Source of the DNA: Cyanobacteria bacterium FACHB-63
GTDB lineage: Bacteria > Cyanobacteriota > Cyanobacteriia > Leptolyngbyales > Leptolyngbyaceae
Reading direction: 5' to 3'
NCBI GenBank assembly: GCA_014695255.1
Contig: JACJNX010000126.1
Location: forward strand, 1 to 64,000
Length of the DNA stretch: 64,000 nucleotides
Shown: piece by piece, positions 1 through 64,000 of the stretch
Layout of the letters: each line of letters begins with the position of its first letter
Position numbering within the stretch: the stretch's first letter is position 1
Notes under the pieces: generated by a model
What the model was told of the DNA's origin: nothing
Databases searched by the model: none
Seen by the model: only the letters and a program-made list of their open reading frames with translations
Program-made: the position numbers and the translations under genes

Positions 1-2
1 TC

Positions 3-188
<186 letters not shown>

Positions 189-222
189 TCTAGGCGTTGA
201 CGCTCAGTTCCAGGAAGTATGA

Positions 223-1066
223 GATTGTGTTGATCAGAGTGGCTCCAACAGTGATGTGCGAGTCACTTCTTTATCGTACTTTGATTTTTTCCATAGCGTT
301 AATTTCGCTATCTCCTCAAATTTACATTTGATTCTTGACATTCAAGATAATCGCTTGACTGATTCCCTTCACTTGCCCTTTACAAATCATACTCATAGCT
401 TCAATCCCGCGCAAGGTTCTCCTTGCGGTGTTGAACGATTGAAATCCCATCATCGGTTTGACGATGCGTTTTATATTCCGATGGTTTTGCTCGATGATGT
501 TGTTCAAATATTTAATTTGTCGCAATTCAGTCTCTGCTTTTAACGTTTTATCTGCCTTCAATTCATCGACAGCGACCGGATAAGCCGCATTTTTATCCAC
601 GGTGATCACCCGTGGAGACTGAGTATGCTTTGCTCCCAGCACTTTACGGAAAAAGCGGGCTGCTGCTTTCCCATCTCGTTTTGCACTGAGCATAAAGTCC
701 AGCGTATTACCTTGCGAATCCACCGCTCGATAAAGATATTTCCACTCACCTCGGATTTCGATATACGTTTCATCGACGCGCCAGGAGTCATTCGTCGGCT
801 TCAAGAACGATCGTATGCGCTTGTCGAGTTCTGGTGCGAATTTCAGTACCCAACGATTGAGGGTGGAATGATCCACGGCGACACCTCGCTCCTGCATCAT
901 CTCCTCTAAATCTCGGTAGCTCAAGGAATAACGACAATACCAGCGCACGTTCAGCAAGATGATTTCAGGCAGAAAGTGATGCCATTTGAACAGCGTGTCA
1001 GTTGTCATTTAGAGCAGCATTAGAGAAAATTGAGCTTCCACACCTTACCATTTTTGCGACACAACC
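223..1066 (-). mobile_element. IS6-family insertion sequence
   Basis: An element of about 840 bp surrounds an IS6-type transposase. Its right end reads inward from 1066 as GGTTGTGTCGCAAAAATGG, very like IS6/IS26 termini (GGTTCTGTTGCAAA). A weaker partner, GATTGTGTTG, starts at 223 and matches 8 of its first 10 bases. The size fits the family (about 0.8 kb). The flanks (215-222 and 1067-1074) are not a direct repeat, so the two sides may derive from different insertion events or from a cointegrate. The right boundary is fairly secure; the left is tentative. Confidence 0.6.
322..1008 (-). CDS. IS6-family transposase
   Basis: A 228-residue DDE transposase of normal IS6 length. An N-terminal helix-turn-helix region (about residues 28-60, 'SYRDLEEMMQERG...DHSTLNRW') precedes the catalytic core: D79 in WRVDET, D138 in TVDKN, and E173 in IEQNHRNIK with the expected Lys seven residues later (K180). 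All catalytic residues are present and no frameshift is seen, so the enzyme is probably active. IS6 elements move by cointegrate formation and often join DNA segments, which fits its place beside a truncated gene at 1067. Confidence 0.9.
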   Translation of the reverse strand: MTTDTLFKWHHFLPEIILLNVRWYCRYSLSYRDLEEMMQERGVAVDHSTLNRWVLKFAPELDKRIRSFLKPTNDSWRVDETYIEIRGEWKYLYRAVDSQGNTLDFMLSAKRDGKAAARFFRKVLGAKHTQSPRVITVDKNAAYPVAVDELKADKTLKAETELRQIKYLNNIIEQNHRNIKRIVKPMMGFQSFNTARRTLRGIEAMSMICKGQVKGISQAIILNVKNQM

Positions 1067-1765
1067 TTGCGAACTGTCCAGTCCTTGGAGGCTGAAATGA
1101 GAGAGTGGCAAGACTTCCATGCTGCCATTCAAAGCGCGATCGCAGCGCCGCTGGAAGCAGATTGCCGTCAGCTTTGTCAGTTAATGGATCAATGTCTCAT
1201 CTCTCTGCCCGATGCTCAATGTCTTCAGCTTGGTGGAGACGCGATCGCGCTGATTGCTGAAGTTCTTTTCCTCAAAACGCAACTGTATCAACAGCAAGCA
1301 GCAGTGTTAGAAGTAGAACCAGAATTAGAAGACAGCGAAGGATTCCCTGTTCTTGGTGAAGACGACGATCGCTGGGAACGGCACACCATGAGCCTTGACC
1401 TAGAAGACGATGAGGAAGACTGGGGCAAAACCAGAAAGACGAGATCACGTAACACAGACTCTCCCTCGATCGCTGCTCCGGTTCCACCAAAACGAGTTCT
1501 ACAAATGTTGAAAGAATTAGCAGGCGATGAAGATCCCGCAGCTTGGTCAAAGGCGATCGCTCAATGGCTCAAACGAAAAAAGGTTTACACTCCGATTCCA
1601 GTGTCACAAATTCAACAGGCGCTCCGGAAATTATCGCCGATTGAACTGTGGCTAGGTCTTTTGCTAGGCGGGTTTCCACTTGAACCTTCCCAGAACACTG
1701 AAGAAGACTTTTACTGTGATTTAAGTGAGTCTGGTATTTGGCTCATTCCCGCCTTAGACGAGTAA
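1067..1765 (+). CDS. Unknown acidic protein, probably 5'-truncated by the IS
   Basis: The open frame begins at a TTG exactly at the IS6 right end and runs to TAA at 1763-1765 (up to 232 residues). The first ATG in frame is at 1097. There is no convincing ribosome-binding site before either. I do not recognise the family. A helical N-terminal third has several Cys and Leu residues. A strongly acidic linker (about residues 88-125, DEDD-rich) follows. The C-terminal part, about residues 143-232, contains 'VSQIQQALRKLSPIELWLGLLLGG', which could be a small winged-helix or adaptor fold. The N-terminus was probably lost when the IS inserted. The downstream XRE gene points toward it. Confidence 0.55.
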   Translation: MRTVQSLEAEMREWQDFHAAIQSAIAAPLEADCRQLCQLMDQCLISLPDAQCLQLGGDAIALIAEVLFLKTQLYQQQAAVLEVEPELEDSEGFPVLGEDDDRWERHTMSLDLEDDEEDWGKTRKTRSRNTDSPSIAAPVPPKRVLQMLKELAGDEDPAAWSKAIAQWLKRKKVYTPIPVSQIQQALRKLSPIELWLGLLLGGFPLEPSQNTEEDFYCDLSESGIWLIPALDE

Positions 1766-1842
1766 ATTCCCGATCAAACCATTGGAATGACGGAAAGAAC
1801 AAATCCTCGCAATACACTCTCGCCTTACAATTGCCATAACTG

Positions 1843-2097
1843 CTATGAGGCTTCGGCAAGAGCCTGATAACTTGCAAGTTCACTTAGGGAACAGTCCAAC
1901 TTCTCGCAGAGAATCTGCATCTGGAGTGGAGTCAATTTAGGAAAGCTTTCACCCGTCTCCCAGGAACTGATCGTTTGCTTACTTAAACCCAAAGCTGATG
2001 CCAAATCCTTCTGCCGAATTCGACTCCGTTTTCGCTTGAAACAGAGCCACTCACTAAAGGTCATTGTAGATCCAGGAAGGGTCATAGCCAGAGTCAT
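1843..2097 (-). CDS. XRE-family helix-turn-helix regulator
   Basis: An 84-residue single-domain protein. Residues about 20-75 form a five-helix Cro/C1-type domain ('RSRIRQKDLASALGLSKQTI' then 'SSWETGESFPKLTPLQM'), with recognition helix SKQTISSWE. There is no extra effector domain, so it should bind DNA as a dimer, perhaps for plasmid copy number or the par genes. It lies downstream of parB on the same strand with a 270-base gap. That gap holds a 14-bp dyad (CTGGAC-AA-GTCCAG, 2186-2199) but no gene I can support. Family assignment is firm; target genes are unknown. Met12 is a possible alternative start. Confidence 0.85.
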   Translation of the reverse strand: MTLAMTLPGSTMTFSEWLCFKRKRSRIRQKDLASALGLSKQTISSWETGESFPKLTPLQMQILCEKLDCSLSELASYQALAEAS

Positions 2098-2368
2098 TAA
2101 GCGTAAGACGTGGAATAAGAATACCGCAAATCTTGGATGAGTAGGTTAACTTCTTGACAGTTTTCAAGATGAGCCGCGTGATCCACTGGACAAGTCCAGA
2201 AAACTATTCTTTATCTGGCGGTGTGGATCAGAGATGAAATTCATGGATTTGTCCGTTTCAAGATTATTTTCCATACCTCACGATCGCGGAAGTCCAGTAG
2301 TGTGGATTGCGGAAACTGCTGATGACAGACAGCGATTCCGCAATTAAAACAACTCCTTGAAGGTTATA

Positions 2369-3562
2369 TCAAACCATTTCCTCTAACTGCGCTAAAACAT
2401 TTCCCAGCAATGTTTTAAGTTCGTCCCGTTGCTCGATGGGAAGTGCATCCTTAAGTTTCAAATCACGGATAATGTGGATCACCTGATCAACTCGTTCATT
2501 ACGAGCCTCTACAGATGAATCTGAACCTGCTTCCTCGTTTTTGGCAGATTGTTTCTTTTGTTCAGTTACCCATCGTCTTGTTTCACTTGTCGATAAGTTT
2601 TGAGATGTCACTTCTTTGATTGCTTTCTGCCGCAGCTTCAATGCTTGTTTCTCTGTCACTCCAAGTTTTTGAGCGGATAGCCCATTCAGAAGTAGCGCTT
2701 GAGGACAGCCCAACCGTTGAGTTCGGATTGCTCCCTTCAAGTCGGCGAACAAATTGAGTGTAGGAAAGATATTGCGATTAAGAGAAGCTGGATGCTCTTG
2801 TAGACCGAGAAAGACCAAAAACACTTGAGCTTCAACTCCCTCAAGTTCAAGCTCTTCAAGTACTCGCTGCTGTTCCTCTTGGGGTTGAAGATGTAAGCGA
2901 TCGCCAAGGGATTGATTCTTACGCTTCAGTCGAATCAACACTCGATTAACAATGCGAGGCACATCTTCATGTGGTAAATCTGGGATCTCATCACACGCGA
3001 TCGCAACTAGCGTTTCAGCTTTGTCAAGCGCATTCAAGCCGCGACGATGCAAACTGGTCAGATACGCTCTGCGGCGCAGCGTTTTATTATCTTGAGGTCG
3101 TACTGTGAAAACGGTATCGATGGTCTCCCATCCCATCGCTTCAGCCGCCCGCCAGCGACACTCTCCATCGAACAACATTCCATCTTCAAATAGAATGATT
3201 GGATCGAGCTGCCCTTCTTTTGATAAAGAGAGCCGCATTGCTTCGACTTCTTCATCAAAGGTTTGACGAGGCTGATCCGGGTTTCGATGGATCTGGTTGA
3301 CTGGATATTTGACGACTCCCTGAGTGCCCTTGAGATGGTCTCGCAGTGCCCCAATTTGGGTTTCAAGTTGCTCCTGCTCTTTCGGATTAAGCGTTTGAGA
3401 TTTGAGTTGCTCAATCTCACTAACAAGCTGTTGCTCCCGTTCTGCGTTCTGGCTCAACTCTTCTTCTAAGCTTTGAACCTTTTCTCGCAGGTTGTAAAGT
3501 TCTTGAGTTTGATCAATTTCACTGAAAAAGCTATTTACGTCGATTCGATCTCGCTTTGCCAC
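2369..3562 (-). CDS. parB: ParB-like partition protein
   Basis: Plasmid partition protein that would bind a centromere and stimulate ParA. The start chosen is GTG at 3562, because GGGAGG lies 8 bases upstream and residues from there (VAKRDRIDVNSFF) look like a normal ParB N-terminus. This gives 397 residues; longer readings run inside parA. An N-terminal coiled coil (about residues 15-70) is followed by the ParB/Srx domain. Within it are 'NQIHRNPDQPRQ' and the GERRWRA-like box GECRWRAAE. A helical DNA-binding part and a charged C-terminal dimerisation region follow. The gene overlaps the end of parA by 32 bases, so the two are translationally coupled. Confidence 0.88.
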   Translation of the reverse strand: MAKRDRIDVNSFFSEIDQTQELYNLREKVQSLEEELSQNAEREQQLVSEIEQLKSQTLNPKEQEQLETQIGALRDHLKGTQGVVKYPVNQIHRNPDQPRQTFDEEVEAMRLSLSKEGQLDPIILFEDGMLFDGECRWRAAEAMGWETIDTVFTVRPQDNKTLRRRAYLTSLHRRGLNALDKAETLVAIACDEIPDLPHEDVPRIVNRVLIRLKRKNQSLGDRLHLQPQEEQQRVLEELELEGVEAQVFLVFLGLQEHPASLNRNIFPTLNLFADLKGAIRTQRLGCPQALLLNGLSAQKLGVTEKQALKLRQKAIKEVTSQNLSTSETRRWVTEQKKQSAKNEEAGSDSSVEARNERVDQVIHIIRDLKLKDALPIEQRDELKTLLGNVLAQLEEMV

Positions 3563-4358
3563 GTTGCTTTCCTCCCAATTCTTGCACAATACTATTGACG
3601 ATCTCTTCAAGTGGCTGAATGGCTGGATGGCTAGTTCGATGAACCCGTAAGGGCACTCCCTCTGACCACGCATTTGTAAATGCGGTGTAGTGCCGGATCA
3701 TCGGAAAAACTTCATAGCCTCGCGCTTTGTAATAAGGCGGTAACTCTCGCGACAATCGCTGATGTTCTGCCCCATTTTCGACATTGTTAATCACAAAACC
3801 GAGAATTTTAGGCGGTGAGGCAAGTTTGAGTTCTTGAACGCTTGCAGCATACCAATCTAATAGTACTCTTGTTCCATCAATTGCTTTTGCATCAGGCATT
3901 AATGGAATGAGTAGATGAGTTGCGGCAACTAGAGCAGCTTTAGGAATTGTTTCTAGGGTCGCTGGACAATCAAAAATAATAAGGTCATGGGGTAAGGGGT
4001 ACTGCTCGATTGCATCTTTGAGCAAGTCAACTCCCCCAGCTTGCGCTAAGTTCGGCATCACCTTGAAAAGAGCATTTCCCCCCTGTAACACCTCAAGAGT
4101 CTTAACGTGATCACTCCAAACGGGGACAAATGAATACGTTCCGTCGAAGAAGCCTGAGAAAATCCAGGCGCTAGTCGCTTTTGGGGCAGGGGTCTTATTC
4201 AGGCGACAGGCGACATTGAGCGAACCTTGAGGGTCGAGATCAAACAACCCAACTTTATATCCTAATCGAGCGACTTCGTAACCAAGGTTTGCTGCCAGCG
4301 TGGTCTTTCCTACTCCCCCGGCTCCGGTCATAATTGCTAATCTGATTTGCTTTGCCAT
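3531..4358 (-). CDS. parA: ParA partition ATPase
   Basis: A 275-residue ParA/MinD-type ATPase. The deviant Walker A motif lies at about residues 11-20 (GAGGVGKTT), followed by the switch 'DLDPQGSLNVA' and Walker B 'LIIFDCPA'. The ATG at 4358 is preferred over an upstream in-frame ATG (4406) because AGAGG sits 6 bases before it. The upstream ATG would also lie in the palindrome at 4384-4405. There is no N-terminal HTH, so this resembles small (type Ib-like) ParA and autoregulation would fall to ParB or another protein. It is transcribed ahead of parB, with a palindrome about 26 bases upstream as the likely operator or centromere. Confidence 0.92.
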   Translation of the reverse strand: MAKQIRLAIMTGAGGVGKTTLAANLGYEVARLGYKVGLFDLDPQGSLNVACRLNKTPAPKATSAWIFSGFFDGTYSFVPVWSDHVKTLEVLQGGNALFKVMPNLAQAGGVDLLKDAIEQYPLPHDLIIFDCPATLETIPKAALVAATHLLIPLMPDAKAIDGTRVLLDWYAASVQELKLASPPKILGFVINNVENGAEHQRLSRELPPYYKARGYEVFPMIRHYTAFTNAWSEGVPLRVHRTSHPAIQPLEEIVNSIVQELGGKQRGKARSNRRK

Positions 4359-4383
4359 GAGCCTCTTTAATGATGGCGAAGTA

Positions 4384-4405
4384 TGTACCGTAGCACTACA
4401 GTACA
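4384..4405. promoter_or_regulatory. 22-bp palindrome before parA (candidate parS/operator), copy 1
   Basis: TGTACCGTAG-CA-CTACAGTACA, an inverted repeat with 10-bp arms and one mismatch, lies 26 bases upstream of the parA start. Near-identical palindromes occur at 4516-4537 and 23253-23274 and nowhere else that I noticed in the window. Location and symmetry fit a ParB-binding centromere or par-operon operator. This is inference from position. Confidence 0.6.
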
Positions 4406-4485
4406 CGAAATTTAGCTCATTGCTTCACGCTGATGTCATTTTTTTGTTTTTTGAGAGCGGTAAGTCCAGGTGGGGAAATTAGGGC

Positions 4486-4710
4486 TTTAGATGGCTTGAT
4501 GGTTCTAGCAAACCCTGTACCGTAGTGCTACGGTACAGGAAACTTAAAGTCTAAATTCCCTCGTTTACCAGAATCAACCCAATACAGCAAGCGTCTAATT
4601 CGGTCTTACGGTACTATACGTGCAAGATAAGCTGATCGGTAATAGCTGTCGAGAATTTGCAGATGGTCAAACCCCGTTATTGCTTTTTGTTGTGCCTCGG
4701 TCTGGCTCAT
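4486..4710. repeat. 225-bp direct repeat, left copy (brackets the CRISPR block)
   Basis: Matches 23223-23447 in the same orientation without gaps, with about nine mismatches (roughly 96% identity). It contains the last 34 codons and stop of a SpoIID-type reading frame, the 120 bases after it, and the par-like palindrome. The right copy continues into an intact spoIID-like gene. The left copy continues into an unrelated coiled-coil gene. Recombination between the two would excise 18,737 bp and leave parA next to spoIID. Confidence 0.93.
4516..4537. promoter_or_regulatory. Candidate parS palindrome, copy 2
   Basis: TGTACCGTAG-TG-CTACGGTACA is a perfect 10-bp-arm palindrome, extended by CC/GG on the outside to 12-bp arms (4514-4539). 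It lies inside the left 225-bp direct repeat, 110 bases from the copy in front of parA. Confidence 0.6.
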
Positions 4711-5205
4711 CCGGCTCATTCGTTCTCTTAGTCCAGTGTCATACGACGTTAGCGACCTCCGGTAATGGTTCCACTGGCGTCGCTTATTTTCATTTAGGAT
4801 GACGACTTTGCCTGCATAGTCGAGATCTGAAGCAGGGTGAGACGGGTCGAAGCGATCGCAGATGGCGATCAGTTCAGCATAGAGCAGATTCCAAATGTTG
4901 AGGATTTGCGTCTCGATAGCGTCGGGGTGAACGGCAAGTTCGTGTCGCTTTTCAAGTAGACGAATTTGCGTCCGTTCTAGCGCCTCCTGACCTTGATTGA
5001 GCCTTGCGTTTAGACTCACTTCGAGCAATTGTTTGTCTTGCTGCAATTGGCTCATTTCTGCCCGTAGCGTTTCAAGTTGGCGATGTCGATCACTCAGGTG
5101 TGCATCAGCGTCGATTAGCCGTTGGCACAAATGAAGACGATCTCTCAGCAGTGTCTCCCACTCTCTGGTAAGAGCAGCGATTTGTGCTTGACAGTGCTGC
5201 AGCAT
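4606..5205 (-). CDS. Chimeric coiled-coil protein with a SpoIID tail
   Basis: A 199-residue protein. Residues about 1-85 are a Gln/Leu/Arg-rich coiled coil and 90-165 are helical with 'NIWNLLYAELIAICDRFDP'; I recognise neither. The last 34 residues, from MSQTEAQQKAITGFDH to YYRSAYLARIVP, are almost identical to the end of the SpoIID-like protein at 23343. In SpoIID proteins this 'MSQxGAxxxAxxGxxxxxIL..YY' tail is native, so the tail here was acquired with the direct repeat by an in-frame fusion. The start ATG lies in a perfect hairpin at the edge of the CRISPR array, so the 5' end of the original gene may also be lost. Whether it is expressed is unclear; no clear ribosome-binding site is seen. 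Confidence 0.55.
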   Translation of the reverse strand: MLQHCQAQIAALTREWETLLRDRLHLCQRLIDADAHLSDRHRQLETLRAEMSQLQQDKQLLEVSLNARLNQGQEALERTQIRLLEKRHELAVHPDAIETQILNIWNLLYAELIAICDRFDPSHPASDLDYAGKVVILNENKRRQWNHYRRSLTSYDTGLRERMSRMSQTEAQQKAITGFDHLQILDSYYRSAYLARIVP

Positions 5206-5231
5206 CAGCTTGAAGATGCTGCAGCACTGTC
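5190..5231. repeat. Perfect 17-bp inverted repeat at the trailer end of CRISPR array 1
   Basis: GACAGTGCTGCAGCATC at 5190-5206 and its exact reverse complement at 5215-5231 enclose an 8-base loop. The hairpin is GC-rich and has no T-run on either side, so it is not a classical intrinsic terminator. It overlaps both the first, degenerate CRISPR repeat and the start codon of the chimeric gene. It may end or protect the array transcript, or it may be a fold-back scar of the junction. Confidence 0.8.
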
Positions 5232-8200
5232 ACTCCCGTTGCCGGGATTAGAGGGTTTGAGCCACGGATCAAGCTGCAAAATGCAGTCTGCATCAGGGTT
5301 TCACTCCCGTTGCCGGGATTAGAGGGTTTGAGCCCAGGCAAAATTTCACCTTGAATGCGATAGACAATATGTTTCAGTCCCGTTGCCGGGATTAGAGGGT
5401 TTGAGCCCTGTGGAGTCGGCGTTTGCAGCTGGTTGTCTTGTTGTTTCAGTCCCGTTGCCGGGATTAGAGGGTTTGAGCCTTTTGCTTCATTCCATATCAC
5501 AAGTGATCACACCTGTTTCAGTCCCGTTGCCGGGATTAGAGGGTTTGAGCCTCCGAGATATGGATCGGAATGCCATAAGAGCGGTTGTTTCAGTCCCGTT
5601 GCCGGGATTAGAGGGTTTGAGCCTCCCCAAAGTCAACTCCTAGCCCTATCTGACTGAAGTTTCAGTCCCGTTGCCGGGATTAGAGGGTTTGAGCCACGCG
5701 CCTTGAGGCTATTTGAGTCACAACAGAGCGTTTCAGTCCCGTTGCCGGGATTAGAGGGTTTGAGCCCACGAAGTTTTATCTGGAAGAACTCAAGTGGTTG
5801 TTTCAGTCCCGTTGCCGGGATTAGAGGGTTTGAGCCGATGAAGTCATGGGCTATCTGATCGATGCCATTGAGTTTCAGTCCCGTTGCCGGGATTAGAGGG
5901 TTTGAGCCCGCCAAACGGCTGTGGCAGTCCCGAATTCAGATTGGTTTCAGTCCCGTTGCCGGGATTAGAGGGTTTGAGCCATGACGATGCCCCCTTCTTT
6001 GATCGTCACTCCCGAGTTTCAGTCCCGTTGCCGGGATTAGAGGGTTTGAGCCCTTGTCGGTCCAGAACTCCTGGACGAGTACGCCTTGGTTTCAGTCCCG
6101 TTGCCGGGATTAGAGGGTTTGAGCCGCCAGCACGATTCAGAATAATAGTCTCAACTATTAGTTTCAGTCCCGTTGCCGGGATTAGAGGGTTTGAGCCGGA
6201 TTAATCTTGCGGATTTCTCTAATGCAAAATGGAGTTTCAGTCCCGTTGCCGGGATTAGAGGGTTTGAGCCTCAAGAGGTTAAATTAGCCCTAGAGAAAGA
6301 GCTAGAAGTTTCAGTCCCGTTGCCGGGATTAGAGGGTTTGAGCCCTTATCAGCAATCTTGTAAAGGTCTGAATCCAATTCGTTTCAGTCCCGTTGCCGGG
6401 ATTAGAGGGTTTGAGCCATCAACAGCATTGAACGGCTTGCGGCTTGGATCATGTTGTTTCAGTCCCGTTGCCGGGATTAGAGGGTTTGAGCCCGCTTTGA
6501 ATTTCGCTGACTTCTCAGGAGTCTCGAGTTTCAGTCCCGTTGCCGGGATTAGAGGGTTTGAGCCTTTCCTCGCCGTCTTTGAATCAACGCTCCATTTGAG
6601 TTTCAGTCCCGTTGCCGGGATTAGAGGGTTTGAGCCCTCAGTGGGCGGGGATGTCTCGGAAGCCCTCGCGATGGTTTCAGTCCCGTTGCCGGGATTAGAG
6701 GGTTTGAGCCACCGGGGCGGGCGCTTCATCTTTCGGGCGCTTCGTGTTTCAGTCCCGTTGCCGGGATTAGAGGGTTTGAGCCTCATGTTTAAGTTTGCTT
6801 GCAGAAATCTTTGTTAGTTTCAGTCCCGTTGCCGGGATTAGAGGGTTTGAGCCCGATGCCACGATCAAGCGATCGCGGCTCATCGGTTTCAGTCCCGTTG
6901 CCGGGATTAGAGGGTTTGAGCCGATCGTTTGGGGGGACGGTTGGGAATGCCTCAGCCGGTGGTTTCAGTCCCGTTGCCGGGATTAGAGGGTTTGAGCCTG
7001 ATGTCTGGAAAGCAAGCCTTATTAGTTAATAAGTTTCAGTCCCGTTGCCGGGATTAGAGGGTTTGAGCCTCTCGGCATCCGGTCGATCGTGCTTCGCATT
7101 CTGCACGTGTTTCAGTCCCGTTGCCGGGATTAGAGGGTTTGAGCCCGAAATGCGTCATTCTATTACGTTCCAGCAATTTGTTTCAGTCCCGTTGCCGGGA
7201 TTAGAGGGTTTGAGCCATCAGAATGCGACTTGCACAAGTGATGCACGTTATCAATGTAACGTTTCAGTCCCGTTGCCGGGATTAGAGGGTTTGAGCCAAT
7301 GCGTATTCGTCTGTAGGTGCGAGATTGGAACATATGTTTCAGTCCCGTTGCCGGGATTAGAGGGTTTGAGCCCATATCACCCGCTAGTTTCTGCAATGCA
7401 GGTGTCACGTTTCAGTCCCGTTGCCGGGATTAGAGGGTTTGAGCCCGCAAGCTTGCCCAACATCTGAGCCATGAGTGTTCTTTCGTTTCAGTCCCGTTGC
7501 CGGGATTAGAGGGTTTGAGCCACTTTGGAATTTCAGATCGGTATAGATTCCGTCTCTGTTTCAGTCCCGTTGCCGGGATTAGAGGGTTTGAGCCATTTGC
7601 TCGGCTTGCAAGCATTAGAACTACCAAATCGTTTCAGTCCCGTTGCCGGGATTAGAGGGTTTGAGCCTTCTAGTTGCGATTTAGCCATACACCTGATTTT
7701 TCGTTTCAGTCCCGTTGCCGGGATTAGAGGGTTTGAGCCGCGAGTGCATCAGTAAAGGTGGCTCTCTGATTCTGGTTTCAGTCCCGTTGCCGGGATTAGA
7801 GGGTTTGAGCCTGTGGATTAAGCGGTGAGTGTTTACAGTCGTTTGGTTTCAGTCCCGTTGCCGGGATTAGAGGGTTTGAGCCATCTAAGGGTATCTGAAA
7901 TAGAAAACTATACTTAAGTTTCAGTCCCGTTGCCGGGATTAGAGGGTTTGAGCCCAAATGGTTCGCCAAGGGTTGCGCTTGGTTAGCTAGTTTCAGTCCC
8001 GTTGCCGGGATTAGAGGGTTTGAGCCCGGGAGCCATTCTGGGCGCGGGCGGGGCGCTTTCCAGTTTCAGTCCCGTTGCCGGGATTAGAGGGTTTGAGCCA
8101 CAGAAACAAGCTTTGCTCTAGCAAAAGATTTTGAGTTTCAGTCCCGTTGCCGGGATTAGAGGGTTTGAGCCATGGAATTCATCGCTGATCGGATCGGTAT

Positions 8201-8903
8201 CGCTGAGTTTCAGTCCCGTTGCCGGGATTAGAGGGTTTGAGCCCCCTTGTATTCTTTTTGGTCAGCACATACCGATTCGTAGTTTCAGTCCCGTTGCCGG
8301 GATTAGAGGGTTTGAGCCTTGTTACAGTTTTTTTAGAAACAGTGTTCATCGATTGTTTCAGTCCCGTTGCCGGGATTAGAGGGTTTGAGCCTCGCGCCTA
8401 CTCTTTGACTTTCTCGACTTTTCCTTTGTTTCAGTCCCGTTGCCGGGATTAGAGGGTTTGAGCCACCTTCGGAGTAATCTGTCCCGATCAATGGACTGAG
8501 TTTCAGTCCCGTTGCCGGGATTAGAGGGTTTGAGCCCGTCGGAAATGAGCGAAGAAATCGGATCGTTGTCCTCGAGTTTCAGTCCCGTTGCCGGGATTAG
8601 AGGGTTTGAGCCATGCGTTTGTCGCCATCCTCTAGCCTCCTCCAATAAAGTTTCAGTCCCGTTGCCGGGATTAGAGGGTTTGAGCCGTATTTTGGCGGGT
8701 TCCATTCTAGTTTCATTGCTTGTTTCAGTCCCGTTGCCGGGATTAGAGGGTTTGAGCCGGGCTTGGCACAAGCATGGAAACCGAAGATCCTACCGGTTTC
8801 AGTCCCGTTGCCGGGATTAGAGGGTTTGAGCCTGTTCGTCGGCTGTTAGCGATCGCGGGAAATATTGTTTCAGTCCCGTTGCCGGGATTAGAGGGTTTGA
8901 GCC
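5227..8903 (-). CRISPR. CRISPR array 1, 51 repeats / 50 spacers
   Basis: I count 51 copies of a 37-base repeat. On the plus strand it starts GTTTCAGTCCCG, continues TTGCCGGGATTAGA and ends GGGTTTGAGCC. Spacers are 34-39 bases and unique by eye. The leader is at the right (8904-9096), so the crRNA strand is minus and its repeat ends ...ACGGGACTGAAAC. The far-left copies are degenerate (5227 has lost the GTTTCAG end; 5298 has one change), as expected at the old end. Two spacers, at 6869 and 8849, contain the cyanobacterial GCGATCGC octamer. All repeat-encoded reading frames here are artefacts. cas2 lies just beyond the leader. Confidence 0.99.
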
Positions 8904-9096
8904 CCTGCAATCTGGAACCCTTACTGAACAAGGGCTGTAGAACCAATTTTGGCAAAGGTCATCTGAAACATTGATCTCAGCCTTTATTCTACAGTGATGG
9001 CATTCTTTTGAATTGCTAAAACTATTGATTTGTCTTGGTTCTAGCCATTTGGCAAACCTCCCAGGGTTTTCGACCCCGCTTCAGTTTGCCAAAATC
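8904..9096 (-). promoter_or_regulatory. Leader of CRISPR array 1
   Basis: About 193 bases between the newest repeat and cas2. It is an inverted, nearly identical copy of 21893-22084, the leader of array 2, with one 1-base indel and a few changes. It holds a 10-bp inverted repeat (TTTGGCAAAC at 9048-9057 and its complement at 9084-9093), a candidate site for an adaptation host factor. A possible -10 box TAGAAT (minus strand) lies in the part nearest the array. It should promote array transcription leftwards and direct spacer insertion. Confidence 0.85.
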
Positions 9097-9104
9097 TGTT
9101 GCCA

Positions 9105-9398
9105 TTATAGAACGATTGCCGAAACTTGGCGCGGTTTCTCCGACCCATAAACGATCGTTCTTTTCACCGCTCCCGCATCCAACACATAAACCCGCACCGC
9201 ATCCTCTTCCGACTTGATCAACTGCTCAATCTGTACCTGAAGCTTCGCAAACTGCACCGCTGTCAAAAAACACTCAAACACACTGTACTGCGTCCAAGTC
9301 CCATATCCCGACAACAACTTATGCAACCGAGTCCGTCGCTTATTCGCCGCCTTACTATCCGGCAAATCATAAATGATCAAATAAAACAGCGTCGTCAT
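9105..9398 (-). CDS. cas2: CRISPR-associated endonuclease Cas2
   Basis: A 97-residue ferredoxin-like protein of normal Cas2 size. The conserved metal-binding Asp is D11 in 'YLIIYDLPD', followed by the typical 'RRTRLHKLLSGYGTWTQYS' helix and beta strand. It forms the spacer-integration complex with Cas1. It is the last gene of the operon, abuts cas1 with no gap, and ends beside the leader of array 1. Confidence 0.97.
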   Translation of the reverse strand: MTTLFYLIIYDLPDSKAANKRRTRLHKLLSGYGTWTQYSVFECFLTAVQFAKLQVQIEQLIKSEEDAVRVYVLDAGAVKRTIVYGSEKPRQVSAIVL

Positions 9399-10376
9399 CT
9401 ATCGCACCGCTAACGGCTTGTAAGGCACATCCTCCTGCAAATGCCGAGCTAACAACCTTGCCTGAAGTCCGATCGCTTTCCGATAACTACAGCGATACTC
9501 AAACACCGGATGCGTAAACTCATCACTCAACTTCCGCTCAAATCCCTGCAAAAAAGCTTTTCTGCCCGAATCCGACAAGCGATACGCCCCTAAACTTTCC
9601 GCAAAATCCTTCTGCTGAATCTCCCGATTATTGAGTACCGTCAAAACCACATTGTCCGCAATCAAAGCGCGAAACTCCTCCATCAAATCCAGCACCAACG
9701 CAGGCTGCCCCCGTGTCACCTCATGCAAATAGCCAATATACGGATCAAGCCCTGCCAAATGCACCGCCGCTGTCACCTGCGATCGCAACAATCCATAAGC
9801 AAAACTCAGTAACGCATTGACTGGATCAGTCGGCGGACGACGATTTCGCCCTGAAAACTGCCAGCTCCCCTTCAACATCTGCGACCAATAGCCAAAATAC
9901 TCCCGCGCCGCCAACCCTTCCATCCCCCGCACTTGATCGATCGTCTTTTGAGAAGCCACACTCGCTTTTCGCTGCTTTAACGGATGCTCTTTCACTCCAT
10001 GTCGATACAATACCGTCGCTTGATTGTGGATCTTAGTCGTGACGATCGCTTTCACCAATTCCAACTTCTGCGCCTGATCCTCATACCGCCGATACTGCGC
10101 CAATCGAAGCTGCCCATTGCGCGAGTAAGCAGGCAACGCCGATCCCAAGTGCTTGCCAAATCCAGACAGATAATGCACAGGCATCCCTAGTTCTAGTGCA
10201 TACATCAAAGCATCGCCCGTCATTTGCGGATTGCCCATCAATACGACTTGCTCTACCGTCTGAGCCGGAATAGTTTGCTTCTTCCAGGACCCATCCGCCT
10301 GCTTCAATTTGACAATAAACGCCTCATACGACTTGTTCAAAATCGCATCCGGCTGAGTTACATACAGAACTGACAT
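9399..10376 (-). CDS. cas1: CRISPR-associated integrase Cas1
   Basis: 325 residues, the full length for type I Cas1. The likely catalytic triad is E153 in 'GMEGLAAREYF', H218 in 'YIGYLHEVTRG' and D230 in 'LVLDLMEEFR'. The N-terminal beta domain is followed by the all-helical catalytic domain. It inserts prespacers at the leader end of the arrays with Cas2, aided by Cas4. The ATG at 10376 lies one base from the cas4 stop. The family is certain; it groups with type I-D by operon context. Confidence 0.98.
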   Translation of the reverse strand: MSVLYVTQPDAILNKSYEAFIVKLKQADGSWKKQTIPAQTVEQVVLMGNPQMTGDALMYALELGMPVHYLSGFGKHLGSALPAYSRNGQLRLAQYRRYEDQAQKLELVKAIVTTKIHNQATVLYRHGVKEHPLKQRKASVASQKTIDQVRGMEGLAAREYFGYWSQMLKGSWQFSGRNRRPPTDPVNALLSFAYGLLRSQVTAAVHLAGLDPYIGYLHEVTRGQPALVLDLMEEFRALIADNVVLTVLNNREIQQKDFAESLGAYRLSDSGRKAFLQGFERKLSDEFTHPVFEYRCSYRKAIGLQARLLARHLQEDVPYKPLAVR

Positions 10377-10377
10377 G

Positions 10378-10986
10378 CTAACTCCTTAATTGTTTGACTT
10401 CCATCGGTAAACAAATGTTCTGTAAACTGCACGCCTGACACTTTGTTTTATGGTCGATCGGCGGTGGCATTGGGCCAGTTTCAGCCATCTGGGCTGCCCG
10501 AATTGCAGCTTCCGTCATCTGTCGTAACTGAGGTGAGAACTCCACCCGTTGCCGTCTTCGATTCGCATGATAAAAAATCTCTCCATACGCGATCGCTTTT
10601 CCAGTCCGCTCCTCCAGACACAATGCAGCCGCACAAAGCTGGAAATGATCGCTCAAGTGCCGCCCCATTTTGCCTTTCTTGTACTCCAAAGGAATGATTT
10701 GTCGATTACCTAAAGGGGAACTTGCGTCGTACTCGCGTTCCTCTACCGCATCGATCACACCTGAAACTTGTAAGCGATCCGACCACACCCACTGCTGCTG
10801 GTGAATGATAGTATCGCCCTCCTGCATCACTCCCGCCTCATTGATATTGCGATGCAGATGAGTGCCGAGAACAATATGCTCATTCTCAACCATCTCCCCC
10901 AGCACATATTCAAAGTAAAACCGCCGCGAACAGTACTCCCAAGCATTCAAATACGAGAGAGGCAAATAATTTTCAGGGTTCATCAC
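10378..10986 (-). CDS. cas4: Cas4 exonuclease, adaptation factor
   Basis: A 202-residue RecB-family nuclease that trims prespacers and checks the PAM. The iron-sulphur cluster cysteines are C19 ('WEYCSRRF') and the C-terminal group C183, C186, C192 ('CQACSLQNIC'). The RecB core includes 'IIPLEYKKGK'. It could start at GTG 10986 or ATG 10983. It directly follows cas6 without spacing. All expected residues are present, so the adaptation module (cas4-cas1-cas2) looks intact. Confidence 0.95.
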   Translation of the reverse strand: MMNPENYLPLSYLNAWEYCSRRFYFEYVLGEMVENEHIVLGTHLHRNINEAGVMQEGDTIIHQQQWVWSDRLQVSGVIDAVEEREYDASSPLGNRQIIPLEYKKGKMGRHLSDHFQLCAAALCLEERTGKAIAYGEIFYHANRRRQRVEFSPQLRQMTEAAIRAAQMAETGPMPPPIDHKTKCQACSLQNICLPMEVKQLRS

Positions 10987-11787
10987 TTACTTTCGCCTTA
11001 CCATTCCCATTCCCATCGGTGTCTTCCGTCCCACTCCGGCATACATCGCAAAATCCGCCAATGCATTAATCTGCCGAATTGTCTCCACATCTACCTCGCC
11101 TAAAATTTTGAATGTCACCTCACCCACACAGCCAATCAACTTACTCCGACTGTCCATCACTATCTCAGTCCGAATGTCAAAGTAACTGGGATAAAGTGGC
11201 TCAATCACTGCTTCAGAAAATGGAATTCCACTATACTGATTCCATCGTCGCAACAGACTCTGAAAAACCAACTCTTTCGTCGGTAGAGCACTATCGTACT
11301 GAGTCTGGCGAAAGGTAGTTGGAGTACAGAACTGAAGTTTAATTTGTCGACCGCGATCCGAGGCCTGCTCATACAGTTGAGCATACGAACTAAATCCTGC
11401 CCAAGGCTGGTTCGGTTGCGCCGTTCCCAGAATGCTAGTGACTGTGAGTTCTGCGGCTCCCAAATGCCAAGGTTGCCTGGGACTGAGATTCAACCACAGA
11501 TGTGCTAATTTGCTAAACAGAGCATCATCTAACAGAGAAATGCGCCACCAGCAGGGCACTGAGATCGCTCTTTCATGCTGATATTGCAAAATTGAATGGT
11601 GCGATCTCGTTTGCAAAGAACTGAGCGTAAAAGACTTCTCAGAGGGTTGCTTGTGCAAGGTTTCGCTGAGGGTTGGATTTTGCGATCGCACCAAATCTAA
11701 AAATAATGCATGAAGATGCCGCCCGCTTAAATGGCTTGCTGGAATTGGTGATTGAGGTTGTAAATTCAGAACTAAGCTATGCGGCAT
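10987..11787 (-). CDS. cas6: Cas6 crRNA-processing endoribonuclease
   Basis: 266 residues with the Cas6 signature: a C-terminal glycine-rich loop 'GVGRKTPMGMGMVRRK' (about residues 251-266) after two RRM-like domains. An N-terminal segment has 'LSGRHLHALFLDLV', likely carrying the catalytic His. It would cut at the base of the CCCG/CGGG stem shared by the repeats of both arrays, leaving an ACTGAAAC 5' handle. It sits between csc1 and cas4 in the standard type I-D order. Confidence 0.93.
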   Translation of the reverse strand: MPHSLVLNLQPQSPIPASHLSGRHLHALFLDLVRSQNPTLSETLHKQPSEKSFTLSSLQTRSHHSILQYQHERAISVPCWWRISLLDDALFSKLAHLWLNLSPRQPWHLGAAELTVTSILGTAQPNQPWAGFSSYAQLYEQASDRGRQIKLQFCTPTTFRQTQYDSALPTKELVFQSLLRRWNQYSGIPFSEAVIEPLYPSYFDIRTEIVMDSRSKLIGCVGEVTFKILGEVDVETIRQINALADFAMYAGVGRKTPMGMGMVRRK

Positions 11788-11790
11788 GGC

Positions 11791-12495
11791 TTACCCAAAG
11801 TGATAGTGCATCTGAGCCGGAATCTTCAAAGAAGAATTCTCAAACGTGTAGAATTCTCCACGCATTCGGACATTGCGAATTAAGCTCACAGGAGGCATAT
11901 TTACAGTGTCGTAACTTAAGACCTGATTAGTAAACATCACATCTAACGGATTGAGAAGATAAGGAATCGTGAACTCTGCCGATTGATGATGCTTAGGTTT
12001 TGTCAAAATTTCAGTCACCACTTCCGCTTTACTGGCCCATTTACCCAAGCGAATCCATCTAGGCAGTTTAAGCGATCGCCCTGAAATGATGAAAAACTCA
12101 AATCGGCTTTCTGGTACAATCTCCTTTGTTCTTCCAAAACTTGGGATATTGCGCTCTGTCGGCTGCATCTCTACATGATAGCGATTGTCCGCATACTTCC
12201 AAGTACTCAAGATCGTCGTGTGAGAAATGGCTCTTGCAGGAGTCACATAGATAGCTTGAGTATTGAGTGGAGTAAGATGCTCTTTATATTTCGGCACTTG
12301 TTCAGGACAAAAATAACAGTAAGCATGTTTCTCAGCAACGACAGTACTATGCTGCAAGCTATCCACTAAACCTAGAGCATAGGCAAGCGCGTAGTTATGC
12401 AGCACTGGTTCTGTCTCGTAGAGTCGCCCGATCTCACGGGTTGCAAAATACAGACTGTCATGCAGTTCTAGCGTGCATCGGTAGAAAGTAGGCAT
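11791..12495 (-). CDS. csc1: Type I-D Cascade subunit Csc1 (Cas5)
   Basis: A 234-residue Cas5-group RAMP that caps the crRNA 5' handle in the type I-D complex. It has the Csc1 hallmarks of an N-terminal 'YRCTLELHDSLYFATREIG' strand and a C-terminal 'RNVRMRGEFYTFE' stretch. Its size fits the family. It lies 6 bases downstream of csc2 and 3 bases upstream of cas6. Assignment rests on these motifs and the syntenic order. Confidence 0.92.
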   Translation of the reverse strand: MPTFYRCTLELHDSLYFATREIGRLYETEPVLHNYALAYALGLVDSLQHSTVVAEKHAYCYFCPEQVPKYKEHLTPLNTQAIYVTPARAISHTTILSTWKYADNRYHVEMQPTERNIPSFGRTKEIVPESRFEFFIISGRSLKLPRWIRLGKWASKAEVVTEILTKPKHHQSAEFTIPYLLNPLDVMFTNQVLSYDTVNMPPVSLIRNVRMRGEFYTFENSSLKIPAQMHYHFG

Positions 12496-12501
12496 TGGGA
12501 A

Positions 12502-13509
12502 TTACTTTGCTTTTGCAGTGGATTTCTTGCTGATGTGTTTCTGTGCATAGGCTTTTGCTTCAGCATCAGCTTGTTGCAAAAGAGATCGCATTCCTGATTC
12601 TTGACCTGTAAGCTGTTTAACTTCCGCCAGTAATGCCTCAAAATCAGAGCCAATCAAGTCAGTATGCACAATGAATTCCTCTGACATCAGAGTTTGAATG
12701 GTCGCGATCGCAGTCTCTAGTACTTCATCTTCATTCAATGGATCAGTCGAGTTTAACGTGTTTTTTGCTTGCATCTGATCATAGATTGCTTGCGTCCAGC
12801 GCAGATTGCTTGTAGTTTCTCCATCTGCAAATACAACGCCAATCAATTCGTTTCTGAGCCTTCCGGTTCGAGTCGTTTGTGCGCCATAGTGACGAGTTCT
12901 CAAAATGTTGTTGAACACGTAGAGAAAGCTTGCTTCGGTTGGATCTTTCAGGGTGACAATGCTTGGAAAGAAGACTTGAGGGCGAATATGGTCTTGCTGA
13001 TTGATCCGGCTTGTTACTTCTCCAGGTTTTGAACCTGCTTCGCCTTTTGATGCCATTGTGCCATTCTCAAAAGGAGCATTCAATGTGAAAGTTTCATGCG
13101 ATCCATCGAATGCGGTGATTGAAAATGCAGTATCGACGACGACTTTCGATTTTTCTGAACCAGAGTCCCCGATCGCAAATCCGTAAATAATACAATCTGG
13201 ATTGTCCATCGCGAATTTGACATTATACTCGCAGTCTTCCGCTGTCATCAAGCCGTAGCTGCGAAGCAGTTCGCGCCCGACTAAGCGTTCTGGTGTAGAT
13301 TGCTTGCGCTTAAACATCGTCAATCGACTGATCGGTGTTGCATCTGAGATTCCTGATCGTACTCGCGCTTTGTTCAGTTCTCCATCCGTTTGGAACAATG
13401 GATAAGATTCAGTCACTCGAATGGTTAGAAAATGTGCATACTTTCCCATCGGTTTATAGGGAATTTCAGCATGGAAGAATTTAGAATCGATTGTTTTCAG
13501 TAGTGACAT
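12502..13509 (-). CDS. csc2: Type I-D Cascade backbone Csc2 (Cas7)
   Basis: A 335-residue Cas7-group protein that forms the crRNA-binding filament. The block 'RTRHYGAQTTRTGRLRNELI' followed by 'GVVFADGETTSNLRWTQ' is characteristic of Csc2. The C-terminus is Lys/Ala-rich. It lies 12 bases after cas10d, with a plausible AGGAG ribosome-binding site on the minus strand just upstream of 13509. Length and sequence look intact. Confidence 0.95.
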   Translation of the reverse strand: MSLLKTIDSKFFHAEIPYKPMGKYAHFLTIRVTESYPLFQTDGELNKARVRSGISDATPISRLTMFKRKQSTPERLVGRELLRSYGLMTAEDCEYNVKFAMDNPDCIIYGFAIGDSGSEKSKVVVDTAFSITAFDGSHETFTLNAPFENGTMASKGEAGSKPGEVTSRINQQDHIRPQVFFPSIVTLKDPTEASFLYVFNNILRTRHYGAQTTRTGRLRNELIGVVFADGETTSNLRWTQAIYDQMQAKNTLNSTDPLNEDEVLETAIATIQTLMSEEFIVHTDLIGSDFEALLAEVKQLTGQESGMRSLLQQADAEAKAYAQKHISKKSTAKAK

Positions 13510-13521
13510 TTTTTTCTCCTG

Positions 13522-16500
13522 TTAGTTCTCAACAACTGCATCTTCGTCTTCTGGCGCTTCGCCTTTCGCTTTCAGTTCGCGATTTTCTTTGTCTTGCTCT
13601 AAGCGATAGAGAAACTCGCAAGTATCTCGAAGCAGGTTCAGTTGTCGTCCTGCGAGTCGAGCGCGATCGCTGGCAAAAGCTTTTTGAAAAACATCAACAA
13701 CAAAATATTGAGCAAAATCTAGAATGGCTTGTCGTTCTTCTTCTCGATCGAAGATTTGATTAAAACCTTCGGCGCGTGAAGCTCGGACGCGATCCATTAG
13801 CTTGAAGACTTCTGATGCAACAACAGCGATTAAAGTTTCATCATCAAAGACAATTGAATCGGCTTTGAGAAGTACTTCTGCTGCTACATCGATCGGTTTT
13901 AGAACAGCATTTGCTTTGGGGTTATAGCGCCTGTTTGCCCGATAGAATTTTCGGTACAAATCAGTTAACTTTTGAGGGTGATTCATGGGCGATTTTTCTG
14001 GTGAAATTAGCTTTACTCGATCGGCTGTTGGATCAAATTCGACATAAGGATCGAAGCAAGGATAGAAATGGTGAGCATAGAGACGAATTTTCTCGATTCG
14101 GGCAGTGTCGGTTTTCTGTTTGCGTATCCATCGGTTGAGATAGTTAAAAACATAAAGGGGACTCGTTTCAAAATCTTTGGCAAGCTCTGTCAATTTTCCC
14201 CAGTCCGCATCATAGCCGCCCTTTCCTTGTTTGGCGTTAACTTCTAGGTGAATTGCATACGCTGCAGTCAGAACATTCAGGGGTGCAGGATAGTGAGTTC
14301 CATCCGCATCGTTCCAGCCTTCTAGAATCGAATCTAATCGAAAGCGATCTCGCTTGACTAAAACTCGAATGGCTTGCGGCGCACTATCTAAAAAGACGCT
14401 TTCTTCAAACTCTGCACCATCTGTAAAGGGTGGAATTGGTGATTCAGAAACAACGGTTTTGACATCCAAAATCATTGGAAATGCAAAGCCTAACCAGGCA
14501 GGCATTACCCAGGATTCTGTGTCATTGGGATCTTTTCCAGGAGGCAACGCCATGAAGTAGAAGGTTAAAGGTTGATCTTCGGGGTAAGACAGCTTGAAGA
14601 CCCGATTCTCCTTCTCTTCATTCATTAGAAACGCATCGATCGATTGATAGCGTTCTCGCCCAAAGTCAGCTTCTAAAGATTTAGAAATGAAATGATTTCG
14701 TAAGGTCGTATCGAAGCGCGTCTGGGCAATGCTGGTATATGCCTTCTGCAGAAAACGATTTGTTTCCGGTGTGAAGTAATAAGTTGGATAGAAATAGAGA
14801 TAGCGGTATTTCCCGTCCTCAAATCGTTTTCCGACAGCTTGGGTTTGATTCATCAAGATTTGTCGCAGCATAATTTCTAAGCTAGCAATGCTAGAAATAT
14901 TTCGCTTTGCGTTTCCTCCTCCTAACATTTGCTTATTGGTATAAACCTGTGGTGTAAATAAAACGGATGATTCCATTTGCTCAGTCACAGTGTAAGCGGA
15001 ATGCGAGATTGAGCAAATCAACTGCTTCCCTCGTCCAACTTTCTTTGCAGCATTGTAGTTTGCTAGCTCTTTGAGAAATTGATCGGCTTGCAAAGTCGGC
15101 GGAGTCGCTTGGGAGAGCATCACAACTGACTGAACCCACGATCGTAAATCTTCCCAACCATCTTGTAATTGATATTGACTGACAATCGGTTCAATCCGAT
15201 CAGCAATACAAGTAATGATCTGTTCACAGAGTTCGCGAACATTCTCAATTCCAGGATGACGCTCTAGATACTTTGCTGCAAGATAGTACCATTCGTAAGG
15301 AATTCCGCCCGTACTCCCTTTGATTTTTTGCTCTTTAAGCGTCTCATTAATTTTCTGAATCTCTCGGATCTGTGGCAAGTATTCTGTTAATCCTAATGAT
15401 TCAGCGACATCCTGCGTTAGATTCAACTCAGGCAGTTCAGGCAGTTTCTTATTTTGCTTGCGAGCAGTTGTAATTTTCTCAACCCGATCGCCCCAAATTT
15501 TACGACTGACCACATCCCCAAATTCTGCAATCTGATCAATGCGAATGTCATCTCCAAAGCTGAAATCATAATCGGCTGATAATGCGCCTTTTTGCTGAAA
15601 TTCTAGTAGTTTGTCGTTTCGACTTTTAGCAACTGAAGCTTTAGTCGATGACAGAATTCTCAACGTTGCATCTAGCGCGATTTGCATTAAAGTCCGGTCA
15701 TTGCAGAACAATGTGTAATAGTCTGCATATTTCATCCCTTTACCAGCTCGCCCAAATCCAGTTTGTCTAAGCCGTAATTGCTCGGTACAAAGGTCTTTGA
15801 TTTTATTGACGACTCGATCAGGCAGATCGCTGGGATCGATCGCTGGTGCATCTTTGATAGCGAGATAGATTACTCCAGGTGGTAAGTACAGCAATGGTTC
15901 ATAGATACATTCATCTGTATTGAGGCGAGTGTGTGCATCTACTAAAGCATTGTTTACGACGTTTGTTAAAGCACCTCGATTTTCTGAAATGCTGTGATAA
16001 GTAAATTTCAGCTTGCCATCGCTGAGCGTATGAATTAGCTCTTTGAGTCTAGAGCTTTCAGCATCATGTGGGTGTTTAACGATCGAAGCCAAAGAATCTG
16101 CGAGACAAGCTAGATTTGCAAGGCTTGAAAGCTTCTGACCGTTGAGAATCGGATCTAATCCATACTCAGAAAAGTTCCAATTTGTATCCCATCGTCGCTG
16201 CGCATTGTACGCAATACACAGTAAATCATCAATGTAATCTCGATAAGTTTCAGCATTGTTCGGATCAATGAATCGATCGAGTCCTAGCTGCTGAACTTTT
16301 TGCTCAATAATTTGCCGATGTTGCGCGATCGCTAATTTGCGACAGTCATCAGGCACATCTGGAAATTTCTCGAAATCGTGCAGAATGAAACCTGCGATCG
16401 CAAGTCTCCGTTCTCTCTCTTTCACGACTCGTCGAATGGTCGTATCCATTTTTTCTAAGCGCTGCTCAATCAGATTTGCTGGAAATAATCCATTCAACAA

Positions 16501-16881
16501 ATGCGTATTGAGCGATTGATCACCTGCATTATCTCGTCGAATCTTGGATTTCCCCTCTGCCTCGCGTTGTCGATCGAGTTGTTCAAAGAATTGACCGCCT
16601 TTTGCTGTAACTCCGATCGCAATGCGCAATAGATTCGGTAAAACGTATTCAGCAAAATCTTGCATCACAGCATCATTCGGATTTTGCGCCTGGATTGCTT
16701 CTCGAAGGAGTTTGAGAGTGAGTAATTCGCGTTGTTCGAGATCGATCGTGCGAGAACTGCTTTCACCCTCTAACTCAGAGTCATCCCTCCAATCATCCGA
16801 TTGATCTAAATCTGCTGTCGTCTCTTCTAGGTCAGGCAACAACTGCTCAGCTTCAACTTTATTCTGAATCTTCTTCGTCAT
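13522..16881 (-). CDS. cas10d: Cas10d (Csc3), large subunit with HD nuclease
   Basis: An 1119-residue large subunit of the type I-D effector. The N-terminal HD domain has H127 ('SLNTHLLNG') and the H168-D169 pair ('FILHDFEKF'), so the nuclease should be active. In type I-D, target cleavage comes from this subunit, because the Cas3 helicase has no HD domain. The rest fits the palm and helical domains of Cas10d. I see no GGDD cyclase motif, so no cyclic-oligoadenylate synthesis is expected. The first 60 residues are acidic. The start overlaps the 3' end of the HEPN toxin gene by 23 bases, so both are on one transcript. Confidence 0.95.
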   Translation of the reverse strand: MTKKIQNKVEAEQLLPDLEETTADLDQSDDWRDDSELEGESSSRTIDLEQRELLTLKLLREAIQAQNPNDAVMQDFAEYVLPNLLRIAIGVTAKGGQFFEQLDRQREAEGKSKIRRDNAGDQSLNTHLLNGLFPANLIEQRLEKMDTTIRRVVKERERRLAIAGFILHDFEKFPDVPDDCRKLAIAQHRQIIEQKVQQLGLDRFIDPNNAETYRDYIDDLLCIAYNAQRRWDTNWNFSEYGLDPILNGQKLSSLANLACLADSLASIVKHPHDAESSRLKELIHTLSDGKLKFTYHSISENRGALTNVVNNALVDAHTRLNTDECIYEPLLYLPPGVIYLAIKDAPAIDPSDLPDRVVNKIKDLCTEQLRLRQTGFGRAGKGMKYADYYTLFCNDRTLMQIALDATLRILSSTKASVAKSRNDKLLEFQQKGALSADYDFSFGDDIRIDQIAEFGDVVSRKIWGDRVEKITTARKQNKKLPELPELNLTQDVAESLGLTEYLPQIREIQKINETLKEQKIKGSTGGIPYEWYYLAAKYLERHPGIENVRELCEQIITCIADRIEPIVSQYQLQDGWEDLRSWVQSVVMLSQATPPTLQADQFLKELANYNAAKKVGRGKQLICSISHSAYTVTEQMESSVLFTPQVYTNKQMLGGGNAKRNISSIASLEIMLRQILMNQTQAVGKRFEDGKYRYLYFYPTYYFTPETNRFLQKAYTSIAQTRFDTTLRNHFISKSLEADFGRERYQSIDAFLMNEEKENRVFKLSYPEDQPLTFYFMALPPGKDPNDTESWVMPAWLGFAFPMILDVKTVVSESPIPPFTDGAEFEESVFLDSAPQAIRVLVKRDRFRLDSILEGWNDADGTHYPAPLNVLTAAYAIHLEVNAKQGKGGYDADWGKLTELAKDFETSPLYVFNYLNRWIRKQKTDTARIEKIRLYAHHFYPCFDPYVEFDPTADRVKLISPEKSPMNHPQKLTDLYRKFYRANRRYNPKANAVLKPIDVAAEVLLKADSIVFDDETLIAVVASEVFKLMDRVRASRAEGFNQIFDREEERQAILDFAQYFVVDVFQKAFASDRARLAGRQLNLLRDTCEFLYRLEQDKENRELKAKGEAPEDEDAVVEN

Positions 16882-17332
16882 CTGCTTGTTCTAGTAAATT
16901 TAAGTAGGTTTCAACTTCTGCAACATACTGTGGATAATCAGTCAAAGCATATTGCAGGGCTTCATATACCTTTTCAGCAATGATTTCGTCATATAAGTGA
17001 GCTAGTACATTCCGAAATCCACCTGATTTCTCCATACGTTTACCTAATGCTGGAGAAATCAATCCATACTGCCCAGCTAAGGTGAATGTTTCAGCATTTT
17101 TTGGAGCTTTTCCACCTTCTGAAATGATTCCAGCAACGCGCTTAAGGAAAGCTCGGTTGATATCAAGAGCAGATTGAATAATCTGTTCAAGTAGACGTTC
17201 AATAATGCTCTGTATGTCCTCATCTTGCAGATATTCGTCCAACGTTAGAGATTGAAAGCGATCGAGGCGTTGTAATCGCCTCCCGATCCCCTCTAGTTTT
17301 TCGCCAACCGTAACTGGAGTGAATTCCTTCAT
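16859..17332 (-). CDS. HepT-like HEPN toxin (DUF86)
   Basis: 157 residues, all-helical. The HEPN RNase motif R-x4-H-x-Y is intact: R107, H112, Y114 in 'FRNVLAHLYDEI'. Known HepT proteins cleave RNA and are silenced when the partner MNT enzyme adds AMP to the Tyr of this motif. The ATG at 17332 overlaps the MNT stop (ATGA type) and the 3' end overlaps cas10d, so all three genes are translationally coupled. The acidic C-terminus 'EQADDEEDSE' is unusual. Role inferred: toxin of a TA pair co-transcribed with the type I-D genes. Confidence 0.9.
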   Translation of the reverse strand: MKEFTPVTVGEKLEGIGRRLQRLDRFQSLTLDEYLQDEDIQSIIERLLEQIIQSALDINRAFLKRVAGIISEGGKAPKNAETFTLAGQYGLISPALGKRMEKSGGFRNVLAHLYDEIIAEKVYEALQYALTDYPQYVAEVETYLNLLEQADDEEDSE

Positions 17333-18003
17333 CGTCTAAGTTTCTCCAAGGTGGATCGAATCGATTCTCGTTGCTGTTGACGAAAAATTTTAAGTTGCTC
17401 TTTACTCATAAGTTTTTGCTGCTGAAAGCGCTCAAACTCTCCTGGTTCAAGTTCATAAAGAAGCTGTCCGTCTTTTGCAATATTATGTGCTAGCACATCT
17501 GAACACTCTTTCATCTCGATCGCATCAATCTGGTCATCACCTAGCTTATAAATCTGCTGCAAAACTCCCAAAATCCGAAGAAAGTCGAAGCCTCCTTTTT
17601 CGTATTGTTTGCGGAGTTCTTCATCGCATAAGAAAGCAAAATCCCAATCGCTGTTTGCATCATGATCTCCTCTAGCTCTGGAGCCAAAGAGAACTAATAA
17701 TTTGAGATAGGGAACTTGCTCAAGAATCTGCGGCACGAATTCGATCAGTTCCTCTAAAGTTTGTGGGGGCTGATTTGAAAGTTTAGCTTGTTCCTGACGC
17801 ACTAACTGACGAGCATAAAGCAGACAAGCTTGGATGTCTTCCTGTTCCAGCCACGGATAGGTTTCTACCATTTTTTCAAATGTCTCTCCTGCTGCAATTA
17901 ACTCTAAAGCGTATTCAACAGTGAGTCGCTCTCGAATAGCGGGTTTGCCATTGAGAATTTTGCGATCAACTGTGATTCGTTTCAGAAGATTTTGCTCATT
18001 CAT
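17329..18003 (-). CDS. DUF433-MNT fusion antitoxin (nucleotidyltransferase)
   Basis: 224 residues in two domains. Residues about 8-70 are a DUF433 domain ('ILNGKPAIRERLTVEYAL', 'EDIQACLLYARQL'), a helical DNA-binding fold seen in antitoxins. Residues about 95-190 are a minimal nucleotidyltransferase with GSRARG (107-112) and SDWD, catalytic D119 and D121. MNT antitoxins neutralise HepT by AMPylation. The fused DUF433 could add autoregulation. This is the first gene of the cas10d-cas2 operon. On the minus strand TATACT, a possible -10 box, lies about 25 bases before the ATG. Confidence 0.88.
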   Translation of the reverse strand: MNEQNLLKRITVDRKILNGKPAIRERLTVEYALELIAAGETFEKMVETYPWLEQEDIQACLLYARQLVRQEQAKLSNQPPQTLEELIEFVPQILEQVPYLKLLVLFGSRARGDHDANSDWDFAFLCDEELRKQYEKGGFDFLRILGVLQQIYKLGDDQIDAIEMKECSDVLAHNIAKDGQLLYELEPGEFERFQQQKLMSKEQLKIFRQQQRESIRSTLEKLRR

Positions 18004-18117
18004 TTTTTGGCTCTCTTCAGACGGAGTATAAAAAGAGGGAAGCAGTTAGAGTGATTTGCATTCTAGTTCTAGGATTTATCGTGACTTAACCAGCCTTGCT
18101 ACCGAAGTAGATTGAAG

Positions 18118-18222
18118 GGGGTTGAGATTACTTACGCCTGTACTTAATGCCGAAAGCTATTCGAGAACTTTCCTCTAGTCGTAGGCAGGCTCTCTTAGAA
18201 TTATAGAGAGCCTAAAGTTTTT
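18118..18222 (+). ncRNA. Candidate small RNA / decayed copy of the mini-array spacer
   Basis: Bases 18130-18161 match 18646-18677 (the pseudo-spacer of the mini-array) at 24 of 32 positions without gaps. The preceding GGGGTTGAGAT resembles the end of the first pseudo-repeat (9 of 11, with a one-base shift). The segment ends in a perfect 9-bp stem (18187-18213) followed by AAAG and five T, like an intrinsic terminator on the plus strand. It lies 115-220 bases upstream of the DUF433-MNT start and opposite in direction. It may be a small RNA, the target of one, or only a decayed duplicate. No transcript evidence exists here. Confidence 0.3.
18187..18222 (+). terminator. Candidate intrinsic terminator
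   Basis: AGGCTCTCT (18187-18195), a 9-base loop and AGAGAGCCT (18205-18213) form a perfect stem, followed by AAAG and TTTTT. Read on the plus strand it would end a transcript covering 18118-18186. Read on the minus strand it lies just after the stop of the 70-residue gene, but without a U-run after the stem. Confidence 0.5.
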
Positions 18223-18424
18223 AACGAACCGAAGTTTTCAACATCCGGTAACGATTCTTCAGCCCTACCCGATTCGTTTCAATCAAGTAGCCTTTGTCTC
18301 TGGCTAGTTTAATCGTTGCTCCAAAACGATGTCCGACCTTTACAGCCAATTCATCGCCCCAGTGCCAGGTTGTATCTGAGAGAAGTTCGTGCAACAACTC
18401 TAGCTTGGTCTTCTTGAAATTCAT
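18221..18424 (-). CDS. Small winged-helix-like protein (67 residues)
   Basis: Start ATG at 18424 is chosen because GGAG precedes it by 6 bases; the next upstream ATG (18436) lacks a site. The product has three predicted helices ('KLELLHELLSDTT', 'WGDELAVKVGHRFGATIKLARD') and a short strand pair ('YLIETNRVGLKNRYRML'), matching a minimal winged-helix DNA-binding fold. Similar tiny proteins with 'HWGDELAxxVxxRFGxTIxxAR' occur in cyanobacteria, but I know of no assigned function. It lies between cas3 and the TA-cas10d operon on the same strand, flanked by inverted repeats, so it could be a local regulator. Function is inference. Confidence 0.7.
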   Translation of the reverse strand: MNFKKTKLELLHELLSDTTWHWGDELAVKVGHRFGATIKLARDKGYLIETNRVGLKNRYRMLKTSVR

Positions 18425-18448
18425 AAAATTCTCCACAGTAAAGGATGT

Positions 18449-18488
18449 GACTAAAAAGAATAGTTCTTTTGAACTATTCTTTTTAGTC
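18449..18488. repeat. Perfect 18-bp inverted repeat
   Basis: GACTAAAAAGAATAGTTC (18449-18466) and its exact complement (18471-18488) are separated by TTTT. It lies 25 bases upstream of the 67-residue gene and 235 bases downstream of cas3. It could terminate the cas3 transcript, act as operator for the small gene, or be a relic of a miniature element. No T-run follows the stem. Confidence 0.85.
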
Positions 18489-18622
18489 GATCAAAATCTA
18501 GCGTGATCGATAGCCGATGGCAAGAGATTTCTTAAGACCAGACTTATTTAACCGTTAAATATGTCGAGACTTGATACAATTTCAAGGTGTCTGCGGAGCC
18601 TTGCGTTAAACACAGGGAATTG

Positions 18623-18722
18623 AATCCCGTTGTCGGGATTGAAATAAATACGTCTGATCTTAATGGCGTAAGCTGTTTCATCTCCGTCAGATTCTTCTAA
18701 ATCCCGGCAACGGGACTGAAAC
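18623..18722 (+). CRISPR. Degenerate two-repeat mini-array (crRNA-like locus)
   Basis: Two partial repeats flank one spacer. The second core (18700-18722) is identical to the last 23 bases of array 2's repeat (AATCCCGG...GGACTGAAAC). The first core (18623-18645) differs at 6 of 23 positions but keeps a perfect 7-bp stem (AATCCCG-TTGT-CGGGATT) and a GATTGAAAT handle. The spacing of 77 bases per unit equals that of the real arrays. The 5' halves of both repeats have diverged and no leader is present. It reads on the plus strand, opposite to cas3, whose stop begins two bases beyond. It resembles CreA/CreR crRNA-like genes. Confidence 0.7.
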
Positions 18723-18723
18723 C

Positions 18724-20898
18724 TTAAAATATCCACGGGTCGTCTCCTTTGCTTTTGAGTTGATAGGCGAGGGTGTCGAGTAGTAATGCACTTTGTCCGA
18801 ACGCGATCGCATAAGGCGCGATCGCATCATGGAAGCTGCGCGAATCACTAATCGGATAAATCTGAAAGTGCATCGGCAGCTTTAGCCTAAATCGCACATC
18901 AGCCACAGGACGCTTTACCACATAAGCAACCAAGCCCTCTATTCTCAGCCGTTTATTGATCTCGCCTGCCCAAGGGTTATCCGGTTGCCAGACTTCGATT
19001 CCTTTGAGAACTTGGATTTGCCAAGCCTTTGTGCTGAGATCTCCTGAGTAGGTAAATTTCCAGTTCGATCGCTCTTCTCGATAGCGATGAAGTTTCACAA
19101 AGGCTAAACAGTGAGAAAATCGACCTTTCGGAATCGAGTGCTGAGTGCGTTGAACTGTCTCATTGAGCGATCGCAGAAATGCTGCTTCACTCATCATCTC
19201 AATTTCTAGATTGCTGAGAATTCCGGGGAGATCGTACGCTTTAAAGCGATCGCTTTCATTCTCTTCGGTCAAATCATAGATCCCGCACTGTAGTGGACTA
19301 GAGCCCCTGAAACTACAAGCATCCTCATAAATTGGATTTCCTTCTTTCTTCCCCGAAAGCTTCTGCCAATCTTGCGCCCAACCTCTGACAAATCCAGCAA
19401 GTTCTCTAAAGGAGCGATCAAAAACACTTTCACAAGCCGCCTGAAAGATTTCTAAGCTACTTGCATACTGTTCTCGAATCGTTTTATGCCCTAATTTGCG
19501 ACCCAGATGAAGTGACTGAAAGGCTCCCCATCGTTTGTAGTAACCCCGAAAATCATTGATAGTCCGATACTCATCTAAAACCGTCGAATTGAGAAAAGGA
19601 CGATCGTACTGTTCACCTTGAATCAATGGAGGCGACCCTCTCTCAAACAGTCGCTCTGTAAAAAACTTCGGAACAAGTGCGTAAGCTGTAAAGTTCTTAA
19701 ACTGAATCGTTCGATTGTTCAGTTGATAGCCATTGTGTCGCCCTAATCGTCCAAGCCGCTGGATAAAACTACCTGCATCAGACGATTCAAAAATGAGAAA
19801 GTTGATCTTAAAGTCAACTCCGACATCAATTGTACTGGTTCCCAAAATAAGATCGGCAGACAAAGACTGTTCTCGCTCTGTTGTTCCAGATAGTCCCGTA
19901 TTCTCATTTACTGTTAAACCATAGGGCAAAAGTTGCTCTTGAAAGAAAGGTTTCAGTCGTTTGACTGCTGCGATCGAATTGAGAATAATTGCCCCTTTAC
20001 TTCCAGGATGTTGCTGGAACTGTTCTAAAATCAATGCGGCATTATCTCTCAACCATATTTCTGAGGCTTTTGCAGCAGACTCCAACGGTACAAAGTTGAG
20101 TCTAATCGGTCGTGCAACTTGTCGCCAATTTTCCGATTTAAGCTGCTCTTGTTGCTCGACTGAAACAGGGAATTGATACTTATTTTCTGCGATCGGGTTA
20201 ATGACTTTGCAGCGAAACCCTGCTTTTCTCAAGCGCTGAATTAACTGTTCATCTGGTGTTGCAGATAGGAACAAAAACTTTCTATGCCGACTGGTCGATT
20301 GGATCAATAGCATTGTATTGATCACGCTGGAAATCTGAGGCGCAGCAAACACATGAAACTCATCAAAAATGAATAGCTCGAAGACTTTATCAATCCGTCC
20401 CCACAGTTTATCGGGACTATCATCGGGCATGAGATAAGCACCCCGATGTAAGTAATGAAAGAGATCCGGGTTGGTGAGTAAAACTTCTGTTTGCTCAGTT
20501 CGAGTTGCGATCGCAGCACTTTTCCGCAAGTCTTCATTTTCTGCATAGTTCTCTAATGTTGCTCCGCTCAACCTCACAACTCGCGGTTCATTTTCTGGCT
20601 GGAACTGTTGAATGTAATTTTTAATTTGAGTTTCTTGATCTCTTGCAAGCTCGTTAGTGGGATATAACCCGATCGCGCAACAATCCCCTTGAAGAACTCT
20701 CAAATAAGCTGCCAAACTCTTTCCATCTCCTGTCATTGCTGTATTGAAAACGACATCAATCGCTGGATCTTGTAGTGCTTTTAGAGTCTCTGCCTGATGC
20801 CAAGACAGTACCCATCGATCCGGAAGCTGCACTTCCTCTGAAGCTTCTAACGTAGGACAAGAATAAACTGACTGGAGTGTAACAGAGTAGATACTCAT
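18724..20898 (-). CDS. cas3: Cas3 helicase of type I-D (no HD domain)
   Basis: A 724-residue superfamily 2 helicase. Walker A-like 'TAMTGDGKS' is at about residues 53-61, the DExH box is 'FIFDEFHVF', motif III is 'FLSATPD' and motif VI is 'QRLGRLGRHN'. It lacks the N-terminal HD nuclease of other Cas3 proteins, as is normal for type I-D, where Cas10d supplies nuclease activity. It would unwind DNA recruited by the I-D Cascade. Transcribed apart from cas10d and divergently from the WYL regulator, with shared repeats in the 83-base promoter gap. Its 3' end meets the mini-array. Confidence 0.94.
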   Translation of the reverse strand: MSIYSVTLQSVYSCPTLEASEEVQLPDRWVLSWHQAETLKALQDPAIDVVFNTAMTGDGKSLAAYLRVLQGDCCAIGLYPTNELARDQETQIKNYIQQFQPENEPRVVRLSGATLENYAENEDLRKSAAIATRTEQTEVLLTNPDLFHYLHRGAYLMPDDSPDKLWGRIDKVFELFIFDEFHVFAAPQISSVINTMLLIQSTSRHRKFLFLSATPDEQLIQRLRKAGFRCKVINPIAENKYQFPVSVEQQEQLKSENWRQVARPIRLNFVPLESAAKASEIWLRDNAALILEQFQQHPGSKGAIILNSIAAVKRLKPFFQEQLLPYGLTVNENTGLSGTTEREQSLSADLILGTSTIDVGVDFKINFLIFESSDAGSFIQRLGRLGRHNGYQLNNRTIQFKNFTAYALVPKFFTERLFERGSPPLIQGEQYDRPFLNSTVLDEYRTINDFRGYYKRWGAFQSLHLGRKLGHKTIREQYASSLEIFQAACESVFDRSFRELAGFVRGWAQDWQKLSGKKEGNPIYEDACSFRGSSPLQCGIYDLTEENESDRFKAYDLPGILSNLEIEMMSEAAFLRSLNETVQRTQHSIPKGRFSHCLAFVKLHRYREERSNWKFTYSGDLSTKAWQIQVLKGIEVWQPDNPWAGEINKRLRIEGLVAYVVKRPVADVRFRLKLPMHFQIYPISDSRSFHDAIAPYAIAFGQSALLLDTLAYQLKSKGDDPWIF

Positions 20899-20900
20899 CG

Positions 20901-20974
20901 AAGTGTACGTAACGAGTTGCTATTAGGTCTATCATATCGGCATAATAAAAAAGTGCAAGTTCAAAGTGTACGTA
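20901..20974. promoter_or_regulatory. Paired AAGTGTACGTA operators between cas3 and the WYL gene
   Basis: The 11-mer AAGTGTACGTA occurs at 20901-20911 and again at 20964-20974, a centre distance of 63 bases, about six helical turns. The second copy extends into the perfect palindrome TGTACGTACA (20967-20976), only 5 bases before the WYL start codon. Each copy sits next to one of the two divergent starts. This layout fits co-operative binding by the WYL protein to control both genes. Confidence 0.6.
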
Positions 20975-20981
20975 CATCACT

Positions 20982-21848
20982 ATGGGGCGTAAAGGTCAAT
21001 CAATTACGTTATCGATTTCTGATCGTGATAAAGCTGAGCTAGAAAGTTTGGCGCTCGAACTGGGAATGACTTGGGGCGATCGCGCAAATATTTCCAAACT
21101 GGTAGAAGCGATCGCACGTCGCCAATTGACGATCGCGCCGAATCACGATTGGAAAATTGAGCGAATCAATGCTCTGAACCAAGCGCGCTCGGCTTTAGTC
21201 GATGCAGGCAAGATTGAAGATGCAGTCGCGATCGCCCAACTTCTGATCGAGCGCAGTGAATTGACGATTCCATTGAGGGAGGAGTTAGAACAATTTATTG
21301 CGAAACCTGTTCAGCCTTGGCGATTACAGCTAGAGCGATACATTCGGCAACAGCAGCCGTTTCAGTTGTCGTATCAAGATGCGGCGGAGCGAGTTTGGCA
21401 ATTCACGATTCGTTATGCGGCGATCGGGTCTCATGAGGATCGGCAGTATCTCGATTGTTGGTGTGAGGAGACGGAAGAAGCACAAGGACTGGCAGAGTTG
21501 CAGCATAATCGATCTCTAAGGCTCGATCGCATTACAGATGCGGCGATTAGTCGAGCAAATGGGCAGTGGAGATCGTCTGGATTGGCGATGATTTTAGTGG
21601 AATTGCATTTGTTTCGGGGTCTGGCGTTTGCGTATCGGAGTAAACGCGCGATCGATATTGTGAACGAGTGGCATGAGGAGTTGCCGCAGGTGCGGCGGGT
21701 GGTGCGACATGTGTCGAGTACGTTTTGGTTGATTCGGGAGGTTTTGCGATACGGGCAAGATTGTGAAGTTGTTGCGCCAGAGAGTGTGCGGGAGTTAATG
21801 AAACAGGAGATTTTAGGGATGCGCGATCGCTATGGGATTCAGTCGTGA
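20982..21848 (+). CDS. WYL-domain regulator of the type I-D locus
   Basis: 288 residues. An N-terminal ribbon-helix-helix/CopG-like part ('SITLSISDRDKAELESLALE', residues about 6-50) precedes a helical linker and a WYL domain at about 115-190 ('FQLSYQDAAERVWQFTIRYA', 'RQYLDCWCEE', ending 'NRSLRLDRI'). The C-terminal 90 residues are helical. WYL domains sense nucleic-acid ligands. A WYL protein of the Synechocystis type I-D locus (Sll7009) has been reported as a negative regulator of crRNA accumulation. Divergent from cas3 and adjacent to the leader of array 2, so it probably controls cas3 and perhaps array expression. No Shine-Dalgarno is visible, so the mRNA could be leaderless. Confidence 0.88.
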   Translation: MGRKGQSITLSISDRDKAELESLALELGMTWGDRANISKLVEAIARRQLTIAPNHDWKIERINALNQARSALVDAGKIEDAVAIAQLLIERSELTIPLREELEQFIAKPVQPWRLQLERYIRQQQPFQLSYQDAAERVWQFTIRYAAIGSHEDRQYLDCWCEETEEAQGLAELQHNRSLRLDRITDAAISRANGQWRSSGLAMILVELHLFRGLAFAYRSKRAIDIVNEWHEELPQVRRVVRHVSSTFWLIREVLRYGQDCEVVAPESVRELMKQEILGMRDRYGIQS

Positions 21849-21892
21849 GTAAGGACTCGACAGGATGGGTCGATCGATTTATGATTAAACGA

Positions 21893-22084
21893 GATTTTGA
21901 CAAACCGAAGCGAGGTCGAAAACCCTGGGAGGTTTGCCAAATGGCTAGAACCAAGACAAATCAATAGTTTTAGCAATTCAAAAGATGCCATCACTGTAGA
22001 ATAAAGGCTGAGATCAATGTTTCAGATGACCTTTGCCAAAATTGGTTCTACAGCCCTTGTTCAGTGAGGGTTCTAGATGGCTGA
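21893..22084 (+). promoter_or_regulatory. Leader of CRISPR array 2
   Basis: About 192 bases directly before the first repeat, nearly identical in inverted orientation to the leader of array 1 (8904-9096). It retains the imperfect inverted repeat TTTGACAAACC...GGTTTGCCAAA and a TAGAAT candidate -10 box. Because both leaders are alike, the same Cas1-Cas2-Cas4 set probably serves both arrays. Confidence 0.85.
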
Positions 22085-23212
22085 CGATCAGCGCATTTAA
22101 TCCCGGCAACGGGACTGAAACATCGATGGGAATGCTCTGAGTTTATATCCCTCAGACGATCAGCGCATTTAATCCCGGCAACGGGACTGAAACTTCAAAC
22201 TTACGTCGAATCAGCGTTTGAGTTCAAAGCGATCAGCGCATTTAATCCCGGCAACGGGACTGAAACAGTTCCAACAACTTACCGCGATTTTCGTTTATCA
22301 GCGATCAGCGCATTTAATCCCGGCAACGGGACTGAAACAGGCAGCGCATTCATGTGCCAGGAAAACCAATCTCTGCGATCAGCGCATTTAATCCCGGCAA
22401 CGGGACTGAAACACTAAATGGAATTTGTCATCGAACTACGTTCCGACGATCAGCGCATTTAATCCCGGCAACGGGACTGAAACCCGATGCGGGCGCGGGC
22501 AGAGCGTAAAGTCTCGAACGATCAGCGCATTTAATCCCGGCAACGGGACTGAAACCTCGATCTGCGCTCTCACTGCTTCGAGCCATGCCCGATCAGCGCA
22601 TTTAATCCCGGCAACGGGACTGAAACATATTGGACCGAACCGCAAAGTGCGGCTTCTTGGCACGGCGATCAGCGCATTTAATCCCGGCAACGGGACTGAA
22701 ACTGCAGTTTCACCGGCAGCCGGGAATGTGATCGCAACGATCAGCGCATTTAATCCCGGCAACGGGACTGAAACACATCATGGCAACATTTCCCGAAATT
22801 CTCGAAGGTCGATCAGCGCATTTAATCCCGGCAACGGGACTGAAACCAATAGAACTTCTTTAATCTTCTTGGGTGAGCCGCTAGAACGATCAGCGCATTT
22901 AATCCCGGCAACGGGACTGAAACGTACGGAATCCCTTGCAGCTTCATAAAAAGCGTACGATCAGCGCATTTAATCCCGGCAACGGGACTGAAACCATTTT
23001 CTGGCTTCTTAAATATTTCACACCTTCCTTCGATCAGCGCATTTAATCCCGGCAACGGGACTGAAACCATTCATGAATTGGGTAAGAATCGGATCACTTT
23101 CACGATCAGCGCATTTAATCCCGGCAATGGGACTGAAACAAGAAGTACGATCGCGCCCTCAATATAACAAGAAGCCGATCAGCGCATTTAATTCCGGCAA
23201 CGGGACTGAAAC
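22085..23212 (+). CRISPR. CRISPR array 2, 16 repeats / 15 spacers
   Basis: Sixteen 37-base repeats beginning CGATCAGCGCATTT and ending AATCCCGGCAACGGGACTGAAAC (23 bases, split here as AATCCCGG and CAACGGGACTGAAAC). Spacers are 34-40 bases. The leader is on the left; the last two repeats (23103 and 23176) each carry one change, as expected for the oldest end. The 3' 24 bases equal those of array 1 (crRNA sense), but the first 13 bases are unrelated. The right 225-bp direct repeat starts 10 bases after the array. Confidence 0.99.
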
Positions 23213-23222
23213 AGTTCACGCT

Positions 23223-23447
23223 TTTAGATGGCTTGATGGTTCTAGCAAAACCTGTACTGTAGCACTACGGTACAGGAAACTTAAAGTCCAAATTCCCTCA
23301 TTTACCAGAATCAACCCAATACAGCAAGCGTCTAATTCGGTCTTACGGCACTATACGTGCAAGATAAGCTGATCGGTAATAGCTGTCGAGAATTTGCAGA
23401 TGGTCAAACCCCGTTATTGCTTTTTGCTGTGCCCCGGTCTGGCTCAT
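23223..23447. repeat. 225-bp direct repeat, right copy
   Basis: Partner of 4486-4710, same orientation, offset exactly 18,737 bases, about nine mismatches and no gap. It spans the 3' end of the SpoIID-like gene (last 34 codons) and the sequence beyond, including a par-like palindrome. Because the tail belongs naturally to SpoIID, this is likely the original copy. Confidence 0.93.
23253..23274. promoter_or_regulatory. Candidate parS palindrome, copy 3
   Basis: TGTACTGTAG-CA-CTACGGTACA, 10-bp arms with one mismatch, within the right 225-bp direct repeat. It is the distant third copy of the palindrome found in front of parA. Confidence 0.55.
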
Positions 23448-24434
23448 TGACTGATAGCTTGCATGATATTTTGCCACTATTGCATCTGTCGCAGCGTACA
23501 TCGCCTCAAAAAGCTGCCCATGTTTCATCAGAACAAGCCCACGGGTGCTTTCAACACTAGCTTGGGATTGAGAAGTTTCTGTATCGAGACCGCCATAAAC
23601 TTGATGACGTTCGCTATTGGTTAAATCGTACCAAGAATTTGCAGGGCGTTGATGGTGAACCACAGCATAAGACCGAGCCGCGATCGCTTGCGCCTTTAAT
23701 GCCTCACTGGACCAACTAGACGGCATTTCCGCGCCCACAACTGAGTAAAGATACTGCTCTAAATCCACGTAGTTGACGACTAAAATTGAGTTGCCCTGCG
23801 GAACCAGTAGAACCCCTCCTCGATACCAGCGATCGCCAATGAACACAAAGCCATCATTCTGAGGGTGCAGCCAAATCGGAGCCGTGCTTTTAACCTCATT
23901 CCAGCGAATTCCTTGACTCCCCTGGAAAACGACGGCTGTAGAGGCAGGCACTTCTTGAATTATCCGTCGTTCAGGATTAAGAATCTGGATCGGAGTAGAG
24001 CCGCCCGCAACGATCGTCTGAAGTCCTTGCCCGATCGCAACTCGTATCGTTAGTGAAGGAGACGGATGAGTGATCGCTAGCGGGTCCATCCCTAACTGAA
24101 TCACTTCCGTCGCCCTACTCTCAGATTGCAATTCCTGGGTGGACAAAGCGGATGATTGACGAGGCTGGGTGCGATCGATTCTCTGCTCTTCCTGCCACTG
24201 CCGTAATTGTTGCGCTTGGACTTCCAATGCTCTCCGAATCACTCTCGCGTTTTTAAGTTCTAGACTGTCTTTTCCTGGCACCATTGCAGATTGAAATACC
24301 AGGCTTGACGCGGCTTCGGTTAATTTTGGCTCTTGAGATTGGGCAGAAGATAGCGACAATGCGGTAAAACTCGTCATAAAACTGGGGATGCTGACTGCTA
24401 CCCCTAACCCTAAAAACAATGCAATGTTCTTCAT
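23343..24434 (-). CDS. SpoIID/LytB-like exported protein
   Basis: 363 residues with a signal peptide (residues about 1-32, 'MKNIALFLGLGVAVSIPSF'). The SpoIID core begins with 'LVPQGNSILVVNYVDLEQYL' and contains 'VVGAEMPSSWSSEALKAQAI' followed by AARSYAV, with the presumptive catalytic Glu at about 234. It ends with the family tail 'MSQTGAQQKAITGF...YY'. SpoIID enzymes are peptidoglycan lytic transglycosylases acting outside the membrane. The start overlaps the topA stop (TAATG), so the gene is coupled to the transfer operon, and it may open the wall for the secretion channel. The last 34 codons lie in the 225-bp direct repeat. Confidence 0.85.
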   Translation of the reverse strand: MKNIALFLGLGVAVSIPSFMTSFTALSLSSAQSQEPKLTEAASSLVFQSAMVPGKDSLELKNARVIRRALEVQAQQLRQWQEEQRIDRTQPRQSSALSTQELQSESRATEVIQLGMDPLAITHPSPSLTIRVAIGQGLQTIVAGGSTPIQILNPERRIIQEVPASTAVVFQGSQGIRWNEVKSTAPIWLHPQNDGFVFIGDRWYRGGVLLVPQGNSILVVNYVDLEQYLYSVVGAEMPSSWSSEALKAQAIAARSYAVVHHQRPANSWYDLTNSERHQVYGGLDTETSQSQASVESTRGLVLMKHGQLFEAMYAATDAIVAKYHASYQSMSQTGAQQKAITGFDHLQILDSYYRSAYLARIVP

Positions 24435-26677
24435 TAGATCCGTGATTTCGGCTTACTTGTCTTGCGGGGGCGAGAAGATTTAGATGAGGGAGGTACGGAT
24501 GAAGTAGACTTTGGCTTGGGTCGCTCCCACTGATTCGCACGATCGCTCCAGAACAATACAACGTCTGGGCAGTCATGTTTGCATTTTAGGAAGAACCCGC
24601 CTGTCACTTTCTGACTCGGAATTTTACTCAGGGGTTTTGAGCAATCTGGACAAGAAACATCTGAGAGTTCATCTTCTCGCCCCACTGAAGTATCTCCGAT
24701 CGTTCCAATCTGTTTGTTCCACCATGCCCCATGCTTTGTTCTAAAAAAGATAACATCTTTACAAGATTTACTGCGATTTTTAGGGCTAGAGCAACGTAGC
24801 AGTACCCTAACTTCACCGTCTTTTTGATATTGATGCTCTTCCAAAAAGTTTCCGCAAACTGGACACGAATGTTCAGTTAAATTCCCTGCCACTTCAGCTT
24901 CAGAAGTTGGACGCTCGGCAACTCCTAACCGCTGACGGGCACGAGCTAACGCAGGCTGAAAAGCATCCTGGTTCCAGTCGATCAAATAACGTTGCCAATC
25001 TCGTTTGCCTTCTGCGATCACATCGAGTGCCGCTTCCATTTCAGCAGTCAGTCCAGCGTCGATTAAATTTGGCAGAATTTGCGCCAAGATTTCATCGGTT
25101 TTAAGACCAACTTCGGTCGGAACCAGAACTTTTCCCTTGACCTGCACATAGCCCCGCTCCTTGAGAATTCTCATGATCGTGGCATACGTGCTGGGGCGAC
25201 CAATTCCCAAACGCTCTAGCGTTTGCACCAGCTTGGCTTCGCTGTAGCGTGCGGGTGGCTGAGTTTGTTTCTTCGTATGAGCCGCTTGCTTAAGCCTGAG
25301 AACCTGCCCCTGTCGAAGCGTAGGCAGTTGGGCATCTTGCCCCAGATCATTCCAATATTTTGTGTAACCTGGGAAAATAACAACACTGCCTCGTGCCTCC
25401 CACACCAATTCAGCAGAACGGATGACGGCACGAGTTTTTTGTAATTGAGCCGGGGCGCATTGAGATGCGATCGCTCGTCGCCAAATCAAGTTATAAAGCT
25501 TGAATTGCTCCGACGATAAATGACTTTGAATCGACTCCGGCGTAATTTCAAGGTAGGTGGGACGAATTGCTTCGTGTGCCCCTTGCGCTCCAGGCTTATC
25601 TCGATGCTTCACAGTTCTAGCTGGGACGTTTTGAGGATCGTGCTTTGTCAGCCATTGCTGCGCCGCTTCACAAAATTCAGGTGCAAGCGCAACACTATCG
25701 GTGCGGTGATAAGTGATCAACGCTTTTCGTCCCTGGGGCAAATCCACGCCTTCAAACAACGTTTGCGCGATTTGCATTGTTTTTTCAGCACCAAAACCGT
25801 ATCGAACTCCCGCTGCCTGTTGAAGCGAACTTGTCGTCAGGGGTGGAGGCGGACTTTTTTTAGTTTGTCGTCCAGCAAACTCGATTACCTGATGGGGATA
25901 AGATTGAGCAATTTGAACTAAGCGATCAGCTTGAGCTTGAGAAAGAACTCGCTTCGATTCAGTCTGCTGAGTTTGAGAAGGATCAGCCGCATCATCGGTT
26001 TGCAGGTCATCGCGCTCGCGCTCCTCGGTTTGAGCGTCATTCAGTCTACCCAAATAGTAGGCTCGAAGCCCTTCCGCATATTCAACCCAAACACTCCAGT
26101 AGTCGGTCGGTTTAAAGTTCTGAATTGCCCGCTCTCGATCGCATACTAGATGCAATGCTGGTGACTGAACTCGCCCTGCACTCTTGCCGCCACTAGACTG
26201 CCATAAAATTGGGGACACCTTGTACCCAACCAACTTATCAAGGCATTGTCGCGCTTGCTGCGCTCCAACTAGAGCAAAATCTAGCTCTCGTGCATTCGCG
26301 ATCGCAGCCTTAACCGCAGCATCCGTAATTTGGGTGTACGTGACGCGCTTGTACTGCCCTTTCTTCAAGCGTAGCTGCTGCATTAGATGAAAACTGATGC
26401 CTTCACCTTCACGATCCGGGTCGGTTGCTAGATAAACGAGTTCTGCACGTTTGGCAGCTTCTCGTAATTGGGCAATGACTTTCTTCCCACGATCGGCACG
26501 AGGCTGATAGCGACACTCGATTCGATCTGAGTGCAGCGTGAACCCCAAAGAATCTTCGCCATCGTGAGCAAGTTCAGTAATGTGTCCTAGCGAAGCTTGA
26601 ATGTTCCAATCAGCGCCCAAGATAGATTTTAGAGTCTTAATCTTGTTCGGAGATTCTACGATCAGCAATTTGGTCAT
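24434..26677 (-). CDS. topA: DNA topoisomerase I (type IA)
   Basis: A 747-residue type IA topoisomerase that relaxes negatively supercoiled DNA through single-strand passage. The N-terminal Toprim domain has 'LLIVESPNKIKTLKSIL' and the acidic 'ATDPDREGEG'. The active-site Tyr is in 'ALITYHRTDS' at about residue 322. Two four-Cys zinc ribbons end the protein ('CPVCGNFLEE', 'CPDCSKPLSK'), followed by a basic tail. It is shorter than the usual chromosomal enzyme. It is in the transfer operon between the large helicase and spoIID, so it is likely a plasmid-borne accessory enzyme (TraE/RP4-like role) rather than the host topA. Confidence 0.93.
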   Translation of the reverse strand: MTKLLIVESPNKIKTLKSILGADWNIQASLGHITELAHDGEDSLGFTLHSDRIECRYQPRADRGKKVIAQLREAAKRAELVYLATDPDREGEGISFHLMQQLRLKKGQYKRVTYTQITDAAVKAAIANARELDFALVGAQQARQCLDKLVGYKVSPILWQSSGGKSAGRVQSPALHLVCDRERAIQNFKPTDYWSVWVEYAEGLRAYYLGRLNDAQTEERERDDLQTDDAADPSQTQQTESKRVLSQAQADRLVQIAQSYPHQVIEFAGRQTKKSPPPPLTTSSLQQAAGVRYGFGAEKTMQIAQTLFEGVDLPQGRKALITYHRTDSVALAPEFCEAAQQWLTKHDPQNVPARTVKHRDKPGAQGAHEAIRPTYLEITPESIQSHLSSEQFKLYNLIWRRAIASQCAPAQLQKTRAVIRSAELVWEARGSVVIFPGYTKYWNDLGQDAQLPTLRQGQVLRLKQAAHTKKQTQPPARYSEAKLVQTLERLGIGRPSTYATIMRILKERGYVQVKGKVLVPTEVGLKTDEILAQILPNLIDAGLTAEMEAALDVIAEGKRDWQRYLIDWNQDAFQPALARARQRLGVAERPTSEAEVAGNLTEHSCPVCGNFLEEHQYQKDGEVRVLLRCSSPKNRSKSCKDVIFFRTKHGAWWNKQIGTIGDTSVGREDELSDVSCPDCSKPLSKIPSQKVTGGFFLKCKHDCPDVVLFWSDRANQWERPKPKSTSSVPPSSKSSRPRKTSKPKSRI

Positions 26678-26719
26678 ACCTGCCTTTTAGTCCGGTTGTT
26701 TACTCTTATGAGATTTGAA

Positions 26720-29700
26720 TTAGCGCCCTTGCGATGCTGTGAAACGGGTAGGCTGTTGAGCGCGACTAATGTTCTTCTGATACTCAGCCACCGTTTTTTG
26801 CATCGCGATGTAGTCTTTTCGATCCAATTGGAAGTTGGGATTAGAGAAGCCTGGATCACGCTCGTTTGACGGTTTAGCTTCCTGCTCTGTCCCCTTCAGT
26901 TGTGCCTGTCCCAATTGTTTAATGTGATTTAACTGACCATCTTGCCCTAGCTCTCGCGCTGCTTGGAACCAGGTGATGAGCTGCGATCGCGTGGGGGTGC
27001 GAACCGATCCAGATTCAGCCGCATCCCGATGCATTGCTTGATGAGCCGCTTCGGATAATTGGAACTCAGGATTAACAAAATTTGGGTCGCGCTCTTTTAC
27101 AGGTAATGCCGCCTGCGCCGTCCCATCCAACATATCCTGAGATAACTCCTTGATCCGATCTACGTACTTTTTCGGCCGACCCAGAATTCGAGCATCGAGC
27201 GACCAATCCCGCATTTGCTGCAAAGTCGGGCTATACTCGCTCGACTCTCGCTGAGTGAGATCAACCACCTTTGAGAATTCAGGTGCCGTCGATTCTGTTG
27301 AGGCAACTACTTTGGAGGCTAACGGTTTTTCACTTAAGAGGACTGGTTCTACCACCTTCAATTGAGCGGCGAGTTCGGCAACTTCTCCGATAACTTCCTG
27401 AGTTGCCTGACCGATTTCTTTTATCTCTTCTTGATGTAACGCTTTTCGTTCTGTCTGGGCTTCTGCCTGAGTTTGCACCTGTATTTCTTCATTCGTTTCG
27501 AGTTCTTGTCGAATTTGAGCAATCCTTCGGAGCTTCGCGAAGCGAATCGCTTCTTGCCAGCTAACCCCTTCCTCCTCCATGATTGCAAACATTTCTTCAG
27601 CCACATCCTCGAACTCAAGGCTCGGATGTTCAGCTTCAAGACTGCGAATCGCAAGTTCAATCTCGATTGGCAGAACAGGAACCTCATCGAGTTCTGAAGC
27701 TGCAACTTCGATGTCTTGAGTGGAGACATCGCTCCGGTTCAGCAACGACTCAAGTTGAGCCACAACTGCAACCTGATCCACTAATTCAAGTTCTTCAACG
27801 TAGGGAGGTAGTTCATCTAATAGGGCTTCGGTTGCTGCCTCCACGGTTTCAAGATTGGGTATTTCGATGCCCAGCATTTCCCGTGCTTGGTCACGCTTCT
27901 CAAACGCAAACAACGGATTACCGCTGGAATAGAGGTACTGGAGAACGGGAGTTGCCTGCTCTGAGTCAACGCGCATTTCCATACGATCGCCGATCGACAC
28001 AAATTCGGTTTGCGCGGCTTCGAGTAGTTCTTCATCAAGATAGTAGCGTCCACCCGTTGCTTTCATCTTGGGTGACACCATAATCAAGCCGTCGTCTCCG
28101 GTTTTCCAGACCTGAAGCACTTCATCTTGTGTTTTCAATTTCGCTTTGGTTGTATCGAAGAACTGCTGGCAATCTTCGATCGTAGGCATTCTTACAGGGC
28201 GCTCGTCTAAGGCTTTTTCGATATCAAATCCCTGCTTCATTAGTAAGCCTTGACGAACATTGCCCCTAGCGTCAGTGAAGTTCACTAACTTCCCGTTCGG
28301 AAACTGCTCAAACGCCCGGATCACGTTTCCGGTAAATATTTGGCGTTTCTCCCGTCCAAGGGTTTGCCGTTGATCGAACAAATCGTAAATTTGGGTGCCT
28401 GCTCTCGTTTGTTCTCTTGCTTCTAACTGAACACTGTTGACGCGATCCGTATTCACCCGTGACAGTGGAATAACGATTTGACAGGCAGAATCGGCCACCT
28501 GAACCTGCATTTTCCAATTGGAGGGCAACGTTGGATTTGCACCTGCACCAGAGCGATCGACGTATTTCTCGACGACTCCATAGAAAACGCCATCATTCTC
28601 GCTCATTAGCGCGATCGGTGTCCCTACTGGAAAGTTTCTCATGATCCGAGAAACATGAGTGAACTGATCATTGAGCTTTGCGTCCAGTCGCTCCATCGCT
28701 CCAGACAGCTTTTTAATTTGCTCTTCAGCGTCTAATTTCACGTACTGTTTATTGAGCCGAGATTGATGCTCTGCTCGATATTCAAATGTCCGCGATCGCA
28801 ATGCCTGAATCATTTCGGCTGATTTCGTTTTTGCCAGTTCAGAAACCTCGATCTTGTCATGCTGCTCAACTTGCTCAACCGGGCTTAATTCCAGCTCAGA
28901 GCGCACCGCATTCACGACTTCTAATGTCGTCATTGGCTTCCGCTGAGCCTTTGCATCCACGACTTCTAAATACACTACTGCCGTAAACGGACTATCAATG
29001 TTGGTTTTAGCAGGAGCAAGCTCCATTCGTGCCAGGGTCTTAGCATCTAAGTCAAGCGTTTCGGCTTCTAGAATGCTTTGCCCCATCGCCTTTTCGCGCT
29101 CAACCAGTTCCCGATATTCTTGCTCGATCAGGTTGTAAATTTCTTCTTGTTGAGCCACAGGCAGTAGGGGAATGCGTCCCGTAACTTTGTTGACCAATCC
29201 ATCGGTTTCAAAATGATCAATTTCTGATTCTTCCCCTAACCCTCGAATCGGGTAGCCCAGCTTGGCATGAATATCCGGGCGATTTGCCATGAGTTCTAGA
29301 ACCACCTGATCGCCATACTCATTCATAAAGTCAGTGACATTTCCCAAACTAAATCCACTTTCTCGCGCTGCTGTCGTGTTGGCATTGAGACTTGCCATCT
29401 TTTTCAGCAATACCGCAGCCGGACGTTTTTCAGCCGGAATATCACCCATCAAAATCGTAAAGCTCGGCTTCTCGACCTGCCCAGTGCGATGAATCCGCCC
29501 CAGCATCTGCATAAATTGATCGATGTTGAGTTCGGGTTGAGCAATGATCATGCGCCGAGGACGCTGATCTAAAAACTTCTCCGAAGCGTGGAGACTAATT
29601 CCCGTCGAACCCGATCGATTCAAAATGATGACATCTAAATCACCCGCGTTGAAAGCATTGACGTGCTTGATTGCAGCCGCCGTTCCTTTTTCACCGCTAG

Positions 29701-32700
29701 TCCGAATTTGATAGAACTGTTCTCCATTCGGAGCGTACTCGATTCGGTCTTCGCGCCCTGTAACTTCATTCACGCGGTAGCCTTCTCGATCAAGACGGTG
29801 GCGAATGTAGTCGATCGGGGAAATTGGAACACTGCTCCAGTCGGTATGCTCGATCAGTTCAACACATTCCTCGTAGAGATCCAGAGCTGTGCCTTCTAAT
29901 TCCTCATCGGTTAAACGGTATCGGGTGCTATTACCTTCGTAATCTTGTAGCGTCACTTCCCGCGATCGCTCCAGATAGCGGCGCAACAAATCTCCAACGT
30001 CTAGATCAATTGGATCGCCCGGTTTCAATCCCTGCTCATCAGCGGCACGTCCAATAATCGATCCCATGGTATTTGCCACTGTAATCACAGGCTTTTCCCC
30101 GCGTTGCAGAGAGTTGAGGGCTTCCTGAACGGTTGCCTCTGCCTTCATTGCCAAGAGCGTCTGATTGATAACGTTATGCATGATCGACGTGAAGTTGGTA
30201 CTTGTTGCTCCGGCTCCACCTGTCGAGTTATCTCTTAGCTGGCGCTTGGCATCCGCTTTGAGTTGATCGTCTAGAGCTTTAATGGATTCCTTTTTGGCGA
30301 GATCAAACTCCATAATCCGGCTCATCACGCCTGCCAGGTTCTCTGCCATTTCGGTATCAACCGCCGCAACCTTGGCAGCAAATTCAATGCCTTCGTAGGA
30401 ACGTTCCCGGCGAATGTACTGCCCTGCTTCACTCAGTTTGGCAGCTAGCATCTGCTGAAGTGGAATGCCACCCGATTGAATCATGGGCACCAAATTTTCT
30501 TCGTTTTCGACGGCATGACGCATTCCGGTTTTAGCGGAGTAAAGTGTCATGACATAAGGATTCTTGGCATAGGTAGCAGAAGAGTAAACGACCCCTGCGG
30601 AGCGACGAACCAGTTCTCGGACAAAATCAGCGCGATCAGGGGCTGCAAAATTATCTTTCCACTGCTTAGGAGTTCCGCCAGCGTTATGGCTTTCGTCGAG
30701 GATCAAAATGGATCGGGGGGCAAAGGTGCGGAGAAAGTCACGACGATCGGTGTCTTTACCCTTCACCGTTTGCATCTGAGAATACGTGGTGAAGATCGCA
30801 TCGTACTCACCTAGGTCAGCGGTCGCAGTTAGCCTCTTGATCAGCCTTGCATGACTGTCTGCCGCAGCCGTTTTGAGCTTGGTGCCATCTGGTAGAGGAA
30901 TGTTGAGTCCGTTATTTGTAGGCAACGGCTTCACGTCTTTCACGCCGATGTCGCTCAAATCCCGTATGATGTCCCCGTAGAGTTTAGGATCTTGCGTCAC
31001 AAAAATCGGCGTGAGTCCCTGCTTTCGGGCGTACTCGATCACACCTGCCACAAAGCGTCCTTTGCCGATTCCAGTTTGATCGCCGATGATGAAGGATTCG
31101 TTCTTTTCTAAATTCGCGATCGCAAGCCCTAGCGCATCGACCTGTTCAGCACTGAATCGACTATGGAGTGTGTCAGTGTCCTCCACGCCCAGCTTCCCAG
31201 TTACATACTGATCAATCTGACCGACCTGCCTTTCGAGCTTTTTCAAAGCGTTAGAAACAGCCGTTTGCATATTGACCGGAACGAGTGTTTCTACAGAGTT
31301 GCCCTGACTGCGAGGCGTATAAGGAACCTGTTTAATTTCTTGCTCTTGAGAATCCATCTGCTCATCTCCTAACTGCATACCGCCACCATTCGCTCTAGCC
31401 ACTCGTTCAACGTTGTTTCTCGAATCAATTTCTTGACTTTCGGAGTTGAGGAAATCACTTCCAGCGGAAATTCCAGAAGGTTCTGATCCTCGATTAAATC
31501 CGCTGGATGCAGAAACATCAGCCGCTCTTGAAACTCGAAGTTGTACATCGTGAGTGCCTGTGCCCACTCCAGATTCGGTGCGTTGATCGGCGGTAGATTG
31601 ATCTGATAAAGCTGTGCCTGATTCACCGCTTGCTGCATCTGAGTCCGAGCGGTCTGAGGACTGTCCTGCTGCATCATCCAATCCAATCGCAGCATTAATA
31701 GACTCATGTAATCCTCCAGACGTTGAAGCGGGTTCCCGCTGTGGATCAAAACTGCTGTTAACTGGCGAACGGTCGAATCTTGGGTCAGGGGTAGCCATGC
31801 GTGATCGGCTTCGAGGTACATCGGGAATTAACTCCTTCAGGTCTTCAAACGTGGTGTAAATTTTTGGCAAATCCGCAGCAGGCAAGCGGCGTTGAGATTT
31901 ACCGCGCCCTTCAATTACGATGACATCAACCGGAAAGCTCGTGCCTTGCTTGCCGTACAAATTTCCGGCAATACAGAAATGCTGAGTAACGTTGTAGTTG
32001 TCATAGAGGCTTTTGAAAAAAGCTCGATTTTGCGCGTTGTTGTAGGTATTAGAAGCCTTGCGATCGTTGCCGACTTTATTCGACATTGGCGCACCCAAAA
32101 TTAGGACGGCTCGACCGTCATCTTTCATCGCTTGCAAAGCATGAAGCGCGATCGCGTGATCGATCTGAGTCGTGCGATAGGGCTGTGTAGCAGAACCTCC
32201 GCGCACTCGCCATTCCTGACTCTGATCTGTTTCAGCATCTTTGACACCGCCAAACGGGGGATTCATAATGACGACATCGACTTGCTCTCTGGGCAAATAT
32301 CCAGTCGCATCTTGCTGAGTGACGGTGTAGCCTTGTCGGCGCAGGTCGGTAGCGCGATCGGGATTAATTTCATTCACAATCGCTCGATCGGGGGCAGCTT
32401 CTAAAATCAAAGCTCCATGTCCTGCGGTTGGCTCATAAACCGTTTTCTCAGGAGTTAATCCAGCTAAGGTGCCTGCAAGATAGGCGATGGGAATTGGCGT
32501 ACTATATGCCTGCTGGCGAATGCTGGTCGAAGAACGAGTTGCTAGGTTAGGTTGCCGTTGATATAAATCAACCAACCGATCAAAACCAGCATGAGTTGTT
32601 TCGGCTTTAGCCAGAATCAACTGTGCCGCTCGAACTAATCCCGCCTCGATCGCTTCTTCAACCAGTTTGGCTTCTGGGGTGCCTGACTCAATTGAATGAC

Positions 32701-32818
32701 CTGCAATTTCTGAAGCATACTTTCGAGCATCAATAATCGAAGTAAACTGACCTCCTTCGACGAAGGTTGTTGTATACGCTTCGATTAAGCGTTGACGCAA
32801 CTCATCATCCATTGGCAA
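26720..32818 (-). CDS. Giant methyltransferase-helicase (strawberry-notch type)
   Basis: 2032 residues. Residues about 80-300 are an N6-adenine-type methyltransferase: 'VYEPTAGHGALILEAA' motif I and NPPFGG at about 185. After a Ser/Asp-rich linker comes a superfamily 2 helicase: Walker A 'GDQTGIGKGR' near 577, DESH near 704, 'VYSSATYAK' and motif VI 'QMLGRIHRTGQ'. This is the strawberry-notch/SNF2-like arrangement of large plasmid and phage proteins. The C-terminal third is acidic and coiled. It ends in two copies of a roughly 70-residue module (about 1862-1935 and 1940-2015), also found in the 465-residue protein at 33343. It overlaps the 172-residue gene by 14 bases. The role may be to modify or remodel incoming plasmid DNA; this is inference. 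Confidence 0.88.
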   Translation of the reverse strand: MPMDDELRQRLIEAYTTTFVEGGQFTSIIDARKYASEIAGHSIESGTPEAKLVEEAIEAGLVRAAQLILAKAETTHAGFDRLVDLYQRQPNLATRSSTSIRQQAYSTPIPIAYLAGTLAGLTPEKTVYEPTAGHGALILEAAPDRAIVNEINPDRATDLRRQGYTVTQQDATGYLPREQVDVVIMNPPFGGVKDAETDQSQEWRVRGGSATQPYRTTQIDHAIALHALQAMKDDGRAVLILGAPMSNKVGNDRKASNTYNNAQNRAFFKSLYDNYNVTQHFCIAGNLYGKQGTSFPVDVIVIEGRGKSQRRLPAADLPKIYTTFEDLKELIPDVPRSRSRMATPDPRFDRSPVNSSFDPQREPASTSGGLHESINAAIGLDDAAGQSSDRSDSDAASGESGTALSDQSTADQRTESGVGTGTHDVQLRVSRAADVSASSGFNRGSEPSGISAGSDFLNSESQEIDSRNNVERVARANGGGMQLGDEQMDSQEQEIKQVPYTPRSQGNSVETLVPVNMQTAVSNALKKLERQVGQIDQYVTGKLGVEDTDTLHSRFSAEQVDALGLAIANLEKNESFIIGDQTGIGKGRFVAGVIEYARKQGLTPIFVTQDPKLYGDIIRDLSDIGVKDVKPLPTNNGLNIPLPDGTKLKTAAADSHARLIKRLTATADLGEYDAIFTTYSQMQTVKGKDTDRRDFLRTFAPRSILILDESHNAGGTPKQWKDNFAAPDRADFVRELVRRSAGVVYSSATYAKNPYVMTLYSAKTGMRHAVENEENLVPMIQSGGIPLQQMLAAKLSEAGQYIRRERSYEGIEFAAKVAAVDTEMAENLAGVMSRIMEFDLAKKESIKALDDQLKADAKRQLRDNSTGGAGATSTNFTSIMHNVINQTLLAMKAEATVQEALNSLQRGEKPVITVANTMGSIIGRAADEQGLKPGDPIDLDVGDLLRRYLERSREVTLQDYEGNSTRYRLTDEELEGTALDLYEECVELIEHTDWSSVPISPIDYIRHRLDREGYRVNEVTGREDRIEYAPNGEQFYQIRTSGEKGTAAAIKHVNAFNAGDLDVIILNRSGSTGISLHASEKFLDQRPRRMIIAQPELNIDQFMQMLGRIHRTGQVEKPSFTILMGDIPAEKRPAAVLLKKMASLNANTTAARESGFSLGNVTDFMNEYGDQVVLELMANRPDIHAKLGYPIRGLGEESEIDHFETDGLVNKVTGRIPLLPVAQQEEIYNLIEQEYRELVEREKAMGQSILEAETLDLDAKTLARMELAPAKTNIDSPFTAVVYLEVVDAKAQRKPMTTLEVVNAVRSELELSPVEQVEQHDKIEVSELAKTKSAEMIQALRSRTFEYRAEHQSRLNKQYVKLDAEEQIKKLSGAMERLDAKLNDQFTHVSRIMRNFPVGTPIALMSENDGVFYGVVEKYVDRSGAGANPTLPSNWKMQVQVADSACQIVIPLSRVNTDRVNSVQLEAREQTRAGTQIYDLFDQRQTLGREKRQIFTGNVIRAFEQFPNGKLVNFTDARGNVRQGLLMKQGFDIEKALDERPVRMPTIEDCQQFFDTTKAKLKTQDEVLQVWKTGDDGLIMVSPKMKATGGRYYLDEELLEAAQTEFVSIGDRMEMRVDSEQATPVLQYLYSSGNPLFAFEKRDQAREMLGIEIPNLETVEAATEALLDELPPYVEELELVDQVAVVAQLESLLNRSDVSTQDIEVAASELDEVPVLPIEIELAIRSLEAEHPSLEFEDVAEEMFAIMEEEGVSWQEAIRFAKLRRIAQIRQELETNEEIQVQTQAEAQTERKALHQEEIKEIGQATQEVIGEVAELAAQLKVVEPVLLSEKPLASKVVASTESTAPEFSKVVDLTQRESSEYSPTLQQMRDWSLDARILGRPKKYVDRIKELSQDMLDGTAQAALPVKERDPNFVNPEFQLSEAAHQAMHRDAAESGSVRTPTRSQLITWFQAARELGQDGQLNHIKQLGQAQLKGTEQEAKPSNERDPGFSNPNFQLDRKDYIAMQKTVAEYQKNISRAQQPTRFTASQGR

Positions 32819-33323
32819 AGCTCACTCCTCGGTACAGAGGGGTCATTACACCCGATTCTTGGAAAGCAAGGCTATCAGCGCGGATGCGAGATTGGTACTT
32901 TACTTGATGCGTCCAGAGTAAGAATCGAGCATTCAGTTCAGCAAAAACTCTCAGATCTTGTTCGGTAAGACGACTCGATTTGACTCGTAAGGTCCGAATG
33001 TTGGGAACGTAAATCGCGTTCAACAATCGCTGCTTTCGATTTGTGGAAGTTGCGATCGCTCTATCGATGTTTAACTCGTTTTCATAAGCATGGAGGAAGT
33101 ACACCGCTTGCTTTGGAATTCTCACGGTGTAACAAACGGATTGCTGATTGAGTCTGCCAAAATCGCGAAGTAGATTATGGGCAACCATCATAACAGCAAC
33201 TTCTTCAGCCGTTCCGTCAAATGCGGCTCTAGCGATCGTTCGAGCGTTTAAAATTCCTTTCGATCGACGGCTAAGATCAGAGCGTAAGAGTTCGGCGTAA
33301 CTCTGTAAGGAAAAGGTCATCAT
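32805..33323 (-). CDS. Unknown protein in the transfer operon (172 residues)
   Basis: Start ATG at 33323 is preferred: GGAG lies 6 bases upstream and the gene then begins 19 bases after the preceding stop. A longer reading would run into that gene. I do not recognise the family. It is a mixed alpha/beta protein with a helical 'TAEEVAVMMVAHNLLRDFGR', a strand 'VCYTVRIPKQAVYFLHAYEN' and a basic 'STNRKQRLLNAIYV'. No membrane segment or signal peptide is seen. It overlaps the start of the giant helicase gene by 14 bases, so the two are probably made in fixed ratio and may interact. Confidence 0.75.
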   Translation of the reverse strand: MMTFSLQSYAELLRSDLSRRSKGILNARTIARAAFDGTAEEVAVMMVAHNLLRDFGRLNQQSVCYTVRIPKQAVYFLHAYENELNIDRAIATSTNRKQRLLNAIYVPNIRTLRVKSSRLTEQDLRVFAELNARFLLWTHQVKYQSRIRADSLAFQESGVMTPLYRGVSFANG

Positions 33324-33342
33324 TAAAGCTCCAGCATTTAAA

Positions 33343-34740
33343 CTAACGTTCCAGGTCAATTTTTCTGACCGTTGATCGCGCTTCACTAGCAGTTTCAGAT
33401 TTGAATTGGATCTGGCTATTGTTCTTAATGTTCACGGGATTTTCTGACTGAGTTTGCACTTGATAGATTTGAGCAACACCCGCAGCGCCGCGTTCTTTTA
33501 CCAGGTCTCGAAACTGTCGAAGATCTTTTTGCATTTGCTCGTAATCGATAGAAGAAAGTTCAATGGGCAGGGGTTCGTTTGCAGCCTCTCGGTACAGGTC
33601 TTTGAAATCCTTACCTGTTCTTTCTGCTCCCTCACGACCCAGCTTTTTGATGTGCTGTACTTGAGCATCTCCCCGCCCTAAAACCTTAGATGCCAACAAC
33701 CACTCGCTGAGTTCTGCTGGAGTCGGAGCAGGCGGCTTAGGTTGGGGTTCAGGTGGAGCTTCCAGTTCGATTTCTCGATCGATGGTTTCAGTCCGCTCTT
33801 CGACTGTGCGATCGCAGGTCGTTTGATGCGACTGAAATGGCTGTGTTTCAGATTGGGAAGAACGATTACGTTCTGGAACTTCAACCGTTAAATCTGGCTT
33901 ACGACCAGGTGTGAGATCAGCATCTTTTACCTTCTCGTACAGAGCCTCAAAATGCTGAGCATTCTCTTGAGATAGAGCTTGCAGGATTTTTTTGTCACGT
34001 ACCTGGAGAACGTCATAACCCTCATAGTGGTCGTGAATCGTGATTTCACCCTTATCATTACGGCTAAAGCTATAGCGGTCTGCTTGCCCCTCAGTGGTTT
34101 GACTGCGATAGGTTTCTTGTCCTGTCTGGTTGAGAACAACGTTTGCGACAAAAACTGCTTTCGAGCCAGCAGGAGCAAGATCGCCCAACTTATCTAATTG
34201 AGTTTTAGAAGTCAGGTCATTGTTAATCGCTTCTGCGCCGCTTTCAGCTAAATTCTCCCCAACCTTGAGAAATTCGGCTTTTTGTTCCGGTGGCATAGTG
34301 TCCTCGATGCCAAGGATGTCTTCGCCTAATTTCTCAAACCGTAGAATCTCATTAAAGTCTCGGTCCCGCACAGTATAGATTTGTTGGGCGTTCTCATAGC
34401 TCGTTTTGATAGTAAATCCTTCAGCTTGATAGCGATCGCCCTGTCCAAACTCCTCTAAAACATTTACTACCGTCGCTGCAACAGTTTTACGTTCCAAGTC
34501 CGCTATGATCGCGTCGGCTGAGAACTCAGGTGTTTCCGTGATTGTTTTTTCAGTTGTCTCTGATTGTGGTTGCCCTTCTTGGTGTTGTTGCGCTTCTTGC
34601 TGTCGCAGTGCTTCTTCTGCCTGTCTTCGCTTCATCTCTGCAATCAGAAATTGCAGTAGCTCGACTGATGTTTGCCCCATGCTAATGATGCTATTTTCAG
34701 CAGCACTGGCAGTTCCTTCATTGATAAATAAGTCACTCAT
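33343..34740 (-). CDS. Unknown transfer-operon protein with helicase-shared C-terminal module
   Basis: 465 residues. The N-terminus has a helical, Gln/Glu-rich region (about 30-75). The middle (about 80-280) is alpha/beta ('IKTSYENAQQIYTVRDRDFN', 'VLQVRDKKILQALSQ') and unrecognised. Residues about 338-425 ('PTPAELSEWLLASKVLGRGD', 'VQHIKKLGREGAERTGKDF') resemble the duplicated module at the C-terminus of the giant helicase. Shared positions include the leading PT, the W, LGR/LG and IK.LG. It lies 11 bases after the coupling-protein gene. It could be an adaptor that links the coupling protein to the helicase or the DNA substrate; this is inference from the shared module. Confidence 0.75.
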   Translation of the reverse strand: MSDLFINEGTASAAENSIISMGQTSVELLQFLIAEMKRRQAEEALRQQEAQQHQEGQPQSETTEKTITETPEFSADAIIADLERKTVAATVVNVLEEFGQGDRYQAEGFTIKTSYENAQQIYTVRDRDFNEILRFEKLGEDILGIEDTMPPEQKAEFLKVGENLAESGAEAINNDLTSKTQLDKLGDLAPAGSKAVFVANVVLNQTGQETYRSQTTEGQADRYSFSRNDKGEITIHDHYEGYDVLQVRDKKILQALSQENAQHFEALYEKVKDADLTPGRKPDLTVEVPERNRSSQSETQPFQSHQTTCDRTVEERTETIDREIELEAPPEPQPKPPAPTPAELSEWLLASKVLGRGDAQVQHIKKLGREGAERTGKDFKDLYREAANEPLPIELSSIDYEQMQKDLRQFRDLVKERGAAGVAQIYQVQTQSENPVNIKNNSQIQFKSETASEARSTVRKIDLER

Positions 34741-34751
34741 TGCTGCTTCCC

Positions 34752-36665
34752 CTAAACCGTTTCAAACTCATCGATCGCATCAAATTCCTCGGCTGCGCTT
34801 TGCATGAGTTCAGCTAATGTACTTGCAACTCGATTACTGTTTGTTTGATTCGACTCACCTTCTTTTGGTGGAGCTGGAATAATACGGTTCAATTCAGCTT
34901 CTCTAGCACGAATGTCATCCACAGTAATTCCTCGCTTCTTCGTTTTCTTTTTCAGTCGTTTGATCAGCTTTTCAAAACCTTGCTCTCCGATCGCTCGTTT
35001 TTCCATTTCGCTCTTTCCGATCCCGATACGCAATTTGAGCGGAACGTTCGCTTCGGTTTTGTTTGAGTAGGCTGGATTGATAAAAATGCAGCTTCCTGAT
35101 GGCAGCTTCAAGATTTCATCGGGTGCAATGATTTTTTTAGTTCTGTCTTGGTCAGAGGTACTCCGGCTATTGCCGCTCTTGCCTGTTGAACGGCTTTTTT
35201 GCTTGAAATGTACTTCTTCATCTCCTAAATACTTTGAAAAGTATTCGGCTGATTCGTACTCACCGGGATTGAAGACGAATTTAGTGTTGCAGCCCGATAG
35301 AATGGCGCGGGATACCTCTTTGCCGTATGCCTTTTCTAGCTGGGTCATGTTCTGATAGCCCAGTACCCCACAAAATCCAGCGGAACGGCTTTCGTTGAGC
35401 CAGTTCACAAGGGACGGTAGCGCGATCGTTGGTAACTCATCCAGAAATACGGGGAATGGAGTGTCTCGTTTTCTCGCAATGTTCCGCACCACGATCATAT
35501 GCAAAACAGTCGCGAGAATTGGACCGATAATATCCCTCCTGTTCTGGTCCATTCCGAAAATAAGCATCTGCTTGCCATCTAGATCGAGAGGAATCGTGGA
35601 TTCACCGCACAGACAAGGCAGAATATCTGGCGAAACAAAGTTCGTGAACATTAAAGAAGCAGTTGCGGCAACGCTAGCAGAAGTTTTTTCGGATTGTCTC
35701 ATCGACATAAACTGCTCCCAACTCACCTTGATCCAGGGGCTAAGGTCAGCCGCCTTTACGCGATCAATTAGCTCCGAAGGGTCAATGCTGAGAATCTTTT
35801 GGCACATTAGAAAATCAGGATGATTTGTCTTCTTCGCCAGTTGCAGCACTGCTTTAATGAGTTGGTCGCCAGACATTTGGAAGAACGGATCGTCTCCTCC
35901 CTTTCCACCGCTTAGACTGAAGTTTTTGTTCAAAACCTTCGCAATTTGACCTGCGGTTTCTGCGTCTTCGGCGGACTTCATAAAATCTAGTAGGTTGCAA
36001 GATTCTGTCCCTTCAAACCCTGGAGCGAAAATTCTTACGTCATAGCCTTTTTTACGAGCATAAGCAGCGTGAACTTCCGCCTGTCCACCTGGAAATTTGA
36101 AGTCATACACCAGCAGCGGAAACCCTTGATCGATAACTGAACGAATCATCGGGTCAATCACCGAGAAGGTTTTACCGCTACCAGGGGCACCACAAACGGC
36201 TGTTCCTCGCTGCCCGTCTGGGATCAGAAGCGTTGAGGGTTGAAGTTTGATTTTGAACCGCTTGACAACTTTGCCTTTTTTCCGAATGGGTTGCGGAAGT
36301 GGTGTGATTGTTGGAGCATTCACCCACGTTGTCAACCCATCACGCCGACGCTCGTTAATCTGCTTGAAGGCAACTTTTCGCGCTGCCTTTTTCTCAACGG
36401 GACCAGACCATCTTGCAGTAGCTAGTTTTCCTTTCTTATCGCTTTCGCGAAGGAGCCACCAAGCCGCAGCACCACCGCCAGCAAGCATCAGCAAGGTTGG
36501 AAGATTCCAGTACTGTCTTTTGTAGGACTCTGCCCATCGCGGCACCTTGATATCGGGTAGAGATCCAAAATCACGACCTGACGCATGGGCTGGAAGCATC
36601 ATGCTAAAAGATGCAAGGAGTGCTGTGAGGCTTAATAAAACTCTTATCGAAACCAGTGAAGGCAT
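34752..36665 (-). CDS. VirD4/TraD-type coupling ATPase
   Basis: 637 residues. An N-terminal signal-like segment and a transmembrane helix (about 52-68, 'LPTLLMLAGGGAAAWWLL') anchor the protein. Walker A 'GAPGSGKTFS' is near residue 160, Walker B 'FPVFLDELPTI' near 405, followed by 'RSAGFCGVLGYQNMTQLEKAYG', typical of T4CPs. It would recruit the relaxosome to the secretion channel and pump DNA. A C-terminal acidic tail could recognise substrates. No clear Shine-Dalgarno precedes the ATG, which is only 11 bases from a divergent gene, so the true start may be internal. Confidence 0.92.
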   Translation of the reverse strand: MPSLVSIRVLLSLTALLASFSMMLPAHASGRDFGSLPDIKVPRWAESYKRQYWNLPTLLMLAGGGAAAWWLLRESDKKGKLATARWSGPVEKKAARKVAFKQINERRRDGLTTWVNAPTITPLPQPIRKKGKVVKRFKIKLQPSTLLIPDGQRGTAVCGAPGSGKTFSVIDPMIRSVIDQGFPLLVYDFKFPGGQAEVHAAYARKKGYDVRIFAPGFEGTESCNLLDFMKSAEDAETAGQIAKVLNKNFSLSGGKGGDDPFFQMSGDQLIKAVLQLAKKTNHPDFLMCQKILSIDPSELIDRVKAADLSPWIKVSWEQFMSMRQSEKTSASVAATASLMFTNFVSPDILPCLCGESTIPLDLDGKQMLIFGMDQNRRDIIGPILATVLHMIVVRNIARKRDTPFPVFLDELPTIALPSLVNWLNESRSAGFCGVLGYQNMTQLEKAYGKEVSRAILSGCNTKFVFNPGEYESAEYFSKYLGDEEVHFKQKSRSTGKSGNSRSTSDQDRTKKIIAPDEILKLPSGSCIFINPAYSNKTEANVPLKLRIGIGKSEMEKRAIGEQGFEKLIKRLKKKTKKRGITVDDIRAREAELNRIIPAPPKEGESNQTNSNRVASTLAELMQSAAEEFDAIDEFETV

Positions 36666-36676
36666 AAATCAAAGCA

Positions 36677-37144
36677 ATGAAGGGAATTGTGATAGTTGGA
36701 ATATTGGCGGTTCTGGGACTGTTATCTAACCGCGCGATCGCAGTGCAATCGACCGTAGAACTACCGCACGGGAATAGCTCGTGGGCGATTAGTGATCAAC
36801 TCAATGGTTCGGTTAGATACGATAAGTTCGGAGCAACGATCGTGCTGGAGAAGATTGATAGCTACGATCGCAACGGCAATCCTCGGCAACGAATTGTTCA
36901 ACGAATGAGGATTGCATTCAATCCCTGGCTCAACGAGGTGATTGGCAGAAGATGCTACATCAAGGGTCAGTACGATTCCTCGATCGTTGCATTGGCTAAA
37001 AGCAATCCCGATTACCGCGTGAAAGTGTTGACTCAAATCGTTCGAGCTTGGAGAGCCAGTGAGAGTGGATTTCAGAACATCGATGCGTCTGACGTAGGCT
37101 GCGACAATCGAGTTCATCCACCCCCAGATTCTGACGATCGCTAG
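36677..37144 (+). CDS. Exported protein of unknown function (155 residues)
   Basis: A signal peptide (residues 1-22, ending NRAIA) precedes a small mixed domain with one cysteine at about 94 ('GRRCYIKGQYD') and another near 145 ('DVGCDNR'), possibly a disulphide pair. I do not recognise it. It is the only plus-strand gene inside the transfer region. It starts 11 bases from the coupling-protein gene and converges on the 204-residue gene with a 4-base overlap. Periplasmic location is likely; an entry-exclusion or accessory role is possible but unsupported. Confidence 0.7.
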   Translation: MKGIVIVGILAVLGLLSNRAIAVQSTVELPHGNSSWAISDQLNGSVRYDKFGATIVLEKIDSYDRNGNPRQRIVQRMRIAFNPWLNEVIGRRCYIKGQYDSSIVALAKSNPDYRVKVLTQIVRAWRASESGFQNIDASDVGCDNRVHPPPDSDDR

Positions 37145-37755
37145 GAATCAAACTGGTACGGCGTGAGAGTTTCTAAAATTCTCACCTCGGATGGGATTTG
37201 ATAGCCGAGCTTCTGCAATGCCCAAGCATCCTCTGGTGCTAGCCAGGTCGGTTCCGGACTGGTTGGCACCTTAGAATCTTCGTTGATCGTCTCAACCTTC
37301 AGAAGAGCTTCAATCCAAGCTTTTCCGTTCGGGTGCATCAGCAGATGGGAGAATTTCTGAAACGCGATCGCGTTCGCCAAATCCATAGGCATATAGGCAG
37401 TTAGCGTAACGTTCATCGCATTCTGACCGATATAGCCGAAGCACTTACCATTTGTATCAACCCCGATTAAAGTTTGCCAAGGTACGTTGTCCTCGCCTTC
37501 CCAGGGAGACAGCACATCCAGCAGGTAAAACTCTTTCATCGGACGTTTGCCTGTAACCTGTGGATTGGGATTATCAACTCGTCCCGCTACGTCAAATTCG
37601 TATTGACCCAGCCAGGATGGACTCGGAGGAAGACAGGCTTTCAAAACTTCGGGAACGGTCGCCCGTTGCGTTGCATTTGTCAGATAGGGAGTTCCTACAA
37701 TCAGAAAAGTAGTCGTTGCGATCGCAATTAGAACATAGGTCAACAAGCGTTTCAT
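37141..37755 (-). CDS. Exported protein of unknown function (204 residues)
   Basis: Has an N-terminal signal or anchor helix (residues 4-27, 'LLTYVLIAIATTTFLIVGTP'). A globular region follows with 'LPPSPSWLGQYEFDVAGR', 'FYLLDVLSPWEGEDNVPW' and two cysteines. I do not recognise it. It follows the M23 peptidase gene by 5 bases and is on the same transcript, so it probably works at the cell envelope with the secretion channel. Confidence 0.72.
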   Translation of the reverse strand: MKRLLTYVLIAIATTTFLIVGTPYLTNATQRATVPEVLKACLPPSPSWLGQYEFDVAGRVDNPNPQVTGKRPMKEFYLLDVLSPWEGEDNVPWQTLIGVDTNGKCFGYIGQNAMNVTLTAYMPMDLANAIAFQKFSHLLMHPNGKAWIEALLKVETINEDSKVPTSPEPTWLAPEDAWALQKLGYQIPSEVRILETLTPYQFDS

Positions 37756-37760
37756 CGTGC

Positions 37761-39857
37761 TTAACCTCCAAATAAGTCTTGGGGCTGGGGTGGGTTGTGT
37801 AGATTCGGCGATGCCCAGCGATATCGTTCTGGATCGACCTGACCGCGATTCATGCCTGGAGCAGTCTTAATTTCCAGATGTTCATGGATGCCGTAACTCA
37901 ACATATTTCTGCCAGTTCCGCCTTCGATGCCAATAATGTCCCCTCGCTTCACCTTCTGGTTGGGACGAACTTTGATTTGATAAAGATGGGCGTGAACCGT
38001 CCAAACTCCCTGCTTTGGTAGCCTTAGCTCGACATAATTACCGTAACCACCGCAGGGCATTTCACAAACATCTTCAACCACTCCATCATCTGGTGCAACG
38101 ACGATCGCGCCCGCAGTGGGTCTATTCGCATTGCCTGCCGCCGCTGCGTTTTTAGATTGATGATCAATCCCGTTGTGTCTGGGGCGACGACGACGAAATC
38201 GACTGTAGACCCCGATCGAGCTTTGATCTGGTAACGGATTCAGCAAAGGGCAGCTTCCCTGATCAACACATCGAGCCGGGGGAGAGACAGGCTTTCTTGG
38301 AGGCTGAGGAGCCAGGGCAACCTGTTCTAGCTCTGGAATGTCAGGAGGAGGAATAAACCCATCAGAAACGTCTCCAGCTACATATTTACCGGGAGGCACA
38401 AATGCAATCAGAGACTTCTCCCGGATTTTGCCAATGGGAATCCCGGAGGGAGTCGGAAATACCCACGGTGTACAGGAGCGACCCACAAACGGAATTCGAC
38501 GACAGAACGCGAAGCTTAATGACACATCTGCTGTTCCTGTACTTTGGTTGATATTGGTAAGCAGCACTCGTGCCGCAGAGCCGAAGGGGTGGTTTCCAGG
38601 CGGTCCTTTACAACCCCAGGGTTTGCAGAGAATCCCAAATCCATCGGGAACGCGCTGTCCCTTTGCATCTATCCAAGCTGCACCGTGAAATTCTGCGTCG
38701 CTCGGAGTTGCAATTTCAAAGTGAGGACAGGAATTACCTTCGCACCGTGCGCCATTTTGCACCATGTTTCTGCTGGTAATCCCACCGGAGACGATCCGAA
38801 TTCGTTGCTGTTCGCGATCTCCCGTGTTAGGAGTACCTAGCGAAATGTCCGCGACTCCAGTCCGGATTCCGGGTAATAATCGCATCGGGCTAGGCATCTG
38901 ACTCAACGAAAGATTCGCGATGTTTAAGTCTCCAAAACTACTGAGGGAAAGATTTTCAACGTCTGCAATCTGACCAATTGCAATTTTGTCGATTCCGGGA
39001 ATGGATTCTGGAACATTGAATAATCTCAGGCGTTCCGGCGAAATGCCTATCACCGCAGTTTTAGCGAAATCGGGTAAAGCATCACTAATCTGTTTGACTG
39101 TAGCATTTCCAAACAACTGCCCTAATTCCGGCGGCACATCTAGCGGTAAGCCTTGAGGAAGCTCGATGCCTTCTGGAAGTTGACTGAGATCGGGTAGTCC
39201 ACCTGCAAGAATTTGACCGACCTGATCACGTCCTAGAATGCTTTGAAAAATGCCACTTGTAATTTCCTGAAGCGACCCGCTGATTCGGTCAGCACTGAGT
39301 AAAGTGCTAAGTTCCGTGAGTTCTGACAGCTTACCGTCTCTGATTTTTTCGTAGATAGTTTGCAGAGCCAATTCTTTGAGTAAAGGTACCTCAGCAAATC
39401 TCATATCTGCCAGGTTTAGCCCCTGAGCATTGAGTAACTTCTCTGGGGTGAGATTAGAGAAAAATCCCGAAATTTGATTGATCGCCAATTGCGAGAGATC
39501 AACATTCGTCAAATTAGCGATCGCGCTCAAGCTAGTATCCACTAGACCTAACATCTCAAAGTTGCCGACCTTGAATAAATCCTGTGGATTGAGCGCGTCG
39601 CCTACCTTGAAGTCACTCGGTAAGGGCGCACCGATCGCAGCAAGCTGTTGCTGAATATCCTCGGTTAGCGTGACTTTCGGGAAATCCTTGATCGGGATTT
39701 GAGGCACTCTGGCAAGGTCATCCATGACCGAACCTGTCATTCCCGGAAATGAAGGAATTGAGGCTGCCTGTGCTGGTAATGGAATGATGAAATTGAGGAA
39801 AACGAAGAAAACAGCTACCACAAAGCAGCTTAGTCTTCTCACTGAGATTAAGCGCAT
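37761..39857 (-). CDS. Exported M23 (LytM) metallopeptidase
   Basis: 698 residues. A signal peptide (about 1-33) precedes a long Leu/Ile-rich repeat-like region (about 35-320) built of short units such as 'LSQLAINQISGFFSNLTPEK', which may form a solenoid for protein contacts. A central Cys-containing domain (about 345-500) and a C-terminal M23 peptidase (about 545-690) follow. Zinc ligands are visible: HNGID (H and D near 561-565), HAHL, and GIHEHLEI near 657. The enzyme should cut peptidoglycan cross-links to let the channel pass the wall, as VirB1-type enzymes do in other systems. Confidence 0.88.
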   Translation of the reverse strand: MRLISVRRLSCFVVAVFFVFLNFIIPLPAQAASIPSFPGMTGSVMDDLARVPQIPIKDFPKVTLTEDIQQQLAAIGAPLPSDFKVGDALNPQDLFKVGNFEMLGLVDTSLSAIANLTNVDLSQLAINQISGFFSNLTPEKLLNAQGLNLADMRFAEVPLLKELALQTIYEKIRDGKLSELTELSTLLSADRISGSLQEITSGIFQSILGRDQVGQILAGGLPDLSQLPEGIELPQGLPLDVPPELGQLFGNATVKQISDALPDFAKTAVIGISPERLRLFNVPESIPGIDKIAIGQIADVENLSLSSFGDLNIANLSLSQMPSPMRLLPGIRTGVADISLGTPNTGDREQQRIRIVSGGITSRNMVQNGARCEGNSCPHFEIATPSDAEFHGAAWIDAKGQRVPDGFGILCKPWGCKGPPGNHPFGSAARVLLTNINQSTGTADVSLSFAFCRRIPFVGRSCTPWVFPTPSGIPIGKIREKSLIAFVPPGKYVAGDVSDGFIPPPDIPELEQVALAPQPPRKPVSPPARCVDQGSCPLLNPLPDQSSIGVYSRFRRRRPRHNGIDHQSKNAAAAGNANRPTAGAIVVAPDDGVVEDVCEMPCGGYGNYVELRLPKQGVWTVHAHLYQIKVRPNQKVKRGDIIGIEGGTGRNMLSYGIHEHLEIKTAPGMNRGQVDPERYRWASPNLHNPPQPQDLFGG

Positions 39858-39879
39858 AGCACGATTACGATAACTGGAA

Positions 39880-40674
39880 TTAGTTGAAAATTTGATTCAC
39901 AACCTGCATTGGCACTCCCGTTTGTCGGGCTGCTGCCTCTAGCGATGTTCCCTGCTTGAGCAACTTCAACATCTCTTGCAATCGCGTTGCCAGAGGCGTA
40001 TTCGGAACGACTAGCTGCTGTGCTTGAGCCTGAACGAGAGCTTGCTCAAATCGCTGTGCCAAGTCTCCTGACTTAACCGTAGGAGTCAACGGCTTGGATG
40101 TTTCAGAAGCTCGACCTGTGGTAGAAACAGGTCGCACCTTTAACGGTGTTCTTTGAGGCAATTGAGCCTCTGGAACGACTTCAACTGTGCTGTAGTCTGT
40201 TTTGCGCCCCAAAAGCAACTGGAACTGATACAGCCTTCGTTGATTAGTGCGATCGACAGTTAGCACTGTTAATGGAATTTGCTGTGTATTTCGAGCATCC
40301 TTCGGCAGTCGCAACCCTAAATCTAAGGGTTCTGAGAGTTGCCGTAGATAAATGATCGTAGCGCCGCTAGCGATTCGTCCTTGATTCGTTGGGGTGTTTT
40401 CTGATTGCATAACAGGGACAAGAGGACTATCAAAATCTACCAAGACTCGCGATGGGTCTCCGACTCGAACCTGCTGAATCAATTCCCCAGTTTTAATAAA
40501 GCTGAGAGTCAAACCCCAAGTCGGTGAAACATCTAAAGTTGGGACTGCACCACCTCCAATGCCCTGACTGACAGATGCAGAAACCTGGCGAAATGCGATC
40601 GCGTGGACAGGATTCGCGATCGCGCCCGAAGCAATCAGAATTCCACTCAGACAGCCAATGAGTAAACGATTCAT
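39880..40674 (-). CDS. VirB9/TraK-like secretion protein
   Basis: 264 residues with a signal peptide (about 1-25). An all-beta central region ('WGLTLSFIKTGELIQQVRVG', 'SRVLVDFDSPLV', 'ATIIYLRQLSEPLDLGLRLP') resembles TraK/VirB9 secretin-like domains. The C-terminal 90 residues are helical with a small HTH-like end ('TSLEAAARQTGVPMQVVNQI'). In VirB-type channels this subunit forms the outer part of the core complex with VirB10. It sits just downstream of the VirB10-like gene (10-base gap). The fold match is by pattern only. Confidence 0.6.
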   Translation of the reverse strand: MNRLLIGCLSGILIASGAIANPVHAIAFRQVSASVSQGIGGGAVPTLDVSPTWGLTLSFIKTGELIQQVRVGDPSRVLVDFDSPLVPVMQSENTPTNQGRIASGATIIYLRQLSEPLDLGLRLPKDARNTQQIPLTVLTVDRTNQRRLYQFQLLLGRKTDYSTVEVVPEAQLPQRTPLKVRPVSTTGRASETSKPLTPTVKSGDLAQRFEQALVQAQAQQLVVPNTPLATRLQEMLKLLKQGTSLEAAARQTGVPMQVVNQIFN

Positions 40675-40684
40675 ATCGTGCCCC

Positions 40685-42358
40685 CTAAAACGTAATCGAT
40701 TGGTTCACGAACACTCGAACTGAACGACCCGAAGGAATCTGATAGACCTGCGGAGCGTTGAGAATTCGATCGATCGCTTCTTCGTTACGCTGAGTGAGGA
40801 TATCTGACAGCCTTTCAAATCCTCCTTGCAAAACGGCTCCGAATATGTTGGGATTTTGCCGGGACGTACTATTTGTTATAGAAGTAATTCCTCCACCAGA
40901 AACAGAAGTCGAAGTAGAGCTTCGTGGCTCATTTAGCACTTTGCCAATCTGTCCTAATGCTCCTGCAAAGATGACGGTTGCATCATTTCTGGCAATTCGT
41001 CCGCGCCGATTGAAGTAATCTTCACCGACCAGTAAGCCACCATTATTATCGCGAATGGCGATCGCGCCAGGTGGAGGAGCAAACTCTGCACCGTTGATGA
41101 TGACTGCAATCACGTCGAGATCAACCAAGCCAAAGCCAGAAGAACCAGCTTTAGTTGTGACAACGAACTGTGTTCCCACAGGAAAAGCAACCTGATTGTT
41201 TCCGTCGAGCATTGGTTCATCAGATTGAATCAAGAACCTTGCTCCTGGCACATTCTCTTTGCCTGCCCAGAGGATTGGAGTTACTGTTGTCGCTTTTGCA
41301 GAACTACCGACCAGCAAGGCTTTAAGTGGCTTCCTCGGTGTCGTTTGAGTATTCAGTCCAGCCTGCTCATAAACCGTCCGCACATCGGTTCCTTGAAAAT
41401 ATTGCGATAGTGGTGGCGCTGAACTCGAAGGTGCGGAGGCAACGAGCGTCTCAGATTCCGAGGGTTTGGACGAGCGGCGGGAAGAGGATTGTGCCGGGGG
41501 ATTTGAGGCGGGTTCTGTAGCTTCAGACGCATTCGATCGAGAGAGATTTGCGGTTGCTACCGTTGTCGCTGCCCCAAAACCAGGAGAAACAACGCCAAAT
41601 CGCCCTAATACTGACAAACGTTGCCACTCCATTGCTTGATCGACTGGAGTTTTCTCGGCAATGACACCCGGAGAAGGAAGCGATCGTGCCATGACTGCTG
41701 GTGCAGCGATAGTGGGCTGACGCTGAATGGGCGCTTGGACAATTGGTTCAGGACGAGCAATGGGCTGCGATCGCACAACAGGAACAGAGCCAGAGTTATT
41801 AGAACGAACTGCCGTCAGCCTAGATGGTGGCCTTTTCGCATCTCGATCGGACTCCTTGCCCTGCTCCTTGGCTTTTTTCTTATCGTCTTTCTCTTTCATT
41901 GTCTCTGAAAAAGCATCCCGCTGTTTTGCTAAAGCAAGTTCCGCTTTCGCTTCAGACTCAGATTGTCGAGTTGCTTCTAGAACTGCTCTCGCTGGATCAG
42001 CAGCTTGCTCTTGCTGAGGTTTATCCTTAGGACGAGAAGCCTGTTTCGGCATCACTCCTCTGTAAAATGTCATCACACCTACAATCAGCAGTAAGCTTCC
42101 TCCTGCAACTAGAGCAGCTTTCGCGTAGCCGCTGTTATGAAGACTAACTTTAGAGCGGTTCTTTTCTGGATTGATCTCGTCGTCATCAAATTCATCATCG
42201 TTGTCATCGTTCTCTAAATCCGCCTCAGAAGTGATGAACTCAGAATCTGGCTTTGGTGCAACTGGATCATTCTTAGAAATTTCTAATCCCATTACATTTG
42301 CCAATTCCTCCAGCGATGGTTCTGATGTTGATAGTTTTGCGCCTTTAGTTTGAGTCAT
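40685..42358 (-). CDS. VirB10/TraB-like channel protein
   Basis: 557 residues: a cytoplasmic acidic N-terminus, one transmembrane helix (about 80-98, 'AALVAGGSLLLIVGVMTFYR'), a long Pro/Ser-rich periplasmic linker, and a TrbI/VirB10 beta-barrel domain from about 335 to the end. The domain holds 'VPGARFLIQSDEPMLDGNNQ', 'FPVGTQFVVTT' and the characteristic end 'IPSGRSVRVFVNQSITF'. VirB10 links the inner and outer membranes and senses ATP use. The gene order with VirB8- and VirB9-like neighbours supports the call. Confidence 0.85.
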   Translation of the reverse strand: MTQTKGAKLSTSEPSLEELANVMGLEISKNDPVAPKPDSEFITSEADLENDDNDDEFDDDEINPEKNRSKVSLHNSGYAKAALVAGGSLLLIVGVMTFYRGVMPKQASRPKDKPQQEQAADPARAVLEATRQSESEAKAELALAKQRDAFSETMKEKDDKKKAKEQGKESDRDAKRPPSRLTAVRSNNSGSVPVVRSQPIARPEPIVQAPIQRQPTIAAPAVMARSLPSPGVIAEKTPVDQAMEWQRLSVLGRFGVVSPGFGAATTVATANLSRSNASEATEPASNPPAQSSSRRSSKPSESETLVASAPSSSAPPLSQYFQGTDVRTVYEQAGLNTQTTPRKPLKALLVGSSAKATTVTPILWAGKENVPGARFLIQSDEPMLDGNNQVAFPVGTQFVVTTKAGSSGFGLVDLDVIAVIINGAEFAPPPGAIAIRDNNGGLLVGEDYFNRRGRIARNDATVIFAGALGQIGKVLNEPRSSTSTSVSGGGITSITNSTSRQNPNIFGAVLQGGFERLSDILTQRNEEAIDRILNAPQVYQIPSGRSVRVFVNQSITF

Positions 42359-42363
42359 GATTG

Positions 42364-43251
42364 CTATTCCTGTTCTTGATTCTTGTTCTTTCGCTGTTTC
42401 TTTTGAGAGTTGTCAGACTCCTCGGAAAGAGACAATTTGCTAGAACCAGAACTACCTTCAAGGTCTTTCATCGCAACAATTTCCAGTCCTGCTTGGCGGA
42501 TGGTATGGATTGCTGATTCAAACGGACTCGCAAATTTGCCACCTTCAGGCAAGGGAGGTGTATCGACCGCTTTGACTGTGATTTCCTTGTTGAATGGAAT
42601 GCGAACAGTTTCTCCAGTGCCCGCGGTGGATTGAACCAGCGTTCCAACAACTGCAACCTTCCACTTCCCGTCCTTCTTATCGCCAATTGGTTCGGGGACC
42701 GTCACAGCTTCAAAAATCAAGGCAGTTGTAATTTGTCCGGTAAAGACATCATCTGGAGTCATTTCAGCGACAAGTTTTACAAGCTCATCCCGAAACTTCT
42801 CAGAGAATGTGAAACTGGCTTGAAATGCTGATGTGGTGATGCGTTTATCGCCTCGTTCTACTTTCACCTTAATGCCTGGATCAATTGCTGGTGACGCATT
42901 ACCGTTCGCATCAACTTGAGGTGGCAGACTATTCGACCAGGACATCAATAGAATGAGCGAGTCTGTGACAAATCTTTGAACGACTTCCGGGGAGCGCTCT
43001 TTATTGCCCATCATCCCGACTTTGATCGCTTGTCCGTTAGACAGCTGAACCAGGGTCGGAGCAGGTTTATTTAGAATACCGAAGTAACCGATCATCAGTA
43101 GGAATTGAATCAGTAGAGATACACTACCAACAGCAAGACTGGCTAATGCGACAAATGCGACAAAATCTTTGCTGCCTTTCTCTGCTCGTAATCGAGTAAT
43201 TTTGCTGGGCTTTGCCCCTGTGATATCAACCATGTAAAGTCTCCTTATCAC
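42364..43251 (-). CDS. VirB8/TraE-like inner-membrane protein
   Basis: 295 residues. A short cytoplasmic N-terminus, one transmembrane helix (about 32-55, 'ASLAVGSVSLLIQFLLMIGY') and a periplasmic NTF2-like domain ('QRFVTDSLILLMSWSNSLPP', 'WKVAVVGTLVQSTAGTGETV'). The C-terminal 50 residues are Ser/Lys/Gln-rich and low-complexity. This topology matches VirB8/TraE, an assembly factor that contacts VirB6, VirB9 and VirB10. It lies 5 bases upstream of the virB10-like gene. Confidence 0.75.
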   Translation of the reverse strand: MIRRLYMVDITGAKPSKITRLRAEKGSKDFVAFVALASLAVGSVSLLIQFLLMIGYFGILNKPAPTLVQLSNGQAIKVGMMGNKERSPEVVQRFVTDSLILLMSWSNSLPPQVDANGNASPAIDPGIKVKVERGDKRITTSAFQASFTFSEKFRDELVKLVAEMTPDDVFTGQITTALIFEAVTVPEPIGDKKDGKWKVAVVGTLVQSTAGTGETVRIPFNKEITVKAVDTPPLPEGGKFASPFESAIHTIRQAGLEIVAMKDLEGSSGSSKLSLSEESDNSQKKQRKNKNQEQE

Positions 43252-43273
43252 TCATCATCAAAGCTTCGGAAAA

Positions 43274-44410
43274 TTAAGCCGTTGGGGTTTTGCTACTGGG
43301 AGGCGAGGACTGAGCAGGGATAGACGGCGCTGTGTATAAGCTCACGCCGAGATTGACTCCTGTAGAAGCAATAAAACTAGCAGCGGCAAGAATACCGTTG
43401 AAAATTGCCATTCCACCCCCGGCAGATAGTCCTAAGGCAAGGATTGGCGATAATAAGCCGATCGCGATCGCGTTGCCTAATGTGTCGTTTATGGTCCCTG
43501 CTTGAATCACTGCCGTTGCCACCAGACCCGTGATCACGTTCAGGGAGATTTTGCAGATTCCTAAGCTCCAAAAAGCTGTTAGCCACGCATAGATCGGCTT
43601 TGCACCAATTGGGAGAAAGGAAGCACCCACGGCGATCGGACCCATGAGCGCCGTCAAAATCATGCTGACCTCGATCGCGTATTGAAATGCACCCTGAAAC
43701 GCAACCATGACTGCCTCGATCGCCATCATGATTGGTGAAAGCGCGGTTCGGAAAGCTGCTGCTGCTGCATTTCCTAACGCTCCGGCTGGATCACTAAACA
43801 ATTCTTGAACACTACGCTGTAGGTCACTAAACAAATTGCCATTCGATTCGCTGTTTGCCTGATAGCGTTGCAGGGCAGCTTCGGCAATGAATCTATTCTC
43901 CTGAAGACATTGTTGAAGTTTTTCGTTATTCGTAATGCCATCGCACTGTGCGCGGAGCTTTGAGATTAACGTTTGGGCAGATGAATAGTTCGCCAGTGTG
44001 GAAAGCGATCGCTGTAAATCAACTCCCGCACCAACGCTTTGAATTACGTCCTGGTTAACATTGTTGATTAAGTTTTTCATGCCCAAGGTGAACTGGCTCA
44101 GATTAGCGCCACCATTAGACAGCATCACAATGACAAGAATAGGAAAAATGAGTTCTGTCGCAGCAGGACGTAATCCGCCTTCTTCCATTTGACGGTACAA
44201 ATTAAAGCACCAGAAGCCAATACAAAAGATTGCAATTAAAACGCCAACATTGTTAATGGTCTGGTATAGCGTTCCGGTAAGTGCCTGTTGCCAAACTGTT
44301 TCTAGTGCAGTCGAAACCGCCTCAGAAACAGAAGCTCCAGCGTTTGCACTAAACCCACCATCGTTTGTATCGAAGAGATTTGGAATTTGAGCGATCCAAC
44401 TGTGAATCAT
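43274..44410 (-). CDS. VirB6/TrbL-like polytopic protein
   Basis: ATG at 44410 ('MIHSWIAQIPNLFDT') is preferred over an upstream TTG at 44467; neither has a strong ribosome-binding site. About 378 residues with at least six hydrophobic segments, including 'NVGVLIAIFCIGFWCFNLYR', 'ATELIFPILVIVMLSNGG', and a Gly/Ala-rich group near the C-terminus ('IAIGLLSPILALGLSAGGGM'). VirB6/TrbL proteins form the inner-membrane DNA path. Position between VirB5- and VirB8-like genes fits. Confidence 0.8.
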   Translation of the reverse strand: MIHSWIAQIPNLFDTNDGGFSANAGASVSEAVSTALETVWQQALTGTLYQTINNVGVLIAIFCIGFWCFNLYRQMEEGGLRPAATELIFPILVIVMLSNGGANLSQFTLGMKNLINNVNQDVIQSVGAGVDLQRSLSTLANYSSAQTLISKLRAQCDGITNNEKLQQCLQENRFIAEAALQRYQANSESNGNLFSDLQRSVQELFSDPAGALGNAAAAAFRTALSPIMMAIEAVMVAFQGAFQYAIEVSMILTALMGPIAVGASFLPIGAKPIYAWLTAFWSLGICKISLNVITGLVATAVIQAGTINDTLGNAIAIGLLSPILALGLSAGGGMAIFNGILAAASFIASTGVNLGVSLYTAPSIPAQSSPPSSKTPTA

Positions 44411-44491
44411 GGTATGTATCTGCTTTGAGGAAATTGGGACAAAGGATTGCTTTGCCCCAAACTGCAAGGGTAAAAAGTCAACAGAGATGTG

Positions 44492-45457
44492 TTACTTCAT
44501 CAATCGGAATCCAGCAGCATTGATCTTCATCAACTGGTTTCCTTCAGCCTGCCTTGCGATCAAATCCGCCTGGCGTTGCCCCCGAATCTGCTCGTTCATC
44601 TCCGATAGTGTCAGAGCATTTGCGGCTCCCTGCTGTTTCAAGGTTTCGAGCGAACTTGATTGATTCGCCGCAATTTGAACCTGAGCAGCCTGTAGCCGTG
44701 CAAGACTAGCATTTTGTCCAGAGTTGTTAGCTAACTGGGTTGAGAGCATCCCAAGCTGTCCAGAATTGGCACCCAACTGCTGAGACAAGCGAGCCAGAAT
44801 TGTTCCCTGCCCACCATTTTGACGAGCAATCAGCTTGAGGATGTCCTGTGACGAAGTGCGAGATTGAGCCTGATTTCCAATCTGATCGACTTCCTGCGCA
44901 TTCTGCGCGGACTCTTGCCCTGCACGAGCTGATTCCTCGGCAGAGCGTTGGGCATTTTGCGCCGCTTCAGAGTCAGCACTGGTCACAGCAAATGCACCCT
45001 CAGCCAGAGATTGAGAATTTGCTGCGGTTTGAATGATGCCCTCCAGATTTTCTTTGCTCTGGCGCTGTCCTTCTTTACTTAGAGTAGTTTGGGCAACCGA
45101 TCGACTGACGATCGTCGCCGTTGTGCCCTGGTTTTTCACCACAGTCGGCATATCGTTGTTTCCTCGCGTTTGAGGAGACTCGATCGCTTGCTTGCCTTCG
45201 TCGGGATCAATTACTCCTAACTCTCCAGCAATTCGAGTAATCTCGTTCTGAGCAAGGCCAAGCTGAGATTGCAGGTATGCCAGTAATTCTTGAGGTTTGG
45301 CAGAAATCTGCCCCAGAAAGTCTTGAACCTGCTGCAACAGCGATCCTAAAAGGTCGCCGCGTGGTTGTTGACTTGCTAATGCAGCTTGTCCCGACATTGC
45401 CAGTAATGAAACGGTCAGTGCGAGAGTAGTCAGCTTTCGCTTTGTGTTTTGCTTCAT
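44492..45457 (-). CDS. VirB5/TrbJ-like periplasmic coiled-coil protein
   Basis: The start at ATG 45457 ('MKQNTKRKLTTLALTVSLLA') gives a proper signal peptide and 321 residues; upstream readings overlap virB4. After cleavage near 'ALAS' the protein is almost wholly helical and Gln/Ala/Ser-rich ('AQNAQRSAEESARAGQESAQ', 'ANQSSSLETLKQQGAANALT'). VirB5/TrbJ proteins cap the pilus tip and have this composition. Position just after virB4 supports the call; sequence alone is weak. Confidence 0.65.
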   Translation of the reverse strand: MKQNTKRKLTTLALTVSLLAMSGQAALASQQPRGDLLGSLLQQVQDFLGQISAKPQELLAYLQSQLGLAQNEITRIAGELGVIDPDEGKQAIESPQTRGNNDMPTVVKNQGTTATIVSRSVAQTTLSKEGQRQSKENLEGIIQTAANSQSLAEGAFAVTSADSEAAQNAQRSAEESARAGQESAQNAQEVDQIGNQAQSRTSSQDILKLIARQNGGQGTILARLSQQLGANSGQLGMLSTQLANNSGQNASLARLQAAQVQIAANQSSSLETLKQQGAANALTLSEMNEQIRGQRQADLIARQAEGNQLMKINAAGFRLMK

Positions 45458-45512
45458 AGAATTTGAATCCCTTAATTGAGATGGAGATTTCTCCGGTATC
45501 GCTACCGAAGCC

Positions 45513-48377
45513 TTAACCAGCCGAAACAAGATGCTCGATTCCATCAACGCTTTCATCTGCAATAAAATCATCATTTGCTAAATGAGATGAAGGGTTCGGC
45601 TGAGACTCGCCGTTGGGTAATCGAATCGGACGACTTTCACGCAGAGATGCCGCTAATTCTTCCGCAAATGCCACCAACCCCTTGTAGGAATCACGGTAGT
45701 AGTCCATGAACGCCTTACGCGCCGCAGTTTCATGCGGGTTGTTTGCAACGACTGCCAGGAGAATTGGAGGGCTGTAGTAGCGCACAAAGGTATAGGTACT
45801 TTGCTCGTCTAACAACCATTGGCTATACATTCCTTCTTTGGCTGGGTAGAAGTTCTTGCCAGCATTCCGAGCAATGATGCTTGGCTCTATTTTGAGAATG
45901 TCGATGAAGGACTGTTGTGCAACAGGTTGAATCCGACCGATCAGGCGAGTCGAAATATTTTGAATGATTTTTGCTCCAGCTTTGGAGTTCGCCAAGGTGT
46001 TGGGGTCTTGTGCTGCCAGCAAGACGCGAATCCCTGCTTTTGCACCATTCGCCGTTAATCGTGCAACGAGTTGCCCAATTTCCTGCCACTCTAGCAGGAT
46101 GGAGAACTCGTCAATGAAGAAGATGCTTTCTTGATGGGATAAGGTGCGTCGCAGTGCGGCTGAGTAAGCAGCAAGAGCCAAAATCGAAGCGTCATCACCA
46201 TCGCTTAATCCACGCAGGGCGAATATGAGCAATGCAGCTTCAGTATCAAAGGTCGAAGGACGTGCGATCGCTCGTCCAACCCGCGATGAAATCCAAAATC
46301 GAAGCTGTCGTTTGATCTGGTTGACGGCTTGAGTTGTGTGCTGGTCATGAAGCACCTGGGTCGGTAGATCGCTTAAGCCTTTCTCTTCAAAGAAAGCAAG
46401 GAAATCGACCAATGTGGGGGTGTTCTCCCACTCCGTCGTATTCATGCCTGCGTTTTGAGCCGCCGCGTATCGATCAACGATTTCTGGCTCATTGAAGAAG
46501 GCATCGATCGCTGGAACTAGCACGGCTCTCATGGCTTGCTTTAACATTCGATCGGCAGTGGTTTGAGCTTCACCAGACCCAAAGCACATGATCATTAATG
46601 CAGAAGCCAGGAATTCCTTGTAATCAACCATCCGCTCTTCGCGCTCTTTCGGATCGAACGCGGAGAGATCTGGTAGCTCTAGCAGGTTATTGGCTTCCTT
46701 GCCGATATCGAAATATGAGCCACCCACATAGTTTGTAAAATCTCGGAAAGTTGAGGCAGCATCAGAAGGAGGAAAATCCATCACAATCACGGGAATACCT
46801 TGTGCCAGAGCATGAAGCAGCATTCCAGTCACCATGACGGATTTTCCAGCGCGAGTGGTCGCAAATAGAGCGATATTGCGATGCTGTTGATACAAATCGA
46901 GGTGAATCGGGACTCCACCTTCATCGGCAATTAGCTCCAGACCGGCCTTATCGACGGGACAAGGCTGCACCAAGCTCATAAATCCTGGAGCTTCTCCAGT
47001 TAGATAAACTAGCCGTCGATCGAAGGGAGTCACCAGCAATTTTTCCCAGGTTGTTGGAAGTGTCTGTAACCAGATCTTCCAGGCATATTCCATTTCGCGA
47101 TCGACCCAGGCAGGGCGACGAAAGCAGTTTTGCAAATAGCGGCAGGCAGAATCTAATTGCTCCGGCGTTTTGCGATGCACGAGAAACACGACTGCCACAT
47201 TGAGCGGCAATGCCCCCTCGTACAAAGCTTCCTGAGCCGCGATCGCTTTACGTTGCCGAACGGCTGCGCCTACATCGATCGCCGCATTCTTCGCGGACAT
47301 ATTCTGAGCCGCGATCGTTTGACGAGTCACTCGGCTCATGTTTTCTTTGATGATGGCTTCGTTGGCACGAGTTAACTGGCAGATGCACTCAGTATCTGTA
47401 ATGGCATCTCGTGCAAAAATTTCCCACAGGTAACGCAACTCCGCGTTCTTGTTTGCCCAGCCTCCCGGTTTATCCATAAAGACCAGAGGAGCTACATAGT
47501 GATCCTTGACGTAGACGAAAGCACGATCCGCAAAAGGAACACAGTTGGCATCAGGAAAGAGATGACTGGTGAAATGAATGTCAGAATCTGCTACTTCCTC
47601 GATATCTTCACCATTGAAAATGGTTAGCTGAGGCAACTTTGGACAGTTCTGAGTGTTGAAGCGTTCCCATAAAGCTTCCCACAACTCGTGTTCTGTCATC
47701 GGTTCAACTAGCAATCCCATTTTGGTTGCTAGAAGCTGTTCCCAACGAATGAAACCATCCGTAAACGCTTTATCGAGAACTTCTTCGTACTTTGCCTGTT
47801 GAATAGCAACTTCAGTTCCAGCAAATTTGTTCCAGTACCCTTCTGCTTTTGCCAGTGCTTTCTCGATCCAATCTCCTGCTTTTGCCGTTTCTGCATTCAC
47901 GGTGTAAGACACATAGAATCGTAAGAATTTAGGTTTTCGCAACCCCGCTTGTGTTAGTTCACTAACCCGCTTCTTCTCAGCCAGCAGCAAAAACTGAATC
48001 GGTCGATTCTCGGTTTTCAGTGCCAGGTCTGATAAATGCTTTTGACGAGAATGGTCACTAGAGAAAGAGCCGAAGTGAATTGTAAATTTCTCACCAGGCG
48101 GTAAGTCTTTAAGACCGTTCTCGATTGCATCGAAAATTGGATCAATCTGCTCCGGCTTCAATGTGGCATGAATGCCTTTTGTCTGGAAGCCAAAAACAAA
48201 CTGAAAGTTCTCACTCTTTTCGCCACCTTGACGCAGCAGATAGGCAGCGGTTGCTCGCCCGCGCATTTGGAACTTGATGATCGCTTCACAAGGAATCTCG
48301 TTCTCAAAAGGCAGTAGCGTTAATTTTTCCTTGCCATTATCAACCTTTTTCCGTTTTTCCCTACGTAACAATTTCAT
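45513..48377 (-). CDS. VirB4/TraC-family secretion ATPase
   Basis: Start ATG 48377 ('MKLLRREKRKKVD') is chosen because AAGGTG lies about 7 bases upstream, giving 954 residues. An N-terminal TraC-like domain is followed by the ATPase: Walker A 'FATTRAGKSVMV' near 506 and Walker B 'SIFFIDEFSILLEWQEIG' near 754, then 'KAGIRVLLAAQDPNTLAN'. VirB4 powers pilus assembly and substrate passage at the inner membrane. It is the largest and best-conserved marker of the T4SS here. The reading frame stays open 63 codons further upstream, but that part does not look like VirB4. Confidence 0.93.
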   Translation of the reverse strand: MKLLRREKRKKVDNGKEKLTLLPFENEIPCEAIIKFQMRGRATAAYLLRQGGEKSENFQFVFGFQTKGIHATLKPEQIDPIFDAIENGLKDLPPGEKFTIHFGSFSSDHSRQKHLSDLALKTENRPIQFLLLAEKKRVSELTQAGLRKPKFLRFYVSYTVNAETAKAGDWIEKALAKAEGYWNKFAGTEVAIQQAKYEEVLDKAFTDGFIRWEQLLATKMGLLVEPMTEHELWEALWERFNTQNCPKLPQLTIFNGEDIEEVADSDIHFTSHLFPDANCVPFADRAFVYVKDHYVAPLVFMDKPGGWANKNAELRYLWEIFARDAITDTECICQLTRANEAIIKENMSRVTRQTIAAQNMSAKNAAIDVGAAVRQRKAIAAQEALYEGALPLNVAVVFLVHRKTPEQLDSACRYLQNCFRRPAWVDREMEYAWKIWLQTLPTTWEKLLVTPFDRRLVYLTGEAPGFMSLVQPCPVDKAGLELIADEGGVPIHLDLYQQHRNIALFATTRAGKSVMVTGMLLHALAQGIPVIVMDFPPSDAASTFRDFTNYVGGSYFDIGKEANNLLELPDLSAFDPKEREERMVDYKEFLASALMIMCFGSGEAQTTADRMLKQAMRAVLVPAIDAFFNEPEIVDRYAAAQNAGMNTTEWENTPTLVDFLAFFEEKGLSDLPTQVLHDQHTTQAVNQIKRQLRFWISSRVGRAIARPSTFDTEAALLIFALRGLSDGDDASILALAAYSAALRRTLSHQESIFFIDEFSILLEWQEIGQLVARLTANGAKAGIRVLLAAQDPNTLANSKAGAKIIQNISTRLIGRIQPVAQQSFIDILKIEPSIIARNAGKNFYPAKEGMYSQWLLDEQSTYTFVRYYSPPILLAVVANNPHETAARKAFMDYYRDSYKGLVAFAEELAASLRESRPIRLPNGESQPNPSSHLANDDFIADESVDGIEHLVSAG

Positions 48378-48487
48378 GGAACACCTTAGTGGCATCAAAA
48401 TGGTCAGCTTGCTCGAAAAAGATTCCCTAGCTAGGGAATTTGGAGTCAGTCGAGACTCGATCTGTGTACCTTGTGCTAAAGCATGAA

Positions 48488-48625
48488 TTAATGCCTCAGC
48501 TGATCGTGTTGATTTCCCCTGCGAGCAACACCAAATAAAACAACAGATCGCGCAGGGGTAGGGCAATCAGAAACAATCTTGTTGACAGTTCTCTTGCTAG
48601 TTTTTTTCTTACGCGGCACTTTCAT
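48488..48625 (-). CDS. Possible 45-residue basic peptide
   Basis: In the 308-base gap between the VirB3-like and VirB4 genes, an ATG at 48625 opens a 45-codon frame starting MKVPRKKKTSKRTVN and ending at TAA 48488-48490. The N-terminus is strongly basic. There is no good ribosome-binding site and I recognise no family. It may be chance. Nothing else supportable lies in this gap. Confidence 0.22.
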   Translation of the reverse strand: MKVPRKKKTSKRTVNKIVSDCPTPARSVVLFGVARRGNQHDQLRH

Positions 48626-48685
48626 GTTCAATATTCAACTTGTAATGGAGAGAATCATTGCTTTGTTCACAGTTTCAGAGCAACT

Positions 48686-49012
48686 TCAATTCATGTCCAG
48701 GTAGTCATTTCTTCTAGAGCGCCGTGGCATCGGACGATAACGGATGTGCCCCCGACTCCAGCGATTCGGAACAGGTAGAAACTTGGACAAGAAACGGTAG
48801 GGACGTGAACCCGTTAAAATCCACCACGTTCCGCATCCCCAAAGTGTTAAGCCGATCGTCCATTCCCATCCTACGTTGACAACACCTTTTGTAAGGATCA
48901 GAACGACGAGTGCGATTGCGCTCCAGGGTAAGAGAAGATCCGCTGGAATCGGACCAAAACTGGGCCTTGCACCTAGCAATGGATTGATTTGCCGGAATTG
49001 AGGTTCTGACAT
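48686..49012 (-). CDS. VirB3/TraL-like small membrane protein
   Basis: 108 residues. Two adjacent hydrophobic helices (about 25-62: 'LLLPWSAIALVVLILTKGVV' and 'WTIGLTLWGCGTWWILTG') are followed by an amphipathic 'RPYRFLSKFLPVPNRW' and a basic tail. Size and topology fit VirB3/TraL, which works with VirB4 at the inner membrane. It lies just upstream of virB4 and downstream of the pilin-like gene, the expected VirB2-B3-B4 order. Confidence 0.6.
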   Translation of the reverse strand: MSEPQFRQINPLLGARPSFGPIPADLLLPWSAIALVVLILTKGVVNVGWEWTIGLTLWGCGTWWILTGSRPYRFLSKFLPVPNRWSRGHIRYRPMPRRSRRNDYLDMN

Positions 49013-49128
49013 TTGCAGACAAAAATTAGATAATCACTGGGATTACAATCACAACTCCTGCGGATTCAGATTTAAGATTGCTAAGTCTCAACAGGAGCCG
49101 TAATTGTAACCAATCGTCTTTCTGAGAA

Positions 49129-49713
49129 TTATGCACCACCCGTGATTGCGCCCACGAGGACATCTCCTAAAACTCCAATAATTACGATGATGAAAGGAGT
49201 TTTTGCAAGATCCTTCCATTCCTCACCTTGTCGAGCAGCGTTAATCACTTGAACAAGGGCGAAAATCAAGTACATCACAAAGAGCGCCCGAATTGTATTC
49301 ATCACGATCGTCACGATTGCAGCATCGATTCCCTCAAAACTATTGAGGAATGCTTCAGCCTGACCGAAGAACTGAGCATGAGCAGGATCAACCCAGGACA
49401 GCCCCAATACAGTTCCACCCAACAATCCAAAGACTGCTCCTGTTACCATGACGGGATTCAATCGCCATCGTAAGAGCAAGCTACGGTATTGGTTCTGCAC
49501 AGCTAAAAGCGCCGTTGGATTGCTGTAAACCCAAGCAAAAGCAAACATGAGTGAGAGAAACCCTTGTCCAAACCCCAAACAGACACAAGCACTAATCAGG
49601 TAAAGCGCAGACAGCGTTCGGGTCTGAAGAGCAGTAATCCAGGACGCTCGACGAACAGGAATCATTGCAGGACGAGAATTCCGATAATCCATATTTCCGG
49701 GATGGTAGGTCAT
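49129..49713 (-). CDS. VirB2-like prepilin with a long leader
   Basis: 194 residues. The first 113 contain two hydrophobic helices and end with a signal-peptidase-like site, 'WVDPAHA|QFFGQAEAFL'. The remaining 81 residues have two hydrophobic helices ('AAIVTIVMNTIRALFVMYLI' and 'TPFIIVIIGVLGDVLVGAIT') and a short polar loop, which is the size and topology of a mature VirB2 pilin. The leader is much longer than in known propilins. It is the first gene of the transfer transcript, as pilin genes often are. The call depends on topology and order. Confidence 0.55.
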   Translation of the reverse strand: MTYHPGNMDYRNSRPAMIPVRRASWITALQTRTLSALYLISACVCLGFGQGFLSLMFAFAWVYSNPTALLAVQNQYRSLLLRWRLNPVMVTGAVFGLLGGTVLGLSWVDPAHAQFFGQAEAFLNSFEGIDAAIVTIVMNTIRALFVMYLIFALVQVINAARQGEEWKDLAKTPFIIVIIGVLGDVLVGAITGGA

Positions 49714-49792
49714 AGTTATTGTCTAGATGCGATGTGCAAATGACTGTCAAAATTTCTGATGCTTTTAGGGCTGGGGGGCATTCAGTCCAAAC

Positions 49793-49827
49793 TTTTTCCG
49801 TATAAATGGGGCGGTATACGGAGGAAT
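49793..49827. promoter_or_regulatory. Inverted repeat upstream of the transfer operon
   Basis: TTTTTCCGTATA (49793-49804) and TATACGGAGG (from 49815) form a dyad CCGTATA-N10-TATACGG. It is 80 bases upstream of the VirB2-like gene. The half-site TTTTCCGTAT recurs at 51162 and, as TTTTCCGCAT, at 52577, so it may be one regulator's operator. Confidence 0.5.
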
Positions 49828-49897
49828 GTAGAACTAGATATAGCAGACCTATTTCAATTTTCAGGGTTTTTCTACGTAACTTTACGGTTTCTTCAAT

Positions 49898-49934
49898 TTT
49901 TTAGGGTTAAGATTTTTCATAATGACCCTAAAAA
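49898..49934. promoter_or_regulatory. 10-bp inverted repeat before the DUF192 gene
   Basis: TTTTTAGGGT (49898-49907) and ACCCTAAAAA (49925-49934) are perfect complements with a 17-base spacer. They end 15 bases before the DUF192 start and lie between two divergent transcripts, consistent with an operator. Confidence 0.5.
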
Positions 49935-49949
49935 TTTTAATTGACGAAG

Positions 49950-50471
49950 ATGGCAATTTCGATTTCACCATTGGTTAAGCCAAGCGATCGGAAAAGATGG
50001 TTGCAACGTGCCAATCGAGTTGTATTAGCCGGGATCGTTGCAGGCGTTCTAATTCGGGTTGCTAATACCTCCAGGCAGGAAGCACAGATACTACCAGTAA
50101 CAGCGCAGGTCCAGATCGGACGAGAGACAATTTCACTTGAAGTTGCAAAAACGCCAGAGCAGCGATCGCGAGGCTTAATGTATCGAACAGAGCTTGCTTC
50201 CGATCGCGGTATGTTATTTTTATTCGAGACAACTGAGAGGCTCAGTTTTTGGATGAAAAACACGCTGATTCCATTAGACATCGTGTTTCTCAAAGATGGA
50301 GAGGTCAGACAGACAGCCACGGCTGTTCCCTGCCCTACAGAACCTTGCCCGGTCTACAGTTCGCAAACTCCTGTTAATCAAGTTCTCGAACTGCCTGCGG
50401 GAAGGATACGAGCGTTAGGAATTAAAGTCGGCGATCGACTGATCTTTCAAGACGTGAATCAATCAAATTAA
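49950..50471 (+). CDS. DUF192 exported protein
   Basis: 173 residues from ATG 49950 (an in-frame TTG at 49941 is less likely). An N-terminal membrane anchor (about 20-35, 'VVLAGIVAGVLI') precedes a DUF192 domain: 'EVAKTPEQRSRGLMYRTELA', 'GMLFLFE...FWMKNTLIPL' and 'DIVFLKDGEV', ending 'VLELPAGRIRALGIKVGD'. All family signatures are present. DUF192 proteins are small all-beta periplasmic proteins; no reaction is established. Divergent from the transfer operon. Confidence 0.9.
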   Translation: MAISISPLVKPSDRKRWLQRANRVVLAGIVAGVLIRVANTSRQEAQILPVTAQVQIGRETISLEVAKTPEQRSRGLMYRTELASDRGMLFLFETTERLSFWMKNTLIPLDIVFLKDGEVRQTATAVPCPTEPCPVYSSQTPVNQVLELPAGRIRALGIKVGDRLIFQDVNQSN

Positions 50472-50569
50472 GGTAGACAGATTGCGAAGTGAGCGCACTA
50501 TCACTAATATCGCTGCTCTGATCGAACTACGGTTGACAACATCAATCACAACGAATAGCAAGACATCCA

Positions 50570-51013
50570 ATGGAACCCAGAATGTTACTTCTAGTAGGCA
50601 TGTGCTTGCCCTTACTAAGCTGCGCTGCCGATGCTAACTCTGCTGATAGAACAACGAAAGCAGCTGTGCAATCTAAACAACCTCCTGCCCCAGTTTATTT
50701 GATTGGATGGAAAGGCTGTCAGGCAAAAGGAGGCTGTGTTGATTCCACTAAAAACAAGGACTTTGCTGTTTGGGCAAATTCGTTTGATCCGATAAAGGAC
50801 GTGAAGATTCATCGAACGATTAGCTTCACGGGTGGAGTACGCGAGCACATTTTCATCCGAGCGAATGGATGTGTGTCTGCTGATCCAACCAAAGAAGCGT
50901 TTTATTACACTGGAACTGCTCTTTATCAAGGAGAAAAGCGAGATGCAGCAAAGATTCCGCCTTCTGAAGTGACTGTGGTAGCAGAGCGTGTGGCTGACGA
51001 TAAAGCACCCTAA
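50570..51013 (+). CDS. Small lipoprotein-like protein
   Basis: 147 residues with an N-terminal hydrophobic segment ending in a lipobox-like 'LPLLSCAAD' (Cys18). The mature part has three further cysteines ('GWKGCQAKGGCVDS', 'RANGCVSAD') and a beta-rich look. I do not recognise it. It follows the DUF192 gene by about 100 bases on the same strand. The product is likely anchored in a membrane facing the periplasm. Confidence 0.65.
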   Translation: MEPRMLLLVGMCLPLLSCAADANSADRTTKAAVQSKQPPAPVYLIGWKGCQAKGGCVDSTKNKDFAVWANSFDPIKDVKIHRTISFTGGVREHIFIRANGCVSADPTKEAFYYTGTALYQGEKRDAAKIPPSEVTVVAERVADDKAP

Positions 51014-51403
51014 TCGAATTTATTCGCACAACCGCGCAACAGAAGAAATTTCGCGTAATCGGTAGCATAGGGCAGTGTCTTTCGATGGAACACTGGCAGG
51101 CGAGATTCTTGCGGAATTAGAGCCTGGAAGCGCACTACCTCTTCCGGTCCAGACCAACAAGTTTTCCGTATGGTTCAAAATTCAATCATGCGGAAAGTTT
51201 TGCTTAGGTGTCTAAGGGCAATACTCCCAAACCGTGATTCCAGAGACGAATCGGTCGATTGTTGCTAATTAACCGAACACAGATCTCCTTTGCAACTCAT
51301 CCGATCGCTTAACTTTGTTCCGGTGCATTGGGATTGTTCTGCTACTACTACTACGAGTCTTTATTATGAAAGCTGAACTGAGTTATGTTCTGGACATTTT
51401 ACC
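51014..51403. other. 390-base gap with an operator-like inverted repeat
   Basis: No gene is supportable here. At 51162-51197 an imperfect inverted repeat, TTTTCCGTATGGTT-N8-AATCATGCGGAAAG (11 of 14 arm positions pair), resembles the site at 52577-52612. A CTACTACTACTACGA tract at about 51340 is a short simple repeat. The rest shows nothing I can assign. Confidence 0.6.
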
Positions 51404-52468
51404 GTGAATCAAACTCTTTACAGGGAACTCAAAGCCGACATCGAACAATCTCTGAGCAAATCTCAAACTCTCGGTGCTGCTGTTGCTGTCAGACTGAATG
51501 GGGAAACCTTTCTTGAAATCGGCGTTGGCTATCAAGACCTGAACCATACTCAACCCTTGTCCAAGGATGCAAACTTTTATGTTTACAGCGTCACGAAAAG
51601 TCTCCTAGCAACTGCATCTCTGGATCTGGTTGGCAAAGGCGTTCTCAACCTCGACGATTCCATACAGCTGCATTTGCCTGATTTTCCCCTAGATACTTCA
51701 ATCACACTCCGTCATGTATTGAGCCATACCAGTGGGCTACCAGATTATGGTGGAATGTCTACCTATTCTAATGCGGTCAAAGCAACACCCACTGCTCCTT
51801 GGTCAGAAGCAACTTTTCTCAAACTTGCCACCCAAAATCTACGCTTTCTACCGGGTACAGGTTGGCAGTATTCCAATATTGGCTATGTCGTCTTAAAGTG
51901 CATCCTTGAAAGAGTCACTGGACTCTCGATGCAGCAACTTCTGCATCAAGTCATTTTCAGTCCTCTTTCTTTGCAACGAACTTTCGTTCCCAAAACGCTT
52001 GACGATGTGGCTGTTCTCGCACCAGGGTATACAACATTGTTTGGCGGACCTGAATTGCAAAATATGACTTCTCTCTATCATCCAGGTTGGGTGTCACATG
52101 GGGTTGTCGTCTCAACAGCACCAGAACTCGCCAAGATGATCGAGGCTCTATTTCTAAACAAGATTCTTAGCTCTGCCCTCATTGAACAAATGCTTGACCC
52201 TGTTCACATTCTGGGAAAGTACCCGCTATTTGAAAAGTTAGCTTATGGGCTGGGATTATTCATTGATTTAGAGTCACCCTATGGATTGGTTGCTGGGCAC
52301 ACGGGCGAAGGACCAGGCTACTCGGTTGCCGCTTTCCACTTTCCAAATTTGGTTGGATCGAGAATCACGATCGCTGCGATTGTAAATCAAGATCGACAAG
52401 ATTACGGTTTAGTGCTGGTGCATAGATTGGTCGAGGTTTTGAAGAAACTTCTTGAAACTCAACCTTGA
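51404..52468 (+). CDS. Serine hydrolase, beta-lactamase / class C fold
   Basis: 354 residues from a GTG start. The catalytic S-x-x-K is SVTK in 'NFYVYSVTKSLLATA' (about residue 64), the Y-x-N is 'WQYSNIGY', and the third motif region is 'VAGHTGEGPGYSVAAFHF'. There is no signal peptide, so it is probably cytoplasmic. Esterase, peptidase and toxin-related members all exist, and the sequence does not decide. It is preceded by the TTTTCCGTATGG inverted repeat, perhaps its control site. Confidence 0.88.
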   Translation: MNQTLYRELKADIEQSLSKSQTLGAAVAVRLNGETFLEIGVGYQDLNHTQPLSKDANFYVYSVTKSLLATASLDLVGKGVLNLDDSIQLHLPDFPLDTSITLRHVLSHTSGLPDYGGMSTYSNAVKATPTAPWSEATFLKLATQNLRFLPGTGWQYSNIGYVVLKCILERVTGLSMQQLLHQVIFSPLSLQRTFVPKTLDDVAVLAPGYTTLFGGPELQNMTSLYHPGWVSHGVVVSTAPELAKMIEALFLNKILSSALIEQMLDPVHILGKYPLFEKLAYGLGLFIDLESPYGLVAGHTGEGPGYSVAAFHFPNLVGSRITIAAIVNQDRQDYGLVLVHRLVEVLKKLLETQP

Positions 52469-52576
52469 TAAACCGCCTTGAAATACCCGCCAACACAATT
52501 AAACGAAGCCGCAGAACGATCGTGTTCCCCCTTTTGCTGGGAACTTGGAATGATAGATCCCGGTAAAAGGTAAAAC

Positions 52577-52625
52577 TTTTCCGCATGGTTTAAAGATCGA
52601 CCATACAGAAAAATTTCTATATGGT
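52577..52625. promoter_or_regulatory. Cluster of TTTTCCGCATGGT-type half-sites
   Basis: TTTTCCGCATGGTT (52577-52590) pairs with GACCATACAGAAAA (52599-52612). The latter pairs again with TTTCTATATGGT (52614-52625), so three alternating half-sites are packed in 49 bases. They lie 26 bases before the 140-residue gene and also follow the hydrolase gene. Probably a regulator-binding region. Confidence 0.5.
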
Positions 52626-52650
52626 AGAAGTATGAACCACTCAGAAAACT

Positions 52651-53073
52651 ATGATTAGTTCTTTCCTGGAATCAGAGCAGGTCCGGCTTCACCAACTAGA
52701 AGACGCAATTCGATCGAGTGGTCGAGTTGCGCCAGCGAAGTGTTGGCTAACAGAATCTAACGAAACCAAAAACTCTAAAACCTATACCTACGTTCGTCTG
52801 GTTACAGAAAAGGAGAACGGTAAAATAACCAGCCCCTCTTTAGGGCGACCGGGCAGTTCTCGGCATCGAGAGTGGCAAGCTGCGATCGCAAGACGAGAGG
52901 CGCTCACTGAAATCGCCCTACAAGCGACGATGCTGAGAGAATTAGTTCAGCGGCAAGAAAACAAGCAAGGACTCATCGACAAAGCCCTGCAACTTGATAG
53001 CATTGAGTCAAGTACCCGTCAGCAACGGAGCAAGGGCGATGTATGCAACCGTGACACAACCCCTGACCTTTGA
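52651..53073 (+). CDS. Unknown protein (140 residues)
   Basis: A helical N-terminus, then a short beta segment rich in Tyr and Lys ('TYTYVRLVTEKENGKITSPS', resembling a DNA- or RNA-contacting loop with 'LGRPGSSRHREW'), then a long helix ('AAIARREALTEIALQATMLR'). I do not recognise the family. Proteins with 'YVRLxxxxG...LGRPGSxxHRxW' patterns are found on cyanobacterial replicons, but no function is known to me. Its 3' end overlaps the Uma2 gene by 35 bases, so they are likely co-expressed. Confidence 0.65.
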   Translation: MISSFLESEQVRLHQLEDAIRSSGRVAPAKCWLTESNETKNSKTYTYVRLVTEKENGKITSPSLGRPGSSRHREWQAAIARREALTEIALQATMLRELVQRQENKQGLIDKALQLDSIESSTRQQRSKGDVCNRDTTPDL

Positions 53074-53653
53074 AGAGTTTCTTGCCTGGGACGATGGATC
53101 AGGCAGAGCGTTTGAGCTACTGGATGGAATTCCCGTGCCCTTATCAGAACCCAATGCCAATCACGAAGATTTGATCGAGCGGCTCTGTGCCTACCTCGAA
53201 ACGCATTGTCAGGAAAATGACTTGCTTTATGTGTCACGACAATCCAAGCAGGTGCGGCTCAAGACTGCCCCTGGAGAAAAGGAAAAAAGCCGGAAAGCGG
53301 ACATCGTAATCTTTGCAAAAGAAGAGTGGCAGCGAATGAAAACTAGCTCAAGTTCTGCTGCTGCCTATGTTCCACCGCCCGGAATCATCGAGGTTGTTAG
53401 CAACAATTGGAAAGACGATTACCTGACAAAACTCGCTGAATATGAGGATTTAGGTATTTTAGAGTACATCATCGTGGACTATGCCGCGTTCGGGGGCATT
53501 CGATTCATTGGATCTCCAAAGCAGCCCACGATTACTATTTACCAGCTTGAGAACGGAGAGTACCTTCCTGGCAAAGTATTTCGAGGGCAGGATCGAATTC
53601 GGTCCAGATTGTTTCCAGATCTTCTCCTAACGGCTGAGCAGTTTTTGCGATGA
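53039..53653 (+). CDS. Uma2-family nuclease-like protein
   Basis: 204 residues from ATG 53039, with AAGGG close upstream. It has the PD-(D/E)XK Uma2 (DUF820) pattern: 'LTFEEFLAWDDGSGRAFELL' at the start, the catalytic 'KADIVIF' and 'IIEVVSNNWKDDYLTKLAEY', then 'LGILEYIIVDY'. All core residues are present. Uma2 proteins are very common in cyanobacteria and are thought to be restriction-like endonucleases, often linked to mobile DNA. It overlaps the 140-residue gene. Confidence 0.9.
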   Translation: MYATVTQPLTFEEFLAWDDGSGRAFELLDGIPVPLSEPNANHEDLIERLCAYLETHCQENDLLYVSRQSKQVRLKTAPGEKEKSRKADIVIFAKEEWQRMKTSSSSAAAYVPPPGIIEVVSNNWKDDYLTKLAEYEDLGILEYIIVDYAAFGGIRFIGSPKQPTITIYQLENGEYLPGKVFRGQDRIRSRLFPDLLLTAEQFLR

Positions 53654-54106
53654 GCCAATAACGTGGAGGTTTTGGTGGCGTCTGAAAATCGAAAAAATTT
53701 TGAGCGCGCTTTGCGCGAGAAGAAGGGCAAAGCGCTAGAGGGCTAAAGGGCAAAGCGCTACAGGGTCCTCGGAGCAGAACGACAACTGTTGTCGCGTTGT
53801 TGATCCAGGAGCCGCCCCGCTCTGTTGTCTATCCCGCTCTCAGCTTAATCGATTTCGGGGGAGGCACAAAAGACCAGGATTCAAAAACCGATTGCGCTAA
53901 ACGCCAGGTATCCCAATGCACGAGATGAGCCTCCCAATGCTGAAGGGATTACTTCAGAAAATATTTGTAAAAAGTATAAACATCAACAGGATAAAGTGTA
54001 CGGAAGTGACGTTCACAAGCACTTTCTGAGCTCAGAATTTCAGACGTTTGAAGAAATCAGCTGCATTAATCGTCGTCTAGTAAAACATTTCCATTAGCAG
54101 ACTTTG
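53654..54106. other. 450-base gap with a short duplicated motif
   Basis: No gene is supportable. GGGCAAAGCGCTA occurs twice (53725-53737 and 53748-53760, period 23), next to GAGCGCGCTTTGCGCGAG, a short GC-rich fold-back. This resembles the small repeats common in cyanobacterial gaps. The remaining 300 bases, down to the end of the FGE gene, show nothing I can name. The genes on both sides converge here. Confidence 0.6.
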
Positions 54107-57100
54107 TTAGAAAGGGCTGTCTTCATCAATGTTCGTCTCGTCGCTGTGAATGACATCATCACTTGTTTCAGGTTCGTCCTCAGCGGAACTATCATTGTGC
54201 TCTTCGTTCCAATCATAGTCATCATTTGGGTCACCCCAATCTGGCTCAATAAAGCCCCAATCGATTTCATCTAAATTCGTGACCTCAAGCTCAATCTCGC
54301 CAACCTCAAGCTCATCTTCGGCGCTAGTAGATTCATCCATTAATGAAATTAAAACGTTAGCTTCTAAACTTGCCTGTATCGTCGTGTCGTTGACTCCAAT
54401 TACAATGTCTTCGCGGTCGATTGAGTCATAAGTTGTAAAGGAAAAGTTACATTCCAAATCCACTTCGGCAATCAATTCAGCTTCAATCACAACTCCGTCT
54501 GCGTCAGAATCACCAGGTCTAAAGACTTGATTCGGCGGCTCCAGCACCTTGAATACACCTTGAAGCACGCTGATCTCGACTAACTCTGCTTCATAGCTAT
54601 AGCTAGATTCTGGTTCTGGGTTAAGGTTAAGGTTCTCTAAGTGAGACTTTAAGACATCCGAAACGACTTGTTCGATTCCCTGAAGTTCACCCCGCGCATA
54701 CTTATCTGAAAGTGATCGACATAAAGCCTCGACACCCACCCGTTGAGAGTTAGAATCTTCAATTCCAACTGAACAGACAACCCGAAACCCATTGCTGTCA
54801 CTGCGAAGTTCGGCTGAAAGTGCATAACGAGATGCAGATCGACAATTCTGGGGTAAATCTTGCCAAGATCCTCCGCGCAGTACACGAGTTATTCGTTCAA
54901 GGCTATCTGACTCACACCAAGGTTCACTGTTGGTCGGTGCGCCGTTGTAGGTGTCATGCCAGTAATCCGCACACCATTCCCGCACATTCCCGTGCATATC
55001 ATAGAGGCCGAAGTGGTTAGACAGCCCAAAATTGCCAACAGGTGTCGTTTCTTCTCGATATTGCCCCTTCACGCCCTGACTATAGACAGAATTACAATCA
55101 TAATTTGCGAGTTCAGGGGTGATCGTTTCTCCAAAATGGAATGGTGTATCATCTCCATTGCCTACTGCATCTCCGACCCCAGATATTTCAGTCAAAAAAG
55201 CAGGAGATGCACGACAGGCGTATTCCCACTCAGCTTCTGTTGGCAAGCGGTAGGATTTGCCTGTCAACCGGGATAAGCGATCGCAAAACTCCACTGCATC
55301 ATGCCAAGAAACGTTCTCAACGGGTCGAGCGTCACCCTTAAACTCTGAAGGATCGGGATCAAGCGATCGGTTCACCTGCTCAAACTCCGCCACGATTCGC
55401 CATTGTGCCTGAGTAATTGGATGTTTCCCGATAAAAAACGAGTCAACGGTGACAGAATGCTGTGGACTTTCAGAATTGGAGCGGTCTGACTCATCCTCTG
55501 GCGATCCCATCAAAAAGCTACCTCCTGGAATTGACACCATCTCCAGTTCGACCTCGCCCAACGCTTCCACAAACTGCCAAGCCTGCCTTTGCTCTTGGTG
55601 AACCACCAATTTCGGGTTACGTAATCTTCTCGTCTGAACCTCGATCGTCGCTACCGTAAATTCAAACGGCTGAAGCGTTTCATCAATCACGCCTGTTTCA
55701 AACTCAAACTCCAGCAACGGTGGAGTTGTGTGAGAGGTCGCCCCGTCACGTAGATCGATAAGTATAGGTTGCTCCACTCTCAAGTCTATTAACTCTGGTT
55801 CAATCTCGCTGTGGTCATCTTCGGAGAATAAAAGAGCAACTTCAGCTACAGCATTAATTGTTTGATCAGGAATTATTTCTTCAATGGTTGGAGATTCATT
55901 AAACTCTGGGTGATACTCATCAGCATCAAAATAGCTAAGTTCTACTGCAAAATTGATTCTGACTTCTAATTCAAAAGATGCATGATCTTCCAAAACTTCT
56001 ACAAGTCTACGTTCAACAATCGTCAATGAAAGTTCTTCACCTTCAGCCAAACAAATTTCTTCAGGCATGGGTTGTATCGAAAGCTCTTTAGGACGAAGAC
56101 CCGGAAAAACTGCCTCAAATTGATAATTCTGTCGGACAAAGTAATCAAGAATTTCCCGTTGAAAATAATCAATTTGTGCATTCAAAGCATCATAGAGTGC
56201 TGCTTCATCGAGAGGACGGTTTTCCGATTCAGCGCTGTTTGGTATTCGTGATTGCGTCAACTCCTCTACCCAATCCGCATACTTTCCCCCCAACCCTTGC
56301 AACACCTCACGAGTCACCGCAGCAAACGGCAGCACCTCCGCCTTTGCCTTTTCATCTATCGCTAAATCTTCCAGCAACTCCGGCAGCAAAAACGCTTCAA
56401 AGCTCCGCATCGATCGACCCAATCGCCTTTCAATATCTTCAGACAACTGTTGCCGCACTTCATCCGGCAGTCGCTTCAACACATCATCTGCCACCTGATC
56501 CATCACCCGTTCCGTATCCGGAATCAGCACGACCCTGAGCAGCCGTTGTCGCACTCCATCCCAAAACTCATAGCGGGGCTGCAATCTCTGCGGCTCATTC
56601 TCAGCGGGAGCTACCCGCCGCAACAACCCACTCAAAAACACCTCCGCCAAATGCACCGTTCCCGCTTGAGGCAAAAGATTCCTCTGAATTAACCGGACAA
56701 TCGATGGACTTACTGGAACCGCTGCCATCATTTCCGCTAACCGTCGCGCGATCGGGGAAGCCGTCTCCCGGAATCGCTGCACTAGCAACGCGGGTTCTGA
56801 TGGATCGGTTCCTTCAGAGTTGCGCTCCGCGCTAATCGCAGATTCTGCCTCAATTTGACTATAGTTAGCCAATTGCGCTGTACTCAAAAGCACCCCTGCC
56901 GTGAAGAATCCTCCACTGCCAGCAATCACCTTTGCCCATTGCAGCAACGCTTTTGGATCAAGCGTTACGATCGGCAACAGGATCGACTGCTTTGGCAGTT
57001 TTGAGAATCCCTCTATCGTGAACTGATCATTCCGTCCCCCCGGTGATTCTGCCCCTAACCAGACAAACTCGCCCAGTCCTAATGTGCTTCGCTCCCAAAA

Positions 57101-57964
57101 CCGCTCAGGTAGCAGTTGCAGCACTGTCACTGGATTTTGCCTCATCCATTCCTGGAGTAGTGCCCCCACTCGACCGAGCTTCCACCCGATCGACGTACAA
57201 TCGCTGATAAACAAGATCAAGCGTCTACCCGTTGGATCTAGCAATTCTTTCGGATGACGAGGCTGAGTACGATCGACAACTGCCGCTTTCCGCCGAAACA
57301 GTTGCATCTTTCCCTCTGAAGAATTCACCAATTGCCAGGTTCGCACATCTCGAAACGCCCCATGTCGCTCCATCAAAACTTGAAACTCCACGATCGTCTT
57401 TTGCCAAATCTCCAACAGATTGGTTTCTTCAACCACGATCGCTAGCTCTAACCATCGCTCCGGGGCAGGTTGCATCACCGGACTCCAGATCTTTTCGTCA
57501 GCAATCTGCCTCACTGTTGCCGCTTCATCCAAAATCTGAGCATAGTGTGATTTCGCCTTCCGCATCAGCGGACGCAGCGATCTCGATAGCTCCAACGTTC
57601 GGGGCAGAGCCGGGGTATCTGGAACTGAGATGGGTAGAGCAGGAGTAGGTTTGCTATCAGATTGGGGTTGTTCTGCCACTAGGGGAACTTGCGGCACAGG
57701 GGGCAGGGATGCGCGCTCGCCGACAGGGAGATCTACAACAGGTAGGATCTCAGGAAGGTTTGCGATCGTAGACCGACTTTGTTCCGCTAATCCCTCTGAT
57801 GCAACAGGAGAACCATTTTTGTTAATTTCGAGCGTCAACCACAACAGGTTTGCAATTTCTTCTGCATTTAGATCAAACGGGATGCCATTGAGATCAAGCT
57901 TCACTCCACTTTGTTGTAAAGTAGAGATGAAACGAGCGATCGCCGGAGAAGCATCCTGTTGCAT
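54107..57964 (-). CDS. SAV_2336-type protein with formylglycine-generating-enzyme-like domain
   Basis: 1285 residues. Residues about 125-480 match the SAV_2336 N-terminal module: 'SLRPLMRKAKSHYAQILDEA' then 'ERWLELAIVVEETNLLEIWQ' and 'LILFISDCTSIGWKLGRVGA', which may be an inactive vWA-like fold. A helical region follows. Residues about 805-1063 are an FGE/SUMF1 (C-lectin) domain: 'MVSIPGGSFLMGSPEDESDR', 'YRLPTEAEWEYACRAS', 'GLYDMHGNVREWCADYW', 'RVLRGGSWQDLPQNCRSASR'. The last 220 residues are very acidic. It is the final gene of the MoxR-caspase operon. The FGE domain may bind or sense a target instead of acting as an enzyme. Confidence 0.85.
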   Translation of the reverse strand: MQQDASPAIARFISTLQQSGVKLDLNGIPFDLNAEEIANLLWLTLEINKNGSPVASEGLAEQSRSTIANLPEILPVVDLPVGERASLPPVPQVPLVAEQPQSDSKPTPALPISVPDTPALPRTLELSRSLRPLMRKAKSHYAQILDEAATVRQIADEKIWSPVMQPAPERWLELAIVVEETNLLEIWQKTIVEFQVLMERHGAFRDVRTWQLVNSSEGKMQLFRRKAAVVDRTQPRHPKELLDPTGRRLILFISDCTSIGWKLGRVGALLQEWMRQNPVTVLQLLPERFWERSTLGLGEFVWLGAESPGGRNDQFTIEGFSKLPKQSILLPIVTLDPKALLQWAKVIAGSGGFFTAGVLLSTAQLANYSQIEAESAISAERNSEGTDPSEPALLVQRFRETASPIARRLAEMMAAVPVSPSIVRLIQRNLLPQAGTVHLAEVFLSGLLRRVAPAENEPQRLQPRYEFWDGVRQRLLRVVLIPDTERVMDQVADDVLKRLPDEVRQQLSEDIERRLGRSMRSFEAFLLPELLEDLAIDEKAKAEVLPFAAVTREVLQGLGGKYADWVEELTQSRIPNSAESENRPLDEAALYDALNAQIDYFQREILDYFVRQNYQFEAVFPGLRPKELSIQPMPEEICLAEGEELSLTIVERRLVEVLEDHASFELEVRINFAVELSYFDADEYHPEFNESPTIEEIIPDQTINAVAEVALLFSEDDHSEIEPELIDLRVEQPILIDLRDGATSHTTPPLLEFEFETGVIDETLQPFEFTVATIEVQTRRLRNPKLVVHQEQRQAWQFVEALGEVELEMVSIPGGSFLMGSPEDESDRSNSESPQHSVTVDSFFIGKHPITQAQWRIVAEFEQVNRSLDPDPSEFKGDARPVENVSWHDAVEFCDRLSRLTGKSYRLPTEAEWEYACRASPAFLTEISGVGDAVGNGDDTPFHFGETITPELANYDCNSVYSQGVKGQYREETTPVGNFGLSNHFGLYDMHGNVREWCADYWHDTYNGAPTNSEPWCESDSLERITRVLRGGSWQDLPQNCRSASRYALSAELRSDSNGFRVVCSVGIEDSNSQRVGVEALCRSLSDKYARGELQGIEQVVSDVLKSHLENLNLNPEPESSYSYEAELVEISVLQGVFKVLEPPNQVFRPGDSDADGVVIEAELIAEVDLECNFSFTTYDSIDREDIVIGVNDTTIQASLEANVLISLMDESTSAEDELEVGEIELEVTNLDEIDWGFIEPDWGDPNDDYDWNEEHNDSSAEDEPETSDDVIHSDETNIDEDSPF

Positions 57965-57970
57965 ACTCGA

Positions 57971-58969
57971 TCAAATCCCCTCATTGCTACTGAGGAACTG
58001 AAGCAATCGTTTTTTCAGATCTTCGCGCTCTTTTTCGCTGGGGGTCTGTTCGCGAGTAAACAAATAAATCGCATTCAATAACTGATCCGTTGCCAGGGTA
58101 CCTTTCTTGCTGGAGTCGAAAAACTCCTGAATCAGCGTCTCAACCTGTGGCAGCACCTCAGATCCCAAGTGCCGCTGCACAATTTCACTAAGCTCCTTGG
58201 CAGTTTTTGGTGTCGGCATCTCTAGTCGCAAGCAGCGACGTAAGAAGGGCGGTGGAAAGTCGCGTTCATTGTTACTGGTCATAATCACAAGCGGGAACGC
58301 CCGACAGCGCACAATGCCATTTTTAATCGTTGCCTTACCTTGCTCTGCTCCCGTGCGATCGCTCGTGCGAACTTCAACCTCTGGCGTTTTAATGCGTTGC
58401 AGTTCCGGAATCGCAAATTCTCCATCTTCAAACAGATTCAACAGATCATTCGGCAAGTCGATATCGCTTTTATCAATCTCATCGATTAGCAGCACACGCG
58501 GTTGGTTAGACGGCAAGAACGCGGTTCCCAGAGCATTTAAGGTAATGTAATTCCCGATCATTTCTGAATAATCTCGTGCTTCCTCCGGTCGTAGCTGTGC
58601 GTCTTGTAATCGTGCGATCGCATCGTAACTATACAACCCGTCTTTCAGCGTCGTGCGAGTCGTAATTGCCCATTTCAGCACTGCTCCCAGGTTCAATTCT
58701 TGCGCCACATCATACGCCAGTGAAGATTTCCCTGTACCAGGATTGCCCGTAATTAGCAGCGGACGACGCAGATAAAGGCCTGCATTCACCATCTCGATCG
58801 CTTCTTTCGGTGCCCGAAAGGTTTCCCCTTTCTCTCGCTGGCGCTCATCAAATCTCTTATCATCGTCTCGAAAGTTCCGCCAAGGCGGTGGCGGTGGCAG
58901 ACGATTGATATCTCCCTCTCCCGTTCCGGTGAAGATTTTCCAGTCTGAATTGCTTGCTGGATTGCTCAT
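57971..58969 (-). CDS. MoxR-family AAA+ ATPase
   Basis: 332 residues. Walker A 'LLITGNPGTGKSSLAYDVAQ' (about 73-92), Walker B 'RVLLIDEIDKSDIDLPNDLL', sensor 1 'PLVIMTSNNERDFPPPFLRR' with the arginine finger pair. The N-terminus is Pro-rich ('NRLPPPPPWRNFRDDDKRF'). MoxR ATPases remodel partner proteins, usually with a vWA protein. Here it lies between the caspase-VMAP and SAV_2336 genes with 2- and 6-base gaps, as in MoxR-VMAP-vWA ternary systems, where the ATPase would gate effector activation. Confidence 0.93.
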   Translation of the reverse strand: MSNPASNSDWKIFTGTGEGDINRLPPPPPWRNFRDDDKRFDERQREKGETFRAPKEAIEMVNAGLYLRRPLLITGNPGTGKSSLAYDVAQELNLGAVLKWAITTRTTLKDGLYSYDAIARLQDAQLRPEEARDYSEMIGNYITLNALGTAFLPSNQPRVLLIDEIDKSDIDLPNDLLNLFEDGEFAIPELQRIKTPEVEVRTSDRTGAEQGKATIKNGIVRCRAFPLVIMTSNNERDFPPPFLRRCLRLEMPTPKTAKELSEIVQRHLGSEVLPQVETLIQEFFDSSKKGTLATDQLLNAIYLFTREQTPSEKEREDLKKRLLQFLSSNEGI

Positions 58970-58971
58970 CG

Positions 58972-60807
58972 TTATGCGCTCCTACCTGTCCAATTATCGT
59001 CGGGAAAGGGACGATATGGATTGTCCCACAATAAGGCAAGATGTGGGCTAATGTGCCTACACTGGGATAGCCTTCCCGTCAGTGCTGTCGGCAGGTTTCC
59101 GACACAGCCGCTTAAAACAGACTCTAATGTGCTGCAAGGTTCAGAAATCGAGTGGTTTGGACGTAGCCAGATCGCGATCGGGATGCCTTTAACCAAAATC
59201 TTTTGAAATGTTTCTTGATGCTCAAGGTCATCGCTATCGAAGACGCACCCGATTTTGGTGTAGTCTTCCAACGCTTCGTCAAATTGTCTTTGATCTCCTC
59301 TTTTGCAGATAACAACATCCTGAGCGAATGCGTTTGGCTGAAAATTGCTCCATCGCTTCTTCCAGTTGCCATGAGCCACCGATTTTTTTCGCCGTTCTGT
59401 CGATCGCACCACCACTATCTCGCATTCATCGCTAATGCTGTGCTTTTCCCCAAAAATGTTGATCTTAATCTTTTCTTCGATCGGCAGGTGTAGCAGCTTC
59501 TTCGGCAAAAAACAATGAATTGCAAGATCACTGAGTGCAATCTCTTTATCGTCAGCCACATCTGTCACTATGTCTGCAATGATTGGAAAAATTTGTTCAG
59601 CACTCACCGCAGCATCTTCACCGATCGAAATTGACAATCTCGTTTTCTGCCACTGGTCATTTTGATGCTTGGGGTCGCGGTCTTCGGCAAAACACGCCTC
59701 TATAGTGTAAGAACCTCGTTGCTGCTTGTGTTCGTTCACCCCCACCATCAAACAGTACTTCGCTGAATCCTGAGTTTGCACCAGTTCAGTGCACTTAAGG
59801 TTGTGATTCGCCCATGTTTGAATAGATTCACGAAGTTCAGGTGAAATCGACTCATCCTGAATCAGCAACCCTACAAATTTTGGTAGAAGTTGATCAATTC
59901 CTTCAGGCAAATTAACCAGGCGAGACAGCAATGACTTGGCCGTTGTTGGCACAATCCCATGAATCCACTCTGCATAGCAAGCTTTGTAGGCATCAGTCCA
60001 TTGCTCAGGCTCAATCTGCTTCAGAATAGAGACTAAACGTTCAGCCGCCGGCAGTTTCCGTAGGTCAGTATATCGAGGATTGACAATGAATCTAGCTTCC
60101 TCTTGCACTTCTGCGCTGTTACTAACAGCTTTCTGAGTTCTCAAATGCTGATTAACTGCTTCAACTAGAGCGCCGATCGAAATGAACTCTCCCTGATTCA
60201 GCAACCCCTCATACTCAGGTTGCATCACGGTTGATAATGCTTCAACAAAAGCACCATCTCCAGCTTCGTCATTAGAGCGAGACGAAGCAATCATCCAAAA
60301 GCCACTTCCCGCAGCCTTGACACCTTTGAGGTTGCTCAAAGTTTCAGCAGCTTGTCGCATACCCGTATTGGCATAGCAAACATCTAGAATCAGTAGAACA
60401 TTTTGAGGAGAGTTCCTGGTGTTTGGGAAGAAACTATTGATCAATGAGCGAGTCGCGATCGCTCTCTCACCCAGACTATTTTCCCGCGATTCAAGCGTGA
60501 ATAAGTAATGATCTCCGAATCGTCCGCCTTCATCCCCATGCCCTGCATAGTAGATCGCGACACAATCAGAAGTTTTACGCTCGGAACTCGCGAACCAACT
60601 GCTCAAAGCAGTTTTGATGTCATTTGCCATCGCACCGAGAGGAATCTGTTCAGACAAAACCCTCTCGTAGCCTTGCGCTTGAAATAGATTCGTCACTTGT
60701 TCAAGGTCATGTTCAACATTCTCCAACTTAGGAAGCCCCATGTACTCACAAGTTGGAGAGCCGATCGCGATTAAGTAGCGGCGTGGTTCAGAATCAGAGA
60801 AGCTCAT
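58972..60807 (-). CDS. Caspase-like protease fused to VMAP-C domain
   Basis: 611 residues. Residues about 8-225 are a caspase/metacaspase (peptidase C14) domain with the dyad H90 ('IYYAGHGDEGG') and C144 ('LLILDVCYANTG'). Residues about 245-605 fit the vWA-MoxR-associated protein C-terminal domain: a cysteine-poor alpha/beta region ('SAKYCLMVGVNEHKQQRGSY', 'EIALSDLAIHCFLPKKLLHL') and the typical ending 'HLALLWDNPYRPFP'. Such fusions are seen as effectors in NTP-dependent conflict systems; the protease would cut host or self targets upon activation. The key residues are intact. Encoded between the hydrolase and MoxR genes. Confidence 0.88.
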   Translation of the reverse strand: MSFSDSEPRRYLIAIGSPTCEYMGLPKLENVEHDLEQVTNLFQAQGYERVLSEQIPLGAMANDIKTALSSWFASSERKTSDCVAIYYAGHGDEGGRFGDHYLFTLESRENSLGERAIATRSLINSFFPNTRNSPQNVLLILDVCYANTGMRQAAETLSNLKGVKAAGSGFWMIASSRSNDEAGDGAFVEALSTVMQPEYEGLLNQGEFISIGALVEAVNQHLRTQKAVSNSAEVQEEARFIVNPRYTDLRKLPAAERLVSILKQIEPEQWTDAYKACYAEWIHGIVPTTAKSLLSRLVNLPEGIDQLLPKFVGLLIQDESISPELRESIQTWANHNLKCTELVQTQDSAKYCLMVGVNEHKQQRGSYTIEACFAEDRDPKHQNDQWQKTRLSISIGEDAAVSAEQIFPIIADIVTDVADDKEIALSDLAIHCFLPKKLLHLPIEEKIKINIFGEKHSISDECEIVVVRSTERRKKSVAHGNWKKRWSNFQPNAFAQDVVICKRGDQRQFDEALEDYTKIGCVFDSDDLEHQETFQKILVKGIPIAIWLRPNHSISEPCSTLESVLSGCVGNLPTALTGRLSQCRHISPHLALLWDNPYRPFPDDNWTGRSA

Positions 60808-60813
60808 AAAACA

Positions 60814-61698
60814 TTACGAATCAAATAGACCTGTTGCGATCGCCTCCCCCGTTGCTTGAGCGTTCAAGTATCGAGCCGCCGAATGCGATTGCCAGCCGTT
60901 GTGAACTAAGCGATCGACCACTGCACCGAAGTATGGAGCCAGCTTCTCTCTAACCGCCACAACATCGCCCTGATCCGCAATATTAAACCAATGTTTAACC
61001 TTGGGGTAAACTCCCTTTTCGCCTTGAGGAGAAGGAGTCAAAGCCTTGAAGACGAGCGGAGATCCCAAAGGAGATCCCACCGTCACTAGCGCTTCCACAT
61101 TCCATTCAGAATGGGCGCAAAGGCATTCATAAGCGATCACCGATCCCAGCGAGTGCCCAATTATGACTTTCGTTTCTGGGGTCACTTTATCAACGACCCG
61201 TGCCTGAATCGCTGCCTTCATCTCTACATTCTGTAGGTACTCCCGCACTTGCTTCAGCGCAAATAGCACCGCCCGCTCACCACCCAGCGCCTGAAAAAAT
61301 TTTGATTTTGCTATCTGTCTAAGCGCACGAGGCACGATCGCAGAAAAACCGCCGCGTCCTTCAAATTCTGGGCTTTGAATTGTTGAGTCCTCACCCAGTG
61401 GATCGAGTTCAGCTCGGTTTGCTTCCGAGAGCCGAGCCGCTTCCCGCCACCACTCAAGCAGCAACATTTCTTCCCACTCGTCTGTAACATCCTCTGCAGG
61501 TAGTTTAGGAAGATTGCCTGCTCTAGTTCCGGCAGGACGAAATAAAGCTCCGTAGGCAGCGATCGTAAAATCCTCCTTCGTTATGCGAGGAAAACCCGCT
61601 TCTTCCAATCCTCCCTGTATTGCTGGCAACCACTCTGCCTCAATTTGGGGAGCAGTGAGATGCGTATGGGCAATTCCGTGAATTCCAACGACTTTCAT
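60814..61698 (-). CDS. Alpha/beta hydrolase (lipase/esterase-like)
   Basis: 294 residues. The oxyanion strand 'MKVVGIHGIAHTHL' starts the protein, the nucleophile elbow is GHSLG in 'VIIGHSLGSVIAYECL' (about residues 183-198), and the late acid/His segment is 'WFNIADQGDVVAVREKLAPY' with 'HNGWQSHSAARYLN'. There is no signal peptide. It is the first gene of the four-gene operon, 6 bases before the caspase. In conflict systems such hydrolases can be effectors that attack membranes or cofactors; here this is inference from context. Confidence 0.85.
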   Translation of the reverse strand: MKVVGIHGIAHTHLTAPQIEAEWLPAIQGGLEEAGFPRITKEDFTIAAYGALFRPAGTRAGNLPKLPAEDVTDEWEEMLLLEWWREAARLSEANRAELDPLGEDSTIQSPEFEGRGGFSAIVPRALRQIAKSKFFQALGGERAVLFALKQVREYLQNVEMKAAIQARVVDKVTPETKVIIGHSLGSVIAYECLCAHSEWNVEALVTVGSPLGSPLVFKALTPSPQGEKGVYPKVKHWFNIADQGDVVAVREKLAPYFGAVVDRLVHNGWQSHSAARYLNAQATGEAIATGLFDS

Positions 61699-61848
61699 GA
61701 GAATTTAACTCCAACCCACAATTCCCTCTATTTCTCATAATTAAACATCTAAAACCGCCTAAATTACGGAAAGAAAAAGCAAACAAGGATGACTTTTTAG
61801 CCGCATCAACAACCTACGAAAATTTCTCATCTGCTACATTGGAAACTT

Positions 61849-63993
61849 CTATTCGCGCATGTGACAGCATGGAAGCTCAACTACAATTTGGCTTCCTTTG
61901 CCTGTCGCTGGTGCGAAATACAACGCTCCATGATGGCGATCGACAATGATTTGATGACTTAAAGCAAGCCCTAACCCCAAATGCCTAGATTTGGTGGACA
62001 CAAACGGTTGAAATAGCCGTGTTTGCTCCTGAAGGTCAATACCATCTCCATTATCGGCAATGCAAAATCGAACGCGATCGCGCAATACTTCACCTGATAA
62101 AATGATCACGGGAGGTGTGGATCGTGCTGGATCTGCAACTGCCTCGATCGCATTCGTCAAAAGTTGCAAGAAAGCTTGGCTCAATTGCTTGGGATAGCAC
62201 TCAATTTCTGGAAGTTTTCCATACGCTTTAGAAAGGTAAATCTTGAAGTCGCCATATTGCTGATTCAACCTATCCCGCAACAGCATCAGCACTGCGTCAA
62301 TACAATCATTCAAGTCGATCTGGCTTAGTTCTTCCTTTTCTAATTCTGTGCAGGTATTCAAAAACCGCAGTGTCGCTTGAATATCATTGCAGGCAAATCG
62401 TTTGGCGCTAAGCAAATCGGGTAAGGATGCTGAAATATCGTTTGGATTAATAATTTGCAGGGCTTCTTCAAGTTCATCACGATCAGGACAATCCTGCTGG
62501 TAGAGATCGACCAGTTCAAGCAGCCCACATAAATCAGTTTCGACTTGATTGAGGTGAGCATTTAATCGCCCAAAGTTTTGACTCAGACGACGAGTGGCGG
62601 CTGATACTAAAGATGGGAAGTGTGAGCTGTGTTGAGCATCCAACGCTTGAAGCTCTCGCACGATCGATAGCACTTCGGAATCGGAATAAGGAACAATTCG
62701 CGCCTCATAAAATCGTAAAACATCTTCAACAAAGAGCGAGTAGCGGCAGGTTTGTAATTTCTGCGTCTCCAAGCATTGTTGAATCGATTGAACTAAACCT
62801 TCTGCTATCTTCTCTGGTAAAACCTCAGAGAGAGTACGCCCTAAAAGCTCATCTGGTGGAACGATCGGGGATTGCCCTACTGCAGGAAAGAAATCGACGT
62901 GAACGCCATGACGATCAATACGAAACATCATGTCAGGAATCGCCTGAATTAATGCTTCTTTCGTTGCTAACGTTGACCGCAGCCGCGTTTCTGATTTTTT
63001 AAGCGCGGTTGCAGCTTCTAAGTGCGCCTGTCTCTGCTCATAGCGCTCTTTAGCAAGCGAAATTGCAAAGGCAGCGGAGGTAAGGAGATTGATTTCAGGC
63101 TGATTCCATAGGGCAGGCTCTACGCAGTTCACAAATCCAACGAATCCCCAGCAATTGCCCTTCGATATGAGTGGCAAAATCAGATATGCCTGAACCTGAT
63201 AACTATACAGAAGTTGCTGATCGGGTTCTGCGAGGTTCTCCACTAACTCCATATAGGGTTTGCCCTGAGACAGGTTTTGCCAAAGTGATGGTGTGACCAA
63301 ATCGTAATAGAATCGCTGCCAGAACGGATCGTCGAATGTCTTAGTAATGCCTGCAGCACACCATTCTGCGGTTTGACGACCATAGGTTCTGCCATCTTGA
63401 TCCTGCTCATTAATAAAGATGTAGCAGCGACTCGCCTGAGCAGCTTCACCCAAGAGTTGAGTGATTGCTGAAGAGTAGTAACAATTTTCGTTAGCCAGCA
63501 GTAAATGTTGAACTTCTGTGAGGGCGGAGAGATAGCGATCGCGCTGAGCCAATAAAGATTCAGCCTGTTTACGAGCAGTGATGTCCCGACGAATCCCTTC
63601 GTAGTACTGAATCTGACCTTGCTCATTTAGAACACTGCGAAACGACTCAGATATCCACCGGATTGATCCGTTACTAGCCAGAATTTCAGACTCTAAATCA
63701 TCGGCTTCTCCAGAGACCGACAATTGCGAGGAAATCTCCTTCCAGCGATCGGGATTGGCATACTGAGAAGCAATGCCAATGACCTCTGACATCATATCTT
63801 CGGAGGAGAAATAGCCTGATAAACGGGCTAGAGAACTACTAACTGCTAGATATCTCCCAGCCTCAGTAATCACGAAAGCACCTTCCAATGAAGCATCTAG
63901 CTTTCTTTGATGTCGAGATTCAATTCCTGTTAGAACTTCTTCGACAAAAGACTTTGAAGTGCCTTGACGTTCTGACAATAAACGCTCTGCCAT
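61849..63993 (-). CDS. PAS-GAF sensor histidine kinase
   Basis: 714 residues if the ATG at 63993 is the true start; the frame may extend beyond the window. Domains in order: PAS (about 35-145, ending 'YYEGIRRDITARKQAESLLA'), GAF (about 165-315), a second PAS (about 345-420) and a HATPase_c domain (about 575-710). N box is 'LLTNAIEAV', G1 'CIADNGDGIDL', and G2 'TKSRHLGLGLALSHQI'. The phospho-acceptor region (about 450-500) has several His residues but no standard H-box. Ends 150 bases before the caspase operon on the same strand, so it could be linked in regulation. Confidence 0.85.
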   Translation of the reverse strand: MAERLLSERQGTSKSFVEEVLTGIESRHQRKLDASLEGAFVITEAGRYLAVSSSLARLSGYFSSEDMMSEVIGIASQYANPDRWKEISSQLSVSGEADDLESEILASNGSIRWISESFRSVLNEQGQIQYYEGIRRDITARKQAESLLAQRDRYLSALTEVQHLLLANENCYYSSAITQLLGEAAQASRCYIFINEQDQDGRTYGRQTAEWCAAGITKTFDDPFWQRFYYDLVTPSLWQNLSQGKPYMELVENLAEPDQQLLYSYQVQAYLILPLISKGNCWGFVGFVNCVEPALWNQPEINLLTSAAFAISLAKERYEQRQAHLEAATALKKSETRLRSTLATKEALIQAIPDMMFRIDRHGVHVDFFPAVGQSPIVPPDELLGRTLSEVLPEKIAEGLVQSIQQCLETQKLQTCRYSLFVEDVLRFYEARIVPYSDSEVLSIVRELQALDAQHSSHFPSLVSAATRRLSQNFGRLNAHLNQVETDLCGLLELVDLYQQDCPDRDELEEALQIINPNDISASLPDLLSAKRFACNDIQATLRFLNTCTELEKEELSQIDLNDCIDAVLMLLRDRLNQQYGDFKIYLSKAYGKLPEIECYPKQLSQAFLQLLTNAIEAVADPARSTPPVIILSGEVLRDRVRFCIADNGDGIDLQEQTRLFQPFVSTKSRHLGLGLALSHQIIVDRHHGALYFAPATGKGSQIVVELPCCHMRE

Positions 63994-64000
63994 TTTCGCT

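Follow-up and report, generated by a model that had tools for sequence, protein, structure and literature searches.

Guide RNAs and the Subtype I-D Cascade

The described systems closest to the element analyzed here are CreR, CreTA, and CrePA. CreR guides have been reported in subtypes I-B, I-E, and V-A (PMC13131331), and their lack of coupling to a toxin is general but not absolute according to a review (PMC12737573). The creA guide pairs through positions 1-5 and 7-11, without participation of positions 6 and 12, with a PAM-flanked target (PMC8501985). In creA genes, the first degenerate repeat (psiR1) is more degenerate than the second (psiR2) (PMC9458426). CrePA systems couple protein toxins to repression by Cascade (PMC12737573). 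For subtype I-D, the PAM is GTN (PMC9123187; PMC10212523). The I-D Cascade recognizes GTN on DNA and needs it for binding to dsDNA, but ssRNA is bound whatever sequence flanks it, and the apparent affinity for matching ssRNA is about 11 nM (PMC9123187).

In the type I-D locus considered here, a small degenerate array located behind cas3 very probably encodes a guide of the CreR/CreA type, as judged by comparison with related loci. No earlier report of a CreR-type guide in subtype I-D was found in the literature covered, which excludes the 2023 survey by Shmakov et al.; that survey reportedly predicted that many type I loci contain crRNA-like elements, and I-D members may be listed there.

A Degenerate Mini-Array behind cas3

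A cyanobacterial type I-D locus is present in full on the minus strand of the window, meaning the whole 64-kb stretch of DNA that was analyzed. The gene order on that strand is cas3', a small ORF, DUF433-MNT, HEPN, cas10d, cas7d, cas5d, cas6, cas4, cas1, and cas2, and the locus also includes a WYL regulator and two CRISPR arrays. The cas3' gene (Cas3d; 18724-20898, minus strand; PADLOC Cas3d, 2.6e-194) is convergent with the mini-array. The stretch from the cas3' end to the MNT gene contains the mini-array as well as a sequence that matches its spacer at 24 of 32 positions. The small ORF (18221-18427, minus strand) encodes a 68-amino-acid winged-helix (wHTH) protein and is the first gene of a string that continues on the same strand with a DUF433 and MNT nucleotidyltransferase gene of the antitoxin type (17329-18003; Pfam DUF433, Polbeta, NTP_transf_2), a gene for a HEPN (HepT-like) toxin-type RNase (16859-17332; Pfam HepT-like, 7.9e-20), and cas10d (13522-16881; PADLOC Cas10_Id). 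A 225-nt direct repeat with 96% identity is present at 4486-4710 and 23223-23447, with one copy overlapping the trailer end of array 2 and the other some 500 bases before array 1.

The mini-array is read on the plus strand. Psi-repeat 1 (psiR1; 18609-18645, core 18623-18645) is a degenerate CRISPR repeat that would give the 5' handle ATTGAAAT. It is followed by the psi-spacer, or putative guide (psiS; 18646-18685), and by psi-repeat 2 (psiR2; 18686-18722, core 18700-18722), whose end lies just before the cas3 stop codon. The coordinates of both cores and of the single spacer between them had been given correctly in the initial annotation, as had the identity of the psiR2 core to the repeat end of array 2 (23/23); the psiR1 core matches the array repeat at 17/23. 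The annotation had also equated the 77-nt spacing of the pseudo-repeats with that of the real arrays. This spacing is within the range of their units (69-81 nt) but is not typical, because most units are 72 nt long.

Predicted folds retain the repeat hairpin in both pseudo-repeats (-11.3 kcal/mol for psiR1), and in the predicted fold of 18638-18685 a GTTTCAT segment of psiS is able to base-pair with the handle. The stretch GTTTCATCTCCGTC within these same positions is preserved in several relatives. A consensus scan revealed no plus-strand promoter for the mini-array, a scan for intrinsic terminators was also negative, and searches of Rfam families at the site yielded weak CRISPR-repeat matches and chance microRNA matches only. 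Two exact-pattern scans of viral contigs found no phage copies that mimic the guide. An ordinary CRISPR array has uniform repeats and several acquired spacers, whereas this one has a single spacer and a psiR1 core with 17/23 identity to the array repeat. Within the explanation as a whole, which is highly probable, 18609-18722 would be a CRISPR array reduced to a degenerate minimum, and its single guide would serve regulation rather than immune memory.

Another I-D system, of the Synechocystis type, is present in the same genome (G000 contig C27:56700-74700; L056), with two long arrays and a cas3 that is 35% identical. Its array repeats share 26 nt with psiR2 (18697-18722), and most repeats of the local arrays share 23 nt. 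No mini-array was seen behind the cas3 of this second system, nor in the Synechocystis-type I-D clade, where the gap between cas3 and cas10d is just 13 nt. In three other loci (L101, L117, and L130), different short tandem repeats are found downstream of cas3 in the place of the mini-array.

A Probable Promoter Target with PAM and Seed

A scan of both strands with psiS revealed a target, A1, on the minus strand, with a GTT PAM at 18552-18550 and a protospacer at 18549-18516; of all places scanned, it matches the seed best. Over guide positions 1-17, A1 (AAATAAGTCTGGTCTTA) and the guide (AAATACGTCTGATCTTA) are mismatched only at positions 6 and 12, and the match stops at about position 17, leaving the complementarity partial. 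A1 is the sole place in the 7.2-Mb genome that combines a PAM with all 15 of the 15 non-flipped positions of 1-17. One base away on the plus strand is a weaker, head-to-head target, A2, which has its own GTT PAM (18554-18556) and a protospacer (18557-18590) that points to the mini-array.

The promoter predicted for the wHTH-MNT-HEPN-cas10d operon (18495-18523, minus strand; TTGCCA-17-TAGATT) has its -35 box inside the A1 protospacer and is directed to the small ORF, MNT, HEPN, and cas10d. Relatives that share the wHTH gene have an aligned TTGACA/TTGCCA-17-TAGNNT pattern. The initial annotation had overlooked the GTT target (18516-18552, minus strand), A2 (18554-18590, plus strand), and the wHTH ORF, and the site that it had chosen as the target lies 350 bp from this operon promoter, where the DNA target with both PAM and seed is found.

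Guide and Promoter across Type I-D Loci

Two groups of I-D loci were compared, 17 retrieved from relatives as cas3 loci and 80 named ones taken from species genomes. Apart from one metagenome bin labelled Gammaproteobacteria, every source is cyanobacterial. Selection was based on similarity of cas3, and the loci are related by descent. In relatives, the mini-array occupies the same place behind cas3, and psiR2 usually stops 4-8 nt short of the cas3 end. Some loci have no recognizable mini-array or no GTN target. The unit is present in Picosynechococcus sp. PCC 7117 (L139), a close cas3 is found in Anabaena sp. 90, and the nearest carriers are Nostoc or Myxacorys strains. When the best match to psiS positions 1-17 is picked blind to the PAM, it carries GTN in 51 of 62 loci. 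A GTN site with at least six of seven seed identities exists in 57 of the 62, compared with 4.7% for shuffled psiS, and 19 of these 57 loci have GTN sites on both strands. Identity between guide and site A over the 62 loci is 94-100% at positions 1-5, 36% at position 6, 89-98% at 7-9, 33% at 12, 77-84% at 13-15, and about background beyond. This per-position profile is the signature of a putative Cascade guide.

After loci with weaker repeats had been added and two without repeats removed, the set comprised 69 mini-arrays, which carry 28 different seeds. An own GTN-flanked target accompanies 65 of the 69 (54 perfect at seven seed positions), whereas matches of psiS to promoters of other seed families, as swapped pairs, occur in 6.4%. 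On a cas3 tree (FastTree), the seed 5-mer changes 43 times, a number that is approximate given the many open forks. These changes often fall between very close relatives and are accompanied by changes in the target and in the kind of gene that comes first. The whole cassette has evidently been exchanged while the guide nearly always fits its own promoter, and this fit through cassette exchange is the strongest evidence in the analysis for the proposed function. Together, A1, the own targets, and the seed changes strongly support the suggestion of CreA/CreR-type regulation made in the initial annotation.

The genes behind the targeted promoter differ among loci. A conserved 68-amino-acid wHTH protein heads the operon in about 27 I-D loci. 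The first-gene protein has a predicted winged-helix fold (AlphaFold2 pLDDT 87) and its PDB neighbors are ArsR-type wHTH proteins with weak E-values; a Pfam match (HTH_39) exists for a single member of the family, and most members have none. In other loci, the first gene instead encodes a small protein of unassigned or coiled-coil type. Where the guide is of the TTCCG type (L076, L078, L092, L098, L109, L121, L129, and others), small proteins of the form QLELFDL..YT...YEQLELNLF take the place of the wHTH gene, and a related-looking QLELPLYRKP protein is present in L068, L088, and L106. We know of no family for either type. Mini-array, promoter, and first gene are swapped as a cassette despite near-identical cas3 in the pairs L078/L108, L114/L123, and L138/L099.

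Further operon genes also vary (MNT/HEPN, DUF433, DUF5615, and DUF1016), and cas10d usually comes after them. Because the cargo varies while cas10d usually follows, the common denominator is, as far as gene content indicates, the effector operon, and the toxin-antitoxin cargo would be a variable passenger or safety device.

A Second Match on the Presumed Operon Transcript

The guide has another, longer counterpart, site B (18130-18161, plus strand), which lacks a PAM, resembles the guide over nearly its full length, and is oriented such that the operon mRNA, read from the minus strand, would be complementary to the guide. The 24 of 32 ungapped identities between psiS (18646-18677) and this site are exactly as initially reported, and the runner-up in the 64-kb window reaches 19 of 32. 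Chance is excluded as an explanation by trials with shuffled psiS, which attained 24 in 1 of 300 window-wide trials and a maximum of 21 in 1000 trials on 18004-18622. The site is located 127-158 nt upstream of the DUF433-MNT start, in agreement with the earlier estimate of about 130-160 bases, and is indeed preceded by ATT rather than GTN. What does not hold is its designation as a DNA target: it has no GTN PAM and is mismatched at guide positions 2, 3, and 8. Overall, the initial interpretation is partly supported.

Related loci were searched over 1.6 kb each with guide positions 4-29 and a threshold of at least 17 of 22 non-flipped identities. Site B was found at this threshold in 40 loci, compared with a span of 12-17 for shuffled guides, and in all 40 it is on the plus strand, the orientation that makes the operon mRNA complementary to the guide. 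GTN is present in 0 of 39 non-redundant loci, and mismatches prevail at guide positions 1-3 and 8. Identity is 82-100% at positions 9-11, 13-17, 19-20, 22-23, and 25-29, and 28, 33, 15, and 7% at positions 12, 18, 24, and 30, respectively; re-selection on all positions 4-32 returned the same 40 sites. Mismatches amount to 76% at multiples of six versus 2.5-22.5% at other phases. Within each of both large families, psiS and B covary more strongly than in all 2000 within-family shuffles, and this excess is confined to the non-flipped positions. The pair formed by psiS and its match is thus conserved in related I-D loci, a check that had been proposed with the initial annotation.

The distance from site B to the start of the following gene is mostly 75-170 nt, both in loci with an intervening wHTH gene and in loci without one. 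The site was missing in the 15 loci whose first gene belongs to the coiled-coil family. Transitions at B number 48 versus 20 in the guide-compatible direction, a wobble bias that is suggestive among loci that are phylogenetically not independent. The consensus RNA structure around B gave no clear strand preference. A plasmid of Stanieria cyanosphaera (L140) carries a sequence that resembles B (GGGAGTTGAGAT TTCCTACGTCAGAACTTAATGCCG) but no clear mini-array, and the operon there has DUF433 only.

A dsDNA site needs both a PAM and a seed, and site B has neither, whereas ssRNA is bound by the I-D Cascade without a PAM and independently of the flanks. This points to B as a second, different target, most likely at the RNA level in the leader of the transcript. 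The guide might pair as naked antisense RNA, although gaps with a 6-nt period favor pairing within Cascade.

Alternative Explanations

The repeats are degenerate, as those of a dying array would be, and the sequence GGGGGTTGAGATT ahead of site B is faintly like a repeat end; the mini-array and 18130-18161 could thus represent a decayed duplication with chance residual similarity, a caveat voiced in the initial annotation. This is extremely improbable in light of the six-base period of the mismatches, the covariation of psiS with B, the joint change of psiS and A across 28 seeds, and the retention of the mini-array, site A, and site B across many genera. It is also improbable, albeit less extremely so, that Cascade binds B as DNA in spite of the missing PAM, for instance in cooperation with A or within a transcription bubble. 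In the c4-gene family, B is indeed located just 6-23 nt past the A1 protospacer. However, dsDNA binding needs GTN (PMC9123187), which B lacks, and B is also mismatched with the guide at positions 1-3 and 8. In addition, A sites are found on both strands and B sites on a single one.

If B acts as RNA, the operon mRNA might function as a sponge that pulls guide-loaded Cascade off the promoter, creating positive feedback once transcribed. The complementarity of B is far above that of A, so B RNA should win such a competition, and the I-D Cascade has an affinity of about 11 nM for ssRNA (PMC9123187). A sponge could be placed anywhere, whereas the steady distance of B from the next gene start suggests a local effect, and we consider the sponge unlikely. 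Addiction of the CreTA/CrePA type is a tangible though doubtful possibility. The main client would then be a toxin, either HEPN or the small first protein, that is lethal on loss or inhibition of Cascade, with cas10d merely downstream. Genes for HEPN, MNT, DUF433, DUF5615, and DUF1016 proteins within these operons fit this idea, as does the coupling of a protein toxin to Cascade repression in CrePA (PMC12737573). Yet the operon also encodes an MNT antitoxin for the HEPN toxin, the first genes encode the wHTH protein or small proteins of unassigned type, and four loci (L099, L105, L107, and L118) have a guide and a target with no HEPN/MNT found before cas10d.

A Model for Regulation by One Guide

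According to the preferred explanation, in which the mini-array provides a CreR/CreA-type guide, a plus-strand transcript would be cut by Cas6 to yield a crRNA-like RNA with the handle ATTGAAAT. The I-D Cascade loaded with this RNA would bind A1 by means of the GTT PAM and pairing at positions 1-5, 7-11, and 13-17, where the match is observed. Such a short match should keep Cascade on the DNA without a full R-loop or cleavage, and by covering the -35 box the complex would repress the wHTH-MNT-HEPN-cas10d operon. Where a head-to-head second site is present, transcription of the mini-array itself would also be repressed. Titration of Cascade by crRNAs, or its blockage by an anti-CRISPR, would cause derepression and a rise of cas10d and the toxin-antitoxin genes.

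In the operon transcript, site B would precede the next gene by about 115 nt, with transcription from the A1 promoter assumed from gene order. Its orientation, missing PAM, and broken seed suggest that guide-loaded Cascade might bind this leader RNA and add a second, post-transcriptional layer of repression; given the rest of the model, the case for this layer is about evenly balanced. Equally poised is the broader proposal that one guide has two coevolved targets, a promoter site on DNA with PAM and seed and a PAM-less, seed-broken, near-full-length site on mRNA, within a cassette whose guide, target, and first gene are exchanged together between loci.

If the two-target reading is true, the type I-D Cascade regulates its own operon at both the DNA and the RNA level. 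Guide-RNA self-regulation would be extended to subtype I-D, where the WYL protein Sll7009 is the known repressor, and the loci would offer dozens of natural experiments in guide-target coevolution. Toxin-antitoxin genes and cas10d would be placed under one Cascade-sensing switch that an anti-CRISPR could trip. Site B may also be a natural RNA target of the I-D Cascade, whose ssRNA binding is known from in vitro work alone; the choice between RNA and DNA targets is considered an open question by the authors of its structure (PMC9123187).

Comparison with Known Systems

The candidate element shares its repeat core, hairpin, and handle with type I-D CRISPR arrays, but differs from them in having one spacer, degenerate repeats, a vertically kept place behind cas3, and a target in its own locus. 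Its likeness to CreTA extends to two degenerate repeats of which psiR1 is the more diverged (17/23 vs. 23/23) and to a PAM-flanked target with pairing at positions 1-5 and 7-11 while 6 and 12 are free. In CreTA, the targeted promoter drives the creT RNA toxin; here, the first gene encodes a protein with a predicted wHTH fold, and no counterpart of creT was identified. The mini-array also differs from CreTA in being divergent from the targeted operon, which includes cas10d. As in CrePA, a protein toxin gene (HEPN) stands under the promoter that the guide would target; unlike in CrePA, HEPN lies beside a protein antitoxin and shares its operon with cas10d.

Site B has the sequence features of an RNA target, namely complementarity to the transcript, gaps with a 6-nt period, and independence from a PAM, and to our knowledge it has no parallel in these systems. 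The closest likeness overall is to CreR, which is also a crRNA-like guide from a degenerate mini-array in a cas locus and matches, by its seed only and beside a PAM, a promoter that precedes cas genes. Here, a crRNA-like unit with degenerate repeats is found inside the cas locus, and its seed matches the promoter of the locus's own cas operon beside the subtype PAM (A1, GTT). Toxin coupling sets the locus apart, in that HEPN/MNT genes are in the same gene string, although none were found there in several relatives. The proposed guide further departs from CreR in its subtype, in the toxin-antitoxin and wHTH genes of the controlled string, in its head-to-head target pairs, and in having on the transcript another coevolved site, B, that lacks a PAM.
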